From Phormidesmis priestleyi Ana (lineage in GTDB: Bacteria; Cyanobacteriota; Cyanobacteriia; Phormidesmidales; Phormidesmidaceae), in contig LJZR01000010.1 of assembly GCA_001314865.1 (NCBI GenBank), positions 1 through 64,000 on the forward strand: a stretch of DNA of 64,000 nucleotides, written 5' to 3'. Within the stretch, counting starts at the first letter, position 1. Each line of letters opens with the position of its first letter. The notes beneath the pieces were generated by a model. It ran no database searches. It saw only the letters and a list, made by a program, of their open reading frames with translations, and was not told the DNA's origin. A program made the translations under genes and the position numbers. Positions 1 to 64,000 of the stretch are shown here, in pieces.

Positions 1-447
1 GTTAGCCTCAAACGAAAGATTCGGGTTGTCTATTTGGTCAATCGCAAGCATCCTGAACGACTCTGCTATGCCCTACTGTTTTCAACCGATATTGAGTTAG
101 ATCCCATTCAACTCTACAGGGCATACCGCGCTAGGTTCCAAATCGAATTTATTTTTAGGGATGCAAAGCAGTTCACCGGCTTGACCGACTGCCAAGCGCG
201 CGATGCGCAGAAGCTCGACTTTCATTTCAATGCCTCGTTGACAGCCTTGAATATGGCTAAATGGGAGCAGTATCAGCAGCGAAATATTGAGGAGCCATTT
301 GTTTTTTCCATGGCCTCCTATAAACGCCGTAAACTCAATCAGCACCTGCTTGAGCGCTTTATTCACAACTTAGATTTAGACGAGACTTTGATTAAAATGC
401 ATCCCAACTATCAGACCCTTTGTGATTACGGTCTCCTAGTCTCCTAA
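1..447 (+). CDS. IS4-family transposase, 3' part (cut by window edge)
   Basis: The frame is open from the first base and ends at a TAA at 445-447, so the N-terminal part lies outside the window. The translation contains YRARFQIEFIFRDAK (from base 124), which matches the IS4 signature Y-x2-R-x3-E-x6-K exactly; the E is the third acidic catalytic residue of the DDE site. The tail continues as an ordinary transposase C-terminus. No clear terminal inverted repeat was recognised in the bases after the stop. Whether the full copy is intact cannot be judged here. Its presence fits the repeat-rich, rearranged stretch that follows. Confidence 0.85.
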   Translation, partial: VSLKRKIRVVYLVNRKHPERLCYALLFSTDIELDPIQLYRAYRARFQIEFIFRDAKQFTGLTDCQARDAQKLDFHFNASLTALNMAKWEQYQQRNIEEPFVFSMASYKRRKLNQHLLERFIHNLDLDETLIKMHPNYQTLCDYGLLVS

Positions 448-514
448 TTGTGTCCGGAGTATTGATAAGTAGCTCAGCATAATCAAACCTATGAGGGCAA
501 CAGAATTACTGCAT

Positions 515-584
515 TGCCCCCCTGCCCCCCAAGTTTGGGAGGTTCTGAATCCGGCCTCCCCCAAACTTGGGGGATTGAGGGGGC
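515..584. repeat. Interspersed palindromic element, copy 1
   Basis: A C-rich arm (CCCCCCAAGTTTGGGAGG, from 525) is followed about 12 bases later by its complement-like arm CCTCCCCCAAACTTGGGGG, giving a strong stem-loop on either strand. The left flank (TAAGTAG.YCAG, then ACTGCATTGCCCCC) is shared with the element at 20.44-20.56 kb, so this is one member of a dispersed family. The right terminal repeat of that element is degraded here. The rest of the 448-982 spacer holds the inverted copy at 676-760 and a purine-rich tract, and no gene that I can support. Confidence 0.7.
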
Positions 585-675
585 GTCACAAGTCAGTTAA
601 ACAGTCTGTGAGTGTTTTGCAATTGTTTTTGATTGACTACTCAAATAGTTTTTATTAAACCGACGTTCCAACAAA

Positions 676-760
676 GTGCAAGAGACTCAGATCACCCTTC
701 CAGAAAGCTGTTGAACGTCTTGCCTCAGAGCCCCAAACTTGGGGACGGGGGCGCACAGCA
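676..760 (-). repeat. Interspersed element, inverted copy
   Basis: The reverse complement of this stretch reads CCCCGTCCCCAAGTTTGGGG followed by CTCTGAGGCAAGACGTTCA, nearly identical to two direct copies at 2700-2765 and 2777-2844. The TIR-FGE gene lies between these inverted copies, so recombination between them could invert the gene. No ORF is carried. Confidence 0.7.
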
Positions 761-863
761 AGATGATAGATGTCCCACTTTTAACAACACTGACCTCCTT
801 AAGCTCCAATTTTGGCATTTTAAATCGATCGCCCTCCGGGCGGGCTTCGCCAACTCGCTACGC

Positions 864-965
864 GAGAAGAAAGAAAGAGAGAGAAAGAGACAATAAGGAA
901 GCAAGAAAGAAAGAAACAAGAAGGGTAAAGAAAAGAAGGGCCAAGGGCACAAGGGCAAGAGCGCC
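864..965. other. Polypurine (GA-rich) tract in spacer
   Basis: About 100 bases on the + strand are almost entirely A and G, with only a few pyrimidines, directly downstream of a short GC-rich palindromic motif (CTTCGCCAACTCGCTACGCG, from 845) of a type common in cyanobacterial spacers. The frames through it are compositional artefacts. It lies just past the 3' end of the minus-strand TIR-FGE gene. Confidence 0.6.
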
Positions 966-982
966 AAGGGCTACACAAGAGG

Positions 983-2377
983 TCACGAGAAAACGCACAC
1001 TACTCGAAAACCAACAACGAGGTGCCGAAGATCGCGCGCGAGCCTGCCGCGATAGGCCGAGCGGCAGCTGCCGGGATAGTTGCTCCAAGAACCGCCCCGC
1101 AGCAGCCTGTTAGCACCCTCATTAGCAGATAACCACGCACTGCCATCAGTGGGCGCACCCGCATAATTATCATGCCAATGATCCTGACACCATTCCCACA
1201 CATTTCCATGCATGTCATACAGGCCAAACGCATTCGCAGGAAAGCTACCCACTTCTGTTGTTTTCTCTCTATATTCACCTTTTGGACCAGCGCCGTAATT
1301 TCCAGAATAAGTTATATCTCCGAGATTCCAACCTGTTCCGCGATAATTCGCTAGATCAGTCGTAATCGTCTCACCAAAATGGAAGGGCGTCGTCGTACCC
1401 GCCCGACAGGCATATTCCCACTCTGCTTCACTCGGCAACCGATAGGTCTGCCCCGTACTGCGAGACAGCCGATGACAAAACTCAACGGCCTCATTCCAAC
1501 TCACCAGCTCTATGGGCTTATTCTCACCTGAGAATTTAGAAGGTGCTGTTGGCAAATCGGCTTTTACTCGCGGCAAAGCCGACACAGCCCGCCACTGCGC
1601 CTGAGTCACCAAATACTTCCCCAGCCAAAAAGGCCCAACGCTCACCTCATGCTGAGGCCGCTCATAGTCACGTCCCTCATCTGCTGGCGAACCCATCTGA
1701 AAGCGCCCACCCGGCACCCCCACCATCTCTAAAGTAACGCCCTGCCCCAAGTCTACGGGTTGATAAGTTGCCTGCCGCTGCTCACGCCCCGTCACCTTTC
1801 CCCGACCATCTACAGACACCACCTCAAAAAAGAATGTAGGCAAAGGGGGCAAAGACGGTGTGCCTGAATTACCTGAGTTGCCTGAATTGCCTGAAGGCGC
1901 TACCGCTTGCATCAAGCCCTGCAAACCCTTTATCAACCGATTCATATCTGGATGAAACCGAGGATCGTGACCCACCTGCGTACCATTGCGACGCACCAAA
2001 GAATGCAGCGAAGCCGGAAGCTGCTCCCGCGTGGGAATACTCACCCCCTCTAGCAGTACCGGAATCACCGGAATCTGCCGCCTTAATGCCGCCTCCACCT
2101 CAATTCGCACAAAGTCATCGGGATCATCCAAGCGGCGGCGGCCATTCGCATCCGTTACCGTCGCCCAGGTTTTGCCCATAATCACCAACAGCACCTGGCA
2201 CTGCCCCACCGCTTGGTCTAAATGCTCGTAAAAATCAGCCCCCAAGGGAATATCATCCACATCCTTAAACACATGCTCCCGACCAAACTCAGTCACCAGC
2301 CGGTCATAAATTCGCCCTGTTTCAGCATTGGTGTCGCTACGACGATAAGAAATAAAAATGGATCTAGACGATGACAT
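983..2377 (-). CDS. TIR domain / FGE-sulfatase-like domain protein
   Basis: Residues 1 to about 130 form a bacterial TIR domain (SIFISYRRSDTNAETGRIYD at the start, then DVDDIPLGADF, VLLVIMGKTW and DDFVRIEVEAAL, which carries the candidate catalytic Glu). A short NSGNSGNSG linker follows. Residues from about 210 to the end form a formylglycine-generating-enzyme fold (GGRFQMGSPADEG, YRLPSEAEWEYACRAG, DMHGNVWEWCQD, LLRGGSW, final VGFRVV). True FGEs have a Cys-x4-Cys pair near the C-terminus; here the segment reads SCRSAYR, with only the first Cys, so sulfatase activation is unlikely and a binding role is inferred. TIR domains of this type can cleave NAD+ or signal. The gene stands alone between repeats. 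Annotation of both folds is firm; the biological role is open. Confidence 0.88.
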   Translation of the reverse strand: MSSSRSIFISYRRSDTNAETGRIYDRLVTEFGREHVFKDVDDIPLGADFYEHLDQAVGQCQVLLVIMGKTWATVTDANGRRRLDDPDDFVRIEVEAALRRQIPVIPVLLEGVSIPTREQLPASLHSLVRRNGTQVGHDPRFHPDMNRLIKGLQGLMQAVAPSGNSGNSGNSGTPSLPPLPTFFFEVVSVDGRGKVTGREQRQATYQPVDLGQGVTLEMVGVPGGRFQMGSPADEGRDYERPQHEVSVGPFWLGKYLVTQAQWRAVSALPRVKADLPTAPSKFSGENKPIELVSWNEAVEFCHRLSRSTGQTYRLPSEAEWEYACRAGTTTPFHFGETITTDLANYRGTGWNLGDITYSGNYGAGPKGEYREKTTEVGSFPANAFGLYDMHGNVWEWCQDHWHDNYAGAPTDGSAWLSANEGANRLLRGGSWSNYPGSCRSAYRGRLARDLRHLVVGFRVVCVFS

Positions 2378-2530
2378 CAGGGGCCAGTGAGCAATTAGGG
2401 TGAGCAGGCAGTAGGAAATAGCCGAAAAAGCCTTTGCCGGGCGAAGGAAAAAGGCTTCCTACTAAGAAACTACTATATCTTTGGCTGTCTTGAGCTGTCT
2501 TGCGCTGTGTTTGGCTTTACTGAATGCCTA

Positions 2531-2669
2531 ATGAGTAGACCAGATGAGTAGACCAGATGAGTAGGCCAGATAAGTAGGTTAGATAAGTAGGTTAGATAAG
2601 TAGGTTAGATAAGTAGGTTAGATAAGTAGGTTAGATAAGTAGGTTAGATAAGTAGGTTAGATAAGTAGG
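2531..2669. repeat. 13-bp tandem repeat array (about 10.7 copies)
   Basis: The unit ATAAGTAGGTTAG repeats without gaps. The first three units are variants (ATGAGTAGACCAG twice, then ATGAGTAGGCCAG) and the last is cut short. Single or double relatives of the same unit stand beside the palindromic elements at 465 and 20385-20410, so array and element seem to travel together. It lies upstream of the TIR-FGE start and is non-coding. Confidence 0.9.
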
Positions 2670-2699
2670 GCAGTGTTGTTACAAGTAGGATGCCTACAC

Positions 2700-2930
2700 G
2701 TTGCATGCCCCCGTCCCCAACTTTGGGGCTCTGAGGCAAGACGTTCAGCGGCTTCCGGGAGGCGATCTATTACTTTGTTGCGTGCCCCCGTCCCCAACTT
2801 TGGGGCTCTGAGGCAAGACGTTCAGCAGCTTCCTGGTAGGCGATTTGAGTATTTTGGATTCGCGATCTCCCCCGAACTCGGGGAAACCCATTATTGGCTC
2901 AAGGGATAAATCTTATATTTCTGGAGGGGC
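2700..2930 (+). repeat. Two direct copies plus tail of the interspersed element
   Basis: Two copies of a motif (CCCCGTCCCCAACTTTGGGG, then CTCTGAGGCAAGACGTTCAG) start 77 bases apart (2700 and 2777). They are followed by CCCCCGAACTCGGGG (2868) and a segment, GGGAAACCCATTATTGGCTC and onward to about 2925, shared almost exactly with 20514-20550. The frames that run through are open only by composition. The inverted copy is at 676-760. Confidence 0.75.
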
Positions 2931-3019
2931 GAGTGCAAGCACTGGGTTTAATCATCAGCTCAATAAAACCTACCGACCTACTTACATACACACAGATACA
3001 TTCAAAAAACTTGCTCCAG

Positions 3020-3192
3020 ACTTCCCTGAACCCTTCACAGGGTTCTCAGATCGCTTTGCAGGGTTCTCAGATCGCTTCACAAGGTTCTCAGATCGCTTCA
3101 CAAGGTTCTCAGATCGCTTCACAGACTTCCCTAAACCCTTCACAGGGTTCTCAGATCGCTTCGCAGACTTCCCTGAAAGCTGCACAGGGTAG
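3020..3192. repeat. 21-bp tandem repeat array
   Basis: GGTTCTCAGATCGCTTCACAA-type units start at 3041, 3062, 3083, 3104 and 3146, exactly in 21-bp register; the unit at 3125 is a diverged ACTTCCCTAAACCCTTCACA form. Because 21 is divisible by three, frames on both strands stay open (FSDRFTR, GSQIASQ, VKRSENL), but no start signal or family match supports a protein. The array ends about 130 bases before the duplicated tRNA fragment. Confidence 0.8.
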
Positions 3193-3322
3193 TGCAAACC
3201 CTTTACAGGCAAACCAGCAAAGCGAACTGACTTCTGAGGAATAGGCAAATCAATAAAGTACCGCTTTGAGCAGAATCAACAATGCTTTACCTTTTAGAGA
3301 CAAACACCTGCATTGCCTATCA

Positions 3323-3370
3323 AAATCGGGATGGCGGGATTCGAACCCACGGCCCCTTCGTCCCGAACGA
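3323..3370 (-). repeat. tRNA-Pro 3' fragment: distal attachment-site copy
   Basis: These 48 bases are identical to 10395-10442, which run from the 3' end of tRNA-Pro(CGG) through the T arm into the anticodon loop. Identity stops sharply on both sides (3322 and 3371 differ from 10394 and 10443). This is what remains when a tyrosine-recombinase element integrates at a tRNA 3' end: the gene is rebuilt on one side and the displaced piece is left at the other. The fragment cannot fold as a tRNA. Confidence 0.88.
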
Positions 3371-3491
3371 GTCTGTAAATGTCTAAATTCCTCCATTACA
3401 ACTGGGAAACTAGTGTGAGAAGCCCCTGAAAATGGCTATTTTGAGCTGACGGGAATACAAACGACTTGTCCAAATACTGAACCAAACTTTA

Positions 3492-3909
3492 TCAGACCTT
3501 ATTGTCTAGACGCTCATGCTCAATTTCTGCTTCTATTGCCTTCAATCCCTGCTCTAGTTCTTCCTCCGTCGGCAAAACAAGGCGATATTTCGATGCAAAT
3601 ATCTGTTTTCCATCAGCTAAGACGGAGTACTTTGCGATGGCGCAGCCTCTCCTTGCGGAGAATCGCCTCATTCTTCTCCGCACACAAAATCAAACCGATA
3701 GTGGGATTATCATCTTCCCGTCGAAACCGCTCCTCATACAGCCGTACATAGGTATCCATCAGGACATTGGCCAGATGGAGCAGCTTGCCGAGATTTAAAT
3801 CGATCAACACAAAGCATTTCGGCAGGTAGTTGTAGAACACCAAATCCACATAAAAGTGCTCTCCGCCTAGCGTGATGCGACGCTGCCGCGCCACAAACGA
3901 AAACCCTTA
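3492..3909 (-). pseudogene. DUF1016/YhcG-type PD-(D/E)XK nuclease, C-terminal remnant
   Basis: Read on the minus strand from 3906, the frame gives GFSFVARQRRITLGGEHFYV, then DLVFYNYLPKCFVLIDL and DDNPTIGLILCAEKNEA, the conserved nuclease core of the DUF1016 (YhcG) family. A stop directly precedes GFSF, so the N-terminal half of the usual protein is missing. After NEA the frame breaks and resumes in another frame as AIAKYSVLADGKQIFASKYR and LVLPTEEELEQ to the stop at 3492. The break coincides with a short palindromic insertion near 3634-3667; removing 25 bases of it restores NEAIAKYSVL. Such nucleases accompany restriction systems and mobile elements. This copy should be inactive. Confidence 0.85.
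3634..3667. repeat. Short palindromic insertion splitting a HIP1 site
   Basis: On the minus strand the stretch reads GGCGAT, then 25 inserted bases (TCTCCGCAAGGAGAGGCTGC plus GCCAT), then CGC. Deleting the 25 bases gives GGCGATCGC, a HIP1 octamer, and restores the DUF1016 reading frame. The insert has a TCTCCGCAAGGAGA hairpin core of the kind seen in small dispersed cyanobacterial repeats. It is the visible cause of the frameshift in the host gene. Confidence 0.75.
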
Positions 3910-4104
3910 GTGCGTCCAGCTCAAATCAGGACGCAGTGCGTCGCGAATTGGAAACGCCAAATAAAACCGTCGCATGTATCGCAATTGGAGGAACTCAGCC
4001 GTCGCCAGAATTGGGTGCGAATCAACAGCCGCTGCGTTCGCTACAATCTTGCACTCATCAAAGACTGGCTACAATCCAGTGATGAGTTATTATCCTGCGG
4101 ATAA
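3910..4104 (+). CDS. Small ORF, unrecognised, possible gene fragment
   Basis: A GTG-initiated frame of 64 residues contains EELSRRQNWVRINSRCVRYN and LALIKDWLQSS. The C-terminal half has a plausible soluble protein composition and vaguely recalls short conserved cyanobacterial proteins that end in a similar RYNL..I.DW segment, but I cannot name a family. The frame starts at the upstream edge of the opposite-strand DUF1016 remnant, so it may be a fragment. A good intrinsic terminator follows at 4184-4223 in the same direction, which supports a transcript here. Confidence 0.3.
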   Translation: MRPAQIRTQCVANWKRQIKPSHVSQLEELSRRQNWVRINSRCVRYNLALIKDWLQSSDELLSCG

Positions 4105-4183
4105 GTCAATTAGCGAGGCAAGACCTAAACCCGACTAGAAACGTTGTCTTGGTTACAATGAATACACTGAATCTCAGTAGCAA

Positions 4184-4223
4184 CACGGTTTTTAGCTTTC
4201 AATACGGAAAAACCGTGCTTTTT
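4184..4223 (+). terminator. Rho-independent terminator
   Basis: CACGGTTTTT (4184-4193) pairs perfectly with AAAAACCGTG (4208-4217) and is followed at once by CTTTTT. It would end + strand transcription entering from the 3.9-4.1 kb ORF and so insulate the helicase gene at 4375. The rest of the 4105-4374 spacer shows nothing else. Confidence 0.75.
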
Positions 4224-4374
4224 GGCTTAAAAGGGACAAGGGATTACAGTTCTTTGATTGCCGATTTGGATATTATGATTGTGCTGTTTTGACTAAAGAC
4301 AAGGAAGTTTAGTTTCGCTTGCACAAGCGGTTTGATTTACTCATATATGATTAAGGCTTTGGGAAAGAGGACGC

Positions 4375-6237
4375 TTGCCACGCATCTTTGACAATATTGA
4401 CCTTCAGCTTCTTGGAACACTGAAGGATACTTTGGATCAGGCAACCCGAGCTGATTTTTGCGTGGGTTATTTTAACTTGCGTGGGTGGCGGCTTATTGAT
4501 CAAGCGATTGAACAGTTGCCTGATAGCAGCGGTGCGTGCTGCCGATTACTGATTGGTATGCAACGATTACCCAAGGAGGATCTACGACGGAATCTGGCTA
4601 TTATCAGGGATGATAAGCGGATTGACCAAGGGGAAGCTGTACGACTTAAAAAGCTAATGGCGCAGGAGTTTCGTGAGCAGCTGATGTTAGGCACACCTAG
4701 CTCAGCAGATGAGGCTGGCTTACAGCGCCTGAAGGCGCAACTCCGTTCAGGCAAACTCATTGTTAAGCTTCATCTTCGCTATACTTTGCACGCTAAGTTG
4801 TATCTGGTGCATCGTGCTGATCACATTACGCCTATTGTGGGATTTTTGGGTAGCAGTAATTTGACGCTCGCAGGATTGCAACACCAGGGTGAGCTAAATG
4901 TTGATGTGGTTGAGTGCGACGCCGCTCAAAAACTTCAAAGCTGGTTTGATGGTCGCTGGCGCGATCGCTTTTGCCTAGATATCTCTGAAGAGCTTGCCAA
5001 CATTATTGAAGAAAGCTGGGCCAGAGATGAGCTAATTAAGCCCTATTACGTTTATCTCAAGATGGCTTATCACCTTTCGCAAGAAGCGCGAGATGGATTG
5101 AGCCAGTATCAAGCGCCTCGTGATTTTGGCCTGCTGAAGTTTCAGGAAGCAGCGGTGCAAATTGCCGCCCACCATGTAAATAAACGGGGTGGGGTAATTA
5201 TTGGAGATGTGGTAGGGCTAGGAAAAACCTTAATCGGGACAGCTGTGGCTCATCTATGTGAGGAAGACTTTGGCGTCAGCACTTTGATTATTTGCCCTAA
5301 GAACTTGGTCAAGATGTGGCAGGGCTATGTTGATCGCTTTGGGCTTAGAGGCAAGGTGATGTCGGTGAGCCGAGTTGTTAAAGATTTGCCGGAGGTTCCG
5401 GCTCGGTTTCGATTGGTTCTGATTGATGAGAGTCACAACCTACGAAATCGGGAGGGCAAGCGGTATGCGGCTATTCGAGATTATATTGAGCAGAGTGGTA
5501 GTCGCTGCATTTTGCTGACGGCGACGCCCTATAACAAGACTTATCTCGATTTATCAGCTCAGCTACGCCTATTCATCTCGGAAGATAAAGATTTGGGAAT
5601 GAAGCCCGAGGAGCTGATTCGAGAGTTAGGCAATGAGATGGAATTTAGGCGTAAGCATCCTCAAACGCCTGTGCGATCGCTCGCTGCTTTTGAGAAAAGT
5701 GAATTTTCAGACGATTGGCAGCAGCTGATGAGTCGGTATATGATTCGGCGTACTCGCAGCTTTATTAAAAATACCTATGCAGAGCAAGACCCAGAGGATG
5801 ATCGCTACTACTTGGAATTTCCTGATGGCAGCCGTTCTTATTTCCCCTTGCGTCGCCCTAAAACAGTTCAATTTTCTATTGGCAATGCCGACAGCGATCC
5901 CTATGCAGGGCTGTATTCAGATCGGGTGGTAGATATTATTAATAAGCTCCACCTGCCGCGATACGGACTGGGTAACTATGAGCTGAGTCGCCATAAGGAT
6001 CTCCCAACCGCTTCGGAGCAACAGGTTTTAGAAGGGCTTTCTCGGGCTGGGCGGCGGTTAATGGGGTTTTGCCGTACTAACTTATTCAAAAGATTAGAGA
6101 GCAGTGGAGAGGCTTTTATTTTGTCTCTGGAACGACAGAAGAAATATATACAAAATTGCGTAACCATATCATCTAACTATGCCTTCTATTATTCAAAACC
6201 TCATCCCAGAAAAACAAAACCTGGTAACCGTCGCTGA
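4375..6237 (+). pseudogene. PLD-like / SNF2-type helicase, C-terminally truncated
   Basis: The frame starts at TTG 4375 behind an AGAGG ribosome site and opens with LPRIFDNIDLQLL, typical of this family. Residues 1 to about 200 are a phospholipase-D-like nuclease module (ADFCVGYFNLRGW; LHAKLYLVH with the HxK pair; GFLGSSNLTLAGL). Residues 250 onward are the first SF2/SNF2 ATPase lobe: Walker A GDVVGLGKTLIG near 280, DESHN near 350, LLTATPYN near 383. The expected second RecA lobe is absent: after about residue 593 (SLERQ) the sequence becomes unrelated and stops, overlapping the next gene by 59 bases. A protein of 620 residues could be made but lacks helicase motifs IV-VI, so remodelling activity is unlikely. 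PLD-SNF2 proteins occur in restriction and other defence loci. Confidence 0.85.
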
Positions 6238-7900
6238 AAACGATTCAGCGCAGAAAGCTTTGTTGCTCATGATTGAGCACGACTTTAGCCAACTTCCCGT
6301 AATCGCTAGTGATCAAACACTCAAAGGCATGATCACTAGCGACTCCATCCTGCGAGCTGTCAGCAATCTAAAGGTCATTCCCGAACGCCTTAAAGTCTCT
6401 CACGCGATCACTAAAATAACGCCCTATCGCATGGAAGATGCTCTCTCTGAACTCCTAAAAGGGCTGCAAAGTACCAATGCTATTCCAATCATAGATGGCA
6501 AAAACAATATTGAGGCTATTGTTACTAGCTACGATACCGCCGAATACTTCCGCCGCCGAGCTGAAGACCTTATGCTCGCCGAAGATATTGAGCTTAACCT
6601 GCGAGACTTTATCAAACCATCCAACGCCAGCGACACAAGTAATGCAGACGACGACAAAATTAGCCAGCTCATTGAAGCCATCACGCCCTCCAATAACGAC
6701 CTGAAAGCCAAATTCAAGAGCGCCCTGCTTAGCTACATAGCCAAGACTACCGGGAATAAACCCAAGCTCGATCATGAAAATTTTGACTCAGTATTTGAGC
6801 AGTACCTTGCTCGACCCGTCGTTCAAAGGACATTCGATGACCTCACCCTCTATGAGTTGACCCAAATTTTCAAGAAACTTTGGTCTCAATATCAATCTGG
6901 ATTTAACGATCTGGAATGGGATGCTATTGAGCCACTTTTAGACGGTATACGTGAAACCAGGAATGCGATCGCGCACTTTCGCGAAGTCAGCCCACAGCAG
7001 CGCAAACAGCTACAATACTGCGTCAGCCTTTTAAACAACCACAAACCATCGTTTGAACTACCTGAGGCTGAATTGATAACGATTGAGGCCACGAATAGTT
7101 TATCAGCTTCTGAAACTCTCTTACCTGAAGCACACAGCTTTAGCCCACTCGAAGAAGAAGTTGAAGCTAATGATAGCCGCTACGCCCCACTTGCCATTTG
7201 GCTACAGACTCAAGAAGCCGATAGGATAACCTGTACCTTCAAAGAAATTGAAGCCATCATTCAAGACGATCTGCCTCCCTCCGCCCGCCAGTATCGTACT
7301 TGGTGGGCCAACAATACGGTAGGCAATACCCAATCAACCCAATGGCTAGATGTAGATTGGCGAGTCTCTAGTGTCAACATGGCTATTGAGAGAATTGTCT
7401 TTTCTAGAATGGGAGAGAGACAGAGCGCCTACATCGACTTTTTTGGTCAGCTTCAGGACAACCTCAAATCTATCCAAGACCTATCCATAACACCTCAGAA
7501 CAGCCCACAAGGCAAATCTTGGCTAGTGTTCGTGATCAAACGTACAGATCAAGCCTCTATTAAACTACCTGACGTCGTTTTCTCATTCGCTCGTCGGTCT
7601 CGGTTTCGTATCGAAATTTATATTAGTGAAAGAGAAGAAGGAAAAACAAAACAAATATTTGATCGGCTACAGGCTCAACAGGAAGCCATTGAAACCGAAT
7701 TTGGCGCAGCCCTAAGCTGGGAAAGACTCGACCACCGGCACGCCTCCCGCATCGCCTGCTATCGGCCAGACTCTTCCATTACCGACAGCCCAGAACAACT
7801 AAACGAAATACAATCCTGGGCTGTTGAAACACTGCCTAAGTTCTACGCAGCATTATCTGATAGATTCATCGCCGCCCAAAAACAAGCCACCCCAGAATAA
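6179..7900 (+). CDS. CBS pair / HEPN-like / DUF4268-type multidomain protein
   Basis: 573 residues. Residues 1-130 hold two CBS repeats (SQLPVIASDQTLKGMITSDS; NAIPIIDGKNNIEAIVTSYD), which bind adenosyl nucleotides in other proteins. Residues about 160-290 are helical and contain RETRNAIAHF (R261, N262, H266), the R-x4-H pattern of HEPN ribonucleases. Residues about 325-395 resemble DUF7662 (YAPLAIWLQTQEADRITCTF; PPSARQYRTWWAN), a DNA/nucleotide-binding-like module. The C-terminal 170 residues resemble DUF4268 (AYIDFFGQL; GKSWLVFVIKR; FRIEIYI), found in nuclease contexts. No membrane segment is seen. The gene begins inside the tail of the truncated helicase, so the pair was joined by deletion or co-transcribed. 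The combination suggests a nucleotide-sensing RNase-type effector; this is inference. Confidence 0.75.
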   Translation: MPSIIQNLIPEKQNLVTVAENDSAQKALLLMIEHDFSQLPVIASDQTLKGMITSDSILRAVSNLKVIPERLKVSHAITKITPYRMEDALSELLKGLQSTNAIPIIDGKNNIEAIVTSYDTAEYFRRRAEDLMLAEDIELNLRDFIKPSNASDTSNADDDKISQLIEAITPSNNDLKAKFKSALLSYIAKTTGNKPKLDHENFDSVFEQYLARPVVQRTFDDLTLYELTQIFKKLWSQYQSGFNDLEWDAIEPLLDGIRETRNAIAHFREVSPQQRKQLQYCVSLLNNHKPSFELPEAELITIEATNSLSASETLLPEAHSFSPLEEEVEANDSRYAPLAIWLQTQEADRITCTFKEIEAIIQDDLPPSARQYRTWWANNTVGNTQSTQWLDVDWRVSSVNMAIERIVFSRMGERQSAYIDFFGQLQDNLKSIQDLSITPQNSPQGKSWLVFVIKRTDQASIKLPDVVFSFARRSRFRIEIYISEREEGKTKQIFDRLQAQQEAIETEFGAALSWERLDHRHASRIACYRPDSSITDSPEQLNEIQSWAVETLPKFYAALSDRFIAAQKQATPE

Positions 7901-7973
7901 AACCGCTAGCAACTTGCTAATCCAGCTAGCATTGAGTTCATCAGCCCTCACAATCCCCAACCAACAACCAACC

Positions 7974-8228
7974 ATGACCAGCATCACCCTCAACCTTCCA
8001 GACACCGCATTTTCAGCCCTTCGCAAAACCCCCGAAGAATTTGCCCAAGAAATGCGAATCGCCGCCGCCGTCAAATGGTACGAAATGGAGCAAGTCTCCC
8101 AAGGCAAAGCCGCCGAAATCGCTGGCCTCACCCGCGCCGACTTCATCAAAGCCCTCTCGCGCTATCAAGTATCCCCCTTTCAATACACCGAAGCTGACCT
8201 CATCACCGAGCTAAGCAATGCCGATTAA
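7974..8228 (+). CDS. UPF0175 family antitoxin
   Basis: 84 residues from ATG 7974. The sequence MTSITLNLPDTAFSALRKTP then EEFAQEMRIAAAVKWYEMEQ, QGKAAEIAGLTRADFIKAL matches UPF0175, small helix-turn-helix proteins that pair with DUF3368 PIN-like toxins. The longer open frame back to 7824 overlaps the upstream gene and is not needed. Its stop overlaps the start of the toxin gene by 11 bases, so the two are translationally coupled with antitoxin first, the usual order. Confidence 0.88.
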   Translation: MTSITLNLPDTAFSALRKTPEEFAQEMRIAAAVKWYEMEQVSQGKAAEIAGLTRADFIKALSRYQVSPFQYTEADLITELSNAD

Positions 8229-8703
8229 GCACGTCATTGTAGACTCATCACCCCTCATTACCCTATACAAAAGCCAGCTCGCCGAGCTTTTGCCCCAGCT
8301 TTTTGGGCAAGTAAAGGTGCCACCCGCCGTTTGGCAAGAAGTAACCGCCGCTAAAGACGATATTGCAGCGCGAAGCCTACCACAGTCAAAATGGATTATT
8401 CAGACCGAGGCGATCGCCATTCATCCTCTTATCGCCGCCTGGGACTTAGGGGCTGGAGAATCACAAGTGCTCAGCTATGCCCTAGCCCACCCGAGTCATA
8501 CCGTTATGATCGATGACGCTGCCGCTCGTCGATGCGCTATTGGCCTGAATATTTCAACCTTAGGCACAGGCGGTATGCTGGTGCTAGCAAAACGCCGAGG
8601 CCTTATTCCATCCATAGCAGAACCCATCCAAGCTTTGCAAGATGCAGGCTTATGGCTATCAGATAACCTAGTACAGCTCCTCAAACAGCAAGCAGGTATT
8701 TAA
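8218..8703 (+). CDS. DUF3368 PIN-like toxin
   Basis: 161 residues. The fold is PIN-like: VIVDSSPLITLYK near the start supplies the first acidic residue, LGAGESQVLSYAL the central Glu, and VMIDDAAARRCAIGL the third acidic pair, as in DUF3368 proteins. PIN toxins cut RNA and are held by the cognate antitoxin, here the overlapping UPF0175 gene. All acidic positions look intact, so the module may be active and could help retain the island. The downstream EVE gene starts 63 bases later. Confidence 0.88.
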   Translation: MPIKHVIVDSSPLITLYKSQLAELLPQLFGQVKVPPAVWQEVTAAKDDIAARSLPQSKWIIQTEAIAIHPLIAAWDLGAGESQVLSYALAHPSHTVMIDDAAARRCAIGLNISTLGTGGMLVLAKRRGLIPSIAEPIQALQDAGLWLSDNLVQLLKQQAGI

Positions 8704-8766
8704 AAGCGGTCCCTCATCGATTTAAGGAACTATGCAAAAATAACTCAACGACTTCAGAGCAGCTAA

Positions 8767-9210
8767 ATGGATCAACGTACCTACTGGCTTTGCCTATTTA
8801 ACGCAACTACCTGGCCAGAGTTCCTAGCCGCTGGTGGTAATACCATGGGCTTCCCTAACACCCAGCACAAAACAATTTTTCGCATCAAACCCGGCGATTA
8901 CATTTTGGCATACATGACCAAGGCATCAAAATGGATTGCTGCTATGGAAGTAACCTCCGACCCATACTTTGACACCGAAACCAAAATCTGGACACAAGCT
9001 ACGTTCCCCTGCCGGGTCAAAGTCAACATTCAACACAGACTCGAACCTGAGCAAGGTGTACCCGTTTTATCCCTCGCCCCTCAGCTCAAATTGTTCGACA
9101 ACCTCAAATCTCCGACACACTGGGGTCTCTTATTTCGCACCGCACCACGAGAGCTACCCCCAGAAGACAGTCAGATCATTATTAAAGCCATTCAAAACGC
9201 ACAAATATAG
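8767..9210 (+). CDS. EVE domain protein
   Basis: 147 residues that form one EVE (PUA-like) domain: YWLCLFNATTWPEFLAAGG at the start, KPGDYILAYMTKASKWIAAM in the middle, then WTQATFPCRVKVNI and LKSPTHWGLLFRTAPREL. EVE domains read modified bases or nucleic-acid adducts and are often fused to or encoded beside restriction-type enzymes. The protein has no catalytic domain of its own. It lies 26 bases upstream of a DprA-like gene on the same strand, which suggests a two-gene unit inside the island. Confidence 0.82.
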   Translation: MDQRTYWLCLFNATTWPEFLAAGGNTMGFPNTQHKTIFRIKPGDYILAYMTKASKWIAAMEVTSDPYFDTETKIWTQATFPCRVKVNIQHRLEPEQGVPVLSLAPQLKLFDNLKSPTHWGLLFRTAPRELPPEDSQIIIKAIQNAQI

Positions 9211-9236
9211 TCATAGTCGCAAGTTACTTTAAAGCC

Positions 9237-9887
9237 GTGCTTCAGATTACATCCTTACAATCTGACCATCCAGACTATCCCAAAACAGCAATACAGTACT
9301 GGGATAATAGCGCCCTGCCAACCATCAGTGCCATTGGCAATCCTAAGTTATTGCAGCAGCAACCAACCCTAGCAATCTTTTGCTCAGTCAAATGTCCAGG
9401 AGATCTCATCCTGCAAACTTACGACCTCGCCAAAAATCTAAGAGATACAAAAATCTCCACGATTAGCGGTTTTCATTCTCCCATGGAAAAAGAATGCCTC
9501 ATGCTTCTTTTACGCGGCACTCAACCCATTGTTCATTGCCCTGCTCGCAGCCTAGACAACATGCGTTTGCCCAAAGAACATAAAACAGCTATTCAGCGCG
9601 ATCGTCTTCTTATGCTGTCACCTTTTCATAGCAACCAAAGCCGTATGACGGCAATGCTAGCCCAAAAACGAAATCACTTCGTTGCAGCATTAGCAGATGC
9701 TGTCTTTATTGCTTATGCTTCATCCGATAGTAAAACCGAAGACTTGGCTAAACAAGTTATTGCATGGAAAAAACCGCTCTTAACATTCACAAGTAACGAA
9801 AATCAGAACCTCATAAACTTGGGAGCCAAGACCATCGAGACGTTTCTCAATAACAACTTTGGATTCAAGGCTCTACCAGTAAAATAG
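9237..9887 (+). CDS. DprA-like (SLOG superfamily) protein
   Basis: 216 residues from GTG 9237. A Rossmann-like core is visible: TISAIGNPKLL and LAIFCSVKCPGDLILQTYDL, then ISTISGFHSPMEKECLMLLL (position of the DprA glycine-rich loop), QPIVHCPARSL, MLSPFHSNQSRMTAMLAQKR with the family's RN..IAAL-like continuation (RNHFVAALADAVFIAYA), and KPLLTF. Classical DprA is longer and binds ssDNA for RecA loading; this short form lacks a C-terminal winged helix and its GF-HSPME loop departs from DprA. Members of this group occur in defence islands and may bind nucleotides. It probably works with the EVE protein. Confidence 0.72.
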   Translation: MLQITSLQSDHPDYPKTAIQYWDNSALPTISAIGNPKLLQQQPTLAIFCSVKCPGDLILQTYDLAKNLRDTKISTISGFHSPMEKECLMLLLRGTQPIVHCPARSLDNMRLPKEHKTAIQRDRLLMLSPFHSNQSRMTAMLAQKRNHFVAALADAVFIAYASSDSKTEDLAKQVIAWKKPLLTFTSNENQNLINLGAKTIETFLNNNFGFKALPVK

Positions 9888-9921
9888 CATTATAAAGAGT
9901 ATTGATCGTAAATCTTAGCCG

Positions 9922-10092
9922 GTGATAGGTTGTGGGGTGCAATCTGAGATCCAGCCAGAGGTTGATGCATTAGCAGTATTGACGGACGATCAAATTAAAA
10001 CGGATGATATTCCTGAAGTCCAAGATTGGAGTAATGCTAAGCGCGGCGCACTGTACCGCCCAATCAAAAAGCAGATAGTGTTGCGCCTTTCG
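9922..10092 (+). pseudogene. BrnA-type antitoxin fragment
   Basis: From GTG 9922 the frame contains VLTDDQIKTDDIPEVQDWSN and RGALYRPIKKQIVLRL, the conserved middle of BrnA-like antitoxins. Directly after RL, where a DADV..W segment is expected, the sequence runs into the opposite-strand integrase remnant and the match ends (about 10093). No BrnT toxin gene precedes it. It is a stub left by a deletion that fused two unrelated fragments. Confidence 0.65.
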
Positions 10093-10095
10093 ACA

Positions 10096-10307
10096 CAGAA
10101 CTCGCCAATCCACACGGTGGGATAATCATTTGCTAGATGCTTCCATTGCAGCACAACCGCTTCTCCAAACCGACAGCCTGTACCCAAAAGGAAGGCGGCA
10201 AAATCTGTGTAGTGCGGATAGTTGCGATCGCACTTAACCCCCGCCAATATCCATCGTCCTACTATTTTTCTATCGATTTTTCTACCAACACTAGCGCTAA
10301 AAACGAC
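10096..10307 (-). pseudogene. Tyrosine recombinase (phage-type integrase) fragment
   Basis: Read on the minus strand from 10307, the frame gives VGRKIDRKIVGRWILAGVKC, then HYTDFAAFLLGTGCRFGEAV and VLQWKHLANDYPTVWIGE, the region around the first catalytic Arg (GTGCR.GE) of phage integrases. A stop precedes the segment and the match ends near 10096, so both the DNA-binding N-terminus and the H-x-x-R/Tyr C-terminus are lost. Its place next to the tRNA-Pro 3' end is the normal integrase position for a tRNA-targeting element. Confidence 0.82.
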
Positions 10308-10397
10308 TCACCTCATGGGCGCTGATCCCAGGAAGTAAAAGTCTGGAAGCCTTGAGGCACAAGCTAAAATGCCTGTAAGTATTGGATTCCAAGTAAA

Positions 10398-10471
10398 TCG
10401 GGATGGCGGGATTCGAACCCACGGCCCCTTCGTCCCGAACGAAGTGCGCTACCAAACTGCGCCACATCCCG
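10398..10471 (-). tRNA. tRNA-Pro(CGG)
   Basis: The minus strand from 10471 folds as a 74-nt tRNA: acceptor CGGGATG/CATCCCG, D stem GCGC/GCGC, anticodon stem CTTCG/CGAAG around the loop TTCGGGA (anticodon CGG, with G37 as usual for proline), T stem GTGGG/CCCGC with TTCGAAT loop, and discriminator A. CCA is not encoded. Its 3' 45 bases plus 3 downstream bases are duplicated at 3323-3370, marking it as the integration site of the island. A palindrome (ACGACTT..AAGTCGT, 10477-10492) lies just upstream of its 5' end. Confidence 0.96.
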
Positions 10472-10674
10472 TGATTACGACTTTTAAGTCGTTCAATTGC
10501 TTAATAAGGGTATCACAGGCGTTAGTCGCTTAGCAGCAAAAAATTGACTGAAAGCCACGTACGTAAAAGAAGTGATTAATAAGCCGCAAAATCAGTCATC
10601 GTAACGCTGGTATTTTGGCCACATCAATCGGTAAACTTCTGCTAACCCTAACTGCCCAAAAGCAAAATTCAATC

Positions 10675-12126
10675 ATGGCTTCAGTTTCTCCTTCTGCATT
10701 TGTCGGTAAAGGCATCCAATTTGGTACAGACGGCTGGCGGGGCATTATTGCGGCTGACTTTACCTTTGAACGGGTCGGCAAGGTCGCTGCGATCGCAGCC
10801 CAAGTCCTAGAAGAAACCTACGGCAGCAACGGCAGTAAAACAGTCATTGTGGGCTACGACCGACGCTTTTTGTCGCCCGACTTTGCGCAGTATGCAGCCG
10901 AGTGCATTGCAGCCGTGGGCTATGAGGTAAAACTATCTGAATGCTTTGCACCAACCCCTGCTTTTAGCTGGGCCGCTTTCGATCAAAAGGCTTTGGGTGC
11001 AATCGTAATTACAGCGAGTCATAACCCGGCTGCCTACAATGGCCTGAAGGTCAAAAGCGCTTTTGGCGGGTCAGTCCCCCCTGAAGTGACGAAAAAAATT
11101 GAAGCTCGGCTAGAAGAGGCAGCCCCTCAAGCAACCAATGCCGGTAGCATCACGGCTTTTGACCCCTGGCCTAGCTATTGCAGCGCCTTACAGTCCATGG
11201 TAGATATTGAGGCCATTCGGCAGGCGCTAGACGACGGCAAGCTGACGATATTTGCCGAGGTGATGCATGGCGCTGCTGCAACCGGGCTAGGGCGCTTACT
11301 CCAGCGGGAAATCAATGAAATAAATAGCGAGGCCGATCCGCTGTTTGAAGGCGGTGCGCCAGAGCCGTTGCCCAAGTATATTCCCAAGCTGTTTAAGGCC
11401 ATTGAAAACAAAACCAATGACGGACTAACCGTTGGGCTCATTTTTGACGGAGACTGCGATCGCATCGCCGGAATGGACGGTCGGGCCAACTTCCTCAGCT
11501 CCCAGGTGCTCATTCCCATCCTAATGGAGCACCTCACCCAGCGCCGTGGAATGACCGGCGAAGTCGTCAAAACGCTCAGCGGCTCCAATCTATTTTTGGC
11601 CTTGGCCAAACGCTACAACCTGCCCGTGTACGAAACACCCATCGGCTACAAATACATTGCCGATCGCATGTTAGAAGCAGAGGTGCTCATCGGCGGTGAA
11701 GAATCGGGCGGCATTGGCTATGGTCATCACATTCCAGAACGCGATGCGCTGCTGTCGGCACTGTATGCACTAGAAGCCGTCGTGCAAAGCGGCAAAGACT
11801 TTGGCGAACTCAACGAATCGCTGCGGCAGCAAGCCAACTTTACCGCCGACTATGACCGCATTGACTTGCCCTTGGCCAGCATGGAAGTACGCGCCAAGCT
11901 GCTAGAGGCCCTGCAATCTAGCCCACCCACCGAAGTCGCCGGACAACAGGTAGCGCACTGCATCACCATTGACGGCTACAAGCTCAACTTAGTCGATGGC
12001 AGCTGGCTACTGATTCGCTTTAGCGGCACCGAGCCCGTACTTAGGCTGTACTCAGAAGCTGCCGACCTAACGCGAGTGCATGAAATTTTGGCCTGGGCCA
12101 AAGACTGGGCCAACTCGGTAGGCTAA
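10675..12126 (+). CDS. Phosphoglucomutase/phosphomannomutase family protein
   Basis: 483 residues from ATG 10675; the frame is open back to 10615 but homology begins at GIQFGTDGWRGIIA. The alpha-D-phosphohexomutase layout is clear: VIVGYDRRFLSP, the phosphoserine loop ITASHNPAAYNGLK, the metal site IFDGDCDRIAGMD, the sugar-binding GGEESGGIGYG, and the C-terminal phosphate-binding FSGTEPVLRLY. It interconverts hexose 1- and 6-phosphates, most likely glucose, for glycogen and cell-wall precursors. It stands alone just outside the island, upstream of and opposite to the TauE gene. Substrate (glucose or mannose) cannot be fixed from sequence. Confidence 0.93.
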   Translation: MASVSPSAFVGKGIQFGTDGWRGIIAADFTFERVGKVAAIAAQVLEETYGSNGSKTVIVGYDRRFLSPDFAQYAAECIAAVGYEVKLSECFAPTPAFSWAAFDQKALGAIVITASHNPAAYNGLKVKSAFGGSVPPEVTKKIEARLEEAAPQATNAGSITAFDPWPSYCSALQSMVDIEAIRQALDDGKLTIFAEVMHGAAATGLGRLLQREINEINSEADPLFEGGAPEPLPKYIPKLFKAIENKTNDGLTVGLIFDGDCDRIAGMDGRANFLSSQVLIPILMEHLTQRRGMTGEVVKTLSGSNLFLALAKRYNLPVYETPIGYKYIADRMLEAEVLIGGEESGGIGYGHHIPERDALLSALYALEAVVQSGKDFGELNESLRQQANFTADYDRIDLPLASMEVRAKLLEALQSSPPTEVAGQQVAHCITIDGYKLNLVDGSWLLIRFSGTEPVLRLYSEAADLTRVHEILAWAKDWANSVG

Positions 12127-12218
12127 CGAGGGACTCAGTAGCGCTGTGCCCAATGCAATCAGCCTGATTACCAACGGTATTTTTATTAAGCGCACATCCC
12201 GCTTTTCAACAAATTGCA

Positions 12219-13109
12219 TCAGAACTGTTTATTCAAATAGTCCAATGCAAGCTTACCGATCAGCGCAATTGTAACGGTGATAAAGATAGGCTTAATGATT
12301 TTGGCACCCTGCCGAGTGGCACATGTAGCACCCACCAAAGAGCCAATGCCAACGCCAAGGGCACCCCAAATGCCTTTGGAGTAGTCTATATGACCGGCAG
12401 CCGCAAAGGTGATTAGGGCCGTAACGTTAGTCATCAGGTTAATGACTTTAGTGGTGCCTGTGCCCCGCAAAAAGTCGAGCGACCAAAGCGAAAGGAGGGA
12501 AAATACCAAAAAAATACCCGTCCCAGGGCCAAAAAAACCATCGTGAAAGCCAATCACGCCGCCTGCTGCGATGCCGAAGATCCACCGCTTAGGAGAAAGG
12601 TTTGGAGAAGGATTTGAAGAAGGGTTTGGAGAAGAGTTTGGAGACAGATTTGAAGAAAGTTCTGTAGATTTTAATGTTGCAGATTTTAATGTTGTGTTCT
12701 TGGATGCAGCATGGTCAGATCGCATTTTCTCTCCTTCGCCTGACTTTTTCATGCCAAACCCCGGATTAAATACAACAAACAGCGTGATTACCACCATCAA
12801 GGCAATGACCAAGGGCTCAGCCCAATCATTGGGTAGCTTATCAATGCTGCTGCTGCCAATATAGGCACCTATCACGGCGGGAATGCCCATAACGATGCAG
12901 GCTCGCCAGTCTATTTGTTTAGCCTGGGCAAATTTGAGAGAGCTAGTGAGCGCGCCAAAGGTGCCGCATAGCTTGTTGGTCGCGATCGCACTCCCCACTG
13001 GCAAGCCAGAAAACAACAAACCTGGCAGCATAATGAGGCCACCACCACCTGCGATCGCATCAACAAACCCAGCGACCAAACCCACCCCAAAAATGATAAA
13101 TAGAATCAA
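12219..13109 (-). CDS. TauE/SafE family sulfite/anion exporter
   Basis: 296 residues with about eight membrane helices. It opens with a TTG start and ILFIIFGVGLVAGFVDAIAG then GGGLIMLPGLL, the family's first GGG-rich loop; the second half repeats the fold (GVIGFHDGFFGPGTGIFL, FLRGTGTTKVINLMTN). Family members export sulfite or sulfonate-related anions or act as anion permeases. Between the halves is a loop of about 35 residues made of Ser-Pro-Asn repeats (NLSPNSSPNPSSNPSPNL), encoded by a 12-bp tandem repeat at about 12590-12660, not seen in typical members. The transported anion is not determinable. Confidence 0.88.
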   Translation of the reverse strand: MILFIIFGVGLVAGFVDAIAGGGGLIMLPGLLFSGLPVGSAIATNKLCGTFGALTSSLKFAQAKQIDWRACIVMGIPAVIGAYIGSSSIDKLPNDWAEPLVIALMVVITLFVVFNPGFGMKKSGEGEKMRSDHAASKNTTLKSATLKSTELSSNLSPNSSPNPSSNPSPNLSPKRWIFGIAAGGVIGFHDGFFGPGTGIFLVFSLLSLWSLDFLRGTGTTKVINLMTNVTALITFAAAGHIDYSKGIWGALGVGIGSLVGATCATRQGAKIIKPIFITVTIALIGKLALDYLNKQF

Positions 13110-13195
13110 GCCGAAACCCCTTATTCCACAATTATTGTGGAGTTTAATTGTGGAATGATTAAATAGATGGAATGATTAAATAGACAAAAATGAAT

Positions 13196-13912
13196 TCAAG
13201 CCTCAGGTTCTACGCCCAATGTTTTAAGCTGTTCAGTCAATTTTGCTGCTCGTAATTCGGCGGCGGCAGCGGTTTGCTGGGCGGCAGCGGCAGTTTGCTG
13301 AGCTTCTTGCGCATTGGCAACAGCCTCACTTGCCACTTCTGAGGGTGTCAGCACGCGATCGCCCGAAGGTAAAAAGTATCGTAGCTGCCCGTCATACACA
13401 CCTAAAAACAAATCTAGCTCCTGACTCCAGCGCTGACCATACTCGTTAGGAAGAATCTCTTCATAGCGGCTGCCAGCCAATCGGTAGCCCGCAAACTCTT
13501 GAGTATCAGGCGAAAACCAAAAATATTCCGGGGTTCTAAATCTCTCCTGATACAGCTCCTTTTTGAGCGTTCTATCCACCTGGGCGGTCGAGGCTGACAA
13601 CAACTCAATAATCACACTGAGATACTTGCCATCCTCTTCCCAAACCACCCAAGATCGGCGAGGTCGCTTTTCAGTTTGCTTGACTAGAAAAAAATCAGGG
13701 CCTCTAAAATCTTTGCTTTTGAGCTGATCTTTGCTGAAGTAAATCGTCAGATTAGCGCCGATAAAAAAATCGGTTTTGTCTTGCCATAGCATCTCTAGAC
13801 ACGCCACTAAAAGCGCAAGCTGCGCATAATGCAGCGAACTTTCCATCTCTGGCTCGTCACTTTCTAAGTAAGCAGCATTCGGCATTAAATCTGCCAACTC
13901 TTGAGCATTCAT
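13196..13912 (-). CDS. Uma2 family (DUF820) PD-(D/E)XK-like protein
   Basis: 238 residues. Core elements are SLHYAQLALLVACLEMLW, IGANLTIYF, KDFRGPDFFLV and LSVIIELLSAST, with D and E placed as in the restriction-like Uma2 fold abundant in cyanobacteria. The C-terminal 45 residues are an Ala/Gln-rich coiled coil (ANAQEAQQTAAAAQQTAAAA) ending in LTEQLKTLGVEPEA, the usual Uma2 tail. The family is linked to nuclease activity by fold, but the cellular role is unknown. It is expressed alone. Confidence 0.9.
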   Translation of the reverse strand: MNAQELADLMPNAAYLESDEPEMESSLHYAQLALLVACLEMLWQDKTDFFIGANLTIYFSKDQLKSKDFRGPDFFLVKQTEKRPRRSWVVWEEDGKYLSVIIELLSASTAQVDRTLKKELYQERFRTPEYFWFSPDTQEFAGYRLAGSRYEEILPNEYGQRWSQELDLFLGVYDGQLRYFLPSGDRVLTPSEVASEAVANAQEAQQTAAAAQQTAAAAELRAAKLTEQLKTLGVEPEA

Positions 13913-13990
13913 AGCAATGATCTAGCAAAATGGTCTAGCAAAAAGTGGGCGCAAGATGCTTGTATTGTAACCCTGCTTGGTATTTATGTT

Positions 13991-15487
13991 CTAGAGACTG
14001 GCCCAGAGACTGGCGCAGTTGTCTTGCCCAGAGACTGGGCAAGACAACTGCGCCTTGAGAATATTACCGAGAATTTGAATACCGCGATCGGTGGCTTCGG
14101 GCGGCAAAGAAAAGTTGAGCCGCAAAGCAGGATAGCCAGCGCGAGTCGGGAAAAAGGCTGCGCCAGAACCGACCAAAACTTTTTTCTCAGCGGCCAGATG
14201 GCATAGCGCCTGAAGTGAAACGCTATCGGGCAGCTGAATCCATAAAAAGGTGCCGCCATTCGGAACAGTCCAGGTGACGCTAGGGGGAAAGTATTTGACC
14301 AAGGCTTGAACCATATAGTCGCGATGAGTGCGATGCAGCCCTCGAAGATGGCTGAGGCGGCGACGGTAGTGCCCAGAAGCCAAGTACTCTTTAACAATGG
14401 CTTGAGAAGCCGCTGAAGAATGAAAGTCATGCAGTAGCTTTTGCTCAATCAGGGCTTCTCGCTGCGCGCCAGTAATCGCCATGTACCCAACGCGCAACCC
14501 AGGCATCAGCGTTTTAGAAAAAGTGCCGACATAAATGACGCTATCGGCAGCATCAAAGGCTTTGATAGGCGGTGGGGTAATCTCAAAGCTTAGTGGCTCA
14601 TAGGCGTTGTCTTCTATTACTAGGCAATGATGCCGTTGGGCAAGGGCAAGCAGCTTTTTACGATGCTCCACCGATGTAGTAATGCCAGTCGGGTTGTGCA
14701 GCGTACTGATGGTGTAAATCAGCTTAGGACAATGGCTTTGCAGATATTGTTCAAGTAGTGCCAAGTTCATCCCTTGCGGCGTCATCGGAATTCCAACAAT
14801 CTTTGCGCCCCGCTGCTGAAGGATAGACAAAAAGCCGTGATAGGTCGGTGCTTCAATGATCACACAGTCGCCCGGCGCCACAAAGTGATGGGCCAAAAGA
14901 GACAGCGCCTGCATCGATCCACTGGTGACAATCAGGCTTTCAGGAGAAACCTCTAACCCTTGTTGAATGAGAATAAGAGAAATTTGCTTGCGGAGTTCAA
15001 CATCGCCTTGTGGGTCGCCAGGATGAAAAAAAGTGTGGGATTCTTTCATCGCACGACGCGCCAAACGCTGAAAATCTTCTAGGCCGGTGGGCTGTGGGAA
15101 GCCCAAGCCAAAGTCGATATAGCCGGGGCGGGCATGGGAGTGAAGCGAGGCGGCGTAGATATCGGGAAAGGCGTTGATCCCTTGGGTTGGGAGGATGACT
15201 TTTTGAGCGGGATTGAACGTAGCCGTCGGGACAGCCGTGGCCGGAGGCTGGGGTGCATTGATAAAAAATCCAGCGCCTTGCTTGACCCGAACCAAACCAT
15301 CAGCTTCGAGCCGACTGTAGGCTTCTAGAACGGTGAGCTTGTTGACCTGAGTGGTTTGAGCCAGGGTACGAATAGAGGGCAGCTGCGTGTTGGGCGCTAA
15401 ATGACCGGTTTGAATCAGGTGGTTGATGCGATCGCGTATTTGCAGATAAATCGGCTGTTTTGCCTGACGATTGAGCGGAATTTTCAT
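13991..15487 (-). CDS. MocR/GntR-type regulator with aminotransferase domain
   Basis: About 498 residues from ATG 15487 (an in-frame ATG-like codon at 15502 is less likely). Residues 1-75 are a GntR winged helix (QPIYLQIRDRINHLIQTGHL, LPSIRTLAQTTQVNKLTVLE, YSRLEADGLV). From about residue 100 a class I/II aminotransferase fold follows, with PGDPQGDVELRKQI, IEAPTYHGFLSIL, TLHNPTGITTS, the PLP-lysine segment VGTFSKTLMPGLRVGYM and LRLNFSLP. MocR proteins usually regulate PLP, GABA or amino-acid genes; the best-preserved catalytic residues leave a true aminotransferase possible. The last codons contain a perfect 20-bp inverted repeat. Confidence 0.9.
   Translation of the reverse strand: MKIPLNRQAKQPIYLQIRDRINHLIQTGHLAPNTQLPSIRTLAQTTQVNKLTVLEAYSRLEADGLVRVKQGAGFFINAPQPPATAVPTATFNPAQKVILPTQGINAFPDIYAASLHSHARPGYIDFGLGFPQPTGLEDFQRLARRAMKESHTFFHPGDPQGDVELRKQISLILIQQGLEVSPESLIVTSGSMQALSLLAHHFVAPGDCVIIEAPTYHGFLSILQQRGAKIVGIPMTPQGMNLALLEQYLQSHCPKLIYTISTLHNPTGITTSVEHRKKLLALAQRHHCLVIEDNAYEPLSFEITPPPIKAFDAADSVIYVGTFSKTLMPGLRVGYMAITGAQREALIEQKLLHDFHSSAASQAIVKEYLASGHYRRRLSHLRGLHRTHRDYMVQALVKYFPPSVTWTVPNGGTFLWIQLPDSVSLQALCHLAAEKKVLVGSGAAFFPTRAGYPALRLNFSLPPEATDRGIQILGNILKAQLSCPVSGQDNCASLWASL
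14012..14054. repeat. Perfect 20-bp inverted repeat at gene 3' end
   Basis: GGCGCAGTTGTCTTGCCCAG (14012-14031) and its exact reverse complement (14035-14054) are separated only by AGA. The hairpin lies within the last 22 codons of the MocR-type gene and encodes its final residues. It has no T-run on either strand, so it is not a classical terminator. A partly repeated motif (AGAGACTGGCCCAGAGACTGG) sits beside it. Confidence 0.85.
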
Positions 15488-15979
15488 CGGCAAGAAATGC
15501 ACCGCCTATAAAAACGGCGCGACTGATATAGACCTTGCTTTAGCCTATCGGATGAGCGCAGCCGTTGCCCGGTACAGTTGCGGAAACTTTGCCTAGAACA
15601 CTTTCGAAATCCGATCAGTGTTCTAGGGAATTAATGTTTTAGGAAAATAACCTAAAATCACGCCTAAGGTGCCGAAATCGCTAGAATCACCGAAATCGCG
15701 TGAGCAGCACCTATGTAATTTACTAGACCAGTTAATTAAGTGTATAGCCCCCGAAAACTATCCGTAAATTATCCGTAATGGTGAAGTGATCACGCAGGCA
15801 TCATCCTCATGACAGGGATAGGATGCGGACTAGAGGGATAGAATGACAAAGTTCTAAACTTCTATTTCCTGATGGCACTGGCTCAGATACTACGGTTACT
15901 AGGGTCAGACTACGGTCAAGGCGCCAACATCTACACCAGAAAATAGAAACCTAGACGCTAAAAAACTTTAAAATCGCTC
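15488..15979. promoter_or_regulatory. Divergent spacer with two inverted repeats
   Basis: This spacer lies between the minus-strand MocR gene and the plus-strand WD40 gene. It contains CCTAGAACACT (15592-15602) with its exact complement AGTGTTCTAGG (15617-15627), 14 bases apart, and then TTTTAGG/CCTAAAA (15637-15643 and 15651-15657). These could be operators of the regulator or stem-loops. I see no gene and no further clear signal. Confidence 0.45.
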
Positions 15980-17200
15980 ATGACTTGGAACAAGCATCTT
16001 TTCACAAAACAACTCACTGTCACGCTTGAGCCTAGCAAAAATGGGCACCTAAAACGGATAATTCTCTGGGCTTCTGTGTCTGTAGGCGCAGTATCTTTAT
16101 TGATTTTACTCTCAGTGATATCACTGATGAGAAATAGCGCGACAGCGGTCAAGTCTGAAGATAATCTTCGGCCTAGTGAGACGGAGATTGCTGAGGTAAC
16201 CAGTTCGGCAGTTCCGGGGATCAAGGGTAACGAATTGAGGCAAGTCCGGTCTTTAAAAAGCCGTAGCCCAGTATGGGCAGTGACCACGCACAGGCAGGTG
16301 GCCAATCAGTCTATTGTCGTGGGTGGCAATGAGCGCGGGAATATCGACATTTGGAATCAGCAGACCGGGGAACTCATTCGGACGCTGAGCGGGCATCACA
16401 ATGCGGTGCGATCGCTCGCAATTTCCGCCTCAGGACAGCGCTTAGTCAGTAGCAGTGCCGATGATGTCAAAGTATGGGACCTTGAGCAGGGCACGCTCTT
16501 ATATCGCCTGCCTGCCGAAGCTTCCACCGTATGGTCGGTCGCGATAAGCCCCGATGAACAAACCCTGGTAAGCGGTCGCGACGACGGCATTATTGAGGTG
16601 CGCCAGCTAGAAAGCGGTCAGATGCTATACCGTCGCAACGGGGGCCAAAGGGTTTGGTCGGTGGCCTTTATGCCAGATGGCAAGTCATTTTTTAGCGGCG
16701 GTAGCGATCGCGCGGCCTCTGGTTCAGAAAAATACGCCATTCGTCAGTGGGACTTAACCACAGGCGAAGTGATTCAAACCTTTTCAGGGCAAGCCCAAGA
16801 AGGACAAGCTCAGGAAGGACATAATGAAGATGTACGGTCGGTCGCCGTCAGCGCCGATGGCCGCACCTTGGTCAGCGGCAGTGGGGATAGCACGATTAAA
16901 CTGTGGGATGTTGCCTCTGGCCAACTAAAAGCAACGCTCAATGGCCATGAGGGAGCAGTGGTGAGCGTGGCAACTAGCCCTGATGGCAAAACAATTGCCA
17001 GCAGCAGCAACGACAATACGATTAGGCTATGGGATGTAGATAAGCAGCAGCTAACAGCAACGCTCAACAATGGCTCTAACGGGGTTTCATCAGTCGCCTT
17101 TGGCCACAGCCCAAATCTCAATCCTGATGACTCATTATTAACAGGAAACATCTCGCTCATTGGCATTGGCAGAAACCAGCGGGTCAAAATTTGGAACTAG
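15980..17200 (+). CDS. Membrane-anchored WD40 repeat protein
   Basis: 406 residues. A single membrane helix lies near residues 25-50 (IILWASVSVGAVSLLILLSV), preceded by a short basic cytoplasmic part. From about residue 90 there are six or seven WD40 blades, each with the GH..VRS..S..G..LVS....D..VKVWD pattern (LVSSSADDVKVWDLEQG; LVSGSGDSTIKLWDVASG; IASSSNDNTIRLWDVDKQ). Such propellers are protein-binding scaffolds, and the tail would lie in the periplasm or thylakoid lumen if the helix is a signal anchor. Between blades there is a short AQEGQAQEG repeat. No enzymatic domain is present. Confidence 0.88.
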   Translation: MTWNKHLFTKQLTVTLEPSKNGHLKRIILWASVSVGAVSLLILLSVISLMRNSATAVKSEDNLRPSETEIAEVTSSAVPGIKGNELRQVRSLKSRSPVWAVTTHRQVANQSIVVGGNERGNIDIWNQQTGELIRTLSGHHNAVRSLAISASGQRLVSSSADDVKVWDLEQGTLLYRLPAEASTVWSVAISPDEQTLVSGRDDGIIEVRQLESGQMLYRRNGGQRVWSVAFMPDGKSFFSGGSDRAASGSEKYAIRQWDLTTGEVIQTFSGQAQEGQAQEGHNEDVRSVAVSADGRTLVSGSGDSTIKLWDVASGQLKATLNGHEGAVVSVATSPDGKTIASSSNDNTIRLWDVDKQQLTATLNNGSNGVSSVAFGHSPNLNPDDSLLTGNISLIGIGRNQRVKIWN

Positions 17201-17246
17201 CGCCTGGTATTTACGACGCTTTGTTTTACAGCTTTGTTTTACAGCA

Positions 17247-17294
17247 GTTGAGACCCGGTTCTATTTGAGTTGTTCTGTTCAACCGGTTCTCAAC
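17247..17294 (+). other. Imperfect hairpin after WD40 gene
   Basis: GTTGAGACCCGGTT (17247-17260) pairs with AACCGGTTCTCAAC (17281-17294) with one mismatch and a 20-base loop. It follows the WD40 stop by about 45 bases and may protect or end that transcript, but no clear T-run follows. Confidence 0.4.
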
Positions 17295-17400
17295 CGCAAT
17301 TGTTCTATTCAAATTCGCAAAAAGCGTACCTTCCGCCCCTTGGGGTATATCACGCATAGTAAAAGCGTTGTCAGCGGCCTTAAATAAAGCCAGCACAGCG

Positions 17401-17715
17401 ATGGATTCCCATTTTCGTAATCGTAATTTTCGTAAGCGCAACTTCCGCAGCCGTACGCTAGAAGCTGAATTTCGTCATGTTGTTCGCCAGCAAAAAGCAA
17501 GATCGGTCGCAAGATCAGCCCAAATTTGCCTGCGGCGATTAGCTCAAGAAATCGTTCATTATTTAACCGGGCAACAGTCTTTGTCTATTCAACAACAAAC
17601 CACTTTAGATGGGCGTCAGCGATGGGTAGTGTATGATCCTGCCTCCAATACTTGTCAAACGTTTAGCACGCAGCAATCTGTGCGAGAATGGCTAGAAATT
17701 CGGCATCTCAAGTAA
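17401..17715 (+). CDS. Small conserved basic protein, unknown function
   Basis: 104 residues from ATG 17401. The N-terminus is strongly basic (FRNRNFRKRNFRSR, an NFR repeat) and the rest contains SAQICLRRLAQEIVHYLTGQ and TTLDGRQRWVVYDPASNTCQ then TFSTQQSVREWLEIRHL. The second part looks like a short beta-hairpin plus helix unit. I do not recognise a named family; the composition suggests a nucleic-acid- or membrane-associated cytoplasmic protein. It lies alone between the WD40 and phzF-like genes. Confidence 0.65.
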   Translation: MDSHFRNRNFRKRNFRSRTLEAEFRHVVRQQKARSVARSAQICLRRLAQEIVHYLTGQQSLSIQQQTTLDGRQRWVVYDPASNTCQTFSTQQSVREWLEIRHLK

Positions 17716-17842
17716 GCGATGTCTTTGAAGCGTTTTATCGGATAGCTTTTAGCTAATACGGTCGATCTCATAAAAAAGATCTCATAAAAAAATCTGAAAC
17801 AAACCAAGGACAGCAGAACTTAGGATAATTTAGGAGAACATT

Positions 17843-18673
17843 GTGGGACTGACGGTTATTCAGGTTGATGCTTTTACTAACCAGCCATTTTCTGGGAATC
17901 CGGCGGCAGTATGTGTGAGTGAGCAGCCATTAGCTGAAGAGCTGATGGGGGCGATCGCACTCGAAATGAATCTCTCCGAAACTGCCTTTTTGCATCCAAT
18001 CGAAGGCGGCTACAGTCTGCGTTGGTTTACGCCCAGCGTTGAAGTAGATCTGTGCGGCCATGCGACTTTAGCCAGTGCCCACGTGCTTTGGAGCGAAGGC
18101 CACTTACCAGCAGGTGCGATCGCCCGATTTCATACCAAAAGCGGCTGGCTCAGCGCTGAGCAAAAAGGCGAGTGGATTGAAATGAACTTTCCCGCCCAAC
18201 CCGTCCGCTCGGCGCATGTTGTACCGCAACTCATCGCGTCGCTTTGCTGCGGCGGCAACATTCGCTCCGTTGTAAAAAACGACGTGAATTACTTAGTAGA
18301 ACTTCAGTCAGAAACAGCGCTGCGAACCATAAAGCCTGATTTTGAGGCGATGAAAAAGCTCCCCGTGCAGGGCGTGATTGTAACCGCAGTTGCCGATGAG
18401 GCTGGCTACGATTTTGTTAGCCGTTACTTTGCACCTGCTGCTGGCATCAACGAAGATCCGGTGACAGGCTCGGCCCATGCGTCGCTTGCGCCCTACTGGC
18501 AAACAAAGTTGGGCAAGTCGGAAATGCTCGCGCAACAAGTCTCCGCGCGAGGCGGCATAGTGCGCGTGCGATGCGCCCTAGAAAACAGCAATACAACAGA
18601 TGACGAGAACAATCGAGTAGCAATTAGCGGACAGGCGATCACCATCCTAAGAGGAGAATTGATGGAGAATTAA
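17843..18673 (+). CDS. PhzF family isomerase-like protein
   Basis: 276 residues from GTG 17843, 7 bases after AGGAG. The PhzF fold is clear: VIQVDAFTNQPFSGNPAAVC, MNLSETAFLHP with the catalytic Glu, LRWFTPSVEVDLCGHATLAS in the first half, and AAGINEDPVTGSAHASLAPYW plus VSARGGIVRV in the second. PhzF proteins isomerise small acids; outside phenazine makers their substrates are unknown. No phenazine genes are nearby, so a metabolic housekeeping role is more likely. Confidence 0.92.
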   Translation: MGLTVIQVDAFTNQPFSGNPAAVCVSEQPLAEELMGAIALEMNLSETAFLHPIEGGYSLRWFTPSVEVDLCGHATLASAHVLWSEGHLPAGAIARFHTKSGWLSAEQKGEWIEMNFPAQPVRSAHVVPQLIASLCCGGNIRSVVKNDVNYLVELQSETALRTIKPDFEAMKKLPVQGVIVTAVADEAGYDFVSRYFAPAAGINEDPVTGSAHASLAPYWQTKLGKSEMLAQQVSARGGIVRVRCALENSNTTDDENNRVAISGQAITILRGELMEN

Positions 18674-18694
18674 TGTTGAGTCTGCCTGTGCAGT

Positions 18695-18750
18695 AGATTC
18701 AGCAGATTCAGCAGATTCAGCAGATACGGTGGATGCGGTGGATGCGGTAG
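18695..18750. repeat. 9-bp tandem repeats
   Basis: AGATTCAGC occurs three to four times, then CGGTGGATG-type 9-mers follow, in the spacer between the phzF-like gene and the ATP-grasp gene. Non-coding. Confidence 0.7.
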
Positions 18751-18926
18751 GTGTTGTCATCAGCCAAACCTCAATTAAACGCTTTGTGCCTTAAACGGTC
18801 AAAATATATACATTTCAGTGGACTACAAAGGTGATATGTATTGAATGATACGTTCTATTGATTCGGTCTAGCCGTTTCTTATGGGACATTGTTTCTGACC
18901 GGCAAACTGCTGTGTCCTGTAAGACC

Positions 18927-20366
18927 ATGTCATTTGATGCATATGATCCCGGTGACTTTTATGATGAGCTGTTTAGCGGGCCCGGAACCCCTCGCCAAGA
19001 GGCTTCTCTGCTGATTGAAAAGCTAGCCTCTCTCCCGGTTGAGAACTTGGTTCTACGGCAGCAGGCGGCGCAAAATACGTTTTTCAAGCTGGGCGTTACC
19101 TTTAATGTGTATGGAGACGAGCAGGGCTCTGAAAGGGTTTTTCCGTTTGATGTAGTGCCGCGAATGGTGTCGCGGCAATCATGGGAATGGTTAGAGAAAG
19201 GACTACAGCAGCGAATTACCGCGTTGAACTGTTTTTTAAACGACATTTATAACGAGCAAATGATCATTGCCGATGGGGTGATTCCTCGCTCTACGGTGGA
19301 GTCGGCTTCGGGATTTTTACCGCCCTGCATGGGCTTAAAACCACCGCAGGGCGTATGGTGCCACATTACCGGGACTGACTTAGTGCGCGATCGCAGAGGC
19401 GATTGGTTTGTCCTTGAAGACAATCTCCGCTGCCCGTCGGGCGTTTCCTATGTATTAGAGAACCGGCGCGTAATGAAAAGTGCCTTTCCTAGCCTGTTTG
19501 AAGCCTTCGATATTCAAGCTGTTGATAACTACCCAGGGCAGCTTTTAAAGACCCTATTAGAGCTAGCGCCCGCAGGCATTAGCAATCCAATGGTGGTACT
19601 GCTGACGCCCGGTGCGTTTAACTCTGCTTACTTCGAGCATTCGTACCTGGCCCAGCAAATGGGCATCACCCTAGTAGAAGGGCGAGACTTGGTGGTTGAC
19701 GACGGCTATGTGAAAATGCGAACCACGCAGGGCCTCTGTCAGGTCGATGTCATTTACCGTCGGATTGATGACGACTTTTTAGATCCAACCGTGTTTCGGG
19801 CTGATTCTTTAATTGGAGTGCCGGGGCTGATGGATGTGTACCGACAAGGCCGCGTGGCGATCGCCAATGCGCCAGGAACCGGCATTGCTGACGACAAACT
19901 GGTCTATGCCTATGTTCCTAAAATGATTCAGTACTATCTCAATGAAGAACAGATTATTCCCAACGTGTTGACCTACTTTTGTGAAGATGAAAAGCAACAG
20001 TCTCACGTATTAGCAAATTTGGATTCTTTAGTGGTCAAAGCGACAGATGCGTCTGGCGGGTATGGCATGCTCATTGGCACGCAGTCTTCTCAGGCAGAAC
20101 AAAATGCTTTTGCTGAAAAAATTAAGGCCAATCCTCGGGGCTATATTGCCCAGCCCACGCTCAGCCTTTCTCGGGTGCCCACCCTCATTGATAACACCTT
20201 TCAGGGCAGGCATGTAGATCTCAGACCGTTTGTGCTGTACGGAAAGTCGCAAACGCCTTATATCAATCCCGGTGGGCTAACGCGCGTAGCACTGCGAGAG
20301 GGATCACTGGTGGTGAACTCTTCTCAGGGTGGAGGCAGTAAAGATACTTGGGTCATGAATAGCTAA
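18927..20366 (+). CDS. Circularly permuted ATP-grasp protein
   Basis: 479 residues from ATG 18927; homology starts at FDAYDPGDFYDELFSGPGTP. Family features include VFPFDVVPRM, LNCFLNDIYNEQMII, WFVLEDNLRCPSGVSYVLEN, VDVIYRRIDDDFLDP, APGTGIADDKLVYAYVPKMI and KATDASGGYGMLIG (nucleotide-binding loop), ending LREGSLVVNSSQGGGSKDTW. These permuted ATP-grasp enzymes are thought to ligate amino or carboxyl groups. The neighbouring alpha-E and transglutaminase genes follow in the same direction, the standard order of a conserved cluster whose product is unknown. Confidence 0.93.
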   Translation: MSFDAYDPGDFYDELFSGPGTPRQEASLLIEKLASLPVENLVLRQQAAQNTFFKLGVTFNVYGDEQGSERVFPFDVVPRMVSRQSWEWLEKGLQQRITALNCFLNDIYNEQMIIADGVIPRSTVESASGFLPPCMGLKPPQGVWCHITGTDLVRDRRGDWFVLEDNLRCPSGVSYVLENRRVMKSAFPSLFEAFDIQAVDNYPGQLLKTLLELAPAGISNPMVVLLTPGAFNSAYFEHSYLAQQMGITLVEGRDLVVDDGYVKMRTTQGLCQVDVIYRRIDDDFLDPTVFRADSLIGVPGLMDVYRQGRVAIANAPGTGIADDKLVYAYVPKMIQYYLNEEQIIPNVLTYFCEDEKQQSHVLANLDSLVVKATDASGGYGMLIGTQSSQAEQNAFAEKIKANPRGYIAQPTLSLSRVPTLIDNTFQGRHVDLRPFVLYGKSQTPYINPGGLTRVALREGSLVVNSSQGGGSKDTWVMNS

Positions 20367-20443
20367 ACGGTCAAGTTAAACAGTCAAGCTAAGTAGCCCA
20401 GCTAAGTAGCCCAGTGTAATCAAATTAAAGATGAAACAGAATC

Positions 20444-20564
20444 ACTGCATTGCCCCCTCAGTCCCCCAAGTTTGGGGGAAGCCGGACTCAGAGCCCCCAA
20501 ATTTGGGGAAACCCATTATTGGCTCAAGGAATAAATCTTACATTTCTATAGGGGGCAATGCAGT
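20444..20564. mobile_element. 121-bp MITE-like element
   Basis: ACTGCATTGCCCCCT (20444-20458) and its exact inverse AGGGGGCAATGCAGT (20550-20564) form 15-bp terminal inverted repeats. Inside are two near-palindromes (CCCCCAAGTTTGGGGG and CCCCCAAATTTGGGG) and the segment GGGAAACCCATTATTGGCTC shared with 2.88 kb. The left flank carries two 13-bp units (CTAAGTAGCCCAG). It has no ORF. It separates the ATP-grasp and alpha-E genes, so it may affect their co-transcription. The rest of the 20367-20710 spacer shows nothing more. Confidence 0.75.
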
Positions 20565-20710
20565 ATCTACGATTTAATTATGCCAACCTACTTAAACGAT
20601 AAGCTAAACGGTCAATTTAGATAAATTTTATGGCTAAACAGTAGATACCGCTAACGGTGGATATTTACCAACAGTCAATAAAGAAGCGGAAGTAACAGGA
20701 GAAAAGACTC

Positions 20711-21772
20711 ATGCTAAGTCGCGTTGCAGATTCTATTTACTGGCTAAATCGCTATGTGGAGCGGGCCGAAAATGTGGCTCGTTTTGTAGAAGTGAATCTC
20801 AACCTGCTGATGGACAATCCAGTAGGGGTAGAGCAACAATGGGAGCCGCTGATTGCGGTCACGGGCGATCGCGCTCGTTTTGCAGAGCTGTATGGCGAGA
20901 TTGATGCTCACAGCGTAATTAACTTTTTGACGTTTGATACGCGATCGCACAACTCTATCCTGTCTTGCATTCGCGCCGCCCGAGAAAATGCGCGATCGGT
21001 ACGCGAAACCATCTCTTCTGAAATGTGGGAGCAAATCAACGCTTTTTACCTCATGGTAGAAGCCGCCGCCAAAAACAAGCCTGACGATGTTGAATCGCTG
21101 CAAGACTTTTATGCAGAAGTTAAAATGGCCAGCCATCGGTTTGTAGGCGTCACCAATGCCACTGCATCTTGGAACGAAAGCTGGCATTTTGGCCGACTCG
21201 GTCGGCTGCTAGAGCGTGCGGATAAGACCAGCCGGATTTTAGATGTGAAGTATTTTTTGTTATTACCTTCGGTAAGAGCAGTGGGCTCGCCGTTAGATAG
21301 TTTGCAGTGGATTGCCCTGCTCAAGTCGGCCAGTGCCTATGAGATGTACCGAAAGGTAGAACACACTATTTCGCCGACAAGTGTGGCTAAGTTTTTGATT
21401 TTTGACCCGCATTTTCCGCGCTCTATCAAGTTTTGCCTGTGTCGAGCTGAGGAGTCGCTACGCAAAATTGCCGGTACAGATGAGCTACAATCGCGCTCCA
21501 GTGAGCGGGCGTTGGGTCGGTTGCGCGCTGAGCTAGAGTATGTGACTTTTGAAGAGATTTTTCAGCAGGGTCTGCATGAATTTTTAGATCAGTTACAGCG
21601 TGATATCAATCGGGTGGGCGATCGCATCTATACCGACTTTATCGCGCCACCGCCCAATTCTGTGTTGGTGCCCGCTGCTGAACCCTCTAATGGAGCTTCT
21701 AATGGAGCTTCTGTTGAATCGGAACCCTCTGCTGAAGCCATGACTCAAGCAGCTTCGGCAAGGTCTGCGTAA
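20711..21772 (+). CDS. Alpha-E domain protein
   Basis: 353 residues from ATG 20711 behind AGGAG. It starts MLSRVADSIYWLNRYVERAE and NVARFVEVNLNLL, the family hallmark, followed by all-helical sequence with SRSH-like DTRSHNSILSCIRAARENA, WHFGRLGRLLERADKTSRIL and FDPHFPRSIKFCLCRAEESL. Alpha-E proteins always accompany the permuted ATP-grasp protein and a transglutaminase; they may form part of the same enzyme complex. The last 35 residues are a low-complexity Ser/Ala tail (NGASNGASVESEPS). Soluble, cytoplasmic. Confidence 0.93.
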   Translation: MLSRVADSIYWLNRYVERAENVARFVEVNLNLLMDNPVGVEQQWEPLIAVTGDRARFAELYGEIDAHSVINFLTFDTRSHNSILSCIRAARENARSVRETISSEMWEQINAFYLMVEAAAKNKPDDVESLQDFYAEVKMASHRFVGVTNATASWNESWHFGRLGRLLERADKTSRILDVKYFLLLPSVRAVGSPLDSLQWIALLKSASAYEMYRKVEHTISPTSVAKFLIFDPHFPRSIKFCLCRAEESLRKIAGTDELQSRSSERALGRLRAELEYVTFEEIFQQGLHEFLDQLQRDINRVGDRIYTDFIAPPPNSVLVPAAEPSNGASNGASVESEPSAEAMTQAASARSA

Positions 21773-21910
21773 GGGATGTGCGTCAATTAATCTGCGCTCA
21801 ATGCTGTGCCTCTACACTGTGCCTCTACGCTGTGCCTCTAAAACAGCATTAGAAAACGGCATTAGGTTGTTAAATGGCGGCTTCCAAATTAGATAAATAA
21901 TTGGATCACT

Positions 21911-22777
21911 ATGCAATATCGCATCTCGCACACAACAACCTACCGCTACAGCAAACCCGTTAAGCTACGGCCTCACATTCTACGGCTGTGCCCTCGTAAT
22001 GACGGTTCTCAGTGGCTACAGTCGTTTGCGGCGACCATTTCGCCAACGCCAACCCAACAAACCCACTGTTTGGATGCTAATGGCCATATCTGCCAAAAAG
22101 TCTCTTTTGATCAGCCGCTAGAGACCCTAGAAATTCACACCGAGAGCGTGGTGACCACCACCAGAGATAATCCTTTTGATTATTTAGCTGAGCCTTGGGC
22201 GATCGCCTTCCCGATTGATTATCCTAGCTCCTTGGCAATGCAGCTACGGCCCTATTGGGAGCCGCCTATAGGCTGGGGTGTAAATGATGCGATCGCGCCT
22301 GAAGTCGTTGCCTTAGCGCATGATCTGTTGCAAGCCACCAACCAAAATGTAGGTCTCTTTTTAACTCAGCTCACTCAGCTAATTCCGCAGCAATGTAGCT
22401 ATCAGCAGCGGCTAGAAGGCATGCCCTATCCGGCAGCGGTGACGCTAGCCAAGCAAGTGGGAACCTGTCGCGATTTTACCGTGTTGTTTATGGCGGTTTG
22501 TCGCGCGGTAGGGCTAGCGGCCCGGTTTGTTAGCGGCTACCAAGAGGGTGACTTGGCCCAAGCCTCGCACGATTTGCACGCCTGGGCCGAGGTGTATGTG
22601 CCCGGCGGTGGCTGGCGCGGCTTTGACCCCACCTTAGGGCTAGCAGTGAGCGATCGACATGTCGCCATTAGCGCAGCGGTAGATCCTCAGCAGGCTGCGC
22701 CCGTATCAGGAACCTTGCAGCCCGCTCAACAGGTAGAAACAAATTTAGAAACTCAGATTAAACTTGTTTCTACCTGA
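21911..22777 (+). CDS. Transglutaminase family protein
   Basis: 288 residues. The N-terminal 80 residues are the beta domain typical of bacterial transglutaminase-like proteins (MQYRISHTTTYRYSKPVKLR). The papain-like core follows with Cys in AKQVGTCRDFTVLFMAVCRA, His in SHDLHAWAEVYVPGGGW and Asp in FDPTLGLAVSDRHVAI, a full catalytic triad. It is the third gene of the ATP-grasp/alpha-E cluster; it may cleave or form an amide made by the ATP-grasp partner. The spacer before it has a TGTGCCTCTAC 15-bp repeat (about 21800-21841). Confidence 0.93.
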   Translation: MQYRISHTTTYRYSKPVKLRPHILRLCPRNDGSQWLQSFAATISPTPTQQTHCLDANGHICQKVSFDQPLETLEIHTESVVTTTRDNPFDYLAEPWAIAFPIDYPSSLAMQLRPYWEPPIGWGVNDAIAPEVVALAHDLLQATNQNVGLFLTQLTQLIPQQCSYQQRLEGMPYPAAVTLAKQVGTCRDFTVLFMAVCRAVGLAARFVSGYQEGDLAQASHDLHAWAEVYVPGGGWRGFDPTLGLAVSDRHVAISAAVDPQQAAPVSGTLQPAQQVETNLETQIKLVST

Positions 22778-22812
22778 GTGCAGCAGTGATGAATGCGATC
22801 GCCCAGCTGCGT

Positions 22813-23772
22813 TCACGAGTAGCGGATGCGTGGATCAAGCACGCCATAGAGAATATCTGCAAGCAAATTAAACAGCACAATCAAAATGGCATAAATAAAC
22901 GTAATAGCCATCACAACTGGCGTATCACTGCGAACAATCGAGTCAATCAACAATGAGCCAATACCTGGAACCCGAAAAACCTGCTCAGTCACCAAGGCTC
23001 CTGTAAAAACAGCCGGAACATCTAAGGCAATCAGCGTCACAACCGGAACTAGCGCATTCCGCAATATATGGCGAGTCATCACCTGCCAGCCACTGAGCCC
23101 CTTGGCATAAGCAGTGCGAACATAGTCCATATTGAGCTGTTCAATCACAGCGGCGCGGATATAGCGCATGAGTACAGCCGTTTGAAACAGCGCCAACACG
23201 GCAATCGGCAAAATAGACTGCTTAGCTTGGGTCACAAAACCGCCCAAATCGGTAATCACTAAAGTACTGTCGTAAATAGAGGGTAGCCAGCCCAGCCACA
23301 CGCTGAAAAAAATAATGAAGATAAGACCCGTAAAGAACGGCGGAATAGAAAAGCCAGCAAACGCAAAGGTCGTAATCAAATTATCTAGCCAGCTGTGGCG
23401 CTTGAGCGCAGAAAGAATTCCCAGCGGAAAGGCAATAAGCACCGAAACCAAGTAAGCACTCCCCACAACCCAGAGCGTGGTAGGCAAGCGTTGTAAAATT
23501 AGCTGGCTAACCTGAACAGGATTAACAAATGAATAACCCATATTGCCCGTGATAAAGGCAGTTGCCCATTTCACATAGCGGATATGAATGGGCTGATCAA
23601 GGCCCAAGACGCGGCGGATATTCTCGCGAATTTCGGGCGTGATAGAAGGGCTGTTAGCCAGCTCGCCGAGCGGATCACCAGGGGCAAGAGCCAGCACCAA
23701 ATATATCACCATGCTAATGGCAATGAGGGTAGGAATGGCGATAAGAATACGTTTTAAAAGATATGATCCCAT
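22813..23772 (-). CDS. ABC transporter permease, DppB/OppB type
   Basis: 319 residues with six membrane helices. It starts GSYLLKRILIAIPTLIAISM and has LALAPGDPLGELA, RVLGLDQPIHIRYVKWA, and the EAA loop YVRTAYAKGLSGWQVMTRHI followed by LRNALVPVVTLIALD, all typical of the first permease of peptide/nickel importers. It lies 46 bases downstream of the binding-protein gene and is surely co-transcribed. The second permease and the ATPases are not adjacent, since the next gene is convergent. Confidence 0.94.
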   Translation of the reverse strand: MGSYLLKRILIAIPTLIAISMVIYLVLALAPGDPLGELANSPSITPEIRENIRRVLGLDQPIHIRYVKWATAFITGNMGYSFVNPVQVSQLILQRLPTTLWVVGSAYLVSVLIAFPLGILSALKRHSWLDNLITTFAFAGFSIPPFFTGLIFIIFFSVWLGWLPSIYDSTLVITDLGGFVTQAKQSILPIAVLALFQTAVLMRYIRAAVIEQLNMDYVRTAYAKGLSGWQVMTRHILRNALVPVVTLIALDVPAVFTGALVTEQVFRVPGIGSLLIDSIVRSDTPVVMAITFIYAILIVLFNLLADILYGVLDPRIRYS

Positions 23773-23818
23773 GGGCTGCGGATGTTTTAAAAAACCAGAT
23801 AGAGAAGCGAATCCAAAG

Positions 23819-25567
23819 TCACGTTTTTCCCCATTCGTTGAGTTTCCAGGTACTCGCTGCCCAGGGCGTAAACTCTAAATTGGTCAGGCTGCTGGCCAGC
23901 GCATAAGCATCGCTTCGGCGCACTAACGGAATCAACGCCACATCTTCAATGAGCAAATCGTTCATCGCAACAAATAGCGCTGTCCTCTTTGCTAGATCTG
24001 TCTCGGTGTTAAGCTGCTCTAACAATGCGTCATATTCAGGGTTACAGTAGCGAGAAGAGTTTTCCTTACTCCACTGATTTTCTTTTTGCGAGATTTGATC
24101 ACAGGCATATAGCTCCATGTAGGAGTCGGGTTCAGGCGTTTCGCTATCAAAGGCAAACAGCTGAAGGTCAGAATTAAAGCGATTCACCGAGTCAGGATTC
24201 GTAGAATCACCAAAGTACACACCTGCCTCTACACTTTTAAGTTCTACTGACATGCCAATAGATTCAAGATTTTGCTTGATGATTTCCTGACTCTTTTGCC
24301 GGACGGGATTTACAGAGCTAGTGAACAAAATTTCCATTTCCACCCCATTTTTATCCCTCACGCCGTTGCCGTTTGTGTCTTTCCAGCCAGCCTCATCCAA
24401 TCGCTGTGCAGCCTTGGTCAAGTCAAACTCGTAGCGCGTATTGGGCGATGCATACTTCTCAGGAGAGACCAAAAAGTTAGTCGCTACGCTACCCGCTTCT
24501 CCATATAGCTGTTCGGCAATGGTTTCTCTATCAATAGCAAGGCTAATCGCCTCGCGCACCAGCTTTTCAGACAAAAAGGGATGCGGCGTGTCCTTTTGCG
24601 ATGTCTCACCGTTGACTTCTTTATTAGGGTCAGAAAAGTTGATGTAAATGCGCTCCATCATCGGCTTAGGCACATAGGCCATCTCACCTCTGGCGTTGGC
24701 CTCTAACCCTTTAATCACAGCAGGCTCGGCTTGAATATTCCAGGCGTAGTCAGCCTCACCCGTTTGCAAAACCGCGCGGGCAGCTGAGACGGCATCGCCG
24801 CCGCCTTTCAGTTCTACAGTGCTAAAGGCAGGTGGCTCACCGCGAAAGTTGGGGTTAGGCTCATAAATGATAGTGTCACCCGGCTTAAATTCTTTGACTT
24901 GGAAGGCGTTGGTGCCGACAGGGGCAGTATTGCCCGGAGCCGAGCGAGCTTGAGCGCCCAGAAAATCCTTAAAGAGATGTTCGGGAAGAATCATACCGCT
25001 GCCGCCGACAAAAGGATTCATCGGAGTGGGGGTCGCTCGGTTAAAGGTGATTTTTACAGTGAGGTCATCAACAGCTTCTACGCTTTGCACTTCGCCATAA
25101 AATTCGCCTGAGGTGGCGCCCACTTCCCCATTTGTAATGAACTGATAGGTGAAAACAACATCTTCGGCGGTAAACGGCTCACCGTCTGACCATTTCACGC
25201 CTTCTTTGAGCTTCCACGTAACGGTGGTGTTGTCGGCGCTGATGCCGCCATTCTCTAGGGTGGGGATTTCAGCAGCAAGAATAGGTTCTAGTTCTTCGGC
25301 TTCGTTGTAGGCGGCGAGGGGTTCAAGAATGAGGCTGGCAGCTTCGCGATCTTTGGTGCCGGGGGAGAGGTGAGGATTTAGAGTTGTGGGGGCCTGCCAG
25401 TACAGCAGTTTTAGCTCCTTAGCGTTGGCGCTTGAAACAGTCGTGGGCGCACTGCTATCAGAGCTATCCGCCGTGGGCTGAGAGTTGCAAGCTGTTACAA
25501 AGGTCGCCGTCACCAGTCCCATTGCGATCAGAGCAAGACCTTGCTTAATAAGTTTGATTTGACACAT
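23819..25567 (-). CDS. Peptide ABC transporter substrate-binding lipoprotein
   Basis: 582 residues. A lipoprotein signal peptide ends at LVTATFVTAC (lipobox Cys27). The mature part is the SBP_bac_5 fold: LKLLYWQAPTTLNPHLSPGT, LKEGVKWSDGEPFTAEDVVF, FLSEKLVREAISLAIDRETI and LFVAMNDLLIEDVALIPLVR. It would bind oligopeptides or similar solutes in the periplasm and deliver them to the permease downstream. First gene of a two-gene operon. Ligand specificity cannot be read from the sequence. Confidence 0.95.
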   Translation of the reverse strand: MCQIKLIKQGLALIAMGLVTATFVTACNSQPTADSSDSSAPTTVSSANAKELKLLYWQAPTTLNPHLSPGTKDREAASLILEPLAAYNEAEELEPILAAEIPTLENGGISADNTTVTWKLKEGVKWSDGEPFTAEDVVFTYQFITNGEVGATSGEFYGEVQSVEAVDDLTVKITFNRATPTPMNPFVGGSGMILPEHLFKDFLGAQARSAPGNTAPVGTNAFQVKEFKPGDTIIYEPNPNFRGEPPAFSTVELKGGGDAVSAARAVLQTGEADYAWNIQAEPAVIKGLEANARGEMAYVPKPMMERIYINFSDPNKEVNGETSQKDTPHPFLSEKLVREAISLAIDRETIAEQLYGEAGSVATNFLVSPEKYASPNTRYEFDLTKAAQRLDEAGWKDTNGNGVRDKNGVEMEILFTSSVNPVRQKSQEIIKQNLESIGMSVELKSVEAGVYFGDSTNPDSVNRFNSDLQLFAFDSETPEPDSYMELYACDQISQKENQWSKENSSRYCNPEYDALLEQLNTETDLAKRTALFVAMNDLLIEDVALIPLVRRSDAYALASSLTNLEFTPWAASTWKLNEWGKT

Positions 25568-25669
25568 TTATAAATAGAGTCCCCTTGGCTGGTGTCGTCT
25601 GTAGCACTCTGTAGCACAAAGCTTTAGGTGAAACTATAGCAGGTGAAACTATAGCGTTTTTCACTTAGT

Positions 25670-25740
25670 TGGAATACAAAGCTTAGAATACAAAGCTTAA
25701 AATACAAAGTTTAGAATACAAAGTTTAGAATACAAAAAAT
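25670..25740. repeat. 15-bp AT-rich tandem repeats
   Basis: GAATACAAAGCTTA-type units (GAATACAAAGCTTA, AAATACAAAGTTTA, GAATACAAAGTTTA) repeat about five times upstream of the binding-protein gene. The rest of the 25568-25855 spacer shows no gene. Confidence 0.7.
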
Positions 25741-25855
25741 TTTGAGAAACCTTGATGACACAACCCTATGGCCCCACAGGCCAAGTGAGTAGCGGCGTAT
25801 GAATGCATCCACACGCCGCGACGTAGCATGATTCATGAGCACGTGATTCGTCGTG

Positions 25856-27028
25856 CTAAAACTCCTCAGGTACGAAGTTTTGTGCGTCTATAGGTGGGCG
25901 CTCGTAGTCAATGTTTGCCTGCCGTTTGGGTAGCTTCATTGGCGGCGGCGTCAGGTCTTTGTAGTCGATCTGGCTTAGCAAATGACTAATACAGTTGAGT
26001 CGTGCCTTCTTTTTGTCGTCGGCTTCTACCACATGCCAGGGCGACCGAGTTGTATCGGTGGCGGCAAACATATCGTCTTTGGCTTTGGAATATTCTACCC
26101 ACTTGGCCCGAGCCTCCAAATCCATAGAACTGAGCTTCCACCGCTTGGTGGGATCGTTCATGCGGTCTTGGAACCGCTTTTCTTGCTCTTCATCGCTGAC
26201 TGAGAACCAGTATTTGATAAGGATAATGCCAGAGCGCTGAAGCATATGTTCAAACTCCGGGCAGGAGCGCAAAAATTCTACATATTCCTGATGCGTGCAA
26301 AAGTCCATCACGCGCTCTACACCAGCTCTGTTGTACCAGCTACGATCAAACAAGGCAATTTCACCCCCTGCGGGCAATTGGGAAACGTAGCGTTGAAAAT
26401 ACCATTGAGTTTTTTCTCGTTCAGTAGGGGTTCCGAGGGCAACAATTTTGCAAATTCGGGGATTAAGGCATTCAGAAATGCGTTTAATGGTGCCGCCTTT
26501 ACCCGCCGCGTCGCGCCCTTCAAAGACAACAACAACTTTTAGGCCTTTAGCTTTTACCCAGTATTGCAGCTTAACTAGCTCTACTTGCAACTGTTTTAGC
26601 TCTTTTTTATAGACCTTTTTACTTAGCTTCTTCGGCTTATCCTTTGACTTATGAGAGGATTCTTTTGCTTTTTTGCTATTCTTGATTTCTTTTTCTAGTG
26701 TTTCTTTTTTTGGCGCTTCTTTACCGTTGTCTTTTTTGCGCTTACCTTTTTTCTTAAGGGTCTTCTTGTCTACATTTGTGTCTTCTGAAAGTTTTGTATC
26801 TAGCGCTTCTTTCATAGCCACTTGCTGCGGAGCAGGCGTTTCTTTTTCCTCTTTTTTCCTCTTCTTTTCTCTGCTTTCTTCCCTGCTCTCTTCTCTGCTT
26901 TCTTGCCCGTTCAATGACTTACTACTCAGTGACTTATTCTCCTCCCTCTGTTTCTTCAAGGGCGTTGAAGCACTGGTTGAGTCGCTGAGTTCAATGACTG
27001 TAGCGGCGTTAGATTTATTTTTAGACAT
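25856..27028 (-). CDS. Polyphosphate kinase 2 (PPK2) family protein
   Basis: 390 residues. The kinase core starts near residue 137 and contains VVVFEGRDAAGKGGTIKRI (Walker A, about 168-180), IVALGTPTEREKTQWYFQRY, GGEIALFDRSWYNRAGVERV (Walker B) and WKLSSMDLEARAKWVEYSKA with WHVVEADDKKKARLN. PPK2 enzymes move phosphate between polyphosphate and nucleotides. The first 135 residues are an unusual Lys/Glu-rich, low-complexity extension with ESREESREESREKKRKK repeats, not part of the family; it could bind polyphosphate or nucleic acid. No in-frame Met close to the core is better supported, so the extension is kept. Confidence 0.92.
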   Translation of the reverse strand: MSKNKSNAATVIELSDSTSASTPLKKQREENKSLSSKSLNGQESREESREESREKKRKKEEKETPAPQQVAMKEALDTKLSEDTNVDKKTLKKKGKRKKDNGKEAPKKETLEKEIKNSKKAKESSHKSKDKPKKLSKKVYKKELKQLQVELVKLQYWVKAKGLKVVVVFEGRDAAGKGGTIKRISECLNPRICKIVALGTPTEREKTQWYFQRYVSQLPAGGEIALFDRSWYNRAGVERVMDFCTHQEYVEFLRSCPEFEHMLQRSGIILIKYWFSVSDEEQEKRFQDRMNDPTKRWKLSSMDLEARAKWVEYSKAKDDMFAATDTTRSPWHVVEADDKKKARLNCISHLLSQIDYKDLTPPPMKLPKRQANIDYERPPIDAQNFVPEEF

Positions 27029-27227
27029 GGGTAAAACCTGGATAAAACAAAAGCTAAGCCGTTGAATTCAACAGAAGCTCACAGCTATTTACGTACATTC
27101 TAGATTACAAGATATGTTTGAAATCGTACCCTCTTGTTACGGGCTTTTAATGATTTCATGACAGACTGATGATATGACATCACGAATGGTCAGTGTAGAA
27201 GAGTTGGATAGACAGGAGATAAAATTC

Positions 27228-28085
27228 ATGAGGGTTGGAATTTTGGGAACGGGGCTGATGGGTGGGCCTATGGCGATGCGGCTACAGCAGTCGGGCCATA
27301 GGGTGAAAGCTTGGAACCGGTCGGCTGATAATTTAGCACCGCTCGCGCAGGTTGGCATTGAAACAGCGCCCACAGCAGCAGCGGTGCTAACGAGCTGTGA
27401 GGTGACAATTACTATGTTGAGCGATGCAGCCGCAATAGAATCGGTCGTGCTGGCCGAGCCTGCGGCCCTTCAGCAGCGGACGATTTTGCAGATGGGAACC
27501 ATTGCGCCAAATGAAAGCCGCGAGCTGTGCGAAAAGGTGCAGGCCGCTGGCGGAGAATATTTAGAGTCGCCTGTACTGGGGAGTATTCCACAAGTCAAGG
27601 CAGGCGAGCTGATTTTGATGGTGGGTGCAACGGCGGCGCAGTATGAGCGGTGGCTACCGCTGCTGAAGTGCTTTGGAGCGGAGCCTCAGTGGGTAGGGCC
27701 GGTGGGTGCAGCGGCGGCCACTAAGCTGGCGATGAATCAGCTCATTGGCACGCTGACGGCGGCGTTTTCGATGAGTTTGGGCCTGGTTCAGCGAGAAGGG
27801 TTAGATGTTGAACAGTTTATGGCGATTGTGCGGGAGAGTGCGCTGTATGCACCGACTTTTGATAAAAAGTTGGAACGGATGCGCGATCGCAATTTTTCAA
27901 ACCCCAATTTTCCTACGAAGCATTTGCTCAAGGATATGAACTTGTTTGTACAGGCAGCGCAGGCGCAGGGCATGGAAACAGATGTGGCAGAAGGGGTGTG
28001 TGCGATCGCCCGTAAAGCCATCAGCCAAGGACTCGCCGAGGTAGATTACTCAGCTATTTATAATGCAATCAACCTAGAAAACTGA
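27228..28085 (+). CDS. NAD(P)-dependent beta-hydroxyacid dehydrogenase
   Basis: 285 residues from ATG 27228, 10 bases after GGAG; the upstream extension to 27174 is not needed. The N-terminus MRVGILGTGLMGGPMAMRLQ is the Rossmann GxGxxG loop. Further motifs are LQMGTIAPNESRELCEKVQA, the substrate loop ESPVLGSIPQVKAGELILMV, and the catalytic-Lys segment GAAAATKLAMNQLIGTLTAA. The family covers 3-hydroxyisobutyrate and glyoxylate/succinic semialdehyde reductases; glyoxylate-type activity is plausible in cyanobacteria but the substrate is open. Single gene. Confidence 0.92.
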   Translation: MRVGILGTGLMGGPMAMRLQQSGHRVKAWNRSADNLAPLAQVGIETAPTAAAVLTSCEVTITMLSDAAAIESVVLAEPAALQQRTILQMGTIAPNESRELCEKVQAAGGEYLESPVLGSIPQVKAGELILMVGATAAQYERWLPLLKCFGAEPQWVGPVGAAAATKLAMNQLIGTLTAAFSMSLGLVQREGLDVEQFMAIVRESALYAPTFDKKLERMRDRNFSNPNFPTKHLLKDMNLFVQAAQAQGMETDVAEGVCAIARKAISQGLAEVDYSAIYNAINLEN

Positions 28086-28178
28086 TTAGATCAATGCAAA
28101 CAAGATTCTGTTGGGATGATTGTCGGGATTGCTATTGTGATCGCTGTTGATTGCTGTTATTAGGAGAAGTGAAGAAAG

Positions 28179-28709
28179 ATGAAAAGATCGCTGTGGAATC
28201 GGGTTAACGTGGGGCAAGTATTAGGAGTAGGGGGGGCGATCGCTGGGTTGAGCCTGGCGATCGCATTAGGCCCAGGCGCTCAAAAAGGCCAGTCCTTACC
28301 AATACCAACACCCACAGGCCTAGTCATCAAACCCAGTGCGCATAGTGTAGAAGAAACAGAACAGCGCTTTGTCAATCTCTTAGAAGAAAGAGGCTTGAAC
28401 GTACTGGCGATCGTAGATCATCATGCGCAAAATGCCCAAGGCGCAGGGTTAAATTTACCCCCTACGCGAGTGGTCATATTTGGCAATCCTAAGCTGGGCA
28501 CACCGCTGATGCAGTGCCGTCAAAGTATCGCGATTGATTTACCTCAGAAAATGCTGATTTGGGAAGATGAATCGGGAGAGGTACAGATTGCCTACAATGA
28601 TCCCCGTTATTTAGGCGGGCGGCATCAGTTAGGAGGTTGTGGAAATGAGGCGATTCAGCAGGTTGCGGGTGCCTTGGATAACTTTTCAAATGAGGCAGCT
28701 AGGCCATAA
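28179..28709 (+). CDS. DUF302 domain protein with signal peptide
   Basis: 176 residues, starting behind AGGAG. An N-terminal hydrophobic segment (GVGGAIAGLSLAIALGPG) serves as signal or anchor. The DUF302 domain follows: SVEETEQRFVNLLEERGLNV, IVDHHAQNAQGAGLNLPPTR, VIFGNPKLGTPLMQ and MLIWEDESGEVQIAYNDPRY. DUF302 proteins are small alpha/beta folds of unknown function, often exported. It lies convergent to uppS, 25 bases from its end. Confidence 0.9.
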   Translation: MKRSLWNRVNVGQVLGVGGAIAGLSLAIALGPGAQKGQSLPIPTPTGLVIKPSAHSVEETEQRFVNLLEERGLNVLAIVDHHAQNAQGAGLNLPPTRVVIFGNPKLGTPLMQCRQSIAIDLPQKMLIWEDESGEVQIAYNDPRYLGGRHQLGGCGNEAIQQVAGALDNFSNEAARP

Positions 28710-28734
28710 CTCGGGTTTGACATAGCAGGGATGC

Positions 28735-29526
28735 TTACGCAGTCAGCGCGGCTTGTTTGATGGCGACTTTTTCTGTAACGGCAACAGTGTCGGCAGCGTT
28801 GCCAAAACGGCGATCGCGCGCCTGAAAAGTCTGCAAAGCCCGATGAAACTCACCACTGTCAAAATCAGGCCAAAAAGCATTAGTGAAGTACATTTCGGTG
28901 TAGGCAAGCTGCCACAGCAAAAAGTTACTCAGCCGCTGTTCACCGCTGGTGCGAATGAGCAGGTCGGGGTCACAGCCTGCTGTGTACAAATGCTCGCTGA
29001 TCAGCGCTTCGCTGACATCGGCTGATACTATTTCCCCTTTTTCTACTTTACGGGCGACCTGCTGACAGGCATGAACAATCTCGTTGCGGCTACCGTAGTT
29101 AACCGCAATGTTGAAATCTACAGCGGTATTGCCAGCAGTTTCATGCATGGCGCGGGCGATTTCTTTTTGCAGAGAAGAAGAAAGACCCGAAAGGTCGCCA
29201 ATGAAGCGAATACGGACGCCTTCTTTGTGCATTTCTTTGAGTTCTTGCCGTAGCATTTTTTCAAACAACAGCATCAAAAAATCGACCTCGGAGGTAGGAC
29301 GCCTCCAGTTTTCGGTCGAAAAGGCATAGGCTGTGAGGGCACCAATGCCCCAGTCTTTACAGCAGCGCAGGAGAGATTTAAGCACTTTGGCCCCCTGACG
29401 ATGCCCAGCAATGCGAGGGAGTCCTCGTTGGTTGGCCCAGCGACCGTTCCCATCCATAATGACAGCGACATGCTTGGGCAAGGCTTGAGGGTTTAAATCG
29501 TGAGGTAGCAGGGTGTATGAAGTCAT
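28735..29526 (-). CDS. uppS: Isoprenyl transferase (undecaprenyl diphosphate synthase)
   Basis: 263 residues. The cis-prenyltransferase signature is intact: [20 protein letters not shown] with catalytic Asp, [34 protein letters not shown], and the C-terminal [20 protein letters not shown] with [20 protein letters not shown]. It condenses isopentenyl diphosphate onto farnesyl diphosphate to make the C55 lipid carrier for peptidoglycan and O-chains. Length and motifs are as expected. Single gene, with a 380-bp spacer upstream. Confidence 0.97.
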
Positions 29527-29907
29527 GGGTTAGTGGCGATCGCGCGTAAAATTTTGATGAAATTTCGATGAGGATAAGCAGCTCTATTGCTCAAATAATG
29601 CCCGCAACATTTGGGGAGTAAGCGAGTGATTCCACTGCAATGATTAATGCATGGCTAATGCATGGCTAATGCAATGGTTAATGCAATGGCTGACTAAGGC
29701 GTCAGCCCAGCAGATGATTTTCTCAACCATCACTGCTTACGCTAAGGGATTGGCAACAGGCTGTCAGCCAGAAAAAGTCGGGAAAAGTCTGCTGGGAAGT
29801 CGGTGCTTAAAGAATCGATGAACTATCCCAAGAATGATATTTTCGATTCGGAACATCCAAACCAGAGCTGGTAGTCTACTGTTGCAAGGAGATATCCCAG
29901 TAAATAT
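29527..29907. other. Spacer with short repeats, no gene seen
   Basis: This divergent spacer between uppS and the STAND gene contains ATGCATGGCTA-type 11-12-mers repeated four times (about 29640-29690). No other structure or gene was recognised; it must hold the promoters of both flanking genes. Confidence 0.5.
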
Positions 29908-32511
29908 ATGAGAATAGAGGCGGCGCTTGAATATGCTGACCAACTGCTATATGAGCGCACGGGGCGACATCTCAATGATTTACAAAGCCGTATTATTCAG
30001 CAAAGTTGGCAGGGCCAAACCTACAGCCAGGTAGCGCGGACAATCGGCTACAGTGAAGGCCATATCAAGGATGTGGCTTCTCAGCTGTGGAAGTTGCTCT
30101 CAGAAGCACTGGGCGAGCGCATTACGAAAGGAAACTTGCGATCGCGTCTACTCAATCGACTCAAGCGCACCGTAAAAAATACGGTAAAAAGCGCCACGCC
30201 CACTAACCTGCACCCGCTGATGTCTAGCTCAGCAGCAAAAATGGCAGCAGCCATGCATTTTGAACGAGTGCCTGCGAACGGGTTTGCTGACACGTCCCCT
30301 GACAGTTCTCTTGAACCCTCTCCTGATCAAATTGATTCTGCGCCCAAGCATTTTACGGCTAACTTCATCGGGCGAGAACAGGCCCTAATGACACTCCATG
30401 CCCTTGCCCAAATCCACCGAGTGGTTGTGATCAAAGGCGAAGGCGGCATTGGTAAAACGACCCTGGCACAGCAGTACTGCCAGCAGTTTGACCCGCTGCT
30501 AGCGCTACCCATGGCCAAGGAGTCTGCCAATATTACCCCCGCCGAAAGTATTGCAGAAGAGTGGCTGCGGCAGCATTTTAATGAAGATCCGGGTAGAGAG
30601 TTTGGGGTGACGCTCAGTCGGTTAAGGCAGCATTTGAATCAGCAGGCCCAGAGTGGCCATTGTATAGGCGTGCTGATTGATAACTTAGAGCCTGCGCTAG
30701 ATGGCAATGGCCAATTTATTGCAGCGCATCGCGGCTATGTAGAATTGCTGCGGGCGCTGGGCGATGCTGAGGTAACGGTGATTATAACGAGTCGCGATCG
30801 CCTCTGCGAACCGGGGATCAAAGTTCATCACTATCGCCTACCGGGGCTTACCGTCGCCTCTTGGCAGCAGTTTTTTATGGCGGGAATCGCGAAACCTATT
30901 GACCCGCGCATTTTGAGCAACATGCACCGGGCTTATGGGGGAAATGCAAAAGCAATGGAGATTTTGCTCGCCTCGGTGGTTGAGGACTTTGAGGGCGACT
31001 TAAGCGCCTACTGGCAGGAAAATAGGAGCGATTTGCTGGGGCCGACCGACCTGCGAAATTTAGTGGTGAGTCAGATCAGCCGTTTGCAGCAGCTAGATGC
31101 AGATGCGTACCAGGTGTTTTGTCGGTTGGGCTGCTATCGCTATCAGCAACCTCAGCCCAGATTAAGCGCAGCGGCAATCACAGCGGTTATGTGGGATATT
31201 GAGCCGAGCCGTCATCGGCAAATTATCCATTCACTGCGCGATCGCTCGCTGTTGGAGTGTTGCAAAGGTGAGTATTGGCTGCATCCGGTAACGCGGGCCG
31301 AGGCGATCGCACGGCTACGACAAAACGACGACTGGCAGCGGGTAAACCGAGCGGCAGCGCAGTACTGGAGCCGTCACATTACCGCTATCTTGTCTGTTGA
31401 AGACGGCTTGCAGGCACTAGAAGCCTACTATCACTTAATGGCCTCTCAAGATTACGAGGGCGCGGCAGCAGTATTGCTTCAGAGTCGGCACAATCAGTGG
31501 CAGCAGTTTTTACCCTTGGCGAGCAGCCTGTATCGGATGGGGTTGTTGCAACCGGTTGTGAGTGCCATTGTGCAGGTGCTGCCTTTTATTGAAAAAGAAC
31601 AGTCCCCCAAAAGCCAGCAGCAGCGCAGCGAACTCAACAATATTTTGGGCGATGTGCATTGGATTGCCGGACGCATTCACAGTGCGATCGCCTGTCAGCA
31701 ACAAACCTTGTCAGACATGGCAGGCCAGTCTGATTGCGATCGCGCTGACACACCACTGGACACATCACTCAACACATCAACTGACACACCGGAACTCTTA
31801 TCTTCAAACAACTCAACCACAGATTTACATGCCTACTATCGCAAAATGCTGATTGTAGATGCGCACCTTAGCATTGGTCTGTACTCCATTGATTTATGGG
31901 AACTCAATCAGGCCGCTAAACAGTTTGAGCAGGTCATTACACTTGCCGCCGGTACTGCCCATCAAGCTTGGGCCGATAAAGCAACCGTTGGATTAGCCTT
32001 AGTCCGCGCATATTTGGCACAAACCGCTCCAACCACAGCAGAATCTAACCGGCAAACCCAAGTCGCCAGCGAACTAGCCAGCAGCCTGTATGAACAATTT
32101 ACAACAGCCGAACAGCCCGGTCGATATGCTTACTTTGTTCAACTGTTGGGGCAAACCTTTAACAGCTTGGGTGAGCTAGATAAAGCACAAACGCTGTATG
32201 AGCGGGCGATCGCCTTTGCTGAATCGGGCCACTATGTGCAGGTTAAGGCTAAAGCGCTGACCGGTTTAGCGATTTTGCAACGGCAGCGTCACAAAGTAAA
32301 TGAGGCGATCGCGCTGCATACTCAGGCCATAAAACTCAGCGAAACCATTGGGGCAAAGTGTGACCTCGCCGAAGCCTACTTTCAGTTTGGGCTCAGCGTT
32401 GGCATTCATTGTAAAATTCAACAGACAGCTTACTTTGATCGAGCGATCGCGTTATTTTTTGAAATTCAAGCACCTCAACAAGTTAACCGAATCCAACAAG
32501 CTTATCGGTAA
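29908..32511 (+). CDS. STAND NTPase with HTH-like N-terminus and TPR tail
   Basis: 867 residues. The first 85 (YADQLLYERTGRHLNDLQSR, GQTYSQVARTIGYSEGHIKD) are the vWA-MoxR-associated N-terminal (vMAP-like) HTH domain. After a Ser/Pro-rich linker, an NB-ARC/STAND ATPase starts at FIGREQALMTLHALA, with Walker A KGEGGIGKTTLAQQYC (near 175-185), Walker B CIGVLIDNLEPAL and sensor VIITSRDRL. From about residue 520 the rest is helical TPR-like repeats (LGELDKAQTLYERAIAFAES; KVNEAIALHTQAIKLSETIG). STAND proteins oligomerise on ligand binding; relatives act in signalling and anti-phage defence, but no effector domain beyond the N-terminus is visible here. Confidence 0.87.
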   Translation: MRIEAALEYADQLLYERTGRHLNDLQSRIIQQSWQGQTYSQVARTIGYSEGHIKDVASQLWKLLSEALGERITKGNLRSRLLNRLKRTVKNTVKSATPTNLHPLMSSSAAKMAAAMHFERVPANGFADTSPDSSLEPSPDQIDSAPKHFTANFIGREQALMTLHALAQIHRVVVIKGEGGIGKTTLAQQYCQQFDPLLALPMAKESANITPAESIAEEWLRQHFNEDPGREFGVTLSRLRQHLNQQAQSGHCIGVLIDNLEPALDGNGQFIAAHRGYVELLRALGDAEVTVIITSRDRLCEPGIKVHHYRLPGLTVASWQQFFMAGIAKPIDPRILSNMHRAYGGNAKAMEILLASVVEDFEGDLSAYWQENRSDLLGPTDLRNLVVSQISRLQQLDADAYQVFCRLGCYRYQQPQPRLSAAAITAVMWDIEPSRHRQIIHSLRDRSLLECCKGEYWLHPVTRAEAIARLRQNDDWQRVNRAAAQYWSRHITAILSVEDGLQALEAYYHLMASQDYEGAAAVLLQSRHNQWQQFLPLASSLYRMGLLQPVVSAIVQVLPFIEKEQSPKSQQQRSELNNILGDVHWIAGRIHSAIACQQQTLSDMAGQSDCDRADTPLDTSLNTSTDTPELLSSNNSTTDLHAYYRKMLIVDAHLSIGLYSIDLWELNQAAKQFEQVITLAAGTAHQAWADKATVGLALVRAYLAQTAPTTAESNRQTQVASELASSLYEQFTTAEQPGRYAYFVQLLGQTFNSLGELDKAQTLYERAIAFAESGHYVQVKAKALTGLAILQRQRHKVNEAIALHTQAIKLSETIGAKCDLAEAYFQFGLSVGIHCKIQQTAYFDRAIALFFEIQAPQQVNRIQQAYR

Positions 32512-32547
32512 TGCTAAATATAGCAATGGCAAATACAGAGGGAAACG

Positions 32548-33429
32548 ATGAAGTGGAAAACAGGGCGCCGTAGCCAAAACATCCAAGACAGAAGAGGGAT
32601 GAGTTCCCGTGGCGGCCATCGTGGTGGCTCTCGGGGCGGCGGCGGTAGCCCGATGGTGGTCGGCGGCGGTGGACTGGGCATGGTGATATTTGCCATCGTC
32701 ATTGCCCTGCTCGGCGGCGATCCTAGCATTGTTTTAGACGCTGCCATGCCGGTTCCTCAAACCCCCACTGGCGGACAGTATCAAACGGCCTCTGCCGAAG
32801 AAAACGAGCAGGCAGACTTTGTCTCAGCCGTACTCGCCTCCACTGAAGATACCTGGAACAAGTTGTTTCCCCAAGAGCTTGGCGGCAACTACCGCGAGCC
32901 TAACCTGATTTTATTTAGCGGTGCGGTTGAGTCCGCCTGTGGCTATGCGCAAGCTGCCGTAGGCCCGTTTTACTGCCCCGCTGATCAAAGCGTTTATATT
33001 GACCTCAGCTTTTATCAAGAGCTTCAGTACAACTTAGGCGCACCGGGCGACTTTGCCCAAGCCTACGTGATCGCTCATGAAGTCGGCCATCATGTCCAAA
33101 ATCTGTTAGGCATTTCAAAGCAGGTGCGTGCAGCCCAGCAGCGCACCAGCCAAACCCAAGCCAATCAGCTATCGGTACGGCAGGAGCTACAGGCCGACTG
33201 TCTGGCCGGGATATGGGCCAACGACAATCGCGAAGATTTAGAAGCTGGCGATATTGAAGAAGCCCTGAATGCCGCCAGTCAAATTGGCGACGATAATCTG
33301 CAAAAACGTCAGCGCGGCTATGTCACTCCCGACTCATTCACTCATGGCAGCGCCGCTCAGCGAGTGGAATGGTTCCAGCGTGGCTTCAGCTCTGGCGATG
33401 TCGATAGCTGTGATACTTTTAGTGGCTGA
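32548..33429 (+). CDS. YpfJ-type neutral zinc metallopeptidase
   Basis: 293 residues behind a GAGGG ribosome site. A Gly/Arg-rich N-terminus precedes one membrane helix (GLGMVIFAIVIALLGG). The protease part contains WNKLFPQELGGNYREPNLIL, SACGYAQAAVGPFYCPADQS, and the zinc motif VIAHEVGHHVQNLLG (HExxH), then RQELQADCLAGIWANDNRED with the third metal ligand region. The family is a membrane-anchored predicted protease of unknown substrate. Follows the STAND gene by 36 bases and may be co-transcribed. Confidence 0.92.
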   Translation: MKWKTGRRSQNIQDRRGMSSRGGHRGGSRGGGGSPMVVGGGGLGMVIFAIVIALLGGDPSIVLDAAMPVPQTPTGGQYQTASAEENEQADFVSAVLASTEDTWNKLFPQELGGNYREPNLILFSGAVESACGYAQAAVGPFYCPADQSVYIDLSFYQELQYNLGAPGDFAQAYVIAHEVGHHVQNLLGISKQVRAAQQRTSQTQANQLSVRQELQADCLAGIWANDNREDLEAGDIEEALNAASQIGDDNLQKRQRGYVTPDSFTHGSAAQRVEWFQRGFSSGDVDSCDTFSG

Positions 33430-33471
33430 ATTGAGGGGTTGAATTGAGGGTTTAAATTGAGGGATTAAATT

Positions 33472-33550
33472 TGTAGCTGGACAAGCTACAGACCTAAAAT
33501 AAACAGACCTAAAATAAACAAACCTAAAATAAACAAACCTAAAATAGACC
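33472..33550. repeat. Hairpin plus 15-bp tandem repeats
   Basis: TGTAGCT/AGCTACA (33472-33490) forms a small stem-loop and is followed by four 15-bp units (GACCTAAAATAAACA type, starting at 33491, 33506, 33521 and 33536). It lies between the convergent protease and cryptochrome genes and may act as a bidirectional end signal. Confidence 0.65.
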
Positions 33551-33556
33551 CCAAAA

Positions 33557-35044
33557 TTAGCGACGAGACTTTTTTTGTTGCCAAGCTTCTTCGTAGCGTT
33601 GCTGATTCACCGCTACTGACTTTTGCAAATCTACTATTGGATTTGGATAATCTACACCAAGGCGAAGGTTGAAGCGCTTTTGCTCAACCGGCTGTAGTTG
33701 CCAGGGGCTGTGAACTTTGGCCGGTGGTAGTTGCGACAACGCTGGCAGCCAGTGTTTTATATAGTCGCCCGCGGGGTCATAGTCTTTAGACTGCTTGGGA
33801 ATGTTGAAATAGCGAAAGCCCCGAGCATCATTGCCGACGCCTGCGGTGTAGTTCCAATTTCCCCAGTTGCTGCATACATCGTAGTCAATCAGCAGCGACT
33901 CAAACCATTCTGCACCCATTCGCCAATCAATACCCAAATTTTTGGTCAAAAAGCTGGCGACGTTCTGTCTCCCCCGGTTAGACATAAAACCGGTTGCAGC
34001 AATCTCTTTCATATTGGCATCCACCAGTGGATAGCCAGTTTCACCCTCGCGCCATCGGTCGAACCTAGGCCAGTCTTGCTGCCACTTTATCGGTAGGCCG
34101 CGAATGCCGCCTTTGCGGAATACTTTGCGGCCATACTTGGCGCACACAAAGCGAAAATAGTCTCGCCATATCAGCTCAAAAATCATCCAATAGGTGGAGT
34201 TGTTTTTGTGGCGATCGCGCTCATACTTCTTGACTTCTTCGTATACTTTGCGAGGGGAAAGCGAGCCATTGGCCAACCAAGCCGAAAATTTGGATGAGTC
34301 GTCAGTGCCTAACATGCCGTTGCGAGTTTCTTTATAAACTTGTAGCCTATCAGCCTCCCAAAAGTAGTGATGAAGCCGCTTAAAGGCTTCTGTTTCACCG
34401 CCTTTAAATGCCAATACGCCTTTGGGATCAATCAGCGGCGCTGCTAAGCCTAGCTCACTAAGGGAAGGGAGATCTCCGGGTTCAATATCTTTTTGTAGAG
34501 CGTCTTTTGGCAGGGCGGGCAACTGTTGAGGCGTCGAGAAAGTAGGAGAGATCGAAGAATCTGCTTCAACTGCTTTGCGAAACTGCGTGAATATTTCGGG
34601 GAGCTGCTGAACCTCAAACGGGAGATCGTTGGGATGGTAAAGCGTTGCACCCCAGTAAATTTCGGTTGCGACGCGGAGGTCTTTAAGCGCTTGTTCAAGA
34701 GACTGATCAACGTCGGTTTCTTCGGCGGTCACTTCTTCGTGCCAGTACACAGCGTCAATATTCAGCGCTTTAACCAACGCCGGAATTTCTACTTCGGGCT
34801 TGCCCTTACGGATAATTAAATCACTGCCGAGCGATCGCAACCTCATCCGCAAATCCGCCAATGTCTCAATTAAAAACTGTGCCCGATAAGCACCTGTCTT
34901 AGGAAAACCAAAAGAGGTTTCGCCAAAGTGCCGAGGGTCAACGCAATATAACGGGATTACTTCGGCCTGTTGTGCCAAAGCTAGGGAAAGGGGCTGATGG
35001 TCATGCAGGCGGAGGTCGTTGCGGAACCAGAGAAGAATACGCAT
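33557..35044 (-). CDS. DASH-type cryptochrome/photolyase
   Basis: 495 residues from ATG 35044. The photolyase N-domain starts MRILLWFRNDLRLHDHQPLS; the FAD domain contains SSKFSAWLANGSLSPRKVYE, GETGYPLVDANMKEIAATGF, MSNRGRQNVASFLTKNLGID, WRMGAEWFESLLIDYDVCSN and WGNWNYTAGVGNDARGFRYF, which is the DASH form. DASH proteins repair pyrimidine dimers in single-stranded DNA or sense blue light. Key tryptophans and the FAD-binding core look intact. The C-terminus is short and basic (EAWQQKKSRR). Confidence 0.95.
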   Translation of the reverse strand: MRILLWFRNDLRLHDHQPLSLALAQQAEVIPLYCVDPRHFGETSFGFPKTGAYRAQFLIETLADLRMRLRSLGSDLIIRKGKPEVEIPALVKALNIDAVYWHEEVTAEETDVDQSLEQALKDLRVATEIYWGATLYHPNDLPFEVQQLPEIFTQFRKAVEADSSISPTFSTPQQLPALPKDALQKDIEPGDLPSLSELGLAAPLIDPKGVLAFKGGETEAFKRLHHYFWEADRLQVYKETRNGMLGTDDSSKFSAWLANGSLSPRKVYEEVKKYERDRHKNNSTYWMIFELIWRDYFRFVCAKYGRKVFRKGGIRGLPIKWQQDWPRFDRWREGETGYPLVDANMKEIAATGFMSNRGRQNVASFLTKNLGIDWRMGAEWFESLLIDYDVCSNWGNWNYTAGVGNDARGFRYFNIPKQSKDYDPAGDYIKHWLPALSQLPPAKVHSPWQLQPVEQKRFNLRLGVDYPNPIVDLQKSVAVNQQRYEEAWQQKKSRR

Positions 35045-35146
35045 CAAGAAGGAAATTGGGAAGGAAATTGAGAAGGGCTTAAGCGGGGATTAAGTGAGAT
35101 TGTAGATGATGGGATTATAGATTGTGAGATTGTATGGAGAAGGAAT

Positions 35147-35659
35147 GTGCGATCGCAACCACAAAAAGATAGAGACGAGAAGAGATCACAAGTGAGCAAT
35201 GAGGCCGCCGCCAAGCACCTCAAAACGCGCCTAGAAGCAGCCTGCGACGGCCTATGGTGGAGCAGCGAAAGCGACTATCCGGTTGAAGTGGTTTGGCAGG
35301 CGACAGAGGATGACCCACCCACCGCGCCTGAAACAATTGACGAAGCCATTAATGAACCCATCAAGGAACCCATCAGTGAAACAACCCTTCGAAAATTGGC
35401 CAATCTTCCGGTGGATAGCCCGATACAAATCGCCGATGTAGAAGATTTTTTTAAGCGCCAAATTACCCCTCACAGCTGGCATACCGCTGAAGAAAAATCT
35501 CAGTGCGCTCGACTGAGCACACTGAAAGATCTGCTAACCGCTGCACTGCCCAACTTGCAGGTTTACTGCTGTGGCGAAGTGGAAATTAAGGCGTACGTCA
35601 TTGGCAATGCCATAGATGGCAGCATCGCAGGCATCAAAACAATACTCGTCCAAACCTAA
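35147..35659 (+). CDS. Nuclease A inhibitor-like (NuiA family) protein
   Basis: 170 residues from GTG 35147, 7 bases after GGAG. The family signature is LEAACDGLWWSSESDYPVEV (near residue 28), then LRKLANLPVDSPIQIADVED and FFKRQITPHSW..EEKSQCA, with LKDLLTAALPNLQVYCCGEV. NuiA of Anabaena binds and blocks the secreted NucA nuclease. A NucA-like nuclease is encoded 0.7 kb away on the other strand, so a functional pair is plausible. There is a DEAINEPIKEPISE insertion after the first strand. Confidence 0.82.
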   Translation: MRSQPQKDRDEKRSQVSNEAAAKHLKTRLEAACDGLWWSSESDYPVEVVWQATEDDPPTAPETIDEAINEPIKEPISETTLRKLANLPVDSPIQIADVEDFFKRQITPHSWHTAEEKSQCARLSTLKDLLTAALPNLQVYCCGEVEIKAYVIGNAIDGSIAGIKTILVQT

Positions 35660-35700
35660 ACTCGTCCAACTCTAAACTCGCTTTTTGAGAGATATTAACC

Positions 35701-36207
35701 TTACAACTCCACACTCATTTCAGTGATGGGCTCACTGCAAAAAATAGAGAGTTTACAGGCAACTTCTACCGCTTCTTTGGGCGTGTGGCCTAGTAGCAAA
35801 GCCGCTTTGGCAAAGTCTTGGCCAGAGCCAATGGCTTCAAATTCGTTCACTTCGTACACATCTAAACCGCCGTAAACGCGGAATAGCTTGCCGCTAAAGG
35901 CAATTAAGAAGCCGTTTTTAGGCGTATAGCCGCCTTCTTTTTTGCGAATCCATTCTCTGAATTCTACCAAAAAGTCAATAACGCTGAGGCGGTCGGTGTC
36001 GATAGGCTGATGGTTACGGCTAAATAGCTCCATCAGGGTGCCTTCGTAGCAGTCTCCCGTGCTGCCGATGATCATACCGTTTTGCTGAAATAGCTTGCTA
36101 TGGATAATGTCGGAGCTAGTTGTTTTGGAATAGAGCCTATCGGTCACTTGGGTGTCGGCAGCGAAGATAATAGCGCTCGATGTTTTGCTGGCTGCAATAA
36201 CGGTCAT
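35701..36207 (-). CDS. HslV/proteasome-like Ntn hydrolase
   Basis: 168 residues. After Met the next residue is Thr2 (MTVIAASKTSSAIIFAADTQ), the place of the nucleophile in HslV and proteasome beta subunits. The fold continues with IIGSTGDCYEGTLMELFSR, FLIAFSGKLFRVYGG, EFEAIGSGQDFAKAALLLGH and TPKEAVEVACKLSIFCSEPI. Compared with HslV the second strand is diverged and no HslU partner is adjacent. It lies between the nuclease-inhibitor-like and nuclease genes. It may be a stand-alone Ntn protease or amidase; activity is inferred from fold only. Confidence 0.7.
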   Translation of the reverse strand: MTVIAASKTSSAIIFAADTQVTDRLYSKTTSSDIIHSKLFQQNGMIIGSTGDCYEGTLMELFSRNHQPIDTDRLSVIDFLVEFREWIRKKEGGYTPKNGFLIAFSGKLFRVYGGLDVYEVNEFEAIGSGQDFAKAALLLGHTPKEAVEVACKLSIFCSEPITEMSVEL

Positions 36208-36351
36208 ATATATAGGGCTTAAATAGGGCTTAAGTCATAGAATGATTTATTTACAATACAAGATGAAATAGCCGATTTTGCAGTTAAAAATGACAGGAAA
36301 AGATAACTATCCAGACCCATAAAGACAAAAAAAGGAGAAGGGCTTGGAAAA

Positions 36352-37326
36352 TCAGCGGTTTTCGATGGCTGCTTGAATATCTTCGGGCACTTCTGAGAGC
36401 AAATCGTAACCAGTGGCAATTTCAATTCGATCCACAGTGGTGCGATAGGTTTGCCAGTCGGCTTCAATGCGATCGCTATTCGGCATATCCACCGCAATCA
36501 CCTGCGTACGGCGGCTAATATCGTCATCAACATCGTTTAGAACCACGATTACCTTCCACACCCGCCCCGGCACGGTAACCCTACCAACCTTGCCCTTGTC
36601 GCCATAAATTCCGGCTATCACATACAGCGCCTTGCCGTCCTCATGCACTAAATCCCGGCTATATTGCTCTAGCTCGCGCCAGGGGCCTCGGTTGTTTTCG
36701 CTGGCCTGCGGGAAAATGTTGGTCATTAAAAAGGTGCGCGAGTTGTCTTGGGGGGTGGCAGTGCGATCGCCCGAAGGCACCATATGCCCACGGTCGTATC
36801 CGCTACGGCGATACTCTCCCGGCGTCGCCTGATACACGCCCTCAGGCAGGCCGTCATCGGGACGAAAGTCATCTTGGCGATCTACACTGCCTAGCCATCG
36901 GTCATCTACACGCCAGCTGGCCCAGCTCAAAACATTGCGCGACTGGTTGTAGGCGATCGCATACTGCTCTCGCTCAATCAATATATTATTGAGATCATCA
37001 TTGGGCGCAGCGTTACTAGGATTGCCAAAGCTCAGGTGCTCACTGTTAGAAAAATAGGTCGCCGCACCTAATTCCAACTCTACAGCAGGCAGGCTTTCAC
37101 AGGCTTGCCCATTGCCGTCCCTATCCAGTCCGTAATAGTCTTCTTCAAAGCTAACGAGCACCTTTTGCGCCAGCAGCTGACTGGTAAAATCGCTACAGTT
37201 GCAGTAGCTATCGGCACAAGGCGGCAAGCTCGCATAAAGGTCGGCTTCAACATTGCAAGCATTGAGCGCCAGCAGCGCAGACGCAATAGAAAGGGAGACC
37301 CCAAAAAACCGAATAAGCCTTTGCAT
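36352..37326 (-). CDS. NucA-type DNA/RNA non-specific endonuclease lipoprotein
   Basis: About 324 residues from ATG 37326 (a GTG at 37347 is possible). The N-terminus is a signal peptide with lipobox (LLALNAC), then an excalibur-like calcium loop (DRDGNGQACESLP). The nuclease domain has LSWASWRVDDRWLG, the active-site segment YDRGHMVPSGDRTATPQDNS and MTNIFPQASENNRGPWRELE, the beta-beta-alpha metal site of NucA/EndoG nucleases, all intact. It should cut DNA and RNA outside the cytoplasm or in the periplasm. The inhibitor-like gene at 35147 would protect the cell. Confidence 0.93.
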   Translation of the reverse strand: MQRLIRFFGVSLSIASALLALNACNVEADLYASLPPCADSYCNCSDFTSQLLAQKVLVSFEEDYYGLDRDGNGQACESLPAVELELGAATYFSNSEHLSFGNPSNAAPNDDLNNILIEREQYAIAYNQSRNVLSWASWRVDDRWLGSVDRQDDFRPDDGLPEGVYQATPGEYRRSGYDRGHMVPSGDRTATPQDNSRTFLMTNIFPQASENNRGPWRELEQYSRDLVHEDGKALYVIAGIYGDKGKVGRVTVPGRVWKVIVVLNDVDDDISRRTQVIAVDMPNSDRIEADWQTYRTTVDRIEIATGYDLLSEVPEDIQAAIENR

Positions 37327-37599
37327 AAGTAAACGTAATAAATGCACGGGTTGAATGCAGGGGTGAGCCTAGTCAGAGCATAGTATATCTGTTCTATTTG
37401 CTCACTTTATAAAGGCTACAGGAGCATCGCCTGTTTGGCCAGCGCATTAACCGCTAGTTGATAGGTGTTGGTTAGCGAGTGCTAGTTAGCGAGTGCCAGT
37501 TAAAAGGTGCTAATTAAAAGGTGCCAGCCAAATAGTTCCGTCATCAAAAAGCTAGGACGGTATACTGAAAATCGTAATCACTCGGAGTTTTTTAAATTC

Positions 37600-38073
37600 A
37601 TGTTTAGTACGCTCATTTCCACGCTAAAAAATCGCTTCCCTGCGCCCACAGTTCAGGCTCATTGTGACGGGCCTTGCGGCGTATATGATCCGTCTTCTGC
37701 TCGAATTGCCGCAGAAGCTGTCGTTTCAATGACCAAAAAAATTCTGGACTTGCAGCATCCTGCCGATGACGACACTCAGGCAATGGCTGCCTACCAAAAC
37801 ACCATGTCTCGCTATGTAGCCATCAAAGAAGAGCAAGCACAAATCGCTAAAGACGAAATATTAGTGCTTTGGACTGACTACTTCAAGCCAGTTCATTTAG
37901 AAAAGTATCCTGACCTTCATGACACCTTTTGGAAAGCAGCCAAGCTGTGCTCTGCCTGCAAGGTAGAAGTCAGCACTCAGCACTGCGCCGAACTGATGGA
38001 AGCCATCCAAAAGATTCACAGCATTTTTTGGGAGACCAAGAGCCGCGACGTGGCCTGGTATACAGCGAGCTAG
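37600..38073 (+). CDS. sodN: Nickel superoxide dismutase
   Basis: 157 residues from ATG 37600 behind GGAG. A leader of about 20 residues (MFSTLISTLKNRFPAPTVQA) precedes the nickel hook HCDGPCGVYDP, whose His1, Cys2, Cys6 and Tyr9 of the mature enzyme are all present. The rest is the four-helix body (YQNTMSRYVAIKEEQAQIAK, EILVLWTDYFKPVHLEKYPD). It converts superoxide to peroxide and oxygen in the cytoplasm after leader removal. The processing protease gene sodX follows 76 bases downstream in the same direction. Confidence 0.98.
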   Translation: MFSTLISTLKNRFPAPTVQAHCDGPCGVYDPSSARIAAEAVVSMTKKILDLQHPADDDTQAMAAYQNTMSRYVAIKEEQAQIAKDEILVLWTDYFKPVHLEKYPDLHDTFWKAAKLCSACKVEVSTQHCAELMEAIQKIHSIFWETKSRDVAWYTAS

Positions 38074-38095
38074 TTGCTTAATCATCCATAACGCT

Positions 38096-38126
38096 GCATA
38101 GGGCACGGCATTGCTGTGCCCTATGC
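38096..38126 (+). terminator. Hairpin between sodN and sodX
   Basis: GCATAGGGCAC (38096-38106) pairs perfectly with GTGCCCTATGC (38116-38126) across a 9-base loop, 22 bases after the sodN stop. No T-run follows, so it could be a partial terminator or a 3' stabiliser that raises sodN mRNA relative to sodX. Confidence 0.6.
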
Positions 38127-38149
38127 TATGTAGACAACAAATCTCACTT

Positions 38150-38491
38150 ATGAAGCTCAAGCGTAATTGGAAGGAAATTGGCCTTTGGGCCTTAGGCAAG
38201 CGCTGGCGCTTTCGAGTGAACAACAACTCTATGCTCCCAACGTTAAAGCCTCAAGAGGATGTGTTGGTTGTGCCCATTAGTCAAAACGCGCCGATTGCGC
38301 CCGGTGATATTGTTGTTTTTTTTCATCCGCTAAGGCCAACAATGCGAATGGTAAAGCGCGTGAGTGAGACTTTTTATGACGGTGGCTGCTATGTGCTCAG
38401 TGACAATATGGCTGAAGGTAGCGATAGCCGGTCGTTTGGTGTGGTAGGCCCAGAGCTGCTGATTGGCCGTGTAACAAGCCGTTTGATTTAA
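38150..38491 (+). CDS. sodX: Nickel-type SOD maturation protease
   Basis: 113 residues from ATG 38150. It is a short signal-peptidase-I-like (S26) protein: RFRVNNNSMLPTLKPQEDVL holds the nucleophilic Ser, PTMRMVKRVSETF the general-base Lys, and GCYVLSDNMAEGSDSRSFGV the third conserved box. It has no membrane anchor, as expected for the NiSOD leader protease. Order and spacing relative to sodN are as in other cyanobacteria. Confidence 0.95.
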   Translation: MKLKRNWKEIGLWALGKRWRFRVNNNSMLPTLKPQEDVLVVPISQNAPIAPGDIVVFFHPLRPTMRMVKRVSETFYDGGCYVLSDNMAEGSDSRSFGVVGPELLIGRVTSRLI

Positions 38492-38602
38492 GCAGGCTGA
38501 TTTAAAGACCTGATTGAAGCGGCCTGATTGAAGCACATATCTCTAAACTTTGTTGGTTCTATTTTTCATCTCTTTTTTATTTCGACTGAAGGAAGTCTTT
38601 CT

Positions 38603-39079
38603 ATGTCTGCTACGCTTCGCTTGGCTACGGCTGAGGATGTATCTGCGATTTTTGCTTTGATTCAAGCGCTGAGTGAATATGAAAAACTCGCACATGAAAT
38701 GGTCGGCGCAGAGGCTGATTTGCATCGGGGATTATTTGGAACGCCCAGCTATGCTGAATCGGTCGTGGCTGAAGTCAATGGTCAGGTGGTTGGGTTTGCG
38801 CTTTATTTTTACAATTTTTCGACTTTCCTGATGAAGCCAGGGATATATTTAGAAGATTTGTTCGTATTGCCTGAATATCGGCGGCAGGGAATTGCAACAG
38901 ATTTGCTCAAGTATCTTGCTAGCCGAGCGCTGAGCCAAGGCTGTGGCCGACTAGAGTGGAGCGTGTTGGACTGGAACGAAAGTGCAATTACCTTTTATCA
39001 GCGTATCGGTGCGGTGCTGATGGATGAGTGGACAGGATGCCGGGTAACTGGGGCAGCGTTAGAGAATTTAGCAAGTTAA
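38603..39079 (+). CDS. GNAT family N-acetyltransferase
   Basis: 158 residues from ATG 38603. The fold is clear: ATLRLATAEDVSAIFALIQA, AEVNGQVVGFALYFYNFSTF, and the acetyl-CoA-binding segment YLEDLFVLPEYRRQGIATDL, with LEWSVLDWNESAITFYQRIG. It resembles diamine/spermidine acetyltransferase-like proteins (the FLMKPGIYLEDLFV pattern). Substrate likely a small amine, not certain. About 110 bases after sodX with short repeats in between, so co-transcription is uncertain. Confidence 0.93.
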   Translation: MSATLRLATAEDVSAIFALIQALSEYEKLAHEMVGAEADLHRGLFGTPSYAESVVAEVNGQVVGFALYFYNFSTFLMKPGIYLEDLFVLPEYRRQGIATDLLKYLASRALSQGCGRLEWSVLDWNESAITFYQRIGAVLMDEWTGCRVTGAALENLAS

Positions 39080-39158
39080 AGAATTTAGCAAGTTAGAGAA
39101 TTGGAAAGCTAGAGAATTGAAAAGTTAGGAACTGGGTGAAATGAGGAATCGGGCACTG

Positions 39159-40013
39159 CTATAACGTGAGATGACGCGCGATCGCCCACCGGATCAACGC
39201 CCCACCTTGCGATGACTTTTGCACCACTTCACCTCGCAAATACTTCATCATCACCAGCCTGCCCAAGCCTTTAATTCGTCCATACGCCCTCCCTTTTAGC
39301 CACTGCCAGGCGTTCACACGACCATTCACCTCGGCATACATTGGCGCAAACGCTAGCTTGCCATACAGTACATCTGCCCGATGTGCGGTGCTGAGCTTAT
39401 TTTGCCGATGCTCCAAGTTAGGCCTGCCGCCATGCTCGCCATAATTGCGAAAAGGCACATAGTTGTGTGCGCCTCGGTCTCGCAAGTAGTACTCAATGCC
39501 TGAATCCCAAGGCGAGTAAGCTCTAGGCCCTGGATCTTTTTCCACCTGCGCGGCCAACTCTATCAGCAACCTCGCACTTTTGGCGGTAATGACATAGGCC
39601 ACCATAGAAGTGGAATAGCCTTGGGCAAAGCGTTCATTCGCTTCGCCTGTGATAACGTTGTATACCTGAGCTGCACAGGTATATAGCCAAGCAATGCCCA
39701 AATCGGCGTCAGCCGGATCAAACGGCAACGGCAGCTGAGCAAAATTGACGACCGGTACAAAGTCAGCTTCTACAATCAGCGTAGGTTTTTCGGAACGGAG
39801 GGCGAGTTCCCAAGCGCTGCGATGGTTAAGCAGGCACAAAAAGCTGGGTGAATAGGTTTCGTATCCGGGCTGATGCACCTGCCTCAAAACCGTGCATTGG
39901 CAGCCTGCTTGACTGAGGGTTTCAGCGAGTTGCTCGGTTGGCTCTTTGTAGGCAATGACTAAGGTTTGAGCAATGCTCTCTACCAGTTTGGGACAGGGGC
40001 CTTGATGGGGCAT
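39159..40013 (-). CDS. Glycosyltransferase-like protein (GT25-like)
   Basis: 284 residues. CLLNHRSAWELALRSEKPTL and IVEADFVPVVNFAQL resemble the LPS-type GT25 fold, in which an S-H-x-x-A-W segment precedes an acidic metal motif (here EAD). Later parts are YSTSMVAYVITAKSARLLIE, SPWDSGIEYYLRDRGAHNYV and a basic C-terminus with RAYGRIKGLGRLVMMKYLRG. No membrane helix. Likely acts in surface polysaccharide synthesis, but the sugar and acceptor are unknown and no other sugar genes are adjacent. Confidence 0.6.
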   Translation of the reverse strand: MPHQGPCPKLVESIAQTLVIAYKEPTEQLAETLSQAGCQCTVLRQVHQPGYETYSPSFLCLLNHRSAWELALRSEKPTLIVEADFVPVVNFAQLPLPFDPADADLGIAWLYTCAAQVYNVITGEANERFAQGYSTSMVAYVITAKSARLLIELAAQVEKDPGPRAYSPWDSGIEYYLRDRGAHNYVPFRNYGEHGGRPNLEHRQNKLSTAHRADVLYGKLAFAPMYAEVNGRVNAWQWLKGRAYGRIKGLGRLVMMKYLRGEVVQKSSQGGALIRWAIARHLTL

Positions 40014-40276
40014 AGGGTTGCTTAAAAAATAATAATAGGGAAAATTTTTAGCGTGTTTAAGCAGATCTGGCCAAGCGATTCATTTTATCAAATGCTTCTG
40101 GTGCTTTTTTGCGTATATTTTTCTGAACGGTTGGTATATTCAGTGACTCGCCATAGACAAAGGCAAACACTGCGTAATAATAGGGGCAGGTCACTATTGG
40201 CGAATAAGCCGGTGTTACAACGACCTCTCAAAGCGGCAGGCTCAGTTTTTTGCCGTTATTTCTGCATCTAGGCAAC

Positions 40277-42610
40277 ATGGCAGACAATATTCCACCTGAT
40301 GATCGTGCCCAGCCGCAAAATGTTAGCGGGCCAGATTGGAGTCAACAGGACTTACGCGATCGCGACTTTAGCAACGCAAATTTTGAAGGCGCAAATTTTG
40401 AAGGGGCCAACCTCGCTAGAGCCAACTTAACAGGCGCTAATTTACGGCAGGCCAACCTATGCCGGGCGAACTTACAAGGGGCTAACTTAACCAATGTTGA
40501 TGCCCAAGGTGCCCTATTTAGTGGTGCAGACTTGAGTGATTTACAAGCGCCCAATGCCGACTTTAGCAACTGCGACAATTTTAACCGGTGTGACTTGCGC
40601 CACGCGGTTTTAGAAAACGCAAATTTTGAAAATTCAAATTTAAGACGATCCAACTTAGAGGCAGCCCAGCTCAAAGGCGCTAATTTTAAAAATGCACGTC
40701 TGCGCCGTACCAATTTGGAACGAGCCGATTTAACGGAGATTGATGCGATCGCAGCGAACTTTGGCGCAGCGAAGCTAAAAGACGCCTGTTTGCATCAGGC
40801 CAAGCTCACCTCGACATACCTAAGAGGTGTCGATTTTTCAAATGCCGATTTAACCGAAGCCGACTGCCAAGAAGCCGATTTTCAAGGCGCTCGCCTAGTT
40901 GGCGCTTGCCTAGACGATGCCAATCTTAAATATGCGCGCCTCAGAAGAACCAATTTAACAGAAGCCTCTTTTCAGCGAGCAACCTTGCAAGATGCCAAAC
41001 TCTCCAAGGCCGATGCAACCGCCGCTAATTTTAGTCATGCCATCTTAAGGTCTGCCGATTTCAAAGGGGCCATTCTCGATTCAGCCAAGCTTCAACATGC
41101 GCGTATGAACCTAGTTCAGCTACAAGGGGCCTCTTTGCGAAAGGCTGACTTATCCCATACCCACTTGCAAAATGCAGAGCTACGGGGAGCTGATTTAAAA
41201 AACGCTACTTTTGAGCAGGCCAATCTTGAATCTGCGATGCTGCATGGTGCCTATTTAAAGGGAACTAATTTTCAGAAAGCCAGCTTAATCAATGCCCAGC
41301 TCAGTAGAGTGCGGACAAAACGAGCGAATTTTGATCAGGCTGTATTGACTGGTGCAGGATTAAATGGTGCTGACCTGCGATTTTCGAGCTTTCGTAACGC
41401 CCAGCTTAATCAAGTACAGGCAGAGCGAGCTAACTTTTCCTGTGCTGACTTAAGCAACGCTGAATTAAGCGGCAGCAGGCTCAACCGAGCAACCTTGAGT
41501 GGAACCATTTTCGCCGGAGCCAATTTAACCGATGCACGGCTAAACGGGACGGAACTCGCAGGCGTAGATATGAGCGGTGCTTGCCTCATTAATGCACAGA
41601 TCTCAGACGCAAATTTAGCCTGCATCAACTTTAAAAATGCTGATTTGTCGGGGGCTAAGTTTAGCCGAGTCACGCTGAGCAACGCCAACTTTCAGGCTGC
41701 TACCTTAGCAGCAACTGAGTTCAAAAATTGCTACATCAGTGGTGCTGACTTTGACTCTGCCACGCTAAATGGCACCCAGTTGCGGGGTGCAAAACTATTA
41801 CATACGACATTTTCTAACGTGAGTCTGACGAATGTTGATTTGAGCCAAGCCTATCTTTCCTACGCACAGTTTGAGAATAGCGAGGCGATCGCTACCGACT
41901 TTAGCGGGGCAGATGTTACAGCAGTCACTTGGACTGATTTAAGCTTTCAAGGCGCAATGCTTACTTTTTGCATTGGCCTATCAGCAGAATCAATCACTCA
42001 GCTCAATGCCTACGGGGCCACTTGCCCAGATGACACCCTCAAGAGCACAATAGACGGTTTGCAAGTTGAACAGGTTCGCCGAGAGGATGGCGAAGATCGG
42101 TTAACGGATTTTGAAGAAGCGCTAAACCGATTTCAAGATACGCTGAACTTGCTTGAATCAGTTCGGCAAGGATTTGGCAACAATCCGATAGAGAGCAACT
42201 TTCGGCATGTAAAAATGCTGATTGAAAAGCTGGAGCAGTTTGCCAACAAGCACAACAAGTACCGACGCGTGATTGGTGAGATAGAAACAGACATGAATGC
42301 GCTAGGAGTAAATGATGCGATCGCATTTAAAGAAGTGCTTGAAAGCATTCGAGTTCGCATTTCTCGACTCAAGCGCTGCCAAAACGAACTAGAAGGCATC
42401 TGCCGCAATCCATTGATGTTCTTTGACCGCTGCTTGCTCGCTAGCTCCGGCTATTTAAGCGCAGATTCAGTTTGGCTGAGCACAGAAGAAGACCAGGATC
42501 ACTGGAGCGACGATAACCCGATCGAAATTACGGAAATTTATCTCGAAGGCTTCTATCCTAATGATCCTCCTAACGAAGAGTCTGATGAAGAGTCTGGTCA
42601 AGATAATTAA
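40277..42610 (+). CDS. Long pentapeptide-repeat protein
   Basis: 777 residues from ATG 40277. Residues about 20-600 consist of A(N/D)LXX pentapeptides (FSNANFEGANFEGANLARAN; LTGANLRQANLCRANLQGAN), which build a right-handed four-sided helix, here with more than 100 repeats. The last 170 residues are a different, helical domain (FEEALNRFQDTLNLLESVRQ; KHNKYRRVIGEIETDMNALG; RCQNELEGICRNPLMFFDRC) and an acidic end. No signal peptide. Binding or scaffolding function is likely; the C-terminal domain is unrecognised. Its stop is 2 bases from the end of the convergent next gene. Confidence 0.9.
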   Translation: MADNIPPDDRAQPQNVSGPDWSQQDLRDRDFSNANFEGANFEGANLARANLTGANLRQANLCRANLQGANLTNVDAQGALFSGADLSDLQAPNADFSNCDNFNRCDLRHAVLENANFENSNLRRSNLEAAQLKGANFKNARLRRTNLERADLTEIDAIAANFGAAKLKDACLHQAKLTSTYLRGVDFSNADLTEADCQEADFQGARLVGACLDDANLKYARLRRTNLTEASFQRATLQDAKLSKADATAANFSHAILRSADFKGAILDSAKLQHARMNLVQLQGASLRKADLSHTHLQNAELRGADLKNATFEQANLESAMLHGAYLKGTNFQKASLINAQLSRVRTKRANFDQAVLTGAGLNGADLRFSSFRNAQLNQVQAERANFSCADLSNAELSGSRLNRATLSGTIFAGANLTDARLNGTELAGVDMSGACLINAQISDANLACINFKNADLSGAKFSRVTLSNANFQAATLAATEFKNCYISGADFDSATLNGTQLRGAKLLHTTFSNVSLTNVDLSQAYLSYAQFENSEAIATDFSGADVTAVTWTDLSFQGAMLTFCIGLSAESITQLNAYGATCPDDTLKSTIDGLQVEQVRREDGEDRLTDFEEALNRFQDTLNLLESVRQGFGNNPIESNFRHVKMLIEKLEQFANKHNKYRRVIGEIETDMNALGVNDAIAFKEVLESIRVRISRLKRCQNELEGICRNPLMFFDRCLLASSGYLSADSVWLSTEEDQDHWSDDNPIEITEIYLEGFYPNDPPNEESDEESGQDN

Positions 42611-42612
42611 CA

Positions 42613-42942
42613 TCACTCGTCATCGTCATCTGGCTTTTGCGGAAATAAGTCGCGAGTGACGACATAGCAAAGGCCCAGCAAATCAGAAGCAAGTGCGCCT
42701 AGCAGCAAATACTGCATTCGCTCAGAGAATGCTTTAACTTTAAACGCAGGCAGTGAAAGCATCACCATCAACCAAATAGGCGCAACATACATTGGAATAA
42801 TCAACGCGGCTAAAACCTTTGTCCGAGAATCTATTCGGTGCTTAAGTTCAGCACTTTTACGCGCTTCACTAGTCGCAAAATCGTACTCTTTAACATTTGG
42901 CTTATTAAGATATTCTTCAGTGGTTGTCGTCACTGCTGGCAT
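42613..42942 (-). CDS. Small two-helix membrane protein
   Basis: About 109 residues from ATG 42942; a TTG at 42957 would add five. An N-terminal soluble part (YLNKPNVKEYDFATSEARKS) leads to two membrane helices (VLAALIIPMYVAPIWLMVML; YLLLGALASDLLGLCYVVTR) and an acidic tail DDDDE. It lies directly downstream of a ribbon-helix-helix gene, and the two are probably one transcription unit. I recognise no family. Confidence 0.6.
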   Translation of the reverse strand: MPAVTTTTEEYLNKPNVKEYDFATSEARKSAELKHRIDSRTKVLAALIIPMYVAPIWLMVMLSLPAFKVKAFSERMQYLLLGALASDLLGLCYVVTRDLFPQKPDDDDE

Positions 42943-42961
42943 TAAGACTGTCGTCAAAGTG

Positions 42962-43237
42962 CTAGGTCAAAAGAATTTCTTTAACGACCGCATCGCCTTC
43001 AATGACACCGATGCCCCGCCCTTCCTGCTTAGCATCTTGAGCGATACCATAAAGCGCTAATCCCGTTCTTAAGACATCGGCTAAGCTTTTGCCTGAGTCA
43101 TCGGCTAGTCGTTGCAGAAGCTCATAGGCAGCAGGTGCTAGCTCTAAGTTCAAACGTTTTTTGTCAGTAACTGCCTGTCGCTTTTGCTTCGCAGAAACTT
43201 GTGTAGTTTGTGGCATATCTTTCTCTTTACTGGTCAT
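42962..43237 (-). CDS. Ribbon-helix-helix-like DNA-binding protein
   Basis: 91 residues (or 84 from the second ATG at 43216). KKRLNLELAPAAYELLQRLA and DDSGKSLADVLRTGLALYGI fit the CopG/MetJ-type beta strand plus two helices. A short tail GRGIGVIEGDAVVKEILL follows. Such proteins bind palindromic operators as dimers and often repress their own gene; two inverted repeats lie upstream at 43354-43470. It may also be an antitoxin, but no toxin-like partner is recognised in the adjacent membrane gene. Confidence 0.72.
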   Translation of the reverse strand: MTSKEKDMPQTTQVSAKQKRQAVTDKKRLNLELAPAAYELLQRLADDSGKSLADVLRTGLALYGIAQDAKQEGRGIGVIEGDAVVKEILLT

Positions 43238-43353
43238 TACTATAAAAAGGCCCTGCTTTGACTATTGCAATTAATATAGTGCGGTTAAATTAATCCATTT
43301 TGATTATCCGAACCTTTCGAGTCAGAAAAGCTATTTGGATTCAAACCAATTTT

Positions 43354-43470
43354 TGAAATCAATTTGAGTGCAAACCGCCTTCAAATCGATTTCAGATTCT
43401 GACCTATATTACACATAAAAATACACAGATTTTGATCCAAAACATCATTAAAAATGTGTATTTTTATGTG
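43354..43470. promoter_or_regulatory. Two inverted repeats upstream of RHH gene
   Basis: TGAAATCAATTTGA (43354-43367) and TCAAATCGATTTCA (43381-43394) are inverted with one mismatch, 13 bases apart. CACATAAAAATACACA (43412-43427) and TGTGTATTTTTATGTG (43455-43470) are perfectly inverted, 27 bases apart. The surrounding 43238-43621 spacer is AT-rich and has no gene. The pairs could be operators of the ribbon-helix-helix protein or the ends of a small element. Confidence 0.5.
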
Positions 43471-43621
43471 AAGCAGGGATGAAAGTAGAGCCTGACCTAA
43501 AGTCGCTGAGATAAATTGCCAAGATCGCTGACATTTACGTCAGCGAGGATTCAGGTGCTTGTGAAATTGGCATTCACATGGCTGTCCTTGTCCGACTCTT
43601 CGTTGACCTCTTCAAGCTTGC

Positions 43622-43849
43622 CTATCGCAGCGACTCGATAAAAACGCCGGTGATAATCAGAACAACTGTAGTAGCGCCGAATCTCAGGAGAATTGGGCCT
43701 ACAGAGGCAATCAGCAAATCGCCTAGCGGCTGGGCCCCGAAAAGCATTAGAAAAAACAGTATTAAGGTGAATGCAAATACCCAGATAACAAATAGCTTGA
43801 GCAAGTGGCCAGCTAGGTGAAGTAAAGAAGGCTTAGGGCGATGAATCAT
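43622..43849 (-). CDS. Small membrane protein
   Basis: 75 residues from ATG 43849. Two hydrophobic helices (LLKLFVIWVFAFTLILFFLM; SVGPILLRFGATTVVLIITG) joined by a short loop make up most of the protein. The start follows MIHRPKPSLLHLAGHLL; a longer frame to 43897 exists. I do not recognise a family. It stands alone in a sparse, AT-rich region. Confidence 0.5.
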   Translation of the reverse strand: MIHRPKPSLLHLAGHLLKLFVIWVFAFTLILFFLMLFGAQPLGDLLIASVGPILLRFGATTVVLIITGVFIESLR

Positions 43850-44242
43850 GGTTCGTGCTCCAAAAAAAGGGCAGCAAAGGAAAAGTGCGTAGAACAACTG
43901 TGACTTGAGCCAACATGAAGTCGAACTGCAAGCGAGCCTTTAATGAACCTTTAATGAGCTTCAAATGAAATTATTAAGCTCATTAAATACATAGTATATG
44001 CACATTTATTGTGTGTCAAGTTTATTGACTACTGCCTGCTCAAATTAGGGATTAGCAGGTTCCGAGACTTTGCGTAGATATAGACAGTCTTCATATTTAC
44101 CCTCCGTATTTATGCGGTATATTTTTATACCTACTTTGGGTAGGCAGTAGGCCTCAATCATGGATTATTTATAGTAATAAGCTACGAATTAATACGGGCG
44201 ACTCTGTTTCTACTGTTAAAAAAATACAGAATTTACATTTTT
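43850..44242. other. AT-rich divergent spacer, no gene seen
   Basis: The stretch is rich in A and T around 43970-44010 and 44165-44240 and probably contains the promoters of the flanking divergent genes. I found no convincing repeat, hairpin or ORF. Confidence 0.5.
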
Positions 44243-45025
44243 ATGGATCGCCATAGCCATCAGCCCAATCAGCCGTTAAAGCCGCTAGCCGAAGAACAGG
44301 TCAATCTAACGCAAGTCAGGCAAAACCTTACCGAATCCCCGCAGACCGTTTTTTCTGTCTTTAAGCTTTCGCCGACCCCCTATGGACTTGAAATGCGGAT
44401 GCCGCTCAATCGAATTCGGGGTAGCCTGATTGACTCGATGAGGCGATCGCGATCTGATCAGAGCACTCTGTTCAGCCTATGGAAAATTATAGGAATGGCA
44501 CTCGTTGTAGGGGCCTCAGTCACGCTGACCAAGTCTGCTGTGTTTGGGGGAATCGTAGCAGTTGTATTACCCCTGCTGCTATGGTTAACGACCCGCTCCG
44601 ACAACCCATCTAGTCAGACGGCGGTGATATTAAGACTGGTCAATGCCCCCAATGGCAGCACATTTTTGAGTATGTCAACGACCCCGGCATCATCTTGCTA
44701 TCAACGTAGCGCTTCTGGCCATATTCCCAGTCGTCTATCTAGTGGCCTAGCAAGCAGATCAGATCTATATGCGCCCTATACCTATTCAGTCGCAGAACCA
44801 TCCGCTAGCACTAATCTTTGCTTCTCTAATCTACCGGTAGAGCGGGTTTCTACCAGTACGTCGATTGGCAATAGGCAAATAAGTTTTACGCTGTACTGCG
44901 TGAGTCCTAGCAAGGGCAAGCAAATACGCATCAGCGGGAGCCGTGAGGAAATTTACTGGCTACATGCTGGCATTTCTAAATGGGGAAAGGGATTGAAAGA
45001 AGAAAGAGAGAGAAAGGTGCGATAA
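44243..45025 (+). CDS. Membrane protein of unknown function
   Basis: 260 residues. A soluble N-terminal part (QTVFSVFKLSPTPYGLEMRM) precedes a hydrophobic hairpin (IGMALVVGASVTLTKSAVFG, IVAVVLPLLLWLTTR), and a Ser-rich C-terminal part with short strands follows (VSTSTSIGNRQISFTLYCVS, KQIRISGSREEIYWLHAGIS). The last residues are basic (KGLKEERERKVR). The two flanking soluble parts may pack as one domain interrupted by the membrane hairpin. No family recognised. Confidence 0.65.
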   Translation: MDRHSHQPNQPLKPLAEEQVNLTQVRQNLTESPQTVFSVFKLSPTPYGLEMRMPLNRIRGSLIDSMRRSRSDQSTLFSLWKIIGMALVVGASVTLTKSAVFGGIVAVVLPLLLWLTTRSDNPSSQTAVILRLVNAPNGSTFLSMSTTPASSCYQRSASGHIPSRLSSGLASRSDLYAPYTYSVAEPSASTNLCFSNLPVERVSTSTSIGNRQISFTLYCVSPSKGKQIRISGSREEIYWLHAGISKWGKGLKEERERKVR

Positions 45026-45169
45026 AAGCACGATAAATAAAAGAGGTTTAATCAATTGAAGCGGTGGATAAACACACCCAAAGATATCAAAAACGGCATC
45101 TTTATTAAATGCATATCCCTCAGTGATTTGTTAGTTCTCTTTAGTTATTCTATTAGCCAGCTAAAACGC

Positions 45170-46819
45170 CTACTGCTGAAGCTGCCTCTCATATTGCGCA
45201 ATTTTATTCCAAGTGCCGGGGCCGACTTCTTTTTCAAACTCTTCTATAATCCAGTCGCTACCTTTACCAATGCGCCGAGCGCTTTTGCGCAGATAGTTGA
45301 CGATGACGAGTTGCTCTTCCCAAATAGGCCGAGCGCCATACAGTGAGCCAAAGGCCCAGCCCGGATTCGGAAGGCGATCGCACTGCTCATAAAACGCTCT
45401 ATCGGCCCAAGTCGGCGCATAACCTCTCTTAAAGGCTCGTCTGCGATGGCCGTGATACAGCTCTACCAGGGTAGAAATATCTCGAATTTGGCGAGCCTGC
45501 GCATTGGAGTAAATTTCCACCATGCTTTCGGTATTAACGGGCCGATCGGTCACCCAAGTATGCGCGCAGTCCGGACATTTCACAATAAAAGAAAGCACAA
45601 TTCGACCACAGGCCGGACAAGGCTTAGTCGGCGCAACACCGCCGCCGCCAGAAGACTGTTTTTGGGTGGGCAACTCATACCCTTCTACATCTTCAGGAAA
45701 GCCTAATCGCTGCAAATTTCCCGCCTGATCGAGAATAATGCCGTACTCCTTACCCGTATGCGGAGAAATTCGCATCACTCGGCCCAGCTGCTGAAAATGC
45801 ATTGCGCTAGATTTGGTCGGGCGAAGCATCAGGCCAACCTCTACACTGGGCTCATCAAAGCCAATGCTAATGACATTGCAGGAAGTCAGAACCATGAGTT
45901 CCCCAGTTTTGAGCGCATGGTACAGCTTTTTGCGGTCTTTTATCGCGGTATTGCCATCTACGGTCGCCGCTGGAATACCTGCCTTGAGAAAGGCCTTAGC
46001 CACATTGTTAGCATGACCAATATCCACACAAAAGGCAATCGTGCGCTTGCCATGACCAATGCGAAACCATTCTTCAACAATTTTTTCGACCAGTTCGGCG
46101 CGATCGCACGCATTTTTCAAATCCTTCTCGTCATAGTCGCCTTTAGAGGTTCCCACCTCCTCCAAGTTAGCCATGCTATCTTTTGGCATGCTGTAGTACT
46201 TCATCCGAGACAGGTAACCCATCTCCTGCAAAGTTTGCGGCACCGGAGAAGACACCAACGTATCTAAATAATCGCCTAGTTGTTCTTTACCCAGTCGCAG
46301 CGGTGTGGCGGTCATCACCAAATGCACCGCATCGCGATGCGTCCGCAACATTACCTTTTTACCCACCTGGCTAAATAGCGTAATATGCCCTTCGTCATAA
46401 AACACCACATCGGCAGGCCACTGCTGCCACCAGCGCCGCTTTGCCATGGTTTGAATACTGGCAATTTGAATCGGCGCATCGCGATTTTCCTCCCAGCCTG
46501 CCTTAATAAAACCGCACTGCAACCCAAACGATTTCATCTTTTCGTAAGTTTGGCCCACCAGCACATCTAAATGCACCAAAAACATGAGCCGCTTACCGGC
46601 TTCTTCTGCATGGGCACAAATTTGCCCGCTAATGACTGTTTTTCCGGCGCCCGTCCCTGCAATAATTGCCACTCGCTTATGCCCTTCATTAAGCTCGTGA
46701 TAAAGGTCGTTAATGAGCTGCACCTGATAAGGCCGAAGCTGGGGAGGATCGGGGCGGGGCGGGGGCGTTGGCAGCAGGTCTAGCTCGTCAGCGTCAGCAT
46801 TTGAGGGGACAGAATGCAT
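45170..46819 (-). CDS. SF2 DEAD/DEAH-type helicase with zinc ribbon
   Basis: 549 residues. LRPYQVQLINDLYHELNEGH (Q-like motif) is followed by Walker A AIIAGTGAGKTVISGQ (54-65), DEGH in VVFYDEGHITLF, motif III VMTATPLRLG, and the second lobe with LMVLTSCNVISIGFDEPSVE and FQQLGRVMRISPHTGKEYGI. Near residues 395-425 a zinc ribbon (CPACGRIVLSFIVKCPDCAH) is inserted, then a C-terminal helical part. The fold is that of the UvrB/RecQ-like type III restriction/RadD group; RadD-like repair helicases also carry such a Zn-finger. A DNA repair role is likely. Single gene. Confidence 0.88.
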   Translation of the reverse strand: MHSVPSNADADELDLLPTPPPRPDPPQLRPYQVQLINDLYHELNEGHKRVAIIAGTGAGKTVISGQICAHAEEAGKRLMFLVHLDVLVGQTYEKMKSFGLQCGFIKAGWEENRDAPIQIASIQTMAKRRWWQQWPADVVFYDEGHITLFSQVGKKVMLRTHRDAVHLVMTATPLRLGKEQLGDYLDTLVSSPVPQTLQEMGYLSRMKYYSMPKDSMANLEEVGTSKGDYDEKDLKNACDRAELVEKIVEEWFRIGHGKRTIAFCVDIGHANNVAKAFLKAGIPAATVDGNTAIKDRKKLYHALKTGELMVLTSCNVISIGFDEPSVEVGLMLRPTKSSAMHFQQLGRVMRISPHTGKEYGIILDQAGNLQRLGFPEDVEGYELPTQKQSSGGGGVAPTKPCPACGRIVLSFIVKCPDCAHTWVTDRPVNTESMVEIYSNAQARQIRDISTLVELYHGHRRRAFKRGYAPTWADRAFYEQCDRLPNPGWAFGSLYGARPIWEEQLVIVNYLRKSARRIGKGSDWIIEEFEKEVGPGTWNKIAQYERQLQQ

Positions 46820-46941
46820 GGAATCGGTCGAATCAGTAATAGGGCAATGGCACAGTTACGGCACAGTTACGGCACAGTTTAGTAACTCTGTACTTGTAAG
46901 AGGCTATCGTAAATTAGGATAAATGCAAAAGCGACAATTTA

Positions 46942-47021
46942 CGATTTATCTGTTCAATTGATCCGTTCGATTTATCCGTTCAATTGATCCGTTCGATTTA
47001 TCCGTTCAATTGATCCGTTCA
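46942..47021. repeat. 22-bp tandem repeats
   Basis: CAATTGATCCGTTCGATTTA plus TCCGTT repeats about three times between the helicase start and the end of the histidine kinase gene. GGCACAGTTAC repeats lie nearby at 46850-46880. Confidence 0.7.
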
Positions 47022-49199
47022 AGCAGTCTGAGTCTGCAATAAATCCATCACCGTAGCCACGAGTGTATCTGGAGCAACGGGTTTGGCTAAATGACGATGG
47101 AAGCCAGCGTTTAGGGCTTTTTGCACGTCGGATTTGTCGGCACAGGCGGTGAGTGCGATCGCCAAAATATTGCCTCCCTGTTCATACGGCAACTGGCGAA
47201 TGCAATTTATCAGCTGGTAACCATCGAATAAAGGCATGCTAATGTCGCTAATCAACACATCCGGAAGGGGTTGCTCATCTAGCGCTTTTAGCGCGGCTGC
47301 ACCTGAGTCAACGCCCGTGACTGTCGCCCCCGCCTGCTCCAACGTAACCACAGCAATTAGTTGCGAGTCGCTACTGTCATCTACAACCAAAATATGGACA
47401 CCATTTAAGTTGGCTTTTTTTTCTTGAACAGCTGGGTTAAACGTAGAAACCATTCGATTAATCAGCGGCATAATGAGCGTAAAAGTTGTTCCTTTCCCCT
47501 CCCCTTCGCTCACCACAGAGACGGTGCCGCCGTGGAGTTCAGTGAGTTGACGCACAATGGCCATGCCCAGCCCTAACCCGCCAAACTGCCGAGTGATAGA
47601 ATAATTTTCCTGATGAAAGTACTCAAATACATAGGGCAAAAACTCCGCGCAAATACCTTTGCCCGTATCGGTAACCTGAATTTTGGCGTGAGTCTCATCA
47701 GAGGTGCTTAGCTCAATTTGGATATGGCCCCCTTCGGGCGTAAACTTGACCGCATTAGAAAGTAAATTCCAAATAATTTGCTGTAGTCTGCTCTCGTCTC
47801 CCATCACGGTAAGCCCAACCGCATAGAGCCGTGTTTCTATTCCTATATTTTTAGCATCTGCCGCCAGCTGAACCGTCTCTAGCGCTCTGGCAATCACGCT
47901 ATCGAGGCGCACAGGTTGCTTTTGCAAGCTCATTTTGCCTTGCAAAATACGAGAGATATCTAGCAGATCATCAATCAGGCGTACCTGAAGCCGCGCGTTA
48001 CGCTCAATAATAGACAATGCCTCAGTGGTTTTTTCGGGACTCAGATTGCCTTTGCGCAACAGCTGAGACCAGCCCACAATTGGATTCAGCGGGGAGCGGA
48101 GTTCGTGGGAAACAACCGCTAAAAACTCATCCTTACTGTGGCTAGCCCTCTCTGCTTGCTTCAGTGCCTTCTCTGCACAAGCGAGCAGTTCAGCCTGGGT
48201 AGCTTCAGCGCGGCGACGCTCTAGCTCGGTGGCAATCCGCACGCTAAAAATATTGAGTAAAGATTCTACCAAGGCCGGCACTGTCATAAGCTGGGTATTC
48301 ATCACCGCGAGCACACCTAGCGGTTTGCCCGTTGCTTCAACAATGGGAATAGCGGCGTAGCTTTCAATATTAAGCGCGGCCAGCATCGGCACTTTAGGAA
48401 AGCGCTGCGCCAGGTCGCGGTCAAACCAGCAGAGCGATCGCGCCTGCAAAGTCGCGCCACAGGGCGAGTTGGTCAAGCTATAGTCAAAATTATCGACAAT
48501 GCGGCCTTGATGACAGACTGAAAGCGTTCTCAAACAGTCAGGCTGATCATCTACGAGCAGTGAAATATAAGCGTAGTCTACGCAGAGGGCCTGAGTGAAT
48601 TGCTGCACCAGAGTCGCAAAAAACATGTTGCCAACGGTCGCCGCCACCCCGCAAGACACAGCGGTTAAAGCCTCGTTGGTCTGCGCCATCTGACGGGCTG
48701 CCAATTTTAGCTCTAGCTGACTCATCACCTGCCGGCTCAGCGCATGCAAACTATCAATTTGAGCTTGAGAGGGCTCGCGAGGTCGCAGGTCAATCACACA
48801 GAGCGTTCCCAAGATATGCCCTGATTGGGTGACCAAGGGCACACCTGCATAGAACTGAAGGCCTCTTGCCGCGATCGCCGGATGAGTACAGAACTTAGTA
48901 TCTGCCAGCGCATTGGGCACCACTAGCGCCTCCTGCTTTTCGACGAGGTAAGGGCAAAACCCATCTTCGAGCGGGGCTGTGCCCGTGTCTGCGCCAAACA
49001 CTGACTTAAAAAACTGATAATCTTTATCAACGAAGGTGATAAACGATAAAGGCGTATCACACACCTGGGCAGCCAGTCGGGTGAGATCATCAAAGGCGGC
49101 TTCGGGAGGTGTCCCCACAATGCCGTAGTGATGCAAAGCGGCTAGTCGTTCAGGGCTCTCGATTAAATTAAGTGATAAAGGAAGGGGGTCTTCGGACAT
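47019..49199 (-). CDS. Hybrid histidine kinase: GAF-GAF-HisKA-HATPase-REC
   Basis: 726 residues without membrane segments. GAF1 covers about 10-165 (FDDLTRLAAQVCDTPLSFIT; FYAGVPLVTQSGHILGTLCV), GAF2 about 180-335. The H box is SHELRSPLNPIVGWSQLL; N and G boxes are IIWNLLSNAVKFTPEGG, DTGKGICAEFLPYVFEYF and GGLGLGMAIVRQLTELHGG. A receiver domain ends the protein (HILVVDDSSDSQLIAVVTLE; phospho-acceptor in DVLISDISMP; LAKPVAP). No Cys in the GAF position typical of bilin-binding phytochromes is evident, so a light role is unsupported. Cytoplasmic sensor with an internal receiver; partner regulator not adjacent. Confidence 0.95.
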   Translation of the reverse strand: MSEDPLPLSLNLIESPERLAALHHYGIVGTPPEAAFDDLTRLAAQVCDTPLSFITFVDKDYQFFKSVFGADTGTAPLEDGFCPYLVEKQEALVVPNALADTKFCTHPAIAARGLQFYAGVPLVTQSGHILGTLCVIDLRPREPSQAQIDSLHALSRQVMSQLELKLAARQMAQTNEALTAVSCGVAATVGNMFFATLVQQFTQALCVDYAYISLLVDDQPDCLRTLSVCHQGRIVDNFDYSLTNSPCGATLQARSLCWFDRDLAQRFPKVPMLAALNIESYAAIPIVEATGKPLGVLAVMNTQLMTVPALVESLLNIFSVRIATELERRRAEATQAELLACAEKALKQAERASHSKDEFLAVVSHELRSPLNPIVGWSQLLRKGNLSPEKTTEALSIIERNARLQVRLIDDLLDISRILQGKMSLQKQPVRLDSVIARALETVQLAADAKNIGIETRLYAVGLTVMGDESRLQQIIWNLLSNAVKFTPEGGHIQIELSTSDETHAKIQVTDTGKGICAEFLPYVFEYFHQENYSITRQFGGLGLGMAIVRQLTELHGGTVSVVSEGEGKGTTFTLIMPLINRMVSTFNPAVQEKKANLNGVHILVVDDSSDSQLIAVVTLEQAGATVTGVDSGAAALKALDEQPLPDVLISDISMPLFDGYQLINCIRQLPYEQGGNILAIALTACADKSDVQKALNAGFHRHLAKPVAPDTLVATVMDLLQTQTA

Positions 49200-49347
49200 A
49201 GGGTATGCAAGTTGCTACGCTACTTAGGACCAGCATCGAGAGCCAGCATCATTTAAAAAAATATCTTAGGTAGCCAGAATACACTTACAGTCGCGATTGC
49301 CTAGCCGATGACTACTTATCATAGTAGAACTTAATAAGTCAAAATGT

Positions 49348-50652
49348 ATGGTCAAAATTCTTCATCTGTCGGATATTCATATGGGAAGTGGCTTTAGCCA
49401 TGGCCGGATTAATCCAGAGACGGGAGTGAATACCAGGCTAGAGGATTTTACGCTGGCGCTAAGGCGATGCGTAGATAGTGCGATCGCCCAAAAAGTAGAC
49501 CTCGTTTTATTCGGCGGCGATGCCTTCCCCGATGCCACCCCACCGCCCTACATTCAGCAAGCCTTTGCTGGTGAGTTCTGCCGCTTAGTGGCTGCTCATA
49601 TCCCTACCGTTTTACTCGTCGGCAACCACGACCAGCATGCTCAAGGCGGCGGCGGTGCCAGCCTTTGCATTTACCGCACACTTGGCGTGCCGGGCTTTAT
49701 TGTCGGCGATACTCTCACCACTCACCGCATAGATACCCAAGGCGGGCCAGTGCAGATCGTAACGATTCCTTGGCTCACCCGATCTACCCTACTTACCAAG
49801 CCCGAGACCCAAGGACTCTCTATGGGCGAAGTGGGAGAGCTGTTGTTGGATCGACTGCGAGTTGTTTTAGAAGGAGAGATCCGCAAGCTGGATAAAAAAA
49901 TTCCAACGGTTCTACTCGCACATCTGATGACCGATACCGCTCGCTATGGTGCAGAGAAGTTTTTGGCGGTTGGCAAGGGGTTTACGGTGCCAATGGCAAT
50001 TTTAGCCAGAGACTGCTTTGACTATATCGCGCTAGGACATGTGCATAAGTATCAACAGGTTAACGAGTCGCCTTTAGCGATTTATCCGGGCAGCATTGAG
50101 CGGGTAGATTTTAGTGAGGAAAAGGAAGATAAAGGCTACATTCTGTTGGAGTTAGAAAAGGGCAAGGCGATCGCTAAATTTTGTCCGCTGCCTGCTCGCG
50201 TATTTAAAACATTAGAGATTGACCTAACAGACGCAGCGAAGCCGCTACAGGCATTGTTAGCTGCGATCGCAAAAGAAAACATTACTGATAAAGTCATCAG
50301 ACTGGTATATAAGCTACGCGCCGACCAAGTAGAGGAAATTGACAATTTAGAATTAGGCGAAATACTGGCCCAAGCGCATAGCTATACTATTCAAACTCAG
50401 CTAGTGAGTCAGCTATCTCGGCCTCGGCTGCCCGAATTAGGGGTAGACAGTTCACTATCGCCAATGACCGCACTACAAGCCTACTTGAACAATCGCGAAG
50501 ATTTAGAAATGCTTACAGCAGATATCCTAGAGGCAGCTCAAGGCCTGCTCAATCAAGATCCTCACGGCGACAAAGCGATTGTTGCCCCAGAAGACGATGA
50601 TGAGGGAGTCGTCCTAGAAGAGGAATCTGCCAAACAGCTCAGACTGTTGTAA
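49348..50652 (+). CDS. sbcD: Exonuclease subunit SbcD
   Basis: 434 residues. The calcineurin-like phosphoesterase motifs are in order: ILHLSDIHMGSGF, DLVLFGGDAFPDA, VLLVGNHDQHA, VLLAHLM and ALGHVHKYQ, giving the two-metal Mre11-type active site. The middle has AIYPGSIERVDFSEEKEDKG, the family's cap region, and the C-terminus is acidic. With SbcC it cuts hairpins and double-strand ends. No sbcC is next to it; it must be elsewhere. A terminator separates it from the convergent catalase gene. Confidence 0.93.
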   Translation: MVKILHLSDIHMGSGFSHGRINPETGVNTRLEDFTLALRRCVDSAIAQKVDLVLFGGDAFPDATPPPYIQQAFAGEFCRLVAAHIPTVLLVGNHDQHAQGGGGASLCIYRTLGVPGFIVGDTLTTHRIDTQGGPVQIVTIPWLTRSTLLTKPETQGLSMGEVGELLLDRLRVVLEGEIRKLDKKIPTVLLAHLMTDTARYGAEKFLAVGKGFTVPMAILARDCFDYIALGHVHKYQQVNESPLAIYPGSIERVDFSEEKEDKGYILLELEKGKAIAKFCPLPARVFKTLEIDLTDAAKPLQALLAAIAKENITDKVIRLVYKLRADQVEEIDNLELGEILAQAHSYTIQTQLVSQLSRPRLPELGVDSSLSPMTALQAYLNNREDLEMLTADILEAAQGLLNQDPHGDKAIVAPEDDDEGVVLEEESAKQLRLL

Positions 50653-50670
50653 AAAAGCCAGAAAAAATTG

Positions 50671-50700
50671 TAAAGGAGTGCTGATCAGAGCACTCCTTTA
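50671..50700. terminator. Bidirectional terminator between sbcD and katA
   Basis: TAAAGGAGTGCT (50671-50682) pairs perfectly with AGCACTCCTTTA (50689-50700) across a 6-base loop. A-rich sequence on the left and TTT on the right support termination of both convergent genes. Confidence 0.75.
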
Positions 50701-50744
50701 GCCTAGCTAGCCAATGACTAGCTTTTTAAAATCTTCAGCCTTCA

Positions 50745-52223
50745 CTACACGGCAGCCGGTTTTGGATCTGGCTGAGGCGGCTTTACTTCGCTCATCGCAG
50801 TTGAAACACGATGGGCAAAATTTTCATCTACCTCACGAAACAGCGCCAACTGTCTCTCTTTAATGTCGTTTGGACATTTACCCAAGCTACCGCCAATGTT
50901 ATGCACCAACCGGTCTTTTTCACCGTTGTCCAGCATCTGGTAAAACATTTTGGCCTGATCGCTATAGTCTGCTTCATCTAGCTCAATCCGGTCAGCCATG
51001 CCACTTACCTCATAGGGTGGCGTCGCTGCCCGCTGGTCGGCCTTGGGATACTCATACCGAGTCGGATGATAGTTCTGACGACTGCCATAGTTTCCATCTA
51101 CCCGCATGAAGCCATCACGGTAGGGCGAATTTGCCTGAGTTGCATGAGGCGAATTGACCGGAATCGACTCGTAATTAACACCTAAGCGATAGCGATGCGT
51201 ATCGGCATACGACATAATCCGAGCCTGTAGCATTCGATCAGGCGACCAAGAGATACCCGGAACCACATTGCCTGGAGAGAATGCGGCCTGTTCTACTTCA
51301 GCAAAGTAGTTTTCAGGGTTGCGATTCAGCGTTAGCTTGCCAACCCGCTGCAAAGGAAAGTCACCGTGCGGCCATACTTTAGTGAGGTCAAACGGATTCC
51401 ACTGAAAGGTTTGCGCTTGCTCGTCGGTCATGGTTTGAATGTACATTGTCCAAGCAGGGAAGTTGCCTTCATCAATAGCGTTGAACAAGTCTTTAGTAGC
51501 CCAGCGGGGCTCAATGCCTTGCATATGCATCCACTGTTCTTCTGTGAAGTTTTTGATGCCTTGATCACTTAGGTAGTGAAACTTCACCCAGATGCGCTCA
51601 TTTTGTTCGTTGATCAAGCTGAAGGTATGTGATCCATAGCCATTCATATGACGCCAGCCCATCGGGGCACCGCGATCGCCCATTAGCCACATGACCTGAT
51701 GCAGGCTCTCAGGCACCTGCGACCAAAAATCCCACCACATTTCATCCTGCCGCCAGTGCTGCTCCGGATGCTCCTTTTGCGAGCGAATGAAATCCATGAA
51801 CTTCATCGGGTCACGCACAAAAAAGATCGGCGTACCATTGCCGACCATATCCCAGTTACCGTCTTCGGTGTAGTGCTTTAGTGAAAAACCGCGCAAGTCA
51901 CGATAGATATCAGATCCGCCTTTTGACTTAGCCACAGTAGAGAATCGAGCGAAAACTTCAGTCTCTTTGCCCACTTCAGAAAACAGTTTGGCCTTAGTCA
52001 GGTGGGTGATATCGTCGGTCACGGTAAACGTGCCGTAAGCACCTGCACCCAGGGCATGAACCACTCTCTCTGGAATACGCTCCCGGTTGAAGTGCGCCAT
52101 TTTTTCAAGCAAATCATAGTCTTCAAGCAGCAAAGGGCCGTACTTGCCTGCTGATTTAGAAACTTCGTTGTTAGCAATGGGAATGCCGGATGCATTGGTA
52201 AGCGTATTATTGTTGTCAACCAT
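50745..52223 (-). CDS. katA: Monofunctional heme catalase
   Basis: 492 residues, with AGGAG close before ATG 52223. It matches small-subunit (clade 3) catalases: distal His in ERVVHALGAGAYGTFTVTDD, Asn in WDMVGNGTPIFFVRDPMKFM, and proximal heme Tyr in ARIMSYADTHRYRLGVNYES. The N-terminus has the usual ASGIPIANNEVSKSAGKYGP. It splits hydrogen peroxide, complementing the nickel SOD encoded 13 kb upstream. The short C-terminal tail (PQPDPKPAAV) is not conserved. Monofunctional catalases are not universal in cyanobacteria. Confidence 0.97.
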   Translation of the reverse strand: MVDNNNTLTNASGIPIANNEVSKSAGKYGPLLLEDYDLLEKMAHFNRERIPERVVHALGAGAYGTFTVTDDITHLTKAKLFSEVGKETEVFARFSTVAKSKGGSDIYRDLRGFSLKHYTEDGNWDMVGNGTPIFFVRDPMKFMDFIRSQKEHPEQHWRQDEMWWDFWSQVPESLHQVMWLMGDRGAPMGWRHMNGYGSHTFSLINEQNERIWVKFHYLSDQGIKNFTEEQWMHMQGIEPRWATKDLFNAIDEGNFPAWTMYIQTMTDEQAQTFQWNPFDLTKVWPHGDFPLQRVGKLTLNRNPENYFAEVEQAAFSPGNVVPGISWSPDRMLQARIMSYADTHRYRLGVNYESIPVNSPHATQANSPYRDGFMRVDGNYGSRQNYHPTRYEYPKADQRAATPPYEVSGMADRIELDEADYSDQAKMFYQMLDNGEKDRLVHNIGGSLGKCPNDIKERQLALFREVDENFAHRVSTAMSEVKPPQPDPKPAAV

Positions 52224-52546
52224 AAAGCTCCTAATTGTTATGAGTCTAGCGATATCAAACTTGTTTGTATTTAAACTGGCTGGTTTTTAGACCTAGCAAG
52301 ACCTGATAGCGACGACACTTCGCATTACTCTAATTGTCAGATGAGGCTCGTAGCATACGTACATGGGGGTATCTTTGCCCATAAGCGCATTTTTCACGAG
52401 CGCCTTGGCTGCATTAAAACGGTTTTATCAAAGCTGACCCATCAGCCGCCACATCAGAGCATGTGAACGGGCAACCTAATATTGAATTCTCTATCTTGGA
52501 ATTCTTTGAATTTAGTTGTCTCACCCAACCATTTGATCTAAACCGC
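52224..52546. other. Divergent spacer upstream of katA, no further gene
   Basis: The spacer contains the katA ribosome site (AGGAG, minus strand) and presumably both promoters. An open frame enters from 52463 into the next gene but the better start is ATG 52547. No hairpin or repeat stands out. Confidence 0.5.
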
Positions 52547-53683
52547 ATGGAAGCTCAAATCGCCGCAGCTTTAGCTGCCGCCTCAACAGCCAGCGATTAT
52601 TCGCAAATCGCGAAGTGGCTTAAGCAGTGGCAGGCCAACGAGCCAAGGAATCTGCTCATTCGGCTGTATGCCGCGCAGCTACAGGAGCGGACAAATCGGC
52701 TAGAAGCGGCTGAAAAAAACTATTTAGAGCTGCTCAAGCAAACGCCCAGCAGCAAAATTATGAGCCAGGCTAGAGCGGGCATTCAAAGAGTGCAACAGCA
52801 GCAGGCCGCTATTAAAGCCAAGGCGCTCAGTGAGGCGAAGCAAGTAGTGGGCGGTGATGAGGTGAGTATTTTAGCGATCGCCGCTCCCCCAGCCAGCCAG
52901 CGGCAGCAAACCCTCGAAGGCATCGCCAAAGTCTTCGACCTAGATGCCTATACAGCCCGCCTAAAAGTCCCCGCTAGCGGCTTTCGCATCCATCGGATTG
53001 GCCCCTGGGGTGAAATCAGCTTCTTTGCCCAAGCGCTCAAGCAGGTGCATGTGACCACCCTAGCCGTTCAAGTCAGCAAGGTTAAAGCATTGCCTATCTT
53101 TCAAATTTGCTACTTTGAAGCGATCGCGCCCCAGCCGATCGTCATTTGTAAAAATACAGCTGGTCAGCTGGGCAGGCTTGAGTTTAGCTGGGCAGAAATC
53201 ACCCAACAAGTCAGCGGGCAGCTACCTATTTTTGAGCAGGTTGCTGATATTGGCCACTGGGGTAGAACTGTTCATCAAGAGAAAGTACAAGACTATATAC
53301 AAGTTATTGATTTTCATTTAAAAGAAAGGCAAATTGTGTTGAGGCTATGCGATCGCCTCTACCAATACCAAAAAGGTGTTTCTTTGACCCAGCAGTCAGA
53401 ACTCAACAGCCGCATCTTATGGAACCACCTACAAGCACATCTTCAACAATCTATTAAAGCCTCTCACCAAAACGACTTTTCCCGCTTCAGCAAAGGAGCC
53501 CTAGAATTCATCGACATCCTGCCGCCCATTCACCCTTACCTAGATATCGACCGCCGTGCCCCTAGCCACTGGGATCAGGCATTCCACCTCTATAGCGGTC
53601 TCTGCTACTTCGAGACATCAATACAGAAAAAGCACAAACTAGAACAAACACAAAACAGAAAAAGCAACAGTCTAAGTTCTTAG
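52547..53683 (+). CDS. Conserved protein with TPR-like N-terminus
   Basis: 378 residues from ATG 52547. Residues 1-90 are helical and TPR-like (AKWLKQWQANEPRNLLIRLY, RLEAAEKNYLELLKQTPSSK), with a Gln/Ala-rich coiled coil after. From about residue 120 comes a mixed domain (KVFDLDAYTARLKVPASGFR, RIGPWGEISFFAQALKQVHV, LPIFQICYFEAIAPQPIVIC) with no motif I can name, and a C-terminal part with HPYLDIDRRAPSHWDQAFHL then YSGLCYFE. It looks like a conserved cyanobacterial soluble protein of unknown role. It ends 1 base before the convergent SIMPL gene. Confidence 0.7.
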   Translation: MEAQIAAALAAASTASDYSQIAKWLKQWQANEPRNLLIRLYAAQLQERTNRLEAAEKNYLELLKQTPSSKIMSQARAGIQRVQQQQAAIKAKALSEAKQVVGGDEVSILAIAAPPASQRQQTLEGIAKVFDLDAYTARLKVPASGFRIHRIGPWGEISFFAQALKQVHVTTLAVQVSKVKALPIFQICYFEAIAPQPIVICKNTAGQLGRLEFSWAEITQQVSGQLPIFEQVADIGHWGRTVHQEKVQDYIQVIDFHLKERQIVLRLCDRLYQYQKGVSLTQQSELNSRILWNHLQAHLQQSIKASHQNDFSRFSKGALEFIDILPPIHPYLDIDRRAPSHWDQAFHLYSGLCYFETSIQKKHKLEQTQNRKSNSLSS

Positions 53684-53684
53684 C

Positions 53685-54524
53685 TTACAGATCTATTTCA
53701 TACGTGAGTGAAACGTTAACAGATACTGAAACTTCTACAGGCTGAGCAGGATCATAGGGCTGAAAACCATATGACTGCCCGTAGCGTAGCGCATCTTCTA
53801 AATTGGTCGGACATACCGAATCGCCAAAGGGAGCGAGGTAATTCCATCCAGGATTACTCGAAACAGTGATAAAGCCGCCAAGCGTGACCTCAGCGACATC
53901 AGCAAGTGCGATCGCCTGCCTTTGCGCCTCTGCCATCGCCGCCTCGCGCGCAGCCACCTCAGCCGACAGGCAGTTACTCGCCGCATAAGCTACGCCCAGA
54001 GTACTCACCGCAAACTTGCCGTCTGCGATCACAGCATTATTGGCGACATCTATCAGTTCACTGATGCGCGACTGAGTCGGGCGATTCAGACGTATAACCA
54101 TTCGCAAAGCCTGAGCGCTGTACGACTCTCGTACAATGCTGATGTCACCCATAGGGATACCCGCAGCGATCAGGGCGTTTGTAACGGGTTGCAAATCAGC
54201 TGGCGTTGCAATAGCGGGTACTTCTAGCGTCATCGATGGATCAGTCGGTGTCTCTGAATCCACCGGCATCTCTGAAAAGTAGTTGACACTATACGATAAG
54301 ATGATTGCCGCCTGCTCAGCGGGCACGCTAGAGGCTCCATTGCCGCTAACATTCAGCGATCGCACAGGAGGCAAGGCAGTGGGCGCTGCAACTTGAGCGA
54401 GCTGCAACGCGGCTGGCGCGGTTGGGATAAAGTCAGCGGCCTGACTGGCTGGAGAAATGAGAACGCCTGAGAAAGCAGCCATCGCGCTCATCCATACAGC
54501 TCTTCGCATCTGTTGCTTTATCAT
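53685..54524 (-). CDS. Exported SIMPL (DUF541) domain protein
   Basis: 279 residues from ATG 54524. A Sec signal peptide (MIKQQMRRAVWMSAMAAFSG, cleaved after ISPASQA) is followed by the SIMPL fold: RSLNVSGNGASSVPAEQAAI, LQPVTNALIAAGIPMGDISI, VYAASNCLSAEV-like stretch with AVREAAMAEAQ-type helix (EVAAREAAMAEAQRQAIALA) and VSVSVNVSLTYEI at the end. Such periplasmic proteins form large rings; their function is unclear. The Ser-rich usual loop is short here. Confidence 0.85.
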   Translation of the reverse strand: MIKQQMRRAVWMSAMAAFSGVLISPASQAADFIPTAPAALQLAQVAAPTALPPVRSLNVSGNGASSVPAEQAAIILSYSVNYFSEMPVDSETPTDPSMTLEVPAIATPADLQPVTNALIAAGIPMGDISIVRESYSAQALRMVIRLNRPTQSRISELIDVANNAVIADGKFAVSTLGVAYAASNCLSAEVAAREAAMAEAQRQAIALADVAEVTLGGFITVSSNPGWNYLAPFGDSVCPTNLEDALRYGQSYGFQPYDPAQPVEVSVSVNVSLTYEIDL

Positions 54525-55084
54525 ATTCAAATGTCTATTAGTAAAGTTAATTTTAGGGTCAGACAAAAGTCAAAAATCGCGGCTCCGAAAATCGCAGAAA
54601 AAATCGCAGAATTGGACATCGTAAAAGCCTTTCTGTCCTAATGCTTTCAGAAATCAGCAAAACCAGCCTCAAACAGTCTTTGCATCATATTCTCTATCAC
54701 TCAGTAAGGCTTTAAGAGAATTTTCATTCCTTTTCTACTCACAAAGCATATTATCTTCTATCACGTCACCCCTTTAAAAAACCACTAAAAAACACAAAGA
54801 TTCGTAAAGAACTTTGCGACCTGAAAAACCAGCCTAAACTGCCTAAAGAACTTACTCAAATTTGAGCCACCAATTGCTAAATCCTAAAAAACTTACATGG
54901 CAGCAATGATGGCAGCAATGCCAGCGCTGAGCCGATGAATATGCATATCTACGGCGAGTGTGGCTCAAACACAAGGGGCAAGCGGATGGGCTAATGGCGG
55001 GTCTACGGCATACAGGCGACTTTTATGGCGACTTTTATGGCGACTAGAGCCCGCATTTAGCACCCGTTAGCACCAGAATGTTCG
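54525..55084. other. AT-rich spacer with short repeats, no gene seen
   Basis: Between the SIMPL gene and the phosphatase gene there is an AT-rich half (54590-54900) and a half with short repeats (ATGGCAGCA twice near 54898; GCGACTTTTATG three times near 55017). No ORF with a start signal or recognisable RNA was found. Confidence 0.5.
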
Positions 55085-55720
55085 TTAGCCTTCTCGGGCT
55101 TGCAGTTCTTTGGGCATAAATGAGCGATCGCCCATCCGCTCTAACAAGGGACCGTATTTTTTAAAACTCACCACACTTAAAGAAGCTGCTGGATATTCGA
55201 GGCGATCGCGATACCGCCCCAAGTCAATTCCCAACAAGCTGCACAGCACAATCCGCAGCGTCGTCCGATGCGCCACCATCAGCACGTTACCTTCGGTGTA
55301 CTGCTCTTCTATTTCTGCGATCACCGTCATCGCTCGATTGCGCACCTGCACTGCCGATTCACCGCCCTTGGGTGCATTCCAAGCAGGCTCCGTCATCCAG
55401 TGTACATAGTCATCATGAAACTCACTATCGACCTCTTCCTTGGTTTTTCCTTCCCATTCACCGTAATTGCATTCCTTAATGCCATCGCGCACAATCAGCG
55501 GTTGTCCAATTGCATCAGCCAAGGGTGTCGCTGTCGCGATCGCCCGCTTCATCGGGCTACAGTAAATCGCCGCCCAATCCAGGCTTTTATACTCATCGGC
55601 AAACGCCTGTGCCATGGCTCGTCCCGAATCAGTGAGATCGGCATCTAGCGCGCCGCAGTAGCCACGGTTAATGCTAAATTCGGTTTCACCATGGCGCAGC
55701 AAATAAAGTTTAAGACTCAT
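55085..55720 (-). CDS. Histidine phosphatase (phosphoglycerate-mutase-like)
   Basis: 211 residues. The RHG motif is LKLYLLRHGETEFSINRGYC, followed by DADLTDSGRAMAQAFADEYK, AIYCSPMKRAIATATPLADA, IKECNYGEWEGKTKEEV and the second His in VLMVAHRTTLRIVLCSLLGI. Members dephosphorylate sugar phosphates, cobalamin intermediates or act as mutases; in cyanobacteria related proteins act in 2-phosphosugar or cofactor metabolism. The substrate cannot be determined. Single gene. Confidence 0.93.
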   Translation of the reverse strand: MSLKLYLLRHGETEFSINRGYCGALDADLTDSGRAMAQAFADEYKSLDWAAIYCSPMKRAIATATPLADAIGQPLIVRDGIKECNYGEWEGKTKEEVDSEFHDDYVHWMTEPAWNAPKGGESAVQVRNRAMTVIAEIEEQYTEGNVLMVAHRTTLRIVLCSLLGIDLGRYRDRLEYPAASLSVVSFKKYGPLLERMGDRSFMPKELQAREG

Positions 55721-55849
55721 CGTTGTTTTAATTGGCGTTTTAATTAACGCTTTAATTGACAGATATAAGCAGGTAAGATCGTTGTAATCGTAATTCAGGT
55801 CTCAAAATATAAACGTAGAGCGCAATACATATCTATCTGTAGAAAGACA

Positions 55850-56668
55850 TTGCATCCATTCACCAACAAAAACACAAAACGAAGACACAAAACGAAAACG
55901 CAAAACGAAGACGCAAAACAAAGACGCAGCGAATCCGACAGTTCAACGCCTGTGAATAGCCAACCTCAACCCACTAACACTTCGTCCTCGCCGCTCAAAC
56001 GGCTGAAAGCCATCTACTTCATTAGCGGCCTAGGCGCAGATGAACGGATCTTTCAGTGGCTGCGCTACGACGGCTACCGACCCGTTCATATTCCTTGGGT
56101 ATCGCCCAACCGAGGAGAGTCAGTAGAGGACTATGCAAAACGACTGATCGAAAAAATTGAAGATGAACGACCCATCATTGTTGGACTTTCATTTGGCGGC
56201 ATCATCGCCGTTGAAATTGCCAAACAAATCGCGGTTGAAAAGGTAATTCTACTCTCTAGCGCTAAATCAACCTTAGAGATTCCCTATTATTTCAAGCTAT
56301 TTCGCTGGCTGCCAATCCATCGTGCCCTTCCCTTCAAGAGTCTGCTTTGGGCCTTTTACTGGTTGGCCTACTGGCTGTTTGATCCTGAGGGAACAGAGCA
56401 AAAACTGCTGCTCAAAACTGTTTTAATAGAAACTGACCCGCACTTTTTAAAATGGGCGTTGCACAAGGTGGTGGTTTGGAAAAACAAAGAGATACCCGAT
56501 ACGATTGTGCAGGTTCACGGTAGGCGCGATCGCATCTTCCCCTTAAAATTTGTCACGCCCGACTACACCATAGAAAACAGCGGCCACCTGATGGTCATGA
56601 CCCGAGCTGAAGAAGTCTCGGAGTTAATCGAGCAGCTGACCCTTCAGACCCCAACGGAACCGTCATAA
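55850..56668 (+). CDS. Alpha/beta hydrolase
   Basis: Up to 272 residues; the true start is uncertain, since the N-terminal 55 residues are low complexity and lie on a repeat (ACAAAACGAAGACGC-like, about 55868-55930), and the fold begins at LKAIYFISGLGADERIFQWL. The nucleophile elbow is IIVGLSFGGIIAVEIA, Asp in IVQVHGRRDRIFPL and His in ENSGHLMVMTRAEE, a complete Ser-Asp-His set. The cap region between is helical and hydrophobic (SLLWAFYWLAYWLFDPEG). It is a soluble esterase- or lipase-like enzyme of unknown substrate. Confidence 0.8.
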   Translation: MHPFTNKNTKRRHKTKTQNEDAKQRRSESDSSTPVNSQPQPTNTSSSPLKRLKAIYFISGLGADERIFQWLRYDGYRPVHIPWVSPNRGESVEDYAKRLIEKIEDERPIIVGLSFGGIIAVEIAKQIAVEKVILLSSAKSTLEIPYYFKLFRWLPIHRALPFKSLLWAFYWLAYWLFDPEGTEQKLLLKTVLIETDPHFLKWALHKVVVWKNKEIPDTIVQVHGRRDRIFPLKFVTPDYTIENSGHLMVMTRAEEVSELIEQLTLQTPTEPS

Positions 56669-56689
56669 CGCTTACTATCACGTTTCATT

Positions 56690-56785
56690 ACTGATTTCAC
56701 TGTCACTGATTTCGCTATCACTGACTTCACTATTACTGACTTCACTATTACTGACTTCACTGTCACTGATTTCACTGTCACTGAA
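56690..56785. repeat. Short tandem repeats (TCACTGATTTCAC type)
   Basis: About seven units of TGACTTCACTATTAC / TGATTTCACTGTCAC form (15-bp period) fill the space between the two convergent hydrolase genes. Confidence 0.75.
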
Positions 56786-56789
56786 GCGC

Positions 56790-58901
56790 TTAGGCTTGTA
56801 GCGCTTGAGCTTGTGCTACTTTTACCGTCCTCAGCATTTCCTCACGGGCATCTAGCAAGTTGGCCCCCTGCACATCTACCCGATAGCGCAGCGGTGATAA
56901 ATACACCTGCAAACCTTTCTCAGTACAGCGATTATGGAACTCATCCAGTGCCTGTTGAGCACTCGCTACAGAAGCAACAGAAGCAACAGAAGCAACAGAA
57001 GCAACAGAAGTAACAGATTCTGTAGATTGAGCATCCGTAGCATTTTCAGAGGTGCTCGCCTTCAGCATCCCCTCAAACCCTAAAAAGGCAATTCGATAAA
57101 TCAGCTCACGGCTGTACTCACCGTAAAAATAACCGCCATGCACATCGCGCTCACCCCAAGCCATATCCCACAGCAATTCTAAATAGTCGCAAGTGGTTAA
57201 ATAGGGCTTGCCCTTAGCGCGAGTCAACAGCCCTTTGATCCCATCAGAATGCTCATTCATAGCACTGTCCCTTAGCTTGAGCGAATAGTCCTGATAGTCA
57301 GTACAGTCAAAAAAAGTAAACAAATCAGCCAGACTCGCCGGGGAATCGGGAATGTTCTCATCGTGAAACAAGTGGCTTAAACACTGATACTTGTCACCCT
57401 TGCCTGAAGAATGAGTGATATAAAGGCGTTGCAAAATATCATGCGGATCGTCATTCATCGCCTCCATCAACGTTTTGTCAGTAGAATACTGCTGTCGTAA
57501 AATCGGCAGATTAATAACTCCCTTGCTGTAAATGTCATTTCTAAGCGCAATGCTGCCCAACCGGTGTCCATGATAATGGTGAGTACTTGGAAAAGAGATA
57601 TAGTTGGCCGCCGTTGAAGCAATTCTGAGTGCCAAATCGCCTTCATTACTAAACAAATAGGCTTCGTCAAATCGTCTCAGAGACGAGGCTAAGCCATTCG
57701 CGCGATTAGAAACAACCGCGAGAACAGGAATATCAGGCGACGCTAAAATCAATCGCCCTAGCCGCAGCGTATGCCCAATCTCCGCAGTTGGGTTCTGCGA
57801 AATAGAGCGTCGATCAAACACATCAGAGAGAATTCTGACCACGTTAGTAATCACCAGCCCGCCCATGCTATGACCCAAAAAGTTCAAGCTAATTCGCTGA
57901 ATTGGCTCTACATGCTGATGCTTGGCCTGACGCAGCGCATCAATAGGAACCGCATAGGCTTGGTTAATCTCTTTGACTTCTAAATCAATCACGGCCTGAT
58001 CAATTTGCCGAACCAGCTCTGTCAGGTCGGGTACTGCAAAGTTAATGGCTCGGTAAACATCTCGAAAGTACACCAGCACCCGCAGCAATAGCAAAACAAC
58101 GATTGCCGTTACCGCCATTAAAGCAACGCCCAGCAAAATTTTGAACAAAATAAAAATAATCGTCCCTGCTGGCTCACTGATGTACTCTGGCGCAAATAAA
58201 AAGTTCAGCCAATCTATCAGTGGTGATCTGCTCCCGGTTACACTCCCGGTTACGCTCTCATTGGCATCGAAAGCAGAACTGAAAGCAGGTTCTAGGTCTC
58301 GCCAAGCATCAGCTAATATCGTGAAAAAAGAGATTCCAAGTAGCACAGGTGCTAAGCTTAGCAGCGCTTTTGGCACGTCAGGTAGCGCCTTCACATTGGC
58401 CCATAAGTGGCCCCACTTAAACAAAATTCGCTCTGATGACCAGCGGTAACCTACAAATACCAAGTTGCGCTTTTGGCTGATCTGTTGATCGTCTTGAGCA
58501 ATATAGCGAAAAATATCGTGATACCACTCGCGAATACTCGATTCAGCCGTGTTGTAGCCATGCACCGCAACAATTAACTGAGGGGGCTCAGAGATAGTGG
58601 GATCTTTGATGATGCGGTGTAAATCGTGCGCGATCGCACCAACTCCCTGCTCTGCCTGTGCAAAAGAATAGGCGATCGCTGCATTAGGCTCGGTTTTTTC
58701 ATCTGTGTTGCAAGGCGCACTACTGGTTACCGCATAGCCCGACACATTCGCCTTTACGGCCCTATATGACGACCTAGAAGGTCTACCACCGCTAGCAGAA
58801 CTATTGGAAATTTCGTCAAAGCAGTCTACGGGCAGGCGCTTCACCTGTATCCTGGCCGTATCCAACACTATCCTTTGAATTCGATAGGGGGCAATACTCA
58901 T
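56790..58901 (-). CDS. Large membrane alpha/beta hydrolase (DUF900-like)
   Basis: About 703 residues from ATG 58901. The hydrolase core begins with LIVAVHGYNTAESSIREWYH and has the nucleophile elbow LNFLGHSMGGLVITNV, ILASPDIPVLAVVSNRA and a His-rich PSTHHYHGHRLGS near the active site. Two regions with membrane helices interrupt it (LLSLAPVLLGISFFTILADA; TIIFILFKILLGVALMAVTA then IVVLLLLRVLVYF). The C-terminal part contains SVASVASVASVASV, encoded by a 12-bp tandem repeat at about 56970-57015. Likely a membrane-bound esterase or thioesterase; the C-terminal domain is unrecognised. A 5' leader hairpin lies at 58920. Confidence 0.78.
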   Translation of the reverse strand: MSIAPYRIQRIVLDTARIQVKRLPVDCFDEISNSSASGGRPSRSSYRAVKANVSGYAVTSSAPCNTDEKTEPNAAIAYSFAQAEQGVGAIAHDLHRIIKDPTISEPPQLIVAVHGYNTAESSIREWYHDIFRYIAQDDQQISQKRNLVFVGYRWSSERILFKWGHLWANVKALPDVPKALLSLAPVLLGISFFTILADAWRDLEPAFSSAFDANESVTGSVTGSRSPLIDWLNFLFAPEYISEPAGTIIFILFKILLGVALMAVTAIVVLLLLRVLVYFRDVYRAINFAVPDLTELVRQIDQAVIDLEVKEINQAYAVPIDALRQAKHQHVEPIQRISLNFLGHSMGGLVITNVVRILSDVFDRRSISQNPTAEIGHTLRLGRLILASPDIPVLAVVSNRANGLASSLRRFDEAYLFSNEGDLALRIASTAANYISFPSTHHYHGHRLGSIALRNDIYSKGVINLPILRQQYSTDKTLMEAMNDDPHDILQRLYITHSSGKGDKYQCLSHLFHDENIPDSPASLADLFTFFDCTDYQDYSLKLRDSAMNEHSDGIKGLLTRAKGKPYLTTCDYLELLWDMAWGERDVHGGYFYGEYSRELIYRIAFLGFEGMLKASTSENATDAQSTESVTSVASVASVASVASVASAQQALDEFHNRCTEKGLQVYLSPLRYRVDVQGANLLDAREEMLRTVKVAQAQALQA

Positions 58902-58919
58902 AGCTGTAGATGGGTAAAT

Positions 58920-58950
58920 GAGGCTAGTTCGTTCATCACAAACTAGCCTC
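58920..58950. other. Hairpin in 5' leader of hydrolase gene
   Basis: GAGGCTAGTT (58920-58929) and AACTAGCCTC (58941-58950) are exact inverse complements with an 11-base loop, 19 bases upstream of the minus-strand ATG 58901. It overlaps a possible earlier start (58952). It may be an operator or regulate translation. Confidence 0.5.
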
Positions 58951-59134
58951 ACGAGATAAGCGTACTTTTCCTGATGGGTATCCCCAAGCTACCGGGCAAC
59001 CCATGAAAGGAGAATAAAGGATACATCAACTTTTTTTGAAGCTTTCCCTATTCCATAGCACGCTTTATCTATCAGCGATAAATATTCATTTTCTGCCCAG
59101 CTACTCACCGCAATGCCTTATTTTTGGCTGGGCT

Positions 59135-59200
59135 CATTCCGTGAAAGCTCATTCCGTGAAAGCTCGTTCCGTGAAAGCTCGTTCCGTGAAAGCTCATTCA
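59135..59200. repeat. 15-bp tandem repeats
   Basis: CATTCCGTGAAAGCT repeats four times in exact 15-bp register (59135, 59150, 59165, 59180) and a fifth diverged unit enters the last codons of the M16 gene at 59194. Confidence 0.85.
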
Positions 59201-60675
59201 GAGAGCGGTGCGATCGCAACATCTAGCGGCGTCACCTCAAACCCTAGCGTATCTAAGCTCGGATTAATCTCCGCCATATTACCCACCACAATCGTAATCA
59301 ACTGCTCAGGCTTCAGCACCGTCTGCGCTGCCTTTAAGACTTCTTCAGCAGTCGTCCTTTCAACATTGTCTCTAAACTGAAAAATCTGATCCGACGGATA
59401 GCCATAGTACTCATACCGAATCAAGCGTGACAGGGTTTGCCCTGGAGACTGAAAATTAAATACAAAGCTATTGAGCACCGAGTCTTTTGCAAAGGCCAGT
59501 TCTGTGTCTGTAATCGGCTCTTGCCGTACCGCTTCAATTTCTTTGTACATCGCCTGAATAAACGGCACCGTCGCTTCAGATCGCGTTTGCCCACCCCCAA
59601 TAAACTGTCCGTTGCGATCAAAGCGAGGGCTCCAAAACGCATACACACTATAGGCCAGCCCCTGCCGCGACCGAATTTCATTAAACAGTCGCCCGCCAAA
59701 GCCGTTCAGCACCTCGTTCAACACCGACATCGGCGCATGATAAGGGCTCCTCAGCTGACCGCCAATATGCCCTATATTGATGTAGCTCTGCGTTAGCTGC
59801 GGCTGATCCACCACAAACAAACCCGCATTTTCCTGAGTGCCAGCAGGCGGTTTCGTATCAGCAACCACTGCGCTACTTTCCCACTGGCCCAGCGTACGCT
59901 CAATTTGCGCCTTCATTTGCACCGGGTCAAAGTCGCCCACAACGCCCAAAATGGTACCGGCAGGCGTTATCGTCCTTTGGTAAAAGTCCACCACATCATC
60001 ACGGCTAATATTCTCCAGGGTAGAATATTCCACCGTCCAAGCATAGGGACTTTGATCACCATAAACAAGCTTGTTAAACTCTCTCGAAGCAATGTCATCA
60101 GGGTCATCGTTACGACGAGCAATTCCACCTGCTGTGCGGCTTTCAATCAGCGCCAGCTGAGTGGGGTCAAAGGCAGGTTGAGCAATCACCTCAGCAAATA
60201 AATCAAACACCGTTTCTAAATCTTCAGTGAGAGACGAAAAACTAGCACTGCCGCTCGTATCGCTAATGCTAGTCTCTACCGAAGCGGCCCTTTGCTCCAA
60301 CATTTCACTGAGCACATCAGGTAGATGGCTTTGAGTACCGCCCAAACGCATTGCCTGCCCCGTAATACCCGCCAAGCCGGCCTGCTGCGCAGACACTAAA
60401 TAGTCGCCTGTGCGAAAAGTCGCCGATCCGCTAACCAAAGGCAAATCGTGATCCTCCATCAGGTAAACCACCAGCCCGTTGTCTAAAACATAGCGCTCGT
60501 AGTTAGGAACTTGAATTTCGCCCAGCGGCGGAAATACTAGATCCTCGTAGTTTTTAGCCTCCACTGCCTGAGCAGAATTGGGCCACGAAACAGTTGCTAG
60601 CAAGGCAAAAGTGGCGACGGCCAAAAACAGCAGAGAAAAAAACTTTTTGCGAATGCGCCGTAAGATCAAACCCAT
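59194..60675 (-). CDS. M16 peptidase family protein, non-catalytic subunit
   Basis: 493 residues. A signal peptide (FFSLLFLAVATFALLATVSW ... AQAVEA) targets it outside the cytoplasm. The first M16 half lacks the zinc motif HxxEH: where the partner has HYLEHLAF, this protein has ITGQAMRL. The second half keeps the R/Y pair (GGRLFNEIRSRQGLAYSVYA) that binds substrate. Thus it is the inactive subunit of a heterodimer with the active M16 protein encoded just upstream (195 bases). Such pairs degrade peptides in the periplasm or thylakoid. Confidence 0.93.
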   Translation of the reverse strand: MGLILRRIRKKFFSLLFLAVATFALLATVSWPNSAQAVEAKNYEDLVFPPLGEIQVPNYERYVLDNGLVVYLMEDHDLPLVSGSATFRTGDYLVSAQQAGLAGITGQAMRLGGTQSHLPDVLSEMLEQRAASVETSISDTSGSASFSSLTEDLETVFDLFAEVIAQPAFDPTQLALIESRTAGGIARRNDDPDDIASREFNKLVYGDQSPYAWTVEYSTLENISRDDVVDFYQRTITPAGTILGVVGDFDPVQMKAQIERTLGQWESSAVVADTKPPAGTQENAGLFVVDQPQLTQSYINIGHIGGQLRSPYHAPMSVLNEVLNGFGGRLFNEIRSRQGLAYSVYAFWSPRFDRNGQFIGGGQTRSEATVPFIQAMYKEIEAVRQEPITDTELAFAKDSVLNSFVFNFQSPGQTLSRLIRYEYYGYPSDQIFQFRDNVERTTAEEVLKAAQTVLKPEQLITIVVGNMAEINPSLDTLGFEVTPLDVAIAPLSE

Positions 60676-60840
60676 GGATTTTCTTGATAACTCGATTAAA
60701 TGACTGAATTAAACTAACGAGTGAGTGAATGAATGGCTTGCCAAGAGCGGCTAGAGTGTCTTTAGTCTAAGGTTTCTGACGGATTCAGCCGACTGATCGA
60801 AGGACAGACTGCCCTTATTGGCTTCTTGTAGGCCTCCTAC

Positions 60841-60905
60841 TGTGCTTCTATAGACTGTGCTTCTATAGACTATGCTTCTACAGGCTGTGCTTTTATAGGC
60901 TGCGC
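60841..60905. repeat. 15-bp tandem repeats reaching into a gene tail
   Basis: TGTGCTTCTATAGAC-type units repeat four times; the last two encode the C-terminal AQPIKAQPVEA of the upstream M16 gene, so the repeat spread into the reading frame. Confidence 0.75.
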
Positions 60906-62675
60906 CGACAAAGCTTTAGATGAAGAATTTTCGGGCATAGAGGGTGACTCATCAGGCGTTTGGGTGGGGCCTTCTGGCGAATCGCCAGGTTCGCCTTCTG
61001 CTGGCATTTCTGTGGGAGCTTCTGTGGGAGCTTCTGTGGGAGCTTCTGTGGGAGCTTCTGTACTTGCAGAAATTAGCTTACCAACCGTTCGATTTTCGGG
61101 CCGAAAGGTCTCGCGCGCGACCCGTTGCACATCTGCTGCGGTCACTGACTCAATCGCCTGAAGCTCTACAAATACGTTGCGCCAGTCACCTGTTTTAGCC
61201 TGATACTCAGCCAGTAAGCTAGCCATCCCGTTGTTAGAGTCTAGTACGCCCAGCAACCCCGCTCTCGCTTGCGTTTTCACTCGCTCTAAAGTCGCTTCAT
61301 CTACCAGCTCTGTTTTTAGCCGCTCTAGCTGCTCGCCAATGCCCTCGGCAATGTCTTCAACGGTATTACCGGGTGCGGTTAGGCCATATAGCAACAACAC
61401 TGTCGATTGTTTATCGCCTGGGAACCCATTGGCACTGCCAACATCTAGCGCAATCTGCGGTTCTACCAGCGCCTTGTACAGGCGAGCTGTACGGCCCCCA
61501 GTCAAAACGCTGTCGATCATGGAATACACCACATGGTCAGGATCGTTAATGCCAGGGCGGTGATAGCCTTCTAGATACCAGGGCTGAGAAACCAGCTCTA
61601 GGCTAAATTCACGGGGGGCCTCTTGGACGGGCTCGTTGACGACTAGCTTAGGTGCTTGGGTGCGCAGCTGGTAGCGGCCAAAGTAAATTTTAGCGAGTTC
61701 TTTAGCCTGATCTGGATCGACATCGCCGACAATGGCCGCGATCAGATTGCTAGGGCCGTAATAGGTGTTAAAAAATGCCTGAATATCAGCGCGGGTGGCT
61801 TTACGGAGATCTTCTTGATAGCCAATCACCGGACGGCGATAGGGGTTGCTGGTGTAGGCCACTTCTGAAAATCGCTCGACCATTTGGCCGATTGGCGAGT
61901 TGTCTACTCGCATTCGACGCTCTTCTAAAATGACTTCTTTTTCTTTGTAAAATTCTCTAAAAACGGGATCTAGAAAACGTTCGGACTCTAAGGAGAACCA
62001 CAGCTCTAGTTTGTTGGAAGGAAGGTTGTAAAAGTAGCGGGTCGCATCGGCAGAGGTTGTTGCATTAAGTCCCGTACCACCGGCTTGCTCAATAATTTGA
62101 CCAAACTTATTTTGCTCTACATAGGAAGCTGCTTCAGCCTGTAGAACTGCAAAACGTTCTGAGAGTTCGGCGAGGGCTGCATCGTCCCCAGCTTCCTCTG
62201 CCGCTAGCATCTGGTCAAAAACTTCGTCTAGCTGGTCGAGGACTGGTTTTTCGGCAGCGTAGTTGGTGGTGCCAATTCGCGTCGTTCCTTTAAAGGCTAG
62301 GTGCTCTAGGTAGTGAGCAATACCTGTTTGGCCATCTATCTCGTTGGAGGCTCCGACGTTGGCATAGAGCATCATTGAAACAACGGGCGTGTCGTGCTGT
62401 TCGAGCACGATGAATTTCATGCCGTTATCTAGCGTAAACTCGCTGACTTCTTCGGCGACCCGATCGAGGTAGGGCTGAATGGAGTTACCCGGCTCTGGCT
62501 GGGTCGGGTTCTGGCTGAGTCGCTGCGCTATCGTAATGGGCGTAGCGGGAATCTGCGAACTTCCGGAGGGGAATGCTAAGGCAGGAGGCGCGATCGCACT
62601 AATCCCAAACCAGCAAATCAATGAAATTGTCCAAAAACTTGTCCAAACGCGAACTATAAGGCGGCCAGAACCCAT
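60870..62675 (-). CDS. M16 family zinc metallopeptidase, catalytic subunit
   Basis: About 601 residues from ATG 62675 (the frame is open to TTG 62684). After a signal peptide, the zinc site HYLEHLAFKGT (HxxEH) and the downstream Glu region VEQNKFGQIIEQAGGTGLNA are intact, and DVDPDQAKELAKIYFGRYQL follows in the first lobe. The second lobe has the usual YSMIDSVLTGGRTARLYKAL. The C-terminus is a Pro/Thr/Glu tail with an in-frame (EAPT)n repeat (TEAPTEAPTEAPTE). It should form an active pair with the non-catalytic M16 protein. First gene of the pair. Confidence 0.94.
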   Translation of the reverse strand: MGSGRLIVRVWTSFWTISLICWFGISAIAPPALAFPSGSSQIPATPITIAQRLSQNPTQPEPGNSIQPYLDRVAEEVSEFTLDNGMKFIVLEQHDTPVVSMMLYANVGASNEIDGQTGIAHYLEHLAFKGTTRIGTTNYAAEKPVLDQLDEVFDQMLAAEEAGDDAALAELSERFAVLQAEAASYVEQNKFGQIIEQAGGTGLNATTSADATRYFYNLPSNKLELWFSLESERFLDPVFREFYKEKEVILEERRMRVDNSPIGQMVERFSEVAYTSNPYRRPVIGYQEDLRKATRADIQAFFNTYYGPSNLIAAIVGDVDPDQAKELAKIYFGRYQLRTQAPKLVVNEPVQEAPREFSLELVSQPWYLEGYHRPGINDPDHVVYSMIDSVLTGGRTARLYKALVEPQIALDVGSANGFPGDKQSTVLLLYGLTAPGNTVEDIAEGIGEQLERLKTELVDEATLERVKTQARAGLLGVLDSNNGMASLLAEYQAKTGDWRNVFVELQAIESVTAADVQRVARETFRPENRTVGKLISASTEAPTEAPTEAPTEAPTEMPAEGEPGDSPEGPTQTPDESPSMPENSSSKALSAQPIKAQPVEA

Positions 62676-62831
62676 ATCACCCAAACATGCGATTGCAAAA
62701 CACTGCTCTCTAGCATAGGTTTTTTTGTCAATTTCGGGGGGTTATCTGCTGGGCACTATTTGTTGTGGCACTGGTTTGTTATGGCACTGGTTTGTTATGG
62801 CATAGGCAGAGTTATGGCACTGGCACTGACA

Positions 62832-63143
62832 CTATTCTTTAGTCGCCGCCAAGTGCCACTCGGTGCGTTGGCTGCGCTTATAGGCGCTAAAAACAAAGAG
62901 AACAGCCGCCACGGTGCCTAGCGTGAGAGCGATCGCAATCATTCCTTCGGTGCGATCGCCGCGACCAAACGCCTGCAAAAATCGGCTCACCTGCACATAT
63001 AGTGGGTCTGACAGCAAGCCCATAGGCGATAGGCTTAGCAGCATGAGGCCACCGAGTAACAGGGCTAGCCCACTGAGCGATAGCAAAAAACTAAGCAGCA
63101 AAGTTGCCGCTAGCGACCGAAGAAAATGTAATAAGGTAGCCAT
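62832..63143 (-). CDS. Small membrane protein, two helices
   Basis: 103 residues from ATG 63143. Helices are SLAATLLLSFLLSLSGLALL plus GGLMLLSLSPMG, and IAIALTLGTVAAVLFVFSAY near the end; between them lies a soluble LYVQVSRFLQAFGRGDRTEG. The spacer before the M16 gene has TATGGCACTGG repeats (62750-62830). No family recognised. Confidence 0.6.
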   Translation of the reverse strand: MATLLHFLRSLAATLLLSFLLSLSGLALLLGGLMLLSLSPMGLLSDPLYVQVSRFLQAFGRGDRTEGMIAIALTLGTVAAVLFVFSAYKRSQRTEWHLAATKE

Positions 63144-63316
63144 GGCGATCCAAAAAAGGGACGACGAACAGGCGGCGTTCACAGGCCATCGCCATTTCCA
63201 AACCTCGCCTCTCGATTACCCTAAGAGATAGAAGCCACCGCAAGCGACGCACTTGAAAAATCTTAAATTTTCACAAAACATCTTCGCAAAATCTAGTGAT
63301 TAGCTCAAATCGCCCC

Positions 63317-63381
63317 AGCCAAAAGCATTACAGGCCCTTAAAAGGAATCTGTTTAAACCTGTAATCGCCCATTTTTTGGCT
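63317..63381 (+). promoter_or_regulatory. Structured 5' leader upstream of MlaE-type gene
   Basis: AGCCAAAA (63317-63324) and ATTACAGG (63327-63334) pair with CCTGTAAT (63358-63365) and TTTTGGCT (63374-63381), a two-part stem around a 23-base loop. It lies about 75 bases upstream of ATG 63457, with no + strand gene before it, so it probably is in the leader. The 63144-63456 spacer shows nothing else. Confidence 0.5.
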
Positions 63382-63456
63382 AAAAATCATCCCGCAGTAT
63401 CGCGTCTTTTTAGACACTGTTCAGTAAATAGTTAATAAGGCATGTAAACGTCTCTC

Positions 63457-64000
63457 ATGAGCCGATCCCTTCTTCCAACCGATCTCACCCTCTGGCTAGG
63501 GCGGCTTACCTCCGCTATTTTTTTAGGCGGGCAGATTCTCATTCATGTCATTTCCAAGCCCATTCATCGCCGTAACACCCTTGAGCAAATGGCGGCGGTA
63601 GGGCCTCAGTCCGTCATCATCACCCTCGTAACCGCGCTGTTTGTGGGGATGGTTTTTACCATTCAGGTCGCTAGAGAGTTCATTACCTTTGGTGCGACCA
63701 CAGCGATTGGCGGAGTCCTCGCCTTGACGCTCTCCCGAGAGTTAGCGCCTGTGCTTACAGCGGTCGTTTTAGCGGGTCGGGTCGGATCAGCCTTTGCCGC
63801 AGAAATTGGCACCATGCGTGTCACCGAGCAAATTGATGCACTGCAAATGCTCAAAAGCGACCCCGTAGACTATTTGGTCATTCCTCGCGTGGTGGCCTGT
63901 GCGCTAATGCTACCGCTGTTGAGCATCATGGCTTTTATCACCGGTATGCTCGGCGGGCTGGTAGTCGTGACCAATCTGTATAACATTCCAACCACGGTAT
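63457..64000 (+). CDS. MlaE/ABC-type lipid transport permease, 5' part
   Basis: 181 codons from ATG 63457 run to the window edge. The protein has the MlaE family pattern: LGRLTSAIFLGGQILIHVIS, AAVGPQSVIITLVTALFVGM, VFTIQVAREFITFGATTAIG, and the conserved LSRELAPVLTAVVLAGRVGS with AFAAEIGTMRVTEQIDALQM. These permeases, with an MlaF ATPase and MlaD-type protein, move lipids between membranes; in cyanobacteria and chloroplasts (TGD1-like) they serve the envelope or thylakoid. The partner genes are expected downstream, outside the window. Confidence 0.95.
   Translation, partial: MSRSLLPTDLTLWLGRLTSAIFLGGQILIHVISKPIHRRNTLEQMAAVGPQSVIITLVTALFVGMVFTIQVAREFITFGATTAIGGVLALTLSRELAPVLTAVVLAGRVGSAFAAEIGTMRVTEQIDALQMLKSDPVDYLVIPRVVACALMLPLLSIMAFITGMLGGLVVVTNLYNIPTTV

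Follow-up and report, generated by a model that had tools for sequence, protein, structure and literature searches.

What separates the two parts of a nuclease gene of Phormidesmis priestleyi Ana, and how did it get there? The gene, of the YhcG/DUF1016 kind, lies near the start of the 64,000-nucleotide stretch of DNA that we analyzed (the window), and its two parts are in different reading frames. On the minus strand, positions 3634-3666 read GCGAT, then 25 nt, then CGC, with base 3667 being the preceding G (Table 1). Joining the flanks by script without the 25 nt gave GGCGATCGC and the open frame ...CAEKNEAIAKYSVLADGKQIFASKYRLVLPTEEEL..., and thus a single HIP1 octamer, GCGATCGC, within an uninterrupted YhcG/DUF1016 frame. 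An earlier note on this DNA had claimed that deleting 25 bases restores both the DUF1016 frame and the octamer; the joined flanks and 28 uninterrupted homologous loci agree with this. The 25 nt are an insertion lying exactly in a HIP1 octamer.

Table 1. Positions in the window of the insert, its parts and the interrupted nuclease gene
Feature	Positions	Strand	Basis
Left HIP1 half, GCGAT	3662..3666	minus	sequence; GCAAT in the G004 counterpart
Insert, very likely of SDR5 type, TCTCCGCAAGGAGAGGCTGCGCCAT, 25 nt	3637..3661	minus	absent from 28 homologous loci examined besides the window and G004
Right HIP1 half, CGC	3634..3636	minus	sequence
Hairpin 1, TCTCC-GCAA-GGAGA, loop of 4 nt (usually 3)	3648..3661	minus	folds; stem covariation in relatives
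Hairpin 2, GGC-TGC-GCC	3639..3647	minus	folds; both arms altered in the variant CGC-TNC-GCG
Upstream part of the interrupted YhcG/DUF1016 nuclease gene, which reads out of frame across the insert until a premature stop	3613..3894	minus	ORF; Pfam YhcG_C PF06250, E 1e-22
Downstream part of that gene, which the insert puts into a different frame	3492..3636	minus	tblastn of the joined-flank protein against homologues; no Pfam match alone
Junction of the 317 bp deleted from the window copy, compared with G004	3908..3909	minus	comparison with G004

A protein search found homologues of the nuclease in 44 of 95 genomes. Thirty loci were fetched, consisting of the window itself, one locus with the same insert (in G004, a related metagenome-assembled genome) and 28 loci that align through the site without it; comparison with an uninterrupted homologue had been proposed in the earlier note. 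None of the 28 aligned loci has extra residues between KNEAI and AKYSVL, and homologues carrying the same bases in frame, which would have spoken against an insertion, did not occur among them. Many of these loci have 6-10 extra residues about 20 residues beyond the site; in the L062 alignment, a 6-residue gap is placed five residues downstream of it.

The G004 copy, on contig C186, has the same 25 nt at the matching place, with a single base of the left HIP1 half altered; G004 was assembled from a metagenome and carries about 7% contamination, and the coverage of this contig is 1.6. Over 538 bp, the window and G004 loci share 96% identity, with the insert common to both. The insertion had been described as recent, a description left without support since G004 carries this insert at the corresponding position and one base of the left half has already changed there. 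Up to the insert, the G004 gene is otherwise whole (its 315-aa ORF contains DUF1016_N and covers positions 2-124 of 157 in YhcG_C). The window gene lacks 317 bp further upstream, its 5' end no longer matches, and its IDLK motif, whose lysine we take to be catalytic, reads IDLN. Because of these further lesions (the 317-bp deletion and the lost 5' part), the insert is not the sole damage to the window gene; because it is common to both loci and the G004 gene is otherwise whole, it was probably the first lesion. That the insert broke the gene is likely, but a break in one step is unproved, as an in-frame 24-mer that later gained one loop base would give the same sequence.

The nuclease matches the PADLOC family PDC-S02 and is a candidate defence nuclease. 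At 4375-7900 of the window, a gene with HKD+Snf2-type PADLOC matches is followed by one that matches PADLOC PDC-S11 and has a start that looks CBS-like by eye; together with the nuclease remnant, these genes may represent a decaying defence region. Within the nuclease gene, the 25 bp between the inverted 6-mers TCCATC and GATGGA (3755-3779) are inverted relative to G004 (L004, 1384-1408). The stretch at 2531-3190 is dense in tandem repeats, with periods of 13 (AGATAAGTAGGTT, 8.8 copies), 77 (1.9 copies) and 21/42 (CTTCACAGGGTTCTCAGATCG). A weak minus-strand match to a tmRNA 3' end was found at 3334-3351 (E 0.0029, 13.7 bits vs a gathering score of 47), and no tRNA or tmRNA genes were called at 2500-4500; this tmRNA-like stretch is common to the window and G004 and is perhaps an island end.

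The insert consists of two adjacent hairpins followed by AT, and an Rfam search gave no match at the insert. We folded five sequences: the window copy on both strands, a constructed shortened form and two relatives, one AA-ended and one of 21 nt. All five, when folded as single-stranded DNA, formed both hairpins within an outer stem made of the HIP1 halves. As RNA, the two-hairpin form was obtained from the window copy on either strand and not from the other three sequences. Fold z-scores were weak to modest for DNA and RNA alike. Covariation was assessed on 54 copies of 32 nt (53 distinct) from a set of 86 described below, the 32 copies of other lengths having been dropped; stem 1 had been left free in the pattern that yielded these copies. 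Across the 53 distinct 24-nt copies, stem 1 showed 93.2% standard pairs and 31 compensatory cells, compared with means of 81.1% and 6.7 cells and maxima of 84.9% and 14 cells in 2000 shuffles. Sliding the stem 1 partner lowered both pairing and compensatory cells. Among the listed copies from multiple genomes, stem 2 also occurs as a variant, CGC-TNC-GCG, changed on both sides. Pairing in the stems persists even though two of the three bases of loop 1 and the middle base of loop 2 differ widely between copies, which fits an intermediate recognized by shape.

The earlier note had also proposed a genome search for the 25-base sequence. The exact copy proved unique, with copies of the same architecture dispersed in the genus. 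Specifically, the 25-base pattern TTCTCC...GCCA (at most 3 mismatches, no indels) matched once in the window and never in 100 shuffles, and the window match was the only one in its whole genome; across 192 genomes, the sequence itself matched in four, the own genome included, two of these at 3 mismatches. The architecture of the copies is GGCGNAGCC plus a stem-loop, also written as TTGGCGNAGCC plus a stem-loop. A HIP1-flanked search for the architecture only returned 7 matches in the own genome and 26 in G005, the latter at 24 places, because two of the 26 are extended versions of a match that had been counted before. The reversed pattern in the same kind of search gave 0 matches in ten genomes; the forward pattern was absent from four of those ten. 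With a looser right end, five genomes yielded 86 copies, of which 44 end in AACGC and 42 in ATCGC by hand count, with neither G nor C at that variable base in any of the 86. The insert is 24 nt long in 54 of these copies, 21 nt in 25 and of other lengths in 7 (hand count); 79 of the 86 therefore have a frame-keeping length of 24 or 21 nt.

A class-wide scan (at most 2 mismatches) found at least one place in 109 of 388 genomes and 57 of 159 genera, single weak matches included, and its reversed-pattern control gave 0. Pattern matches reached 41 in a single genome (G006). Five matches fell on named plasmids, most of them weak (E 1e-5 to 0.3); the three plasmid copies that we inspected, from Pseudanabaena, Gloeocapsa and Trichormus, are in frame within a gene and have GCGAT and CGC at their edges. 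The last of these lies in a hydrolase gene on plasmid C of Trichormus variabilis ATCC 29413 and matched at E 0.3, with both hairpins and the HIP1 edges recognized by reading, which places a copy of the same architecture in a strain of the Nostocales. Elsewhere in the window, 830-851 (plus strand) reads CGCCC-TCC-GGGCG and then GGC-TTC-GCC, with TCGAT on the left and AACTCGC on the right, perhaps a diverged relative. A further two-hairpin repeat, ACTCCTNCGGAGT-CGCTTCGCG-AACA, was seen in two genera (L191 near 2536, plus strand, and L054 near 425, reverse strand) and has no HIP1 edges.

HIP1 occurs 74 times in the 64-kb window compared with 2.3 expected under a second-order Markov model, so targets are plentiful. 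The association of copies with HIP1 was assessed on copies found by their core only, without reference to the flanks. This flank-free set comprises 71 of 170 matches (hand sum): 18 of 18 from G006, 3 of 3 from G001, 2 of 2 from G000, 10 of 33 from G004, 5 of 7 from G005, 3 of 5 from G003, 0 of 7 from G002, and one copy each from 30 of 37 genomes outside the genus. It omits five places in G003, G004 and G005 already known to be HIP1-flanked and keeps the copy of the window. GCGAT stands on the left in 41 copies, NNCGC on the right in 52 and both in 32, for a chance expectation of about 0.004 sites for both halves (calculated from base frequencies of the window only); at least 7 of the 8 HIP1 bases are present at the edges of 51. 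The remaining 20 copies have fewer, 8 of them at most 4 matching bases, and 6 of the 20 lie in a larger G004 repeat with conserved flanks of its own. The check proposed in the earlier note, whether copies are flanked by the two halves more often than chance, came out positive; copies without HIP1 halves, named there as evidence against the idea, do exist in the form of these 20 and are a minority. The larger repeat in G004 (L126, L127, L130, L131, L132, L134 and L135) has a core of approximately TCTCCTCGGAGAGGCTACGCC with a two-base loop and conserved flanks of about TTAGGACAATAGTCAT...AACGCTAGCAGCC; the exact core TCTCCTCGGAGAGGCTACGCC occurs at at least 17 places.

We further compared filled and unfilled sites at five of nine candidate loci in one related genus, using 50 places of a longer list (30 + 20) and counting the 43 alignments that span the site. 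This resulted in 14 filled places, the five queries included, and 29 unfilled ones, some of which are paralogues in the same genome and not alleles. Ten unfilled places have an exact HIP1 at the site; nine match HIP1 at 7 of 8 bases somewhere along the compared stretch (six at the site itself and three elsewhere); ten have at most 6, and at these ten the lack of a HIP1-like sequence may reflect drift or a misplaced gap. The two clearest loci are L085 (AT-ended), with three filled places and HIP1 in 5 of 6 unfilled ones, and L089 (AA-ended), with two filled places and an exact HIP1 between the same flanks in 2 of 6 unfilled ones; for L080, no unfilled place was found. A tetratricopeptide repeat gene provides its own comparison: at L065 one repeat is interrupted by the insert between GGC GAT and CGC, and its sister repeats read GGC GAT CGC and GGC GAT CGT. 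At L091, a second tetratricopeptide gene, sister repeats read GGN GAT CGN and none is an exact HIP1. With the 32 flank-free copies that have both halves, the ten exact unfilled sites bear out the suggestion that HIP1 is a target of the family. The comparison with related genomes indicates that such elements insert into the octamer, with the filled and unfilled pairs pointing to HIP1 having come first.

The AA-ended copies also locate the join. Their final AA (...GCCAA|CGC) is part of the element and is missing from the empty site, so there is no duplication and the join is CGAT^CG on the strand of the element, which corresponds to a position between the third and fourth HIP1 bases on the other strand. 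The AT end of the window copy allows two equivalent readings of the join. The idea that AT-ended copies reflect a 2-bp AT target duplication was dropped, as AA-ended copies show AA where AT would be expected.

We weighed several other accounts of the insert. It may have arisen in two steps, in which the usual 24-nt, in-frame element was tolerated and a later extra loop base, changing three bases to GCAA, broke the gene. This agrees with 24 nt being the commonest length (54/86), with loop 1 having three bases in 54 of 71 copies and four bases in just 4, two of them being the window and G004 copies, with the several related copies that sit in frame inside long open frames, and with a 24-nt, AT-ended copy with a GCA loop elsewhere in G004. 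However, both genomes that have the locus carry the 25-nt form, no 24-nt stage was seen in them, and another 25-nt copy exists on contig C51 of G005; we put the two-step course at a little under an even chance. An account without any insertion, in which the ancestor had the bases and the homologues lost them, would likewise leave HIP1 behind if the loss were precise, but the 28 loci besides the window and G004 lack the bases and the frame is open only without them. With this reading ruled out by the homologues, we assign it a very slight probability. Slighter still is the probability of a chance inverted repeat beside chance HIP1 halves in a HIP1-rich genome: GCGAT is indeed common (0.27% of positions), yet the reversed controls gave 0 in the genomes of all four pattern searches (HIP1-flanked, core-only, looser right end and class-wide) against up to 41 pattern matches in G006, and the covariation and the filled and unfilled pairs contradict it. 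Homologues, shuffles, reversed controls and covariation together rule it out.

The remaining alternative concerns the mover, and holds that the insert is a REP-like sequence whose mover is a TnpA-REP-type Y1 (HuH) transposase. Single-strand transposition by Y1 (HuH) enzymes yields hairpin-bearing inserts at a short, fixed target that is not duplicated, features also seen here. Y1_Tnp genes are present in 53 of 64 genomes searched, and in G017 a copy follows a Y1_Tnp fragment at a distance of about 120 bp. Against this, a two-hairpin search of 40 Y1_Tnp neighbourhoods gave four matches in three loci, which had been picked for a copy already listed on the same contig, and none in the other 37; a background set with a similar amount of DNA (299 vs 231 kb, both strands) gave 6, the window's own included. 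The ends of IS200/IS605 elements carry a separate guide sequence, and 24 nt seem too short to hold one of that type. With no association beyond the three preselected loci, a Y1 transposase was rejected as the mover, and we consider this explanation improbable. No mobilizing enzyme was found, the Y1_Tnp family being the one tested.

We consider it very likely that the 25 nt represent an SDR5-type small dispersed repeat, one of a group of very small mobile elements for which HIP1 is the insertion site; this confidence applies to the identification and the HIP1 target and excludes the step of movement. Elhai, Kato, Cousins, Lindblad and Costa (Genome Research, 2008) reportedly described eight SDR families of 21-27 nt, with SDR5 found only in HIP1, a paired SDR5 fold with compensatory changes, probable mobility and possible RNA intermediates. 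Their SDR5 is said to come mainly from Nostoc and its relatives and to be confined to one coherent cyanobacterial subgroup. Our elements resemble it in length (25 nt for the window copy, with 79 of 86 copies measuring 24 or 21 nt, vs the reported 21-27 nt), in the compensatory changes of stem 1 and in the CGC-TNC-GCG variant of stem 2. Compared with the description mainly from Nostoc and its relatives, they occur here in a genus resembling Phormidesmis and, with 2 mismatches allowed, in sampled members of 57 of 159 genera, single weak matches included. Within the family, the window copy is a 25-nt, AT-ended member, the five-genome copies being 44/86 AA-ended and 42/86 AT-ended. A 2015 paper, PMC4390886, states with reference to Elhai et al. 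2008 that SDR5 inserts between the third and fourth HIP1 nucleotides, and the join CGAT^CG here is that position read on the other strand. The 2015 paper also gives HIP1-directed cutting as a suggested partial explanation for SDR5. A literature search for SDR5 with Nostoc found PMC4390886 and nothing further on SDR5 beyond the sources cited here. The SDR5 identity draws on one sentence in PMC4390886 and on what the abstract of the original study reportedly states.

Other small repeats share some of these features. REP sequences with their TnpA-REP (RAYT) enzymes are described as short hairpin repeats spread in bacterial genomes, possibly as single strands (PMC6006769, PMC3116915). The element here is likewise a short dispersed hairpin repeat; it differs in showing no Y1_Tnp association in 40 neighbourhoods and in having an octamer as its target. 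Rickettsia palindromic elements are about 150 bp long, have their own reading frame and often lie in frame within protein-coding genes (PMC10969869). In-frame insertion into protein-coding genes is thus a shared feature, in contrast to their length and own frame (21-25 nt here), and the portion of that article describing them names no fixed octamer target. MITEs are similarly non-autonomous, structured and dispersed, but the element here has no terminal inverted repeat of its own, its outer stem being the split HIP1, and AA-ended copies lack a target duplication.

For an SDR5-type element, a possible course can be proposed. The element lies between GCGAT and CGC of a former HIP1 octamer, and its relatives take up that position in other genes and genomes. 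The moving form would be a single strand of DNA, or of RNA that is then copied to DNA, with both hairpins folded, and a host or trans-acting enzyme would join this strand into DNA broken or nicked at CGAT^CG. We rate a single-strand step in the movement as about an even chance, and any particular mobilizing enzyme as far less probable than that. HIP1 is methylated at CGATCG in many strains. As the common lengths of 24 and 21 nt keep the frame, insertions into genes usually add only 7-8 residues; the window copy, with its four-base loop and 25 nt, instead puts a candidate defence nuclease out of frame, and that gene later underwent further decay in this lineage. A more specific version is that a 24-nt strand, with its two hairpins and the HIP1 halves forming a three-way junction, would be joined without duplication at CGAT^CG by a HIP1-tied enzyme and would spread through many cyanobacterial lineages as a fixed-length, in-frame protein-insertion module, copies of altered loop length such as that of the window knocking out genes; we regard this as somewhat unlikely.

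To our knowledge, SDR-type elements are among the smallest mobile elements known. The element is of a known kind; our analysis contributes a wide sampling, empty sites, the AA and AT ends and a case of gene loss, some of which the 2008 study may already contain. At this locus, the insert is tied to the loss of a candidate defence nuclease (PDC-S02). From the filled and unfilled pairs, the join is placed at CGAT^CG with nothing duplicated, so that the role of HIP1 as an insertion target can be tested in another group of strains.
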